This document shows positions 1 through 21,931 of a stretch of DNA of 21,931 nucleotides, piece after piece. The position numbers were made by a program, and so were the translations under genes. Within the stretch, counting starts at the first letter, position 1. Each line of letters starts with the position of its first letter. The DNA comes from a virus, in IMG/VR virus record IMGVR_UViG_3300010334_006995, positions 1 to 21,931 of that record; one strand, written 5' to 3'. The notes beneath the pieces were generated by a model. It was not told the origin of the DNA, did no database searches, and saw only the letters and a list, made by a program, of their open reading frames with translations.

Positions 1-313
1 AATTATTAATTAATGCTTTATCTTTAAATTGTATTCCTACGCTAATTGAAACATTATTAAAAAGAGCTTCATTTGCATCTCTTACAAAAGCAAAAATATC
101 ATGATCAAATCTATGCATAATATAAAAGTAGTGTTTTGAATCCAATAATTGACAAATATCAAAATCAACACAACATCTCATGTTAGCTGGTATAACTGGC
201 AATTTAAATACTTTGCCTAAAAAATTAACATCTGTTTCAATTTCGCTACGAGTCTTAACAGAACTAAAGTTGGGTTTTAGAAAAACGTTTTCGTAATGAA
301 GAGATATATCCAT
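1..313 (-). CDS. guaC: GMP reductase, N-terminal part (cut by window edge)
   Basis: The ATG is at 313-311, one base beyond the stop of the formyltransferase gene, and the frame stays open for 104 codons to the window edge. The protein begins MDISLHYENVFLKPNFSS, continues with VKTRSEIETDVNFLGK and FKLPVIPANM, and has YFYIMHRFD and SISVG further on. These segments match the N-terminus of the GMP reductase branch of the IMPDH/GMPR TIM-barrel family, and look closer to the Bacillus-type enzyme than to E. coli GuaC. The enzyme reduces GMP to IMP with NADPH, releasing ammonia. The catalytic cysteine loop lies beyond the edge, so an intact active site cannot be confirmed. It probably shares a transcript with the purN-like and dpdA-like genes upstream. 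IMP dehydrogenase is the main alternative, but the PVIPANM and YFYIMHRF segments favour GMP reductase. Confidence 0.8.
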   Translation of the reverse strand, partial: MDISLHYENVFLKPNFSSVKTRSEIETDVNFLGKVFKLPVIPANMRCCVDFDICQLLDSKHYFYIMHRFDHDIFAFVRDANEALFNNVSISVGIQFKDKALINN

Positions 314-314
314 A

Positions 315-884
315 TTATTTTTCTAAAACCTTATAAGCTGTGAAAAAACTTTTCCAGAGATCAAGTGCAGTGTCTCTCAGAGCACCGTATACACCATTTA
401 AATCCATACCCTCAATACCTACGCCCTGACTCATTAATATTTCTCCCTCATCTACACCTGAGGTAACCTTGTGTATAACACAACCAGCTAATTTATAGCC
501 TTGCACAAAAGCTCTTTCCTGCGGATTAAACCCTTTAAGCGATGGGAACTTATCAATCAGCCCTGGATGTAAGTTATATATTTCATACTGTTCACAAATC
601 TCTTTAGGAATTATTCTCAAATACCCATGAAGGGTGATCACTGGATTATTAAAACACTTTAAGATTTTTAAATAATTGCTTGCAACAGGTTTGCTAGGCA
701 AAGATATTAAAATAGTTTTATTAAGCTTATGCTCTCTAAACTGTGTTACATTCAATAATCCCTTGTTAACGTTTTTTAAATCTGACTTATTAGTTACAAT
801 TGCATCCGGATATACACCTAGCGTATTTGATATGTCATGTATCTCGGTGCCGGTTTGCGAAAAGAATGTTACCCAAGGTCTCAT
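315..884 (-). CDS. purN: PurN-like formyltransferase (GAR transformylase family)
   Basis: This 189-residue protein has the formyltransferase fold signature. A phosphate-binding-like loop SQTGTEI lies at residues 9-15, where PurN has SGNGSNL. ITLHGYLRIIP at 83-93 matches the folate-binding segment. NLHPGL at 104-109 carries the catalytic Asn104 and His106, and TSGVDEGEIL carries Asp145. These correspond to N106, H108 and D144 of E. coli PurN. The family transfers a formyl group from 10-formyl-THF to glycinamide ribonucleotide in de novo purine synthesis, and purN is a known auxiliary gene of T4-like cyanophages. The N-terminal loop differs enough from bacterial PurN that another small amine substrate is possible. 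The start overlaps the end of the upstream gene by 4 bases, which implies translational coupling. No Shine-Dalgarno site is visible. Confidence 0.75.
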   Translation of the reverse strand: MRPWVTFFSQTGTEIHDISNTLGVYPDAIVTNKSDLKNVNKGLLNVTQFREHKLNKTILISLPSKPVASNYLKILKCFNNPVITLHGYLRIIPKEICEQYEIYNLHPGLIDKFPSLKGFNPQERAFVQGYKLAGCVIHKVTSGVDEGEILMSQGVGIEGMDLNGVYGALRDTALDLWKSFFTAYKVLEK

Positions 885-1693
885 CTACGAATAATCTTCT
901 TAAACATTGTAGTATTATACTTTACTAGTTCAAGCTGATCATCAGTAATTTTATGTGTAATGAGATCAGCTAATTTTGTTGTCGGTTTATTTGTTAGACC
1001 GTAATCCGCATCATACTTTAAATTAAAGATAGCAGCAACGACGGGGTTACTTGTATCGCAAGAAACAATATTGTAGATGTTCTTATCTACATAATAGCGA
1101 AATTCTTTAGCCAAAGAACAGCCTAATAAATGATGAGGCTTATTCCAGTTCCAAATATTACTATTAATTAAATCAGTAATAAAGCGCTGACGACCAGAAC
1201 AGAACCTCTCGAGATCATTAGCACCATATCCAGTTGTCTGGTAATAACTAAAATCAAAACTTATTGCTATCATATCAGCACTATCAGACATAAACTTGTA
1301 ACAATCAGCTAAATCTTTCCACGTCTTACCTTGAACCGCGCCAATAGATTTTGTATAAAAAGATTTCTTAATATCGTCAGTCTTTGTTTCAAACGCAACA
1401 AAACTACTAACAGTGCCATCAGCATCCTCTAATACATCAGGTACAATAAACATATTTGGCTGAATATCTAGTGCAGCTTTATAAAATTTCTCGGGATCAA
1501 AAGCTTTACCTAATTCAAATATTGAATTATCTAGAAGAACTTCTCTATTATAAACAAAGCGCGCAGATTTAAAAAAGCTATAATATTCTGGAAATTCTTC
1601 AAAAAGATGAACTAATGCATAGTCAAAATCATTATATTCTTGTGACTCTTGGAGTATGGATATAGGCGATTCGTGTGAAACTTTCATTAGCAT
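881..1693 (-). CDS. TGT/DpdA-like TIM-barrel protein (possible deazaguanine transglycosylase)
   Basis: The protein is about 270 residues long from the chosen ATG at 1693. The frame is open to an ATG at 1744, but that start would overlap the divergent spike gene; 1687 is a third option. Segments recall phage DpdA and tRNA-guanine transglycosylase relatives: LLDNSIFELGK near residue 55 (the position of the TGT D-S-G-x-F motif), MFIVPDVLED near 83, GAVQGKTW near 119, ISFDFSY near 145, LLGCSLAKEF near 190 and SCDTSNPVVA near 212. Such enzymes exchange guanine for a 7-deazaguanine base in tRNA or DNA. The usual TGT zinc site is not evident. No partner genes for preQ0 synthesis are in the window. 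Neighbours are purine genes, which fits a guanine-related role. The assignment rests on motif resemblance alone. Confidence 0.5.
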   Translation of the reverse strand: MLMKVSHESPISILQESQEYNDFDYALVHLFEEFPEYYSFFKSARFVYNREVLLDNSIFELGKAFDPEKFYKAALDIQPNMFIVPDVLEDADGTVSSFVAFETKTDDIKKSFYTKSIGAVQGKTWKDLADCYKFMSDSADMIAISFDFSYYQTTGYGANDLERFCSGRQRFITDLINSNIWNWNKPHHLLGCSLAKEFRYYVDKNIYNIVSCDTSNPVVAAIFNLKYDADYGLTNKPTTKLADLITHKITDDQLELVKYNTTMFKKIIRR

Positions 1694-1728
1694 AAATGTA
1701 TTATAACTGTAAATATTACATAGATCAA
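1694..1728. promoter_or_regulatory. Divergent intergenic region with promoter-like elements
   Basis: This 35-base AT-rich gap separates the minus dpdA-like gene from the plus spike gene and should drive both. The minus strand contains GTTATAATAC, a -10-like hexamer. The plus strand contains GTAAATATTACA, a weak match to the T4 late motif. No Shine-Dalgarno sequence precedes either start. The assignment comes from position and composition only. Confidence 0.35.
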
Positions 1729-4329
1729 ATGAATTATCCAACATTTCATGGTAATTATTTGGGCATAGTTGTGCAGAACAATGACCCGCTCAAGAGAGGT
1801 AGAGTAAAGGTCTTTGTTCCTCATATTTCACCTTCTGTATACAAGAACTGGACTGAAAATAATGCGGATAAAAAATTTAAATTTTTAGGTAAAAATGTTA
1901 ACAGCGATCTATCAAGTATTATAGATGATTTAAAGAAAATATTACCATGGGCAGAATTATCGGTACCACTAGCAGGAGAGACAAGTAGTGGGAGATATAA
2001 TGCTTATAAAAATACCGGTACAATAAGCGATAGTAGTAACTTGAATAGTACTTTTAATAGCCCTACGAATTCTGAAATCGACCCAGCCAAGCTTACACAG
2101 TTTTCTCAAAATCAAGATAATATAGGTGAAAAACCAGGAAATGTTTTTGATATTAGCTATTATAAGCTAAAAGATGCATTTAATACTCCTAGTGAGACGA
2201 ATGTTAATAACGCAAACAAATATAGTTATAATTATACACCCGAATGCTATAGTAATTGTGCGCGCGGTAGTTTTCCTGTATTAAATGTTGGAGCTCACGT
2301 ATGGGTGTTTTTTAATAACGGCGATCCTCTTAAACCGGTTGTGTTTGGTGGTTCATTCGGTTCAAACGACTGGCAAGGTATATTTGATAGTACTTCACCA
2401 GAATTATCTGCTGCAGGTACAAGCTTAGATTATCCTGGTAGCTATGAAAATATATCAAATATAGATAATGAAAATTACGATATTAATACAGAAACTTATA
2501 GAAATAAATATGTCATAAATCAAAAAGGCGGAACATTAGCTTTTATCAATACCGATAATAGAGAGGTTTTAAAGTTAACGCATTACTCAGGATCATTTAA
2601 AGAGTTTAATAATTTTGCAAATATTGAGCTAGCTACAAACAACGATCAAAAATTAGTTTTAAACGATCAATTTTTAACTGTACGGGGTACTAGAAATGAA
2701 TTTACTGAGCTTGATTATGATCAGGTAACCAAGGGAGATATATACAGAAAAGCTGGTAACCTGGATCGTGAGTCTAGTTTACTCTGGAAGACAATAGTTT
2801 CAGAGATAGCAGACGTAAAGCAATTGTTTGATATTCAAAGAGCGGATAGCGCAACATCTATAGGTGGACTAAAGCTTACATCATCTAAGCAGAGAAAAGT
2901 TTCTGGTTCTTTAAACAATCCGTGCCCTGTTTGTAATTCTAGCGCCACAACATATTTTGCGGTTAACAATTCATTTAACCCAGATTTTGATTTAGGTATA
3001 ATAGGCGGTACAACAAACGTTAAAGGTGATTTTCCTTTCGGTAATACATTTTCGCCAAACGGAATACAGCCGAGTATGGGGTTTTTAGGAAATTTAGGCA
3101 CTCCTCAAGCTATTACTCCTGTAGATAGTCTTGGCGGAACCGTCGACGGTTCTTCCGCATCCACTGGACCGGGGTATATTTTTGGTATACCATGCCCTGC
3201 GTGTAATCCGAATGATACTAACAGAAGTAATCCACAGAAAAGAGGAATTAATCCTAGCTCTCAAGGTGGCTCATGGCCCGCGGATACCGAGAAACAGAAG
3301 CTACCAGATCTAATTAAAAGTAAAATTAAAGATTTAGCTGCTATAGAAAAAAGACTCGGTATAGGTGGCAGTGAAATTATTGAAATAACTAAGCATAAAA
3401 TAGAAACTATCGGTACTGTAATGAATGATTTTGGCTCTATAAGAGTTGATATGCTTGGAAAAATGTATGTATCAGAGGTTCAGGTAGGTAAACACGGATC
3501 ATTTTATAATAGAACACCTACACCTTTAGTTGAGCTTGTTCATGTTGATGATCTACCAGGCGGTAACTATACTCTTAATGTTTGTAATAGATACAATATA
3601 ATGGTAGGAGCAGGTGGAGTTAGCTTAAAATCATACGGACCTGTTAATATAAGCGGCTCAATTACTAACGTAGCAGGCGAGCAGGTTAATATATCTAGTG
3701 AATTAGAAACAAATATAGACGGCGGAAAACGCCTTTCACTGGTAGGAGATGTCGTTAGTATTAGACAAAGAGAAGGTAAGCAAGTAGTTGTAGAGGGCTC
3801 TTTAGGTGTTACTAATAATGTAATTGTAGCAGGCGGTATGCATGTAGAAGGCGAGCTAACAGCTAATCATATTACAATACCTACAGATGTACAGAACACT
3901 GAACAACAAATTGTATACAGTACTCCAGTAGAAGGAATGGCAATTGGTCGGGGATATACATCTACTACTAAAATAATAGGCTACCTAAAAGCATCTGATG
4001 TTACTAAGATATATTATACTATAGATGGAGAGCAAACGCCTTGCTCTATACAACCTGGGTCTAGTGTAATACCTATATACGGATCTGGTATAGGAGCCAC
4101 AGATATAGCTGCAGGTGTAGATAATTTTAGTAATGCAGCTGCAGACTCCCTGCCATTAGAAATTTATGGTACAGGAGCAGATCCTGATAGTATCTTTAGC
4201 CCCGCACATAGTCATAAGTTTAAGGGCGTTGCATCTACATTAACAAAAACGAATGCAGAGGCACGAGAAGTTATTTCCGGTCAATATGCAGCAATTAATG
4301 CTGAGCCGTCCTCTGCAGGTCCAAAGTAA
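1729..4329 (+). CDS. T4 gp5-like baseplate hub/central spike protein without lysozyme domain
   Basis: The chosen start ATG at 1729 gives MNYPTFHGNYLGIVVQNND; an in-frame ATG at 1696 would run into the divergent gene. The product has 866 residues. The N-terminus has the gp5/VgrG OB-fold pattern: GIVVQNNDPLKRGRVKVFVP, then PWAELSVPLAG, and later NVGAHVWVFFNNGDPLKPVV closing the domain. KGGTLAFINTDNREVLKLTH resembles the part of T4 gp5 leading into its beta-helix. The C-terminal third is rich in short V/I/N/G repeats typical of a trimeric beta-helix spike. It ends with an H-S-H motif (827-829), like the iron-binding H-x-H at the tip of P2 gpV-type spikes. CPVC (399-402) and CPAC (489-492) could bind a metal. 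Unlike T4 gp5 there is no lysozyme insertion. The stop abuts the convergent gene with no gap. The role is to pierce the outer membrane during contraction. Confidence 0.75.
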   Translation: MNYPTFHGNYLGIVVQNNDPLKRGRVKVFVPHISPSVYKNWTENNADKKFKFLGKNVNSDLSSIIDDLKKILPWAELSVPLAGETSSGRYNAYKNTGTISDSSNLNSTFNSPTNSEIDPAKLTQFSQNQDNIGEKPGNVFDISYYKLKDAFNTPSETNVNNANKYSYNYTPECYSNCARGSFPVLNVGAHVWVFFNNGDPLKPVVFGGSFGSNDWQGIFDSTSPELSAAGTSLDYPGSYENISNIDNENYDINTETYRNKYVINQKGGTLAFINTDNREVLKLTHYSGSFKEFNNFANIELATNNDQKLVLNDQFLTVRGTRNEFTELDYDQVTKGDIYRKAGNLDRESSLLWKTIVSEIADVKQLFDIQRADSATSIGGLKLTSSKQRKVSGSLNNPCPVCNSSATTYFAVNNSFNPDFDLGIIGGTTNVKGDFPFGNTFSPNGIQPSMGFLGNLGTPQAITPVDSLGGTVDGSSASTGPGYIFGIPCPACNPNDTNRSNPQKRGINPSSQGGSWPADTEKQKLPDLIKSKIKDLAAIEKRLGIGGSEIIEITKHKIETIGTVMNDFGSIRVDMLGKMYVSEVQVGKHGSFYNRTPTPLVELVHVDDLPGGNYTLNVCNRYNIMVGAGGVSLKSYGPVNISGSITNVAGEQVNISSELETNIDGGKRLSLVGDVVSIRQREGKQVVVEGSLGVTNNVIVAGGMHVEGELTANHITIPTDVQNTEQQIVYSTPVEGMAIGRGYTSTTKIIGYLKASDVTKIYYTIDGEQTPCSIQPGSSVIPIYGSGIGATDIAAGVDNFSNAAADSLPLEIYGTGADPDSIFSPAHSHKFKGVASTLTKTNAEAREVISGQYAAINAEPSSAGPK

Positions 4330-4524
4330 TTATCTTCTACTCTTTTTCCAGTTATTTCTGTGATTAGATACCCAATCGATTAAAGCGCGCTCAAACCCAA
4401 CATCTTTATGTTCGCGTTCCGACATGCACCATTTATGCTTATGTATTTCATCTCTTTCAGCTTGAAATTCTTTATACAAAGCTGAATTTTGTAGCAATAC
4501 ACCAAATGACGATAAGGCCGCCAT
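4330..4524 (-). CDS. Small conserved-looking protein of unknown function
   Basis: This 64-residue protein has an N-terminal half containing SALYKEFQAERDEIHKHKW and a second half with a charged SEREHKDVGFERALIDW segment followed by VSNHRNNWKKSRR. The pattern HKW-x2-SE, a D-x-GFE-x-A step and a closing DW...H...W looks like a real helical domain, and short bacterial proteins with a similar HKW/SE/DIG/DW pattern exist. No function can be assigned. The start follows the tiny upstream gene (stop TGA, one base, then ATG), so the two are probably co-translated. The stop codon directly abuts that of the spike gene, leaving no room for a terminator between the convergent pair. Confidence 0.65.
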   Translation of the reverse strand: MAALSSFGVLLQNSALYKEFQAERDEIHKHKWCMSEREHKDVGFERALIDWVSNHRNNWKKSRR

Positions 4525-4525
4525 A

Positions 4526-4627
4526 TCAATATTTAGTCCTATGAGCAGTAAAATACACTACATCAGTAACCTCAAAAGGTTCCCACCAACCCACCCCTGA
4601 TGTATAAAAATACAACTTCTCCTTCAA
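4526..4627 (-). CDS. Tiny unannotated ORF (33 aa, probable TTG start)
   Basis: Reading from TTG at 4627, the frame encodes 33 residues: (M)KEKLYFYTSGVGWWEP, then FEVTDVVYFTAHRTKY, then TGA. An in-frame TAA lies two codons upstream of the TTG, so the ORF is closed. The composition is clearly protein-like, with aromatic residues and WW followed by alternating hydrophobic positions. The stop is arranged as TGATATG with the next gene's ATG, typical of coupled phage genes. An ATAAATA motif ends 4 bases before the TTG. An alternative start is a second TTG four codons later, preceded by AAGGAG. No family is recognised. Confidence 0.5.
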   Translation of the reverse strand: MKEKLYFYTSGVGWWEPFEVTDVVYFTAHRTKY

Positions 4628-4631
4628 AATT

Positions 4632-4638
4632 TATTTAT
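4632..4638 (-). promoter_or_regulatory. Late-promoter-like ATAAATA
   Basis: The minus strand reads ATAAATA at 4638-4632, ending 4 bases before the TTG of the tiny ORF and touching the stop codon of the gene at 4638-4856. It resembles the T4 late promoter core TATAAATA. The assignment is by motif and position only. Confidence 0.35.
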
Positions 4639-4856
4639 TATTGAGCGGATAATTTTTCTTTAAGACTATCAAATATTGTTTGTTTTTCTTCCAGGGCTTG
4701 AGACTTAAGTACATCAATAATCTTTAATACAACCGGAATGCGCAGTGTTTTTAGTGTCATGTGATTAGGTTCAAACGGTAAAAATCTTTGACAAATAAGA
4801 TAAAGAATAGAAACTTCTTCTTCAGTAAGGCTCTGAAGCGTATGAGAATAAATCAT
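4638..4856 (-). CDS. Small hypothetical protein behind nrdB
   Basis: This 72-residue protein starts MIYSHTLQSLTEEEVSILYL and is predicted from sequence to be mostly helical, with hydrophobic stretches such as LYLICQRFLPF and IPVVLKIIDVL and a charged C-terminus ending KEKLSAQ. No known motif is seen. The ATG overlaps the nrdB stop by 4 bases (ATGA), so it is very likely translated together with nrdB. The position suggests an RNR-linked or early/middle-expressed gene, but no function is claimed. Confidence 0.65.
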   Translation of the reverse strand: MIYSHTLQSLTEEEVSILYLICQRFLPFEPNHMTLKTLRIPVVLKIIDVLKSQALEEKQTIFDSLKEKLSAQ

Positions 4857-5917
4857 AGCTTAATATCATCAAACGTATCTTCTGTTATATTCGTATCACG
4901 GGCACCGATCTTATAAGCAGAGATCTCTGTTTCTTGCGGTGCTACCTGAACCTTACTACTATCCAGATAGCTATCAAGCCACCCTGCAATAGGATTTTCT
5001 TTTTGATTAAACAGCTTTTTATATCCTAGAGAACGCAACCTATTATCACACAACCACTTTGTGTAACCGCCAAGTACGTCGGGGTTCAAGCCAAGCAAAG
5101 CACCTTTACTAAACAAATAATGTGCCCAATCTATTTCATTTTTTACAGCTTGCTCATAAAACGCATATACCTTATCCTCACTCTTTTTTGCAATTCCAGT
5201 AAATCCTTCCTTATCTTCATCACGAAATATTTTCAACAAATTCTGTGTAATGCCAAAATGTAGAGCTTCATCGCGCTGAATAAACTTAATAATCTTAGAA
5301 TTACCTTCCATCTTGCCGCGGTAACCGAAATAAAAGCTACAAGCAAACGATACATAAAAAACAAGCCCTTCCATTACGTTGGTCGAAAGTACACAATCAT
5401 AAATTTTCTCCCTCTTATCTTTCTTTTCATCTGATCCAAGAATTTTATCATAATTATTTCGGATTAACTCAGCTCTGCTTACAATTTCCTTATCCTCCAT
5501 AATGCTGTCAAAAAATTTGGTAGCATCTGGATGAACATTATTAAGCAGATATGAATAGCTATAGCTATGAATACCCTCAAACCGTGCCCATGTATTCATA
5601 CATATTTCTAGTTCAGGATTAGTTACGTACTCTTTTAATGAATGTATAGACCTAGAGAGCATGCTATCTCCTAATGTTTGAAATCTTAGATTTTGATCGA
5701 ATACAAACCGTTCTTCTGCTGTCAACTCCTTATAGTCACTCCTATCTTTTTGCAAAGAGATTTCATGAGGCCACCAAAAAAATTCTTCTTGCTTTTTAAA
5801 CAACTCAAAAAATATAGGATATTTAAACCTATCATACCTCTGGAGATTTAAATCTTCACCAAGAAATATCGGCTGCTTGGTGTAGTCAATATTCTTAAGA
5901 TTAAGTACAGATTTCAT
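4853..5917 (-). CDS. nrdB: Ribonucleoside-diphosphate reductase, class Ia beta subunit
   Basis: This 354-residue protein is close in length to the E. coli and T4 beta subunits. All di-iron ligands can be placed: Asp84 (TLGDSML), Glu114 and His117 (RFEGIHSYSY), Glu183 (VMEGLVFYVSFACSF), Glu217 and His220 (RDEALHFG). The radical tyrosine is Tyr121, four residues after His117, as in E. coli (H118/Y122). The C-terminal tail ends EDTFDDIKL, resembling the acidic peptide that docks into the alpha subunit. The enzyme generates the stable tyrosyl radical used by NrdA to reduce ribonucleoside diphosphates. The gene lies 9 bases after nrdA on the same strand, forming an nrdA-nrdB operon, and overlaps the next small gene. 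No Shine-Dalgarno site precedes the ATG. Confidence 0.97.
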   Translation of the reverse strand: MKSVLNLKNIDYTKQPIFLGEDLNLQRYDRFKYPIFFELFKKQEEFFWWPHEISLQKDRSDYKELTAEERFVFDQNLRFQTLGDSMLSRSIHSLKEYVTNPELEICMNTWARFEGIHSYSYSYLLNNVHPDATKFFDSIMEDKEIVSRAELIRNNYDKILGSDEKKDKREKIYDCVLSTNVMEGLVFYVSFACSFYFGYRGKMEGNSKIIKFIQRDEALHFGITQNLLKIFRDEDKEGFTGIAKKSEDKVYAFYEQAVKNEIDWAHYLFSKGALLGLNPDVLGGYTKWLCDNRLRSLGYKKLFNQKENPIAGWLDSYLDSSKVQVAPQETEISAYKIGARDTNITEDTFDDIKL

Positions 5918-5926
5918 AGTGTAATA

Positions 5927-8185
5927 TTATAGCTTACATGCACCACTAGAGCAATCAGCTTCTTTATTTGTCGACTGCTCTTTATCGCCATCATCCGTGT
6001 TATTGTAATATAAACTTATAAGACCCATACTATAAGCATACATTAGCTCTTTCATTACTTTTGCATCAGGTAGAACATTATTTTCATATTGACTGTAGTT
6101 GTAATAAATGTTAGTCGAAATAGCCATATCAATATATTTTTGTATAACAGCATTTATATTAATAATACCCGTATTGTCTTTAAAATTATAAGCTAATTCG
6201 TAATTTGAATCATATTTTCCAATACCCGGAACAAGCACCGGTAATTTACCCATCTTAGACATCTTGTATGTTATTAATGACCGTACTGGCTCTACACCAT
6301 TGGTAGAGCATTGTATTACAGAGCTTGACTCGCAAGGCATACAGCAGGAAAGTGTTGAATGTCTGAGACCAAATTCTTTTATTTGCTCGCGCAAGCTCTT
6401 CCAGTCAAGCGATAATTTTCTTTTTAAAATTTCATCAACATTTTTCTTATAGGTATCAATTGAAAGGATACCTTTGGCAAATTTTGTTCGTTCATATTTT
6501 TCACACTTACCCTTCTCTTTAGCTAGCTTATTACTCGAAGAAAGAAGATAATATTGAAAATGTTCCATCCATTCATCAATTAAAACTAGTGCCTGTTTGG
6601 AGTTATATGATACTTCATTCTTAGCTAAGAACGCAGCAAGATTGGTGATCCCTATACCTAAGCTTCTTCTTTTTTTAGCAAAATTTTCTGCTGCTTTATT
6701 GAAGTAGTATTGTATATCAATTATTTCCTCTAAAAATCTTACCGCAAGATCACATGTTTTCTCAAGGTCTTTCCAATCTTTAATCTCAAGCATATTAATT
6801 GCAGACAAGATACACATGCCTATCTCACCATCTGAATCATGATAGTCTTTAAGAGGTATGGTGGGGTGTAGTACTTCAGTACAAAGATTACTCATTGTTA
6901 CCTTATCCAGCCAAGGAGTGTGTTCATTTGCTGTATCTACGTTTAAAATATAGATGCGACCGGTCTCAACACGCTCCTTAATAATTAGAGAAAATAGCTT
7001 ACGAGCTGATATTTTCTTTTTAAGTTTAATTTTTTTATCTGATTCACACTCTTCATACACTTTATTAAATCGTGATGTACCCCATGCTTCATATAGATGT
7101 GGTACTTCAGCGGGGCTAAATAGAGTTATATTTTCATTTTTTATTACTCTGTCATAAAAAAGCTTTGACATACCCACTGTGTAATCAAGCTTACGAACTC
7201 TATTATCATCAGTACCTGCATTATTTTTAAGTACAACAATATCATCAATTTCATAATGCCACCACTGAACATTAACTGTAGCTGAACCACCTCTTAAGCC
7301 ATTCTGCTGCCATGCTTTAACTGAAGCTTCATAAATCTTTAAAAACGGAATCAGACCAGTATGAACTACTTCACCGTTATTAACAGATGAACCAATAGCT
7401 CTTATTTTAGAGACATCAATACCAATGCCACATCTACTCGCAGTAGCAATTGATATAGCTGTACCGGATGCTGTAATTGACTCCTTTGTGTCATCGACAC
7501 CTATCAAGCAACAACTTGCATAGCTTTTCGATCTCGATCTCACACCTGCCATAATAGGTGTAGGTAGATTAATCTTATGTCTTGAAATAGCGTTATAAAA
7601 CCTTCTTACATATTCTAACCGAGCTTCTGCTGGATAATTTATAAACGCATACATAGCTATGAGAATATAAGCAAATTGAGGTGTTTCAAAAATCTTATCT
7701 GTGACTCTATTTTTAATTAGGTATTTGTCACAAAGCTGTTTTATGCCAGCGTAAGTAAATAAAAAGTCTCTATCATGATCAATATATTCACCGATTTTGT
7801 TTATTTCATCTTCAGAGTATTTTTCAATTATATTAGGGTCATAAATTTCTTTTCTAAGTCCAGAGTTAATTACATCGAGCAACCGCGGAGGGTGCTTACC
7901 ACCCCACACATCTTTACGTAATTGATAATTTAATAATCTCCCTGCAACATATTGATAATTTGGTTTTTCAAGTGATATTAAATTTGCTGCCGATTCAATT
8001 AAGACTTGGTGTATATCTTGTGTAGAGATATTTTCTGTTATATTAAGTTTTGAATTAATTTCTACTTCCGATAAGCTTACACCGCTTATACCTTCAACCG
8101 CCCATGAGATTACCTTATTAATCTTTTCAATATTAAATTTTTCTGCCTGACCGTTGCGTTTTTTTACGAATATTTGAGTGCTCAT
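5927..8185 (-). CDS. nrdA: Ribonucleoside-diphosphate reductase, class Ia alpha subunit
   Basis: This 752-residue protein is full length for the E. coli/T4 type. Residues 1-95 form an ATP cone (VKKRNGQAEKFNIEKINKVI). The active-site thiols are Cys225 (SYASCCLIG), Cys435 in NLCTE (with Asn433 and Glu437) and Cys458 (GMCILSA). The radical-transfer tyrosines are Tyr726/Tyr727 (LYYNNT). The C-terminal redox pair is Cys745/Cys750 (ADCSSGACKL). It reduces NDPs to dNDPs with NrdB. The loop corresponding to E. coli MPSETSS is cysteine-rich here (LSCCMPCESSS, Cys614, 615, 618, plus Cys626). The ATG is preceded by CACTACAT with no Shine-Dalgarno site; an ATAAATA motif lies 19 bases upstream. Confidence 0.97.
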   Translation of the reverse strand: MSTQIFVKKRNGQAEKFNIEKINKVISWAVEGISGVSLSEVEINSKLNITENISTQDIHQVLIESAANLISLEKPNYQYVAGRLLNYQLRKDVWGGKHPPRLLDVINSGLRKEIYDPNIIEKYSEDEINKIGEYIDHDRDFLFTYAGIKQLCDKYLIKNRVTDKIFETPQFAYILIAMYAFINYPAEARLEYVRRFYNAISRHKINLPTPIMAGVRSRSKSYASCCLIGVDDTKESITASGTAISIATASRCGIGIDVSKIRAIGSSVNNGEVVHTGLIPFLKIYEASVKAWQQNGLRGGSATVNVQWWHYEIDDIVVLKNNAGTDDNRVRKLDYTVGMSKLFYDRVIKNENITLFSPAEVPHLYEAWGTSRFNKVYEECESDKKIKLKKKISARKLFSLIIKERVETGRIYILNVDTANEHTPWLDKVTMSNLCTEVLHPTIPLKDYHDSDGEIGMCILSAINMLEIKDWKDLEKTCDLAVRFLEEIIDIQYYFNKAAENFAKKRRSLGIGITNLAAFLAKNEVSYNSKQALVLIDEWMEHFQYYLLSSSNKLAKEKGKCEKYERTKFAKGILSIDTYKKNVDEILKRKLSLDWKSLREQIKEFGLRHSTLSCCMPCESSSVIQCSTNGVEPVRSLITYKMSKMGKLPVLVPGIGKYDSNYELAYNFKDNTGIININAVIQKYIDMAISTNIYYNYSQYENNVLPDAKVMKELMYAYSMGLISLYYNNTDDGDKEQSTNKEADCSSGACKL

Positions 8186-8204
8186 ATGTAGTGAAACAAA
8201 AAAG

Positions 8205-8211
8205 TATTTAT
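8205..8211 (-). promoter_or_regulatory. Late-promoter-like ATAAATA upstream of nrdA
   Basis: The minus strand reads CCATAAATACTTTTTTG just ahead of nrdA, with the ATAAATA core ending 19 bases before the ATG. The spacing is longer than at most other copies in the window and would leave a real leader of about a dozen bases. Only the motif supports this; RNR genes are usually expressed early or middle in T4, so a late element here would be unusual. Confidence 0.35.
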
Positions 8212-8218
8212 GGTATTC

Positions 8219-8800
8219 TTATACAGAATTATACTTTTTTACTACTGCGTGTAAATAATTTTTTGTAGGTGTTTTATAGGTATTTTTATTACTTAAAATA
8301 TAAATAACAAAGTAACCAAACGTCTGAAAAAGAAAATCGTTATGCTCGAGAACATCAGAGTAAAGTTCATCTTGAGTTAAATTCGTCGAAGAAATTACAT
8401 TTAAGCATTCACTATCGATCGGATATATTCCTTTATTTAAATAAGCAAAACAATTCTCACACTTTAAATTATAATTCTTTAAAATATTTTTATAATTCTC
8501 TACACTAACCGGTGTTGTGTTTTGCGTGCCGATTACTTCAAGGTGACTAATTAAAGGTAGAAATTCTTTTTTAATAGTAAGATCAATACCTCTAAAAAAC
8601 TTCGGCATTACAGCATCATTAGGGACTAGATGTATAATATCTCTTGGGTTATATTTTTTATTAATAATAAGTCTCTTTTGATCGTATAAATTTTTTAATT
8701 GAAACCCCAATACGCATGCAGGGTAATCCTCATCGTTGAGGTAGGTAAAAGAATCAATATCTAGCGGTTCATTTACCAGTTCGATATCTAACATGCTCAT
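8219..8800 (-). CDS. Hypothetical protein upstream of nrdA
   Basis: This 193-residue protein begins MSMLDIELVNEPLDIDS. It is mixed in composition, without signal peptide or membrane segment. KCENCFAYLNKG in the middle contains one CxxC pair, and there is another cysteine shortly after (DSECLNVIS), so metal binding is conceivable but incomplete. The C-terminal third is rich in F, Y and L (FLFQTFGYFVIYILSN). I do not recognise the family. It lies 33 bases upstream of nrdA on the same strand and 30 bases downstream of the coiled-coil protein gene, so it is probably in the same transcription unit. The second in-frame Met (residue 3) is an alternative start. Confidence 0.7.
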   Translation of the reverse strand: MSMLDIELVNEPLDIDSFTYLNDEDYPACVLGFQLKNLYDQKRLIINKKYNPRDIIHLVPNDAVMPKFFRGIDLTIKKEFLPLISHLEVIGTQNTTPVSVENYKNILKNYNLKCENCFAYLNKGIYPIDSECLNVISSTNLTQDELYSDVLEHNDFLFQTFGYFVIYILSNKNTYKTPTKNYLHAVVKKYNSV

Positions 8801-8830
8801 GAACGTATTATAGGAACGTTCTCTCCGTTA

Positions 8831-9250
8831 TCAACCATGAAATCTCTTTAAAAGCTCGGCCAACAAAACAACAAAAACCGATGTACAGGATGCTAGAAGA
8901 GTTGTAGTGACTGCAGTTTTAAAATTCCACGAATGTGTTGATTCTGCTCGCTTACGTCCGAACTCACCAGAAATTTGTGCAGCAATATTGTTAAATCTTT
9001 CAGTAACTACATCGGTAATATTCTTAAACTTTAATTCAATTTCAGTTTCTAAGTTATTTATCTTTTCATAAACATTAACTAATTTTGTCTCTATTTGTTC
9101 ATGATTTGACTTCATCTTACCCGTAAGTTCAGATAATTGTGTAATTATAGCAGGCTTACCGTTACCTAGATATACAACTTTATAAACCTCTTTTAATTCT
9201 TCTTGAAGTTTTTTTAACGTTGCTGCTTGATTGTTATTATTTTTTGGCAT
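8831..9250 (-). CDS. Coiled-coil protein with C-terminal membrane anchor (holin/XhlA-like architecture)
   Basis: This 139-residue protein has a charged heptad-rich coiled coil over about residues 11-95 (LKKLQEELKEVYKVV, KINNLETEIELKF), a short basic turn (GRKRAES) and one hydrophobic segment at about 112-131 (TAVTTTLLASCTSVFVVLLA). It ends in a basic tail LLKRFHG. A coiled coil followed by a single C-terminal membrane helix is the layout of XhlA-type lysis accessory proteins and of some phage tail-anchored proteins. The sequence itself does not prove a lysis role. The stop of the next upstream gene lies one base from this start, so the two are co-transcribed. A lysozyme gene lies about 1.7 kb further along on the same strand. 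Confidence 0.7.
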   Translation of the reverse strand: MPKNNNNQAATLKKLQEELKEVYKVVYLGNGKPAIITQLSELTGKMKSNHEQIETKLVNVYEKINNLETEIELKFKNITDVVTERFNNIAAQISGEFGRKRAESTHSWNFKTAVTTTLLASCTSVFVVLLAELLKRFHG

Positions 9251-9251
9251 A

Positions 9252-9485
9252 TTATTTTATTTGAAAAGTATATAAAAGTATACCCTTTGGAAGGCTGTAT
9301 ACTTTACCTCGCGATAGACCAGATCGCTCTTTGACGACTACAGTCATTTTATCTTGTGTAACTATAGGTCCATTAACTATTTCCACAGCCCCTAAATTTA
9401 AGCTGTATGTTTTAATACCCTTAAGTACATCAAAAACATTTATAGTGCTCTTTCCGGATAATACTGCAGAGTACATCTTTTTCAC
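9252..9485 (-). CDS. Small hypothetical protein, GTG start
   Basis: This 77-residue protein reads from GTG at 9485; an ATG three codons later is an alternative. It is basic and beta-rich by eye: MYSAVLSGKSTINVFDVL, then a stretch of alternating V/T residues around DKMTVVVKERSGLSRGK, ending LPKGILLYTFQIK. No domain is recognised. It is the first gene of the leftward block that runs through the coiled-coil protein to nrdA/nrdB, and it carries an ATAAATA motif 6 bases upstream, so it may mark the beginning of that transcription unit. Confidence 0.65.
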   Translation of the reverse strand: MKKMYSAVLSGKSTINVFDVLKGIKTYSLNLGAVEIVNGPIVTQDKMTVVVKERSGLSRGKVYSLPKGILLYTFQIK

Positions 9486-9491
9486 GATAAT

Positions 9492-9498
9492 TATTTAT
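9492..9498 (-). promoter_or_regulatory. Late-promoter-like ATAAATA (leftward)
   Basis: The minus strand reads CAATAAATAATTATCGTG, with ATAAATA ending 6 bases before the GTG start at 9485. With a T4-like initiation point about 6 bases downstream of the motif, the transcript would begin at or next to the start codon. Confidence 0.45.
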
Positions 9499-9520
9499 TG
9501 TTGTTTAATAGCATAAAATC

Positions 9521-9527
9521 ATAAATA
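9521..9527 (+). promoter_or_regulatory. Late-promoter-like ATAAATA (rightward) for S74 fibre gene
   Basis: The plus strand reads TCATAAATAATTAAG, with the motif ending 14 bases before the ATG at 9542. Together with the oppositely oriented copy at 9492-9498 it forms a compact divergent promoter region of under 60 bases between start codons. Confidence 0.5.
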
Positions 9528-9541
9528 ATTAAGAATAATTT

Positions 9542-10780
9542 ATGGCTGATATAGTTACAAAGATACAATTTAGACAAGGAACTGATGCACAAAGACGTAC
9601 CGCTAACAGTACCGGTATAGTATTCAGTACCGGTGAGCCAGGGTTCTGTATTGATACAAAAAGAGTTTTTATAGGCGGTGATTCATTTGCCGGTGGGTGG
9701 CCAGTAGGCATACAAAATATTGGCTTTGCTAATAAATTATTCGGCACATCGACAAACGGATTTACTACCGAAGCCTTAGGTCTCTTTAATTCAAAAGGCG
9801 CTGCTCTTGGTGATATCATTTACGATAAAGACACAAGAGGTATTTACGCATTAACTGCTGTTAGTTCTTTTCCTCCTTTGTCATCAGATTTTGTAAAGTA
9901 TGATTCTTCCCCCTTACTAGACAGTACACAATTTCAGTATAATAGCCAAAAAGAACTTCAGATAAAACAGGGCGGAGTAGGTCCACAGCAATTAGGCTTT
10001 ACTACAGTAGATAATATTACACTAGCAAAGCCGTCATATGCCTCACCACTACAATTAAAATCTAACGGTGTAGCAAACGGGTATCTTGCACAAATGTTAC
10101 CTTATACTGTTAAGATTAATAATAGATCCAGTACTAGTGACCCTACAGATCAGATAATATTACCCAACCATGTCTTAGGAAGAACAAGCACATCAGTTTT
10201 AACATCTGTTCCGTTTGAAGCAATATTTCAAGAAGCAAACTATGTTGGTGATAACGGAATATTAATCGATAAAACTCTCGCAGCACCAAAGTTTTACCTC
10301 GATACAGCAATGTTATCTTCTGCACCACTTAAACTCTATCTAAAGAAAGATACCGATGTACAAGGCAACCTTGGTGTTACTGGTATAATCACCGGTTCTA
10401 GCAGTCTCTCACTAGCTGGTAATGCTACCGTTCAGGGAACAATATATTGCAGAAATGATATTATTGCATATCAACCGCCTTCGGATATTAAAATAAAAGA
10501 TAATGTTAAGATAATCGAGAGCCCTATAGAAAAAGTAAAGCAGCTAAATGGTTGTTCCTTTACATTTAATCAAGATGCCCCAGAGCATCTACAGAACAAA
10601 TCTTCATATGGTCTTATTGCACAGGATGTTGAAAAGGTATTGCCTCATGCTATTGAAGAGCGTCATACCGGTATTAAGGGTGTAAACTACAACAACATAA
10701 CGCCTCTTCTTGTTGAATGTATAAAAAAGTTATCTGAAAAAGTTGAAGCCTTAGAAAATGAAATTCGAAAATCTAGTTAA
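9542..10780 (+). CDS. Tail fibre protein with C-terminal S74 intramolecular chaperone
   Basis: This 412-residue protein starts MADIVTKIQFRQGTDAQRR, a head common in marine phage fibres, followed by TGEPGFCIDTKRVFIGG. The middle is beta-rich and of low recognisability. The C-terminal 99 residues form a peptidase S74 domain: QPPSDIKIKDN at 311-321 with catalytic Ser314 and a downstream lysine, then GLIAQDVEKVLPHAI and GVNYNNITPLLVECIKKL, ending in a coiled coil (LSEKVEALENEI). S74 domains trimerise a fibre or spike and cut themselves off, in this case presumably before Ser314. It is the only fibre gene in the window that carries the chaperone. An ATAAATA motif precedes the start. The next small gene overlaps its 3' end by 23 bases. 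Confidence 0.85.
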   Translation: MADIVTKIQFRQGTDAQRRTANSTGIVFSTGEPGFCIDTKRVFIGGDSFAGGWPVGIQNIGFANKLFGTSTNGFTTEALGLFNSKGAALGDIIYDKDTRGIYALTAVSSFPPLSSDFVKYDSSPLLDSTQFQYNSQKELQIKQGGVGPQQLGFTTVDNITLAKPSYASPLQLKSNGVANGYLAQMLPYTVKINNRSSTSDPTDQIILPNHVLGRTSTSVLTSVPFEAIFQEANYVGDNGILIDKTLAAPKFYLDTAMLSSAPLKLYLKKDTDVQGNLGVTGIITGSSSLSLAGNATVQGTIYCRNDIIAYQPPSDIKIKDNVKIIESPIEKVKQLNGCSFTFNQDAPEHLQNKSSYGLIAQDVEKVLPHAIEERHTGIKGVNYNNITPLLVECIKKLSEKVEALENEIRKSS

Positions 10781-10952
10781 ATCTATCTTAGAAGATTTTA
10801 ATATATCCCCGCAATCGCAAGCCGTATCAAGCACTGGACCGGATTGCGGTATGACAAGCGGCGATATGAGTAATACTTTTCCTAGTAAAATGGAGACAGT
10901 AAAGTTTAAGCTAAAGAATAAAAAAATTAAGAAGAAGCTAAGAAGAGACTGA
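10758..10952 (+). CDS. Small basic protein with capsid-targeting-like N-terminus
   Basis: This 64-residue protein begins MKFENLVKSILEDFN and ends with a strongly basic tail (KFKLKNKKIKKKLRRD). The N-terminal amphipathic stretch followed by I-L-E resembles the T4 capsid-targeting propeptides of internal proteins, which the prohead protease gp21 cuts after (L/I)-x-E. If cut after residue 12, the mature product would be a 52-residue basic peptide, suited to DNA binding inside the head. The gene overlaps the end of the S74 fibre gene by 23 bases in another frame and the convergent lysozyme gene by 26 bases. The coding assignment is moderately supported; the packaging role is inference. Confidence 0.55.
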   Translation: MKFENLVKSILEDFNISPQSQAVSSTGPDCGMTSGDMSNTFPSKMETVKFKLKNKKIKKKLRRD

Positions 10953-11604
10953 TTACACTTTTGGCTCGCTTACCAACTTGAGTTGCCCATTTACTATTCT
11001 GTAATTCTTTAGCTGCATTAGAATAATCTTTAGATAAAATAAAGTCTTTTGTTTTTATAAATTTACTTAACCTTGAGTATCCCATATTGAACGACAGATC
11101 TAAAACAGCTAATTTAATATTTTTTGGCAACCCATCGAAATTATGTATCCACTGTTTGGCATCTTTGTAGGCAATAGTCATTGTTATCTTAAAAATATCT
11201 TTAATTTGCTCATCAGATAAATCTTCTTTACCGAGCAATATATTCTGATAATTTACGCCTGCTTGCTGTGCTATCTTTTTTGCATCAGGTCTTGTTAAAT
11301 TAAACCCTATACCTATAGTTGGTATACCTAGGGAATCCTTATAAACATGGGGCCTATAACCTTCATGATCCTTTACGAAATTGAAGATATCATCAAATGT
11401 TAACTTAGTATCTTCTGCTTGTTGAATTATAGCGGGTGGCGGTGGCGGTACATCTACACCCTCTTTAAAGATATGCTTTCTACTTATAGAGGCATATATA
11501 TCGGCAAGCTCTTTATTCTCTTGCTTAATGTCCTTTGGATCTGGTCTTTTATAATAGTCAGATATCTCACCGCCGTATAATTGGTGCTTAACCTCCGGAT
11601 GCAT
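10927..11604 (-). CDS. T4-type lysozyme (GH24) with N-terminal extension
   Basis: This 225-residue protein has a GH24 domain from about residue 68 to the end. The catalytic triad follows T4 lysozyme spacing exactly: Glu81 (HEGYRPHVYKD), Asp90 and Thr96 (SLGIPTIGIGFN), i.e. 9 and 6 residues apart as in E11/D20/T26. LDLSFNMGY further on also fits the family. The first 67 residues are extra: a charged segment (YKRPDPKDIKQENKELADIY) and a proline hinge (VDVPPPPPAII). There is no signal peptide. It hydrolyses peptidoglycan. Because the spike gene lacks a lysozyme domain, this could be a separate virion-associated lysozyme docking through its extension, or the lysis endolysin. It starts 8 bases after the 3D-domain gene and is co-transcribed with it. 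Confidence 0.9.
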   Translation of the reverse strand: MHPEVKHQLYGGEISDYYKRPDPKDIKQENKELADIYASISRKHIFKEGVDVPPPPPAIIQQAEDTKLTFDDIFNFVKDHEGYRPHVYKDSLGIPTIGIGFNLTRPDAKKIAQQAGVNYQNILLGKEDLSDEQIKDIFKITMTIAYKDAKQWIHNFDGLPKNIKLAVLDLSFNMGYSRLSKFIKTKDFILSKDYSNAAKELQNSKWATQVGKRAKSVISLFLASS

Positions 11605-11612
11605 GTATATAT

Positions 11613-12188
11613 TTAATTAAGAACAGCTACCTTTACTATTTTTGGATGTGAATCTGCAAAATTAATTGCATCGCTTTTATTAACAAAGAATACATCAATA
11701 ACTGGTAACTTACCGCCAGACGCTACTTTATCCTTAACTGCAGTGCCTGTATCTACAGCTCTAACAAGACCAACGTTGGGGATAATAACTTCTTTATCGT
11801 AAGGAATGATACGCGGATCGACAGCAATTGAATCGCCTTGCTTGAGTGTATAACCGGTAGAGCTTCTCATTCTACGACTATCGGCATCTGTACCGCTACC
11901 TCGCGCCCAATATACAGTTAACCTAACAGTAAGAACTTTGTAGTCGCTCTTATCTGTCTTAGGTATAAACGTTCCATTATATTTTATACCATCTTTCTTG
12001 ACTTCTATCTTCTTGGCTATTTCTTGTTCTTTTACTGGTGTTAAAGATTTCAATTCTTTCTTAACATCACTAACAGTTAGGTCCCTTTCTATACGCTGAA
12101 AAGCTGTTAGACTTATAGGATTAGTAGTTAATATTAACCCTACCAGGATTAATAATAGTTTATTTGTTCTTGTGTTTTTTGTTTTCAT
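11613..12188 (-). CDS. Secreted 3D-domain (double-psi beta-barrel) protein
   Basis: This 191-residue protein has a signal peptide: a basic start (MKTKNTRTNK), a hydrophobic core LLLILVGLILTT and a likely cleavage near LTA-FQ. The C-terminal ~105 residues form a 3D domain, named for three aspartates: IAVDPRIIPY (Asp124), VRAVDTGTAV (Asp146) and LPVIDVFF (Asp165), preceded by LTVYWARGSG. This fold is shared with MltA and RlpA-type peptidoglycan lytic transglycosylases and with bacterial resuscitation factors. It probably acts in the periplasm on the cell wall, alone or with the neighbouring lysozyme. The ATG lies only 5 bases after the T-run of a hairpin terminator, so how it is transcribed is unclear. 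Confidence 0.85.
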   Translation of the reverse strand: MKTKNTRTNKLLLILVGLILTTNPISLTAFQRIERDLTVSDVKKELKSLTPVKEQEIAKKIEVKKDGIKYNGTFIPKTDKSDYKVLTVRLTVYWARGSGTDADSRRMRSSTGYTLKQGDSIAVDPRIIPYDKEVIIPNVGLVRAVDTGTAVKDKVASGGKLPVIDVFFVNKSDAINFADSHPKIVKVAVLN

Positions 12189-12193
12189 AGATT

Positions 12194-12214
12194 AAAAAAA
12201 AGTCGCTTTGCGAC
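12194..12214 (-). terminator. Rho-independent terminator after gpt
   Basis: On the minus strand GTCGC-AAA-GCGAC is followed directly by eight T residues, a short intrinsic terminator. It lies 34 bases after the gpt stop codon and ends 5 bases before the ATG of the 3D-domain gene, so it separates the two or attenuates read-through. Confidence 0.75.
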
Positions 12215-12248
12215 GGGCCTAATTAGACACTAATGTATGTCTTAATAT

Positions 12249-12707
12249 TTAATCTAGTTTAACGGATTCCCAAGGAAAGTCAAGCCAAATATTGTCGTCA
12301 AATTCTTTTATATAAAAATTCGGAATAAACTGTGTAGATTTCTTTATGTAAAGTGTGGCAAATTTAAAATTAATAAATTGACATGATTCAAAGTAATCTT
12401 TTACAGCTAAAAGCGTTTTACCTTTATCGGAAAGATCGTCAATAATTACAACCCTCTTCTCTCTAAATTCCGAATTAAATTTAAACCCCGGTATTTGTCC
12501 AAATTCTAATTCACCAGCAGTAAAGTCGTGATAAGATTTAATAGCAAAATTTGCTACTGGTACATCAAATATATAAGAAATAATAGCACCGGGTACTAAG
12601 CCCCCGCGACCAATAGCAACAATAGCATCACAAGGACCAATAAGATTAGCTAAATCTTTACAATCTTTATGTATCTGATCCCACGACAGGCTTACACGTT
12701 GCGACAT
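12249..12707 (-). CDS. gpt: Xanthine-guanine phosphoribosyltransferase-like protein
   Basis: This 152-residue protein has the same length as E. coli Gpt and aligns end to end by eye. SLSWDQIHKDCKDLA matches the N-terminal TWDMLQIHARKLA region. AIGRGGLVPGAI at 31-42 carries the R-G-G-L-V-P-G loop. VVIIDDLSDKGKT at 86-98 is the PRPP-binding motif. The C-terminal DDNIWLDFPWE matches the Gpt segment QDTWIEQPWD. It transfers ribose-5-phosphate from PRPP to guanine, xanthine or hypoxanthine, making GMP, XMP or IMP. Together with guaC it would recover host guanine into IMP. The exact base preference cannot be read from sequence. It lies 31 bases downstream of a small gene and is followed by an intrinsic terminator. 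Confidence 0.85.
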   Translation of the reverse strand: MSQRVSLSWDQIHKDCKDLANLIGPCDAIVAIGRGGLVPGAIISYIFDVPVANFAIKSYHDFTAGELEFGQIPGFKFNSEFREKRVVIIDDLSDKGKTLLAVKDYFESCQFINFKFATLYIKKSTQFIPNFYIKEFDDNIWLDFPWESVKLD

Positions 12708-12737
12708 TAAGATATTTTAAATTATAAATTTAAAAAT

Positions 12738-13010
12738 TCAAACATTATTAATAGCAGAGGATAAATCCTTATGAAGATTGCTCATACTAGTAAGAATATA
12801 CAGATAGTCTTCCTTTAAGCCGCGAGATGCTCTTTTTGTCATGTTGTTAAGCTCGGAGGCTATTCTCTTCTTTAAAATTGATTCTTCGTCTTCTTGATTA
12901 TGGATAGCATCATACTCCTTCGGTGCATATGCATAAGAATCAGTACTTCTTGTGGTATGATTAATACCTGCACGATATGCTTCACTTATAGCTTTATGAT
13001 CTTTAGTCAC
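12738..13010 (-). CDS. Small protein with capsid-targeting-like N-terminus (GTG start)
   Basis: This 90-residue protein reads from GTG at 13010. It starts MTKDHKAISEAYRAG, followed by a polar Tyr/Asp-rich middle and a helical C-terminal half (ILKKRIASELNNMTKRAS, YILTSMSNLHKDLSSAI). The first ten residues end in I-S-E before Ala-Tyr, matching both the length and the (L/I)-x-E cut site of T4 internal protein targeting peptides (MKTYQEFIAE in IPIII). The gene at 13656-13979 has a related start. No other family is recognised. An ATAAATA motif ends 5 bases upstream, within a palindrome shared with the divergent zinc-ribbon gene. Confidence 0.65.
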   Translation of the reverse strand: MTKDHKAISEAYRAGINHTTRSTDSYAYAPKEYDAIHNQEDEESILKKRIASELNNMTKRASRGLKEDYLYILTSMSNLHKDLSSAINNV

Positions 13011-13022
13011 CTAAATATTTAT
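13011..13022. promoter_or_regulatory. Overlapping bidirectional late-promoter-like element
   Basis: The sequence CTAAATATTTAT reads as CTAAATA on the plus strand (13011-13017) and as ATAAATA on the minus strand (13022-13016), so two late-type motifs overlap head to head. The minus copy ends 5 bases before the GTG at 13010 and the plus copy 9 bases before the ATG at 13027. Only 16 bases separate the two start codons. Confidence 0.5.
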
Positions 13023-13026
13023 GTAA

Positions 13027-13257
13027 ATGAAGAAGGGTTCTCTACGAAAAACGCTTGCCGCTCAAATAATGCTAGATAATGCCGATTGTTATAAAGTATG
13101 TTTAGGGTGTGAATCTGTAATACTTTATAGTAGTACCTTCTGTCCATTATGTGATGGATACAGATTTGATAAAAATGTAGAGCAAGTCATTAAATTTATA
13201 AAAGCTCTAACAAAAAAAGATAATACGACTATTTTACCACCTGATCAGCAGTTTTAA
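13027..13257 (+). CDS. Small zinc-ribbon protein
   Basis: This 76-residue protein has a basic N-terminus (MKKGSLRKTLAAQ) followed by a zinc-ribbon core: CxxC at Cys25/Cys28 (YKVCLGCES) and CxxC at Cys39/Cys42 (STFCPLCDGYRF), with an additional Cys21. The spacing of 10 residues between pairs fits a single zinc knuckle hairpin. The C-terminal part is helical (VEQVIKFIKALTKK). Such ribbons bind nucleic acid or protein partners, and no specific role can be given. It is divergent from the gene at 12738 and its last 29 bases overlap the convergent 55-residue ORF. Confidence 0.75.
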   Translation: MKKGSLRKTLAAQIMLDNADCYKVCLGCESVILYSSTFCPLCDGYRFDKNVEQVIKFIKALTKKDNTTILPPDQQF

Positions 13258-13396
13258 TATATTCGTTTAAATGATGAGAGAGGAAAATTACTTTTCTCAT
13301 CAATTCTTCTTTTTTGGTAAGCTTCTTTTCCTTCTTTGCCTTAGCGTATAGATCTAATACCGCATCAGCGGTAACTTTTTTTCTTTCCGCACTCAT
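13229..13396 (-). CDS. Small lysine-rich helical protein (55 aa)
   Basis: Reading from ATG at 13396, the frame encodes 55 residues: MSAERKKVTADAVLDLYAKA, KKEKKLTKKEELMRKVIFLS, then HHLNEYIKTADQVVK and TAG. The composition is lysine-rich and helical without low-complexity artefacts. The start is preceded by AATAAATATTA, the same element seen ahead of other genes here, which supports a real gene. It converges on and overlaps the zinc-ribbon gene by 29 bases. No family is recognised; a small nucleic-acid or protein-binding role would fit the charge. Confidence 0.65.
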   Translation of the reverse strand: MSAERKKVTADAVLDLYAKAKKEKKLTKKEELMRKVIFLSHHLNEYIKTADQVVK

Positions 13397-13401
13397 ATTA
13401 A

Positions 13402-13408
13402 TATTTAT
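13402..13408 (-). promoter_or_regulatory. Late-promoter-like ATAAATA
   Basis: The minus strand reads AAATAAATATTAATATG: the ATAAATA core ends 5 bases before the ATG of the 55-residue ORF at 13396. There is no Shine-Dalgarno sequence. Confidence 0.45.
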
Positions 13409-13452
13409 TTTATAACCAGTTGCTTTTCGTTCAAGTTATAATAAAAATATCT

Positions 13453-13647
13453 ATGTCAAACATTAATCCTCTAACACTTCAAGAACACGTTGCAACCTTT
13501 ACTGCCGAATACGAAAAGTTTTCTGGCGGTAATAATGCCGCAGGTACTCGTACCCGCAAAGCCCTTCAGGAGGTAATTAAGTTTGCCCGTGAAGCACGCA
13601 AAGGTGTTCAAGAAGAAAAGAATGCCCGCAAGGCTGCTAAAAAGTAA
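13453..13647 (+). CDS. Histone H1/Hc1-like DNA-binding protein
   Basis: The chosen ATG at 13453 gives 64 residues (MSNINPLTLQEHVATF...). An upstream in-frame ATG at 13420 would add MLFVQVIIKIS, which does not fit the family. The core GGNNAAGTRTRKALQEVIKF followed by AREARKGVQEEKNARKAAKK matches the pattern K/G-N-x-AAGTR-x-RK-x-(L/M)Q-x-(L/I) of bacterial histone H1-like Hc1 proteins, well known in Chlamydia and common as short proteins in Bacteroidota. It is basic at the C-terminus. It would bind and compact DNA, either the host chromosome or phage DNA in the head. No clear Shine-Dalgarno sequence is seen. It converges on the gene at 13656 with an 8-base gap. Confidence 0.75.
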   Translation: MSNINPLTLQEHVATFTAEYEKFSGGNNAAGTRTRKALQEVIKFAREARKGVQEEKNARKAAKK

Positions 13648-13655
13648 TTTTTAGT

Positions 13656-13979
13656 TTATTTCTTTATTCCAAGCTGTCGCTTTCGCTCATTACGGTGAAC
13701 GGAAGCGATAGTTTGGATTATATCAGTCGCTCTCTGAAAAGTATCGACTGTCTTATAAATCGCGTCAACTATTTCATACGCTGCATGTACAGCTTTACGC
13801 TCGGTATTAATATCTTCTAAAGCAATCTTCTGTTCCTTCTTTTCTTTCTTCTCTTCATTCTCTGCAGCAGGTGGTCTAACCGGTGCTACAACAACCTGTT
13901 TTGGTTGAGTACTATTAGAAACAGCAGGAACTCCTTGTGATGTATATGCTTCAAATATAAGATGAATGTCTTTATTCAC
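13656..13979 (-). CDS. Protein with capsid-targeting-like N-terminus, proline linker and basic tail (GTG start)
   Basis: This 107-residue protein reads from GTG at 13979. It starts MNKDIHLIFEAYTSQG. The first ten residues end in I-F-E before Ala-Tyr, the layout of T4 capsid-targeting peptides, and share KD..I.EAY with the protein at 12738-13010. A low-complexity linker follows (PVRPPAAENEEKKEKKEQK), then a helical segment (AYEIVDAIYKTVDTFQRAT) and a basic end (HRNERKRQLGIKK). There is no signal peptide or membrane segment. Function is unknown; an internal head protein or scaffold component is the best inference. Upstream sequence is AT-rich (AAATAATAATA) without a Shine-Dalgarno site. Confidence 0.65.
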   Translation of the reverse strand: MNKDIHLIFEAYTSQGVPAVSNSTQPKQVVVAPVRPPAAENEEKKEKKEQKIALEDINTERKAVHAAYEIVDAIYKTVDTFQRATDIIQTIASVHRNERKRQLGIKK

Positions 13980-14002
13980 TATTATTATTTAATCTTTTTA
14001 GA

Positions 14003-14009
14003 ATAAATA
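14003..14009 (+). promoter_or_regulatory. Late-promoter-like ATAAATA at head of fibre array
   Basis: The plus strand reads GAATAAATAATTAATATGG, with the motif ending 6 bases before the ATG at 14016. It stands at the start of the fibre array, is the likely promoter for the first two fibre genes, and leaves no room for a Shine-Dalgarno leader. Confidence 0.5.
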
Positions 14010-14015
14010 ATTAAT

Positions 14016-15077
14016 ATGGCTGACACCTCTATATCTGGATTAACAAGGCAAAATACAGCTACATCTAACTTAATTGTACCTATTTCAGATGGAACAAATA
14101 CCATCGGAGTGCCGATTAGCGCTATTGTTACTGCTTCAGGAAGTATGGGAACAAGTTATCTGCAGCTTCCTGTTGGTGCGAATCAACCTGCAGGTGTAGA
14201 AGGGGCTATTAGATATAACAGCACACTTAAGGCAATAGAATATTACAATGGCACAAAGTGGGTTGGACCCAATTATAATATTGAATATTTAGTCATTGGT
14301 GGTGGTGGGTCAGGAGGAGGTCAATATGGTGGCGGTGGCGGAGGAGCTGGTGCTTACCTTACCTCTAGCATGACCTTGATAAATGGTAAAAGTTATGCAA
14401 TTGTAGTTGGAAATGGGGGTATTAGTGGAACCGGTGCGGGTAACAACGGCTCAGATTCCTCTTTGGATTTCATTATTGCTACAGGGGGGGGAGGAGGAGG
14501 AACCTATTCAAACGTTGTTGGTAAAAATGGAGGTTCTGGTGGAGGGGGTGGGTCTCATGACTGTAATGGCGGTCAAAGTGGATGCACAGTGGCAGGAGGC
14601 ACAGGAATAACTGGTCAAGGTAATGGTGGAGGTATTGGTGGACGAAGTGGCGCCCCGCTTGGTGGCGGTGGAGGTGGAGGAGCTGGTGGGGCTGGGGGCT
14701 CATATTACACCGGTGCTACTGGTGGAGTTGGGCTGGCTAGCTCAATCACGGGAACTAGTGTATTTAGAGCTGGTGGTGGCGGTGGTGGCGGCGGTGTAGG
14801 AGCTCCTGCATACAGCGGTGGTAATGGTGGTGGGGGAGCAGGATCTTCGGTATCTGGTGGTGTAGGTACCGCTGGTACAGCTAACACTGGTGGAGGTGGT
14901 GGCGGTGGAGGGTATTACGGCGCATGCGCCGGTGGCGCTGGCGGGTCGGGCGTTGTCATATTGAGAATACCCACTGCAAATTATAGCAGCATATATACAG
15001 GGTCACCGACAATAACTACTGATGGAGCGTTTACTATTTTAACCTATACATCAGGTACAGGATCTTATACTGCGTAA
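14016..15077 (+). CDS. Glycine-rich tail fibre / adhesin
   Basis: This 353-residue protein has a head MADTSISGLTRQNTATSN and IVPISDGTNTIGVPISAIV, a divergent version of the module shared by the downstream fibre genes. Residues about 50-90 (PAGVEGAIRYNSTLKAIEYY, NGTKWVG) form a small beta domain common in phage fibres. From about residue 91 (YLVIGGGGSGGG) to 315 the protein is dominated by glycine tracts interrupted by short varied loops, ending GGAGGSGVVILRIP. Such sequences form polyglycine-II bundles whose loops contact receptors, as in T2-type gp38 adhesins and many marine phage fibres. The glycine region is far more GC-rich than its surroundings and includes a run of eight G. The next gene begins 5 bases after the stop. 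Confidence 0.8.
   Translation: MADTSISGLTRQNTATSNLIVPISDGTNTIGVPISAIVTASGSMGTSYLQLPVGANQPAGVEGAIRYNSTLKAIEYYNGTKWVGPNYNIEYLVIGGGGSGGGQYGGGGGGAGAYLTSSMTLINGKSYAIVVGNGGISGTGAGNNGSDSSLDFIIATGGGGGGTYSNVVGKNGGSGGGGGSHDCNGGQSGCTVAGGTGITGQGNGGGIGGRSGAPLGGGGGGGAGGAGGSYYTGATGGVGLASSITGTSVFRAGGGGGGGGVGAPAYSGGNGGGGAGSSVSGGVGTAGTANTGGGGGGGGYYGACAGGAGGSGVVILRIPTANYSSIYTGSPTITTDGAFTILTYTSGTGSYTA
14484..14491 (+). repeat. G8 homopolymer in glycine-rich fibre gene
   Basis: Eight consecutive G followed by AGGAGGAGG lie in the glycine-rich coding part of the adhesin. It is the longest G run in this AT-rich window and a possible slippage site. Confidence 0.9.
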
Positions 15078-15082
15078 ATATT

Positions 15083-16111
15083 ATGGCAGACGTAACCATA
15101 TCTCAATTGACGCAAGGTGTTCCAGCTAATACAGCTTTACTACCTTACACACAGGGAGATGTAACATATAGTGTTGCTCCTAGTGCTCTATTGCAAACCT
15201 CAGGTAATATAGGTATCGGTACTAATAACCCGGCTCAAAAACTTGATGTTTATGGCGGAGGAGCCTTTACATTTGTTGAGGTTGGTAAAAGCGGTCAAAC
15301 TGGAAATAGATTTGCATATGTTGATCTTACCGGTGATGATACATATACAGATTATGGATTTAGAATTCTTAGAGGGAATACAGGAGCTAATGCAGATACT
15401 GCTTTAATAAACAGAGGATCGGGATTGTTAAGTATTGCTGCCGGACAAGCTGCTGGAGAGACAGGACAAGTTGTAATTTCTACCGCCAACACAGAACGCC
15501 TTCGCATTGATTCGAGCGGTAATGTAGGTATAGGTACTTCATCGCCGTCACAAAAGCTAGATGTAGCTGGTACTGTTAATGCTACAAATATATTTAAAGG
15601 CGGTAGCGAAGTGCCAATTGGTATTGGTGGTATGAAATTATTTACCACCGCAGGTGTTAATACCTGGACGGTACCGAATTTAATAACAAAGATAAAGATT
15701 ACAGCAATCGGTGGCGGAGCAGGCGGCGGTCCTGGTGGCGGTAATGCCGGCGGAAGTTCTAATATTACAGGTATTAATATTGTAGCAGGTGCAGGTAGCG
15801 GTACAACTGCTGGTGCTGCTACAGGTGATAGTAGCTTATTAGTATATAGTGCAGGTGGTACCAGCGGTGTACTCGGTAGTACAACAACAAATCCGGGCTT
15901 TAAGCTTTTAGGTATAGCTTCTTTTGGAAACGGAGGTGCTTCAGGCACCGCGGGCGGGTCTTCCGGGGGGACAGGTGCTTATGCAAGTGGGGTTGCAACA
16001 GTTACTCCTGGTGCTACACTTACAGTTAACGTGGGTGCAGGTGGTAGTGCAAAAAGCGGTTCGGGTTCCTCACAGTCTGGATCTGCAGGTTGCGTTCTTA
16101 TTGAGTGGTAG
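15083..16111 (+). CDS. Tail fibre with shared N-terminal module, beta-helix and glycine-rich tip
   Basis: This 342-residue protein has the head MADVTISQLTQGVPANTALL, then PYTQGDVTYSVAPSALL and GNIGIGTNNPAQKLDV, the shared module of the array. A second GNVGIGTSSPSQKLDV lies near residue 148; these turns are typical of trimeric beta-helical fibre shafts. Residues from about 185 (KLFTTAGVNTWTVPN) form a glycine-rich receptor-binding-like domain, with VTPGATLTVNVGAGG and the terminal GCVLIEW, both common in marine phage and bacterial adhesins. No S74 chaperone is present. Its stop codon abuts the stop of the convergent small membrane protein gene with no spacer. Confidence 0.8.
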   Translation: MADVTISQLTQGVPANTALLPYTQGDVTYSVAPSALLQTSGNIGIGTNNPAQKLDVYGGGAFTFVEVGKSGQTGNRFAYVDLTGDDTYTDYGFRILRGNTGANADTALINRGSGLLSIAAGQAAGETGQVVISTANTERLRIDSSGNVGIGTSSPSQKLDVAGTVNATNIFKGGSEVPIGIGGMKLFTTAGVNTWTVPNLITKIKITAIGGGAGGGPGGGNAGGSSNITGINIVAGAGSGTTAGAATGDSSLLVYSAGGTSGVLGSTTTNPGFKLLGIASFGNGGASGTAGGSSGGTGAYASGVATVTPGATLTVNVGAGGSAKSGSGSSQSGSAGCVLIEW

Positions 16112-16306
16112 TTACCAATGATGTATAGCGTTTGCTATAATAAACCCACACGTAATAAAATTAACCAATACAATTAGCGTACGAATTAATAAGCTAATAT
16201 TAGCATCTCGTACCCTTAGAGTAGGAACATCTGGCTTACAATCATCGGTTAAGCCAACGCGATGATCTACCGCACGTGACCAAATAAGCCAGATATTCTT
16301 AAGCAT
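16112..16306 (-). CDS. Small membrane protein
   Basis: This 64-residue protein has a soluble N-terminal part (MLKNIWLIWSRAVDHRVGLT, DDCKPDVPTLRVRDANIS) followed by one clear membrane helix at about 38-61 (SLLIRTLIVLVNFITCGF, IIANAIHHW). The ATG overlaps the stop codon of the upstream 48-residue ORF (TAATG), so the two are translationally coupled. It is the last gene of a leftward block of small genes placed inside the rightward fibre array. Function is unknown; a host-membrane role such as superinfection exclusion or lysis control is only a guess. Confidence 0.7.
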   Translation of the reverse strand: MLKNIWLIWSRAVDHRVGLTDDCKPDVPTLRVRDANISLLIRTLIVLVNFITCGFIIANAIHHW

Positions 16307-16452
16307 TAATATTTCTTACGCTTGGTACCTTTATCAGAGCGAGTAGCGCGAATACTCGTACCACAATTCTTACGAGCATAAGCAGCATAACTTTTAGTCA
16401 CCCGATAAGAAGGATTCTGCCTATTAAATGTAGATTTAATTTTGTTTACCAT
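16306..16452 (-). CDS. Very basic small protein (48 aa)
   Basis: Reading from ATG at 16452, the frame encodes 48 residues: MVNKIKSTFNRQNPSYRVTK, then SYAAYARKNCGTSIRATR and SDKGTKRKKY, then TAA. Over a quarter of residues are Lys or Arg. The stop shares a base with the ATG of the membrane protein gene, and the codon use is like its neighbours, so it is probably real. It could bind nucleic acid, but no family is recognised. The start is preceded by CTCTTAAT with no Shine-Dalgarno site. Confidence 0.6.
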   Translation of the reverse strand: MVNKIKSTFNRQNPSYRVTKSYAAYARKNCGTSIRATRSDKGTKRKKY

Positions 16453-16472
16453 ATTAAGAGTATAGCGGACTC

Positions 16473-16634
16473 TTAATTCTTATCAAATGTTTTTTTTACA
16501 AGCAGTTGTTGCTGACGCTCTAAGACTTTTTGAACATATTGACATTGTAATTGACCGCCTAATTTAGCAATTATATCTTCGCATTCTTTTAGCGAGAGCT
16601 GATTAACTTTTTTGCTTTTCTTTTCTTTTGCCAT
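16473..16634 (-). CDS. Small hypothetical protein (53 aa)
   Basis: Reading from ATG at 16634, the frame encodes 53 residues: MAKEKKSKKVNQLSLKECED, then IIAKLGGQLQCQYVQKVLER and QQQLLVKKTFDKN, then TAA. The LSLKECEDIIAKLGGQ segment followed by a helix looks like a genuine short helical protein with a lysine-rich start. It begins 4 bases after the stop of the 233-residue protein and ends 20 bases before the 48-residue ORF, forming a run of four leftward genes. Function is unknown. Confidence 0.6.
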   Translation of the reverse strand: MAKEKKSKKVNQLSLKECEDIIAKLGGQLQCQYVQKVLERQQQLLVKKTFDKN

Positions 16635-16638
16635 ATAG

Positions 16639-17340
16639 TTACCTGTACGCGCTATGTCCAGTTAAACTATTAAAACAAATAGTATTTTCATTTACATACA
16701 AAGGATCTGTATCAACATTTTGAGAATACACAACAACTTCTGTTATACCTGAATAATCGGTACCACTATAAAATAAATTTTTATTAAAAAGAGGCGTTAG
16801 ATTCTCATAATTTTCTCTAAAAACTTTAAATATATTATAATTGCCAATGCCAGGGCTATTTAATTTCCATATTTTTAAAGTAAAAACGGAATCAGATCGA
16901 TAGGGATAGCTAATATCAACCCACCCACCATTATAATCATATCCCATATACTTTGGTGTACTAAATTCAGTCATAGCTCTAAACCCTGCAACAAGTGTAC
17001 CGCCGGTATAAAATCTTGCTCCTTTTTCACCATGACGGAAGTTTATACCAAGCTTCAAGGTTAATACACCGGTATCAATACCATTACCCTCAGATAGAGG
17101 CATAGCTAATTGACGCGATACTGACATTTCAACACTAGGTGCATACATTCTAAAACATGAGGTATCATCACTAGCCAAATTTGGATATATACCTAAAGCG
17201 TTATTATAATAAGCTGGTCCCGCAGAATATATACCACCGGTACCACTAGCCTCAAACGAAGTCCAAGCCTGCCATCCTGTACCACCATTAGCAGGTACTG
17301 CAGAAAGCCCGATACCAGAGGGATCATTAGTCCAAGCCAT
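16639..17340 (-). CDS. Probable structural or lectin-like protein, unknown
   Basis: This 233-residue protein starts MAWTNDPSGIGLSAVPANGG and is rich in Gly, Ser, Tyr and aromatic residues throughout (TGWQAWTSFEASGTGGIYSA, YNGGWVDISYPYRSD, VFTLKIWKLNSPGIG). There are no long helices, signal peptide or membrane segment, which fits an all-beta sandwich such as a lectin or a tail/capsid decoration protein. I do not recognise the family. It is placed on the strand opposite to the fibre genes flanking it. An ATAAATA motif ends 7 bases before the ATG. It may be a receptor-binding accessory protein or a head decoration, but neither is shown. Confidence 0.65.
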   Translation of the reverse strand: MAWTNDPSGIGLSAVPANGGTGWQAWTSFEASGTGGIYSAGPAYYNNALGIYPNLASDDTSCFRMYAPSVEMSVSRQLAMPLSEGNGIDTGVLTLKLGINFRHGEKGARFYTGGTLVAGFRAMTEFSTPKYMGYDYNGGWVDISYPYRSDSVFTLKIWKLNSPGIGNYNIFKVFRENYENLTPLFNKNLFYSGTDYSGITEVVVYSQNVDTDPLYVNENTICFNSLTGHSAYR

Positions 17341-17347
17341 ATATTAA

Positions 17348-17354
17348 TATTTAT
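17348..17354 (-). promoter_or_regulatory. Late-promoter-like ATAAATA (leftward)
   Basis: The minus strand reads CAATAAATATTAATATATGG, with the motif ending 7 bases before the ATG at 17340. It is the probable promoter of the four leftward genes 16112-17340. Confidence 0.5.
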
Positions 17355-17400
17355 TGTCAAATGCGTTATAATATGGTGTTGCTTTATTATTAACCCTATC

Positions 17401-17406
17401 TAAATA
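17401..17406 (+). promoter_or_regulatory. TAAATA element before GTG-start gene
   Basis: CTAAATAAAGGTGTG precedes the gene at 17412. TAAATA ends 5 bases before the GTG, and AAGG could serve as a weak Shine-Dalgarno sequence, so the element is ambiguous. A TATAAT hexamer also occurs at 17367-17372 without a good -35 box. Confidence 0.3.
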
Positions 17407-17411
17407 AAGGT

Positions 17412-17609
17412 GTGAAAATAATTCTTGAAACTACTATCAGTAAGGACAATAAAGCAGCTGAAACTCTTCGTGTTGGATTAGAATTAGATCAAGTAGCTAG
17501 TATTGCAAAGACAAGAGGACTAGCTGAAGCTAATAAAGCTATCGATAAGTTTATTGGTAAATACACCGAAGACCTTAAAGAAAAGCTTGCATCTGTTCTA
17601 ACTAAATAA
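17412..17609 (+). CDS. Small helical hypothetical protein (GTG start)
   Basis: This 65-residue protein reads from GTG at 17412: MKIILETTISKDNKAAETLR, then VGLELDQVASIAKTRGLAEA, then a lysine-rich helix (NKAIDKFIGKYTEDLKEKLA). It appears to be one beta strand followed by helices. No motif of known function is seen. It sits alone on the plus strand between the leftward block and the second set of fibre genes. AAGG lies just upstream of the start. Confidence 0.65.
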   Translation: MKIILETTISKDNKAAETLRVGLELDQVASIAKTRGLAEANKAIDKFIGKYTEDLKEKLASVLTK

Positions 17610-17642
17610 CATATCACTATCTAAAGAGTTCACTTTAGAGCC

Positions 17643-17649
17643 ATAAATA
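17643..17649 (+). promoter_or_regulatory. Late-promoter-like ATAAATA
   Basis: The sequence CCATAAATATAATTATGG places the motif end 5 bases before the ATG at 17655. By T4 geometry, transcription would start on or beside the A of ATG. Confidence 0.5.
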
Positions 17650-17654
17650 TAATT

Positions 17655-18416
17655 ATGGCTGATGTAACAATATCCTCTCTACCGCAAGGTACGCCGTCTG
17701 GAAATGCATTAATTCCTTATAGTACGGGTAGCAGTACATTGGCTGTAGCTACATCTGCTATATTTCAGAATGCGGGTAATATAGGTATAGGAACAAGCAA
17801 TCCTGTTGCAAAGCTCACTGTTAATGGAGATAGTTTTTTAAATTATACTAATACCTCTGGCTTGCTGCTTAGAAATTTGGCATCCGAAAATCGCATTGAT
17901 TCATACAATTATCCAATTACACAAGGATATCCTTTGGCTGTTCTTGCTTCAACAGTTAGATTTCAAAATGCAAGTATTGAAACTATGCGCATTGATGCTG
18001 CAGGCAATGTGGGTATAGGTACATCCACACCTCAGGCTAGACTGGATGTAAATGGTAATATGTACAACAACAATCTTCCTATGTATGGTGTAAGAGCATG
18101 GGTAAGATTTTCAGGAGCAAACGATGTAAACGGCAATGTAAGTACAGCAAATACAGATAGGCAAATCATTGCGAGTGGAAATATAACACGTGTTAATAGA
18201 ACTTCATTAGGAAACTATGATATATACATTACCACAGGATTTGCTAATACAAACTATTCTGTTGTAGCAAACATTATACATGCCGTTGGAGCTACTACAG
18301 CTGTACATATCGATGCATACTCCTCAACCTCTTCGCTAGTTAAAGCGTGGTGTTCATACCAACCTAATACTATAAGTTATGACCCCAGCGGTGTCGATAT
18401 ATGGATAATAGGATAA
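17655..18416 (+). CDS. Tail fibre paralogue with shared N-terminal module
   Basis: This 253-residue protein has the head MADVTISSLPQGTPSGNALI, then PYSTGSSTLAVATSAIFQNA and GNIGIGTSNPVAKLTV. A shaft contains a second turn GNVGIGTSTPQARLDVNGN near residue 117. The C-terminal domain begins GVRAWVRFSG near residue 145 and resembles the KAWVNFDGTG domain of the gene at 19046, ending in beta-rich segments (YSVVANIIHAVGATTAVHID). The architecture is an anchor, a short beta-helix and a receptor-binding-like sandwich. A 27-base stretch of the head (starting aatgcattaattcc) is identical to that in the gene at 19909, which suggests recent exchange. The next fibre begins 4 bases after the stop. Confidence 0.75.
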   Translation: MADVTISSLPQGTPSGNALIPYSTGSSTLAVATSAIFQNAGNIGIGTSNPVAKLTVNGDSFLNYTNTSGLLLRNLASENRIDSYNYPITQGYPLAVLASTVRFQNASIETMRIDAAGNVGIGTSTPQARLDVNGNMYNNNLPMYGVRAWVRFSGANDVNGNVSTANTDRQIIASGNITRVNRTSLGNYDIYITTGFANTNYSVVANIIHAVGATTAVHIDAYSSTSSLVKAWCSYQPNTISYDPSGVDIWIIG

Positions 18417-18420
18417 TAAT

Positions 18421-19044
18421 ATGGCTGATACTACAATAACTGGATTAAATGGTCTATCGCCATCCACTAATACCTATGTACCTATATCTAACGGTACAAC
18501 AACCGGTAAAGCTTTATACAACCCGGTCCCCATTGGCGGTATTATAATGTGGTCAGGGGCAGTAGCCGATATACCAACTGGTTGGGCCCTCTGTAACGGA
18601 CAAGTAGTTAATGGTAATACTACTCCTAATCTACTCGATAAATTTATCCTAGGTGCAGGTAATGCATATAACCCAGGTAATACAGGGGGGTCAAGCACAA
18701 CTACCCCTGCTGGTACAATAGACAATACTGCGATTACACCTACCGGTACTGTGGGTAATACTACACTGACAACTGCTCAAATACCGGCACATAGCCACAC
18801 CACTACAATTAAAACATGTGGATCCGAGGTAGCTGGATATGGCTTGCAAGCAGGTTCTGGGAGCTTTAGAGATAGGATCTACGTAACCGGTGGTAGTACA
18901 GATACTAGTTCAACTGGAAGTGGAGGCAGTCATAATCATACATTCACCGGTACCAGTCAAAGTCATAATCATACATTCGCCGGTACCAGTCAAGCCAATC
19001 TTCCACCGTACTATGCTTTAGCATATATAATGAGGGTATATTAA
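18421..19044 (+). CDS. Tail-collar-domain fibre protein
   Basis: This 207-residue protein begins with a short head MADTTITGLNGLSPSTNTYV, a reduced form of the array module. A phage tail collar domain follows: VPIGGIIMWSGAVADIPTGW, ALCNGQVVNGNTTPNLLDKF and ILGAGNAYNPGNTGG. The C-terminal part holds metal-type H-x-H motifs: AHSHTTT (His124/His126), then two SHNHTF copies in a duplicated 11-residue unit. It ends with LPPYYALAYIMRVY, the usual end of collar/short-fibre receptor domains such as T4 gp12, where such histidines bind metal along the trimer axis. It is a likely receptor-binding tip. It starts 4 bases after the previous stop and ends one base before the next ATG. Confidence 0.85.
   Translation: MADTTITGLNGLSPSTNTYVPISNGTTTGKALYNPVPIGGIIMWSGAVADIPTGWALCNGQVVNGNTTPNLLDKFILGAGNAYNPGNTGGSSTTTPAGTIDNTAITPTGTVGNTTLTTAQIPAHSHTTTIKTCGSEVAGYGLQAGSGSFRDRIYVTGGSTDTSSTGSGGSHNHTFTGTSQSHNHTFAGTSQANLPPYYALAYIMRVY
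18928..18993 (+). repeat. 33-bp tandem duplication in collar fibre
   Basis: Two adjacent 33-base units (18928-18960 and 18961-18993) differ at one base (a/g) by eye. Each encodes SHNHTF(T/A)GTSQ, duplicating an H-x-H metal-binding turn. Confidence 0.9.
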
Positions 19045-19045
19045 T

Positions 19046-19843
19046 ATGGCCGATATAACTATTAATGAATTAACAAAAGGTACTCCCACAGGTAATAGTA
19101 TATTACCATACAGTACTGGTTCTAATACATTAGGTGTACCAGTATCAGCTATATTACAAAATGCAGGTAATATAGGTATAGGCACAGCTGCACCTGAAGT
19201 CAAGCTGCATGTAGTTGGTGATATATGTACACCAGGTCGCATGGGCATTGGTACATTGTCCCCGGCAAGACAGCTCACAGTGGATAGTGTAACCAACCCT
19301 GAGATTGGGTTGTACACAGCTGGCACAGAAAGAGTAAAATTATCCACCGGTGGATCAGCTGTAAGTCAGCTGGTGATTGACACAGCAGGACAACCGCGCG
19401 TCATCATTAATAGCACAGGCATGGGCATAGGCATAGGCACAACTGCACCTGCAGAAAGATTAACTGTGATGGGCAACATGAGTGCTTCTGGTGATGTGAA
19501 GGCTTCTAATACACCAAAAGCATGGGTAAATTTTGATGGAACTGGCGCCATTGGCACCAATCAAACCATCAGAAGCTCATACAATGTTGCATCAGTTTAT
19601 AAGGGCAACACAGGCTCATATAGAATTACATTCACATCTGCACAAACAGATAATAATTATTGTGTGACAGGAGCATCAGCTCCTGCGTATTCTGCATATT
19701 GGACAAATCTGGCATTGCACACTGCTGCACCTACTAATGGGGGAACTGAGTCAGCCCCTACAAATGCATATTTTGATGTGTGTGTGGTGATGCAGACTGC
19801 TGGTAAGGTGGATTCAAAGTATGTGAGTGTTGTTGTGCTTTAA
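19046..19843 (+). CDS. Tail fibre paralogue with shared N-terminal module
   Basis: This 265-residue protein has the head MADITINELTKGTPTGNSIL, then PYSTGSNTLGVPVSAILQNA and GNIGIGTAAPEVKLHV. The shaft contains three further GIGT-type turns (RMGIGTLSPARQLTV, MGIGIGTTAPAERLTV). The C-terminal sandwich starts KAWVNFDGTGAIGTNQTIRS near residue 158 and includes GNTGSYRITFTSAQTDNNYC, a domain common in marine phage fibres. From about 19210 the codon use shifts to more GTG, CTG and TGT than in the head, so the C-terminal part looks recently imported. An internal 31-base segment is identical to one in the gene at 19909. The start lies one base after the collar gene stop. Confidence 0.75.
   Translation: MADITINELTKGTPTGNSILPYSTGSNTLGVPVSAILQNAGNIGIGTAAPEVKLHVVGDICTPGRMGIGTLSPARQLTVDSVTNPEIGLYTAGTERVKLSTGGSAVSQLVIDTAGQPRVIINSTGMGIGIGTTAPAERLTVMGNMSASGDVKASNTPKAWVNFDGTGAIGTNQTIRSSYNVASVYKGNTGSYRITFTSAQTDNNYCVTGASAPAYSAYWTNLALHTAAPTNGGTESAPTNAYFDVCVVMQTAGKVDSKYVSVVVL
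19443..19473 (+). repeat. 31-bp direct repeat, copy 1 (inside fibre gene)
   Basis: This segment is identical to 20276-20306 and encodes part of APAERLTVMG in both fibre genes. It is a candidate recombination point between shafts. Confidence 0.85.
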
Positions 19844-19863
19844 ACAACAAGAAGGTTATACTT

Positions 19864-19925
19864 ACGAGCGTAGCGAATAGGCACGGCACAGAACATAAAT
19901 AATAGCATATGGCCGATGTAACGAT
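19864..19925 (+). repeat. Intergenic direct repeat, copy 1, spanning promoter and start
   Basis: A ~62-base unit beginning acgagcgtagcgaataggca runs through the promoter-like motif and the first codons of the fibre gene at 19909. Copy 2 lies at 20683-20743, with a three-base difference (aca/ttt) and one missing A. Confidence 0.9.
19895..19901 (+). promoter_or_regulatory. Late-promoter-like ATAAATA
   Basis: The sequence ACATAAATAATAGCATATGG places the motif end 7 bases before the ATG at 19909. In the repeat copy ahead of the gene at 20727 the motif has lost one A (ATAATAA). Confidence 0.45.
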
Positions 19926-20670
19926 ATCAGAGCTTAATAAAGGTATACCTACTGGTAATGCATTAATTCCTTATAGTACGGGTGGTAATACATTAGGAGT
20001 ACCGGTATCTGCTATACTTCAGAATGCTGGTAATATTGGTATTAACGGTATACCAGGACAAGCTTTAGATGTTGTTGGTAATATTAGATTAGGTCAACCA
20101 AGCATTTCAAATTATGATAACAAGCTTCAGTTTTGGAATAGCAATTATTTAAATGAAGTAGCAAGTATTCAGGCCTATGGTGACTACAATCTTATTTTTA
20201 ATACCAGAAATGTATCTGGAGTATTGGCTGAAAGAATGAGGATTGCAAACACTGGCAATGTTGGGATTGGCACTGCTGCACCTGCAGAAAGATTAACTGT
20301 GATGGGTAATATCAGCGCTTCTGGAGATGTAATTAGCCCCTCTGTGCCTAAGTTTGCATATGCGGTATTATCGCAGGTTGGTACGGCTCCCTATACTGTT
20401 ACCACCTTGGCAAGTGCACATGTAGAAAGTATAACTGTAAACCCGACTACAGCAGATATTACCATTAATTGGACTACAAATTATTTTAATGATGCAAATT
20501 ATTGTATCACTTTTGGTGCACAGTCAAATTTTGCAGGCAACAGGTCACAAGGAATTAATATTCAGACAGGATCAACTAAAACTCGCAATAGTGTCACTAT
20601 CATGGCAGGCTCTATGTCTAATGGTCAGTTCTACGCAGTACCTAACATTAATGTTATGGCAATTCAATAA
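19909..20670 (+). CDS. Tail fibre paralogue with shared N-terminal module
   Basis: This 253-residue protein has the head MADVTISELNKGIPTGNALI, then PYSTGGNTLGVPVSAILQNA and GNIGINGIPGQALDVVGN. The middle has a folded segment (NKLQFWNSNYLNEVASIQAY) and then MRIANTGNVGIGTAAPAERL, shared almost unchanged with the gene at 19046. The C-terminal domain starts KFAYAVLSQVG near residue 146 and contains NYFNDANYCITFGAQ, a diverged relative of the sandwich in the other paralogues. It lacks an S74 chaperone. The upstream 62-base repeat carries its promoter-like motif and start. Confidence 0.75.
   Translation: MADVTISELNKGIPTGNALIPYSTGGNTLGVPVSAILQNAGNIGINGIPGQALDVVGNIRLGQPSISNYDNKLQFWNSNYLNEVASIQAYGDYNLIFNTRNVSGVLAERMRIANTGNVGIGTAAPAERLTVMGNISASGDVISPSVPKFAYAVLSQVGTAPYTVTTLASAHVESITVNPTTADITINWTTNYFNDANYCITFGAQSNFAGNRSQGINIQTGSTKTRNSVTIMAGSMSNGQFYAVPNINVMAIQ
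20276..20306 (+). repeat. 31-bp direct repeat, copy 2 (inside fibre gene)
   Basis: This segment is identical to 19443-19473. The flanking bases diverge, so the match marks a conserved or recently exchanged shaft module. Confidence 0.85.
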
Positions 20671-20682
20671 GCGGATATACAA

Positions 20683-20743
20683 ACGAGCGTAGCGAATAGG
20701 CACGGCTTTGAACATAATAATAGCATATGGCCGATGTAACGAT
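20683..20743 (+). repeat. Intergenic direct repeat, copy 2
   Basis: The second copy of the unit at 19864-19925 lies in front of the fibre gene at 20727. The late-promoter core has lost one A, giving CATAATAATAGC. Confidence 0.9.
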
Positions 20744-21446
20744 TAATGAACTAACAAGAGGTGTACCTGCCGGTGGTAATATATTACCATATAGTACCGG
20801 TTCAAATACATTAGGTGTACCGGTATCAGCTATATTACAAGATGCAGGTAATATAGGTATAGGAAATAATAGCCCGCAAAGCAAACTACATGTTTATGAT
20901 GCTTCTAATAGCTTAATAGCTCTTGGAAGAGCTGGAAATCCACAAGCACTTGCAAAATGGGAATATAATAGCGGTACTTGTTCTTTTGGAACAAGAGATA
21001 CAGATAACTTAGAATTAATAACAAACAACGTCTCAAGATTATTCATGAATACAGTAGGTAATGTAGGTATAGGTACGACAACACCTACAGCTAAGCTGGA
21101 TGTGAATGGAAATGTTAAAGCTACAAACATACCTAAATTTGCATGGGCAAGATTTAATGGTAGTGGAGAAATTCAAGCTAGCCTTGGGGTCACCTCTATT
21201 ACTCCTAACAGTCCAAATTCCAATGTCTACATAGTAGATGTAACAGCAGCTAATTTTTCTAACGCAAATTATTCGATTACAGGTATGACACGTTATAACG
21301 GCACTTCATGCTTTATGCAGCTATATACAGGAGACGGCAGTAGTACTGCTTTTAATCCTACAACTACACGGTTTTATGTTGCTACAAATAATTCTTCAGT
21401 AGGTCAAGTTAATCATACAAACTATATTCAGGTGATGGGTAATTAA
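20727..21446 (+). CDS. Tail fibre paralogue with shared N-terminal module (last of array)
   Basis: This 239-residue protein has the head MADVTINELTRGVPAGGNIL, then PYSTGSNTLGVPVSAILQDA and GNIGIGNNSPQSKLHV, closest at the DNA level to the gene at 19046. The middle has ALAKWEYNSGTCSFGTRDTD and then VGNVGIGTTTPTAKLDVNGN. The C-terminal sandwich starts KFAWARFNGSGEIQASLGVT near residue 133 and ends YIQVMGN. It is the last fibre gene in the window, followed by a perfect palindrome and hairpins. The role is host recognition, inferred from architecture. Confidence 0.75.
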   Translation: MADVTINELTRGVPAGGNILPYSTGSNTLGVPVSAILQDAGNIGIGNNSPQSKLHVYDASNSLIALGRAGNPQALAKWEYNSGTCSFGTRDTDNLELITNNVSRLFMNTVGNVGIGTTTPTAKLDVNGNVKATNIPKFAWARFNGSGEIQASLGVTSITPNSPNSNVYIVDVTAANFSNANYSITGMTRYNGTSCFMQLYTGDGSSTAFNPTTTRFYVATNNSSVGQVNHTNYIQVMGN

Positions 21447-21454
21447 TTCAGCGC

Positions 21455-21470
21455 ACTTTACGCGTAAAGT
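21455..21470. terminator. 16-bp perfect palindrome after fibre array
   Basis: ACTTTACGCGTAAAGT is a perfect inverted repeat 9 bases after the last fibre stop. No T-run follows, so it is either a weak terminator/mRNA-end hairpin or a protein-binding site. Confidence 0.45.
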
Positions 21471-21581
21471 AATTCCTAATAAGAACTATATAAAAATTTA
21501 GCAAAAAAAATTATATAAAATTTTCGGCATGCACCTATAGAAAACAACCCCGCTGTCCACGTATGTATAAATTCCCGTACT

Positions 21582-21615
21582 GGGGGTTATATCCCCCTGG
21601 GGGTTTTAGAACCCC
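21582..21615 (-). terminator. Two tandem GC-rich hairpins at the 3' end of the SD-led gene
   Basis: Hairpin one is GGGGG-TTATAT-CCCCC (21582-21597). Hairpin two is GGGGTT-TTAG-AACCCC (21600-21615), which contains the stop codon of the minus gene at 21606. They stand out in an AT-rich region and probably end or stabilise the leftward transcript. The C run of the first and G run of the second could also pair with each other, so alternative folds are possible. No long T-run follows on either strand. Confidence 0.5.
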
Positions 21616-21794
21616 ACCTCGGTTTTAGAAGCGGGTACTGTATCTAGGTACCATGGTCTAGAATTAAAGACTACTTCTTGATCCACATCACCATACCATT
21701 TATGTTCACCTTCTACATAACGATCGATATGTTTCTTTCTACTTAAGAAGTACTCTGCTGCTGTTAAGGTTACTACTTGTGTACTATCATTCAT
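21606..21794 (-). CDS. Small hypothetical protein with strong Shine-Dalgarno site
   Basis: This 62-residue protein starts MNDSTQVVTLTAAEYFLSRK, continues with KHIDRYVEGEHKWYGDVDQE and ends WYLDTVPASKTEVGF. It is soluble and acidic, with several Tyr and Trp; no family is recognised. The start at 21794 is fixed by AGGAGG six bases upstream. The stop lies within the second of two GC-rich hairpins. It is downstream of the tRNA on the same strand and may be part of an early-expressed region with it. Confidence 0.7.
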   Translation of the reverse strand: MNDSTQVVTLTAAEYFLSRKKHIDRYVEGEHKWYGDVDQEVVFNSRPWYLDTVPASKTEVGF

Positions 21795-21800
21795 ACTATA

Positions 21801-21806
21801 CCTCCT
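21801..21806 (-). promoter_or_regulatory. Canonical Shine-Dalgarno site AGGAGG
   Basis: The minus strand reads AGGAGG, then TATAGT, then ATG. This is the only perfect Shine-Dalgarno sequence with ideal spacing that I found before a gene in the window; it decides the start of the gene at 21794. Confidence 0.85.
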
Positions 21807-21842
21807 ATTGTATATGCTATCTATCTATCGACAACATCTATC

Positions 21843-21915
21843 TGGGCTCGGAGGGACTTGAACCCCCAACCAAAGCATTATGAGTGCTCTGCTCTGACCA
21901 TTGAGCTACAAGCCC
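21843..21915 (-). tRNA. tRNA with CAT anticodon (Ile2-type or elongator Met)
   Basis: The 73-nucleotide cloverleaf is complete: acceptor GGGCTTG/CGAGCCC with discriminator A, D stem GCTC/GAGC, anticodon stem GAGCA/TGCTT with loop CTCATAA (anticodon CAT at 21882-21880), variable TGGTT, and T arm GGGGG-TTCAAGT-CCCTC. No CCA is encoded. It is not an initiator type: the first pair is G-C and the anticodon stem lacks three G-C pairs. The short D loop (AATGGTCA) and TTCAAGTCC T loop look more like E. coli tRNA-Ile2, which reads ATA after lysidine modification, than elongator Met (TTCGAATCC). T4 also encodes a CAT tRNA of this kind. ATA codons are abundant in the window. Confidence 0.92.
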
Positions 21916-21931
21916 AACGTACTAGCTGGGC

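Follow-up and report, generated by a model that had tools for sequence, protein, structure and literature searches.

Do the small proteins encoded at this locus carry an address that sends them into the phage head? The DNA analyzed (the window) is the complete IMG/VR record IMGVR_UViG_3300010334_006995, 21,931 bp long. A sequence-only reading had proposed that it encodes a set of capsid-packaged internal proteins with T4-style targeting peptides ending in (L/I)-x-E. The gene content marks the window as a fragment of a T4-like myovirus: it includes a baseplate hub with an OB domain, a lysozyme and a phosphoribosyltransferase, and ribonucleotide reductase and tail-fibre genes were identified from the translations. 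A DNA-level comparison of the region with cultured phages gave no match, and a search of the window detected neither gp21 nor gp23. The features discussed below are as follows, with an arrow for each predicted cut.

13656..13979, minus strand: clear tagged protein, 107 amino acids, in which a disordered linker joins the tag to a C-terminal helical hairpin whose end is basic
13944..13979, minus strand: 12-residue tag MNKDIHLIFE↓AY, predicted gp21 cut after E10 at bases 13950/13949
13986..13991, minus strand: late-promoter-like TAAATA ending 6 nt upstream of the GTG, identified from the sequence and the 5-6 nt spacing peak in relatives
12738..13010, minus strand: probable but weaker tagged protein, 90 amino acids, with (I/L)-x-E at residues 8-10 in seven of nine homologues
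12975..13010, minus strand: 12-residue tag MTKDHKAISE↓AY, predicted cut after E10 at bases 12981/12980
13016..13021, minus strand: late-promoter-like TAAATA ending 5 nt upstream of the GTG, conserved in homologues
10758..10952, plus strand: third candidate, 64 amino acids, starting MKFENLVKSILEDF; membership in the tag class not supported
13453..13647, plus strand: Hc1-like (histone H1-like) protein, a conserved untagged neighbour (Pfam PF07432, E 5.5e-15)
13027..13257, plus strand: zinc-ribbon-like protein, a conserved untagged neighbour (weak Pfam match, E 0.004)

Two minus-strand genes that start with GTG, at 13656-13979 and 12738-13010, encode the N-termini MNKDIHLIFEAY and MTKDHKAISEAY, respectively. 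Their starts are well fixed by the TAAATA boxes and by in-frame stops, which lie three codons before the GTG at 13979 and immediately before the GTG at 13010. A pattern fitting both tags matches the window exactly twice, compared to no match in 100 dinucleotide shuffles. Profile-profile comparison aligned the two families at residues 1-18 (E 1.8e-5) and nowhere else, so the proteins were correctly described as otherwise unrelated. The basic tails noted earlier on two proteins are present at 13656 and 10758 and absent at 12738.

All eight homologues aligned with the 13656 protein retain its tag, at identities down to 38%. A more distant homologue, in L233, has a different start, and the syntenic counterpart in locus L010 (11740-12060) starts MLKDSRYIADAY, with Asp at position 10. 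The AlphaFold model has helices at residues 5-13, 59-77 and 81-105; the pLDDT is above 90 in the hairpin and below 50 in the linker (16-53). A fold search with this model against viral structures returned no match. The 13656 protein is a clear member of the tag class. In the 12738 family, the proposed I-x-E end holds for seven of nine homologues, which have (I/L)-x-E at 8-10. The other two lack E10: L007 has Lys at this position, and L010 carries I-Y-E at residues 11-13. Residue 7 in the family is A or S, and conservation is higher in the stretch that follows the tag than in the tag itself. The AlphaFold model of this protein consists of a helix at 3-13, a linker and a helical hairpin (31-63 and 66-89). 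It is a probable, weaker member of the class.

Membership of the third protein assigned to the set is not supported. The 10758-10952 protein has no M-N-K-D address, its start codon falls within the end of the tail-fibre gene, and EDFN and the body are more conserved than the leader. The leader varies from 8 to 12 residues across homologues, and the protein does not have a shared address peptide of fixed length. The Hc1-like histone and the zinc ribbon had been counted in the same cluster. The former is real, but its gene should start with the ATG at 13453, not at 13420, its homologues begin MSNINPLTL, and it has no tag. The C-x-x-C pairs of the latter are conserved in homologues despite the weak Pfam score, but it is not tagged either.

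The 13656 protein was used to search for relatives, and nine homologues and locus L010, on a 193-kb contig, were recovered. The match in L010 is to the first 12 residues alone, on an unrelated 256-residue protein. L010 is syntenic with the window and encodes a series of other proteins that begin in this way, among them an AdoMet decarboxylase (7760-8212). Scanning IMG/VR for MN(K/N/D/E)DxxLxxEAY at a start codon gave at least 120 stretches, and two variant patterns gave 25 and 13. Removal of copies and of matches far inside ORFs left at least 117 distinct tagged proteins. The 114 that were long enough were clustered without their first 14 residues and, among the matches listed, formed at least 47 clusters with no similarity detectable beyond the tag; single contigs carry up to seven tagged proteins. 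The tag consensus in these related uncultured T4-like phages is M-N-K-D-x-x-L-(I/L)-x-E-A-Y. Conservation, calculated with one representative per cluster, is strong through residue 12 and falls to about 1 bit at residue 13 and beyond. In an alignment of 62 tagged proteins among the matches listed, M1, D4, E10, A11, Y12 and little else are invariant. The third codon positions of the tag are free to vary while the amino acids are fixed, which points to selection on its protein sequence. The expectation that related phages would have the same start on unrelated proteins was borne out. Given its occurrence on at least 47 otherwise unrelated proteins, the tag very probably serves as a removable address that directs its carriers into the phage head, to be injected into the host.

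Part of the tag conservation is imposed by the search pattern, and the controls therefore matter. A looser pattern gave 55 matches in 30 tag-bearing contigs compared to none when reversed. The 257 Gb of bacterial and archaeal genomes contained two pattern matches, both by chance: one is deep inside a bacterial ORF and the other starts an apparent bacterial deaminase. The new tag was not detected in nine cultured phages (T4 included; eight commonly classed as T4-like), and tblastn of a 20-residue tag peptide and of three cargo proteins against cultured phages returned no match. For retrieval free of this bias, the commonest cargo family (about 300 residues) was searched with residues 40 onward only. 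D4, E10, Y12 and a second site, (L/I/V/F)-x-E, are present in 31 of the 32 distinct homologues fetched by their bodies, with S or M in place of A11 in a few. The sole exception, L286, has an internal start chosen by the script, and the L057 protein on the same contig is tagged. Matches to MNKDVNF(I/L)REAYP about 85 codons inside a larger ORF of an unrelated family (MNKDVNFIREAYP) were excluded because they are not N-terminal. They occur in L052, L059, L061 and L065 and also in L073, L112, L115 and L126, and reflect either homology that preserves a match within the ORF or translation from an internal start.

In the T4 IPIII address, residues 4 and 7 function in targeting and residues 8 and 10 in processing (PMC9026906). 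T4 gp21 cuts after (L/I)-x-E, internal-protein propeptides are 10-19 residues long, and an Asp at position 10 stops processing but not targeting (PMC9026906). The fixed positions of the new tag are 4, 7, 8 and 10, exactly the targeting and processing positions of T4. In both window proteins (L/I)-x-E at 8-10 is followed by a small residue (LIFE↓A in 13656 and AISE↓A in 12738). A second (L/I)-x-E lies within residues 13-26 in 21 of 47 clusters among the matches listed, compared to 5.9 ± 2.2 for shuffled tails; later stretches have the motif in 2-9 of these clusters. All 25 aligned members of the 300-residue family have the second Glu (E21), with a hydrophobic residue at P3 and usually Ala-Pro after the Glu, and the distance between the two sites varies by indels.

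The genes for gp21 and gp23 are on the same 16 of 30 tag-bearing contigs, and on 12 of the 13 contigs longer than 100 kb. The gp21 of tag-bearing phages keeps H85 and S140 of T4 gp21, which we take to be the catalytic residues. The major capsid protein has one Glu only between the conserved ENQE and the conserved body, which makes a cut after this Glu likely. Its contexts are C-F/M-E↓A/S, V-N-E↓A, I-N-E↓G or L-K-E↓N. The probable cut site of the capsid protein is mostly C-F-E↓A and not (L/I)-x-E. The frequent Cys at capsid P3, in place of L or I, is the weakest point of the gp21 comparison.

These data point to MNKDxxL(I/L)xE↓AY as a capsid-targeting sequence of a second class, cut by gp21, in uncultured T4-like phages, and we assign this reading a probability of about 0.74. 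In the mechanism that we infer, which extends from docking on the core to an anti-defence role, the tagged proteins would be synthesized at the late stage of infection. The tag would form a short helix and dock on the prohead scaffold core via residues around 4 and 7, and gp21 would cut after E10 and often also at a second (L/I/V)-x-E about 10 residues further on. The mature cargo would be kept in the head with the DNA and would enter the next host with it. The proposal of a T4-style targeting peptide ending in (L/I)-x-E has strong support in the related phages and agrees with the T4 residue map, but it does not extend to the third ORF or the untagged neighbours.

The most serious alternative is that the tag is an uncut docking helix for the tail, baseplate, membrane or replication site, with E-A-Y as the docking surface. 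Contrary to a cut tag, the spacing of L7, I8, A11 and (I/V)15 also fits an amphipathic helix, and the conserved residues could be those of a docking helix that is never cut. The tag is helical in the AlphaFold models of both window proteins, a hydrophobic Ala-rich stretch follows it on some cargo, and these phages already have T4-type starts, which would allow the new tag a different destination. However, the fixed positions match the T4 targeting and processing residues (PMC9026906), and one continuous helix does not readily explain a second (L/I/V)-x-E whose distance varies. The modular use of the tag on enzymes such as AdoMet decarboxylase and lysozyme also speaks against this alternative, which we regard as unlikely.

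Descent of all tagged proteins from one gene, with bodies diverged beyond recognition, is very unlikely. It would agree with the tag, linker and helical hairpin modelled for both window proteins and with the tandem runs of some clusters, but the cargo has unrelated known folds (AdoMet decarboxylase, lysozyme and DUF7336) and the profiles of the window families match over residues 1-18 only. Cargo searches with Pfam, PHROGs and PADLOC mostly gave no match, and a PDB profile search with the 300-residue family gave nothing significant. The mature cargo has a median pI of 6.1, with values above 8 in 15 of 47 clusters, and a median length of 127-137 residues (both among the matches listed); it is not generally basic and does not conform to the small basic type. 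Small basic proteins are typical of the T4 internal set, but these properties are not required to target foreign proteins (PMC9026906). In the AdoMet decarboxylase, the S-H-I-S-x-H-T-W motif is intact and a Cys aligns with the one in a solved enzyme, suggesting that it may be active; that it could lower AdoMet is speculation. An anti-defence role of the tagged cargo is a guess by analogy to T4 IPI and IPIII (PMC3012670; PMC9391042). An Ala-rich hydrophobic stretch resembling a signal peptide follows the tag in L150 (3-554, minus strand), L157 (547-1077, plus strand), L146 (3034-3666, plus strand) and L114, and one tagged protein with such a stretch has a lysozyme domain.

The shared start might instead be a nucleotide-level signal, such as a translation enhancer of leaderless late mRNAs. 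TAAATA stands 5-7 nt before the start of many tagged genes, both window genes included, and within 30 nt upstream of 83 of the 117 tagged starts among the matches listed. The other 34 have no box in this interval, the third codon positions vary freely under fixed amino acids, and only a handful of the ORFs with the box (45 in G009 and 49 in G007) are tagged. A nucleotide signal is accordingly a highly improbable explanation. About 37 ORFs in G009 (L022-L032) and about 46 in G007 (L033-L040) have a box whose end is 5 or 6 nt upstream of the start codon. The spacing peak in these contigs is sharp, and few ORFs have a Shine-Dalgarno sequence. Window starts with this box are 13010, 13396 and 13979. 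In T4, TAAATA is 9-46 nt from the start compared to 5 or 6 nt in the tag-bearing phages, and the late mRNAs of the latter would be leaderless if transcription starts as in T4.

Chance likeness of the two window N-termini, to which the degenerate 12738 tag of several homologues might point, is refuted for the tag as such by the reversed, 257-Gb and shuffle controls (55 versus 0, two matches, 0 of 100), the alignment of residues 1-18, the body-only retrieval (31 of 32) and the at least 47 clusters, and is improbable for the 12738 protein alone.

The proposed second-class targeting sequence shares with T4 IPI, IPII and IPIII a ten-residue N-terminal address on unrelated proteins, a hydrophobic residue 8, Glu 10 and targeting positions 4 and 7 (PMC9026906). 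The T4 ipII and ipIII genes are transcribed beside the lysozyme gene e, and the window lysozyme is 1.1 kb from the nearer tagged gene. The earlier description of the peptides as T4-like is accurate for the geometry but not for the residues, which are N2, K3, D4 and L7 here compared to K2, T3, Y4 and F7 in T4. The T4 address has the aromatic residues Y4 and F7, whereas the new tag has D4 and L7 followed by A-Y, with A7 in 12738. T4 internal proteins are typically basic, whereas the new-tag cargo, in at least 47 clusters, is not generally so. With the same positions but different residues, the tag is classed as a variant rather than as the T4 address proper.

T4-type starts, which resemble MKTFKQFLxE, have the same geometry and are found in T4, in cyanophages and in 10 of 11 tag-bearing genomes tested. 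They differ from the new tag in their address residues and, as far as seen, in the proteins that carry them. The T4-type pattern is short, and its reversed form also matches now and then; among the nine cultured phages it recovers ipII and ipIII of T4, and several have similar starts. T4-type starts occur beside the new tag in G007, G010, G022, G029 and other tag-bearing contigs and in L036 and L041, for example MITFKQFLLE↓GG on a protein of about 400 residues (GGVAGHMAHPFDLPNV) and MKSFKEFILE. Their presence in the same genomes indicates that the new tag exists in addition to the T4-type class and does not replace it. In the giant phages phiKZ, SPN3US and 201phi2-1, head-interior propeptides are cut after Glu at redundant sites (PMC9026906). 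The protease of these phages is diverged, their head proteins are large, and no short shared 12-residue address is described for them in the literature searched. No earlier description of the MNKD tag was found in the literature searched, which was mostly outside subscription journals.

A tentative further reading, against which the odds lean somewhat, is that these phages use two capsid addresses side by side, with the same gp21 and different core partners, and that the MNKD set is a large, fast-changing arsenal. If so, two cargo sets, one with the T4-type MKTFKQFLxE and one with the new MNKDxxLIxEAY, would be loaded separately, and the MNKD arsenal would include lysozyme and AdoMet decarboxylase, the latter possibly draining the restriction-modification cofactor. 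Injected phage proteins are hard to recognise when they have nothing in common but a short address, and this tag is specific enough to find such proteins by pattern alone. The at least 47 clusters, nearly all without known function, are candidates for proteins that meet the first-line defences of the host. A second natural address for T4-type heads would also bear on cargo selection by the prohead core.

A different kind of repeated start is found elsewhere in the window. Between 14016 and 21446 on the plus strand, seven consecutive or nearly consecutive ORFs (at 14016, 15083, 17655, 18421, 19046, 19909 and 20727) have the common start MAD(V/T/I)(T/S)I and different C-terminal parts. L008 contains a similar set. 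These ORFs may form a cassette that encodes alternative fibres or adhesins.
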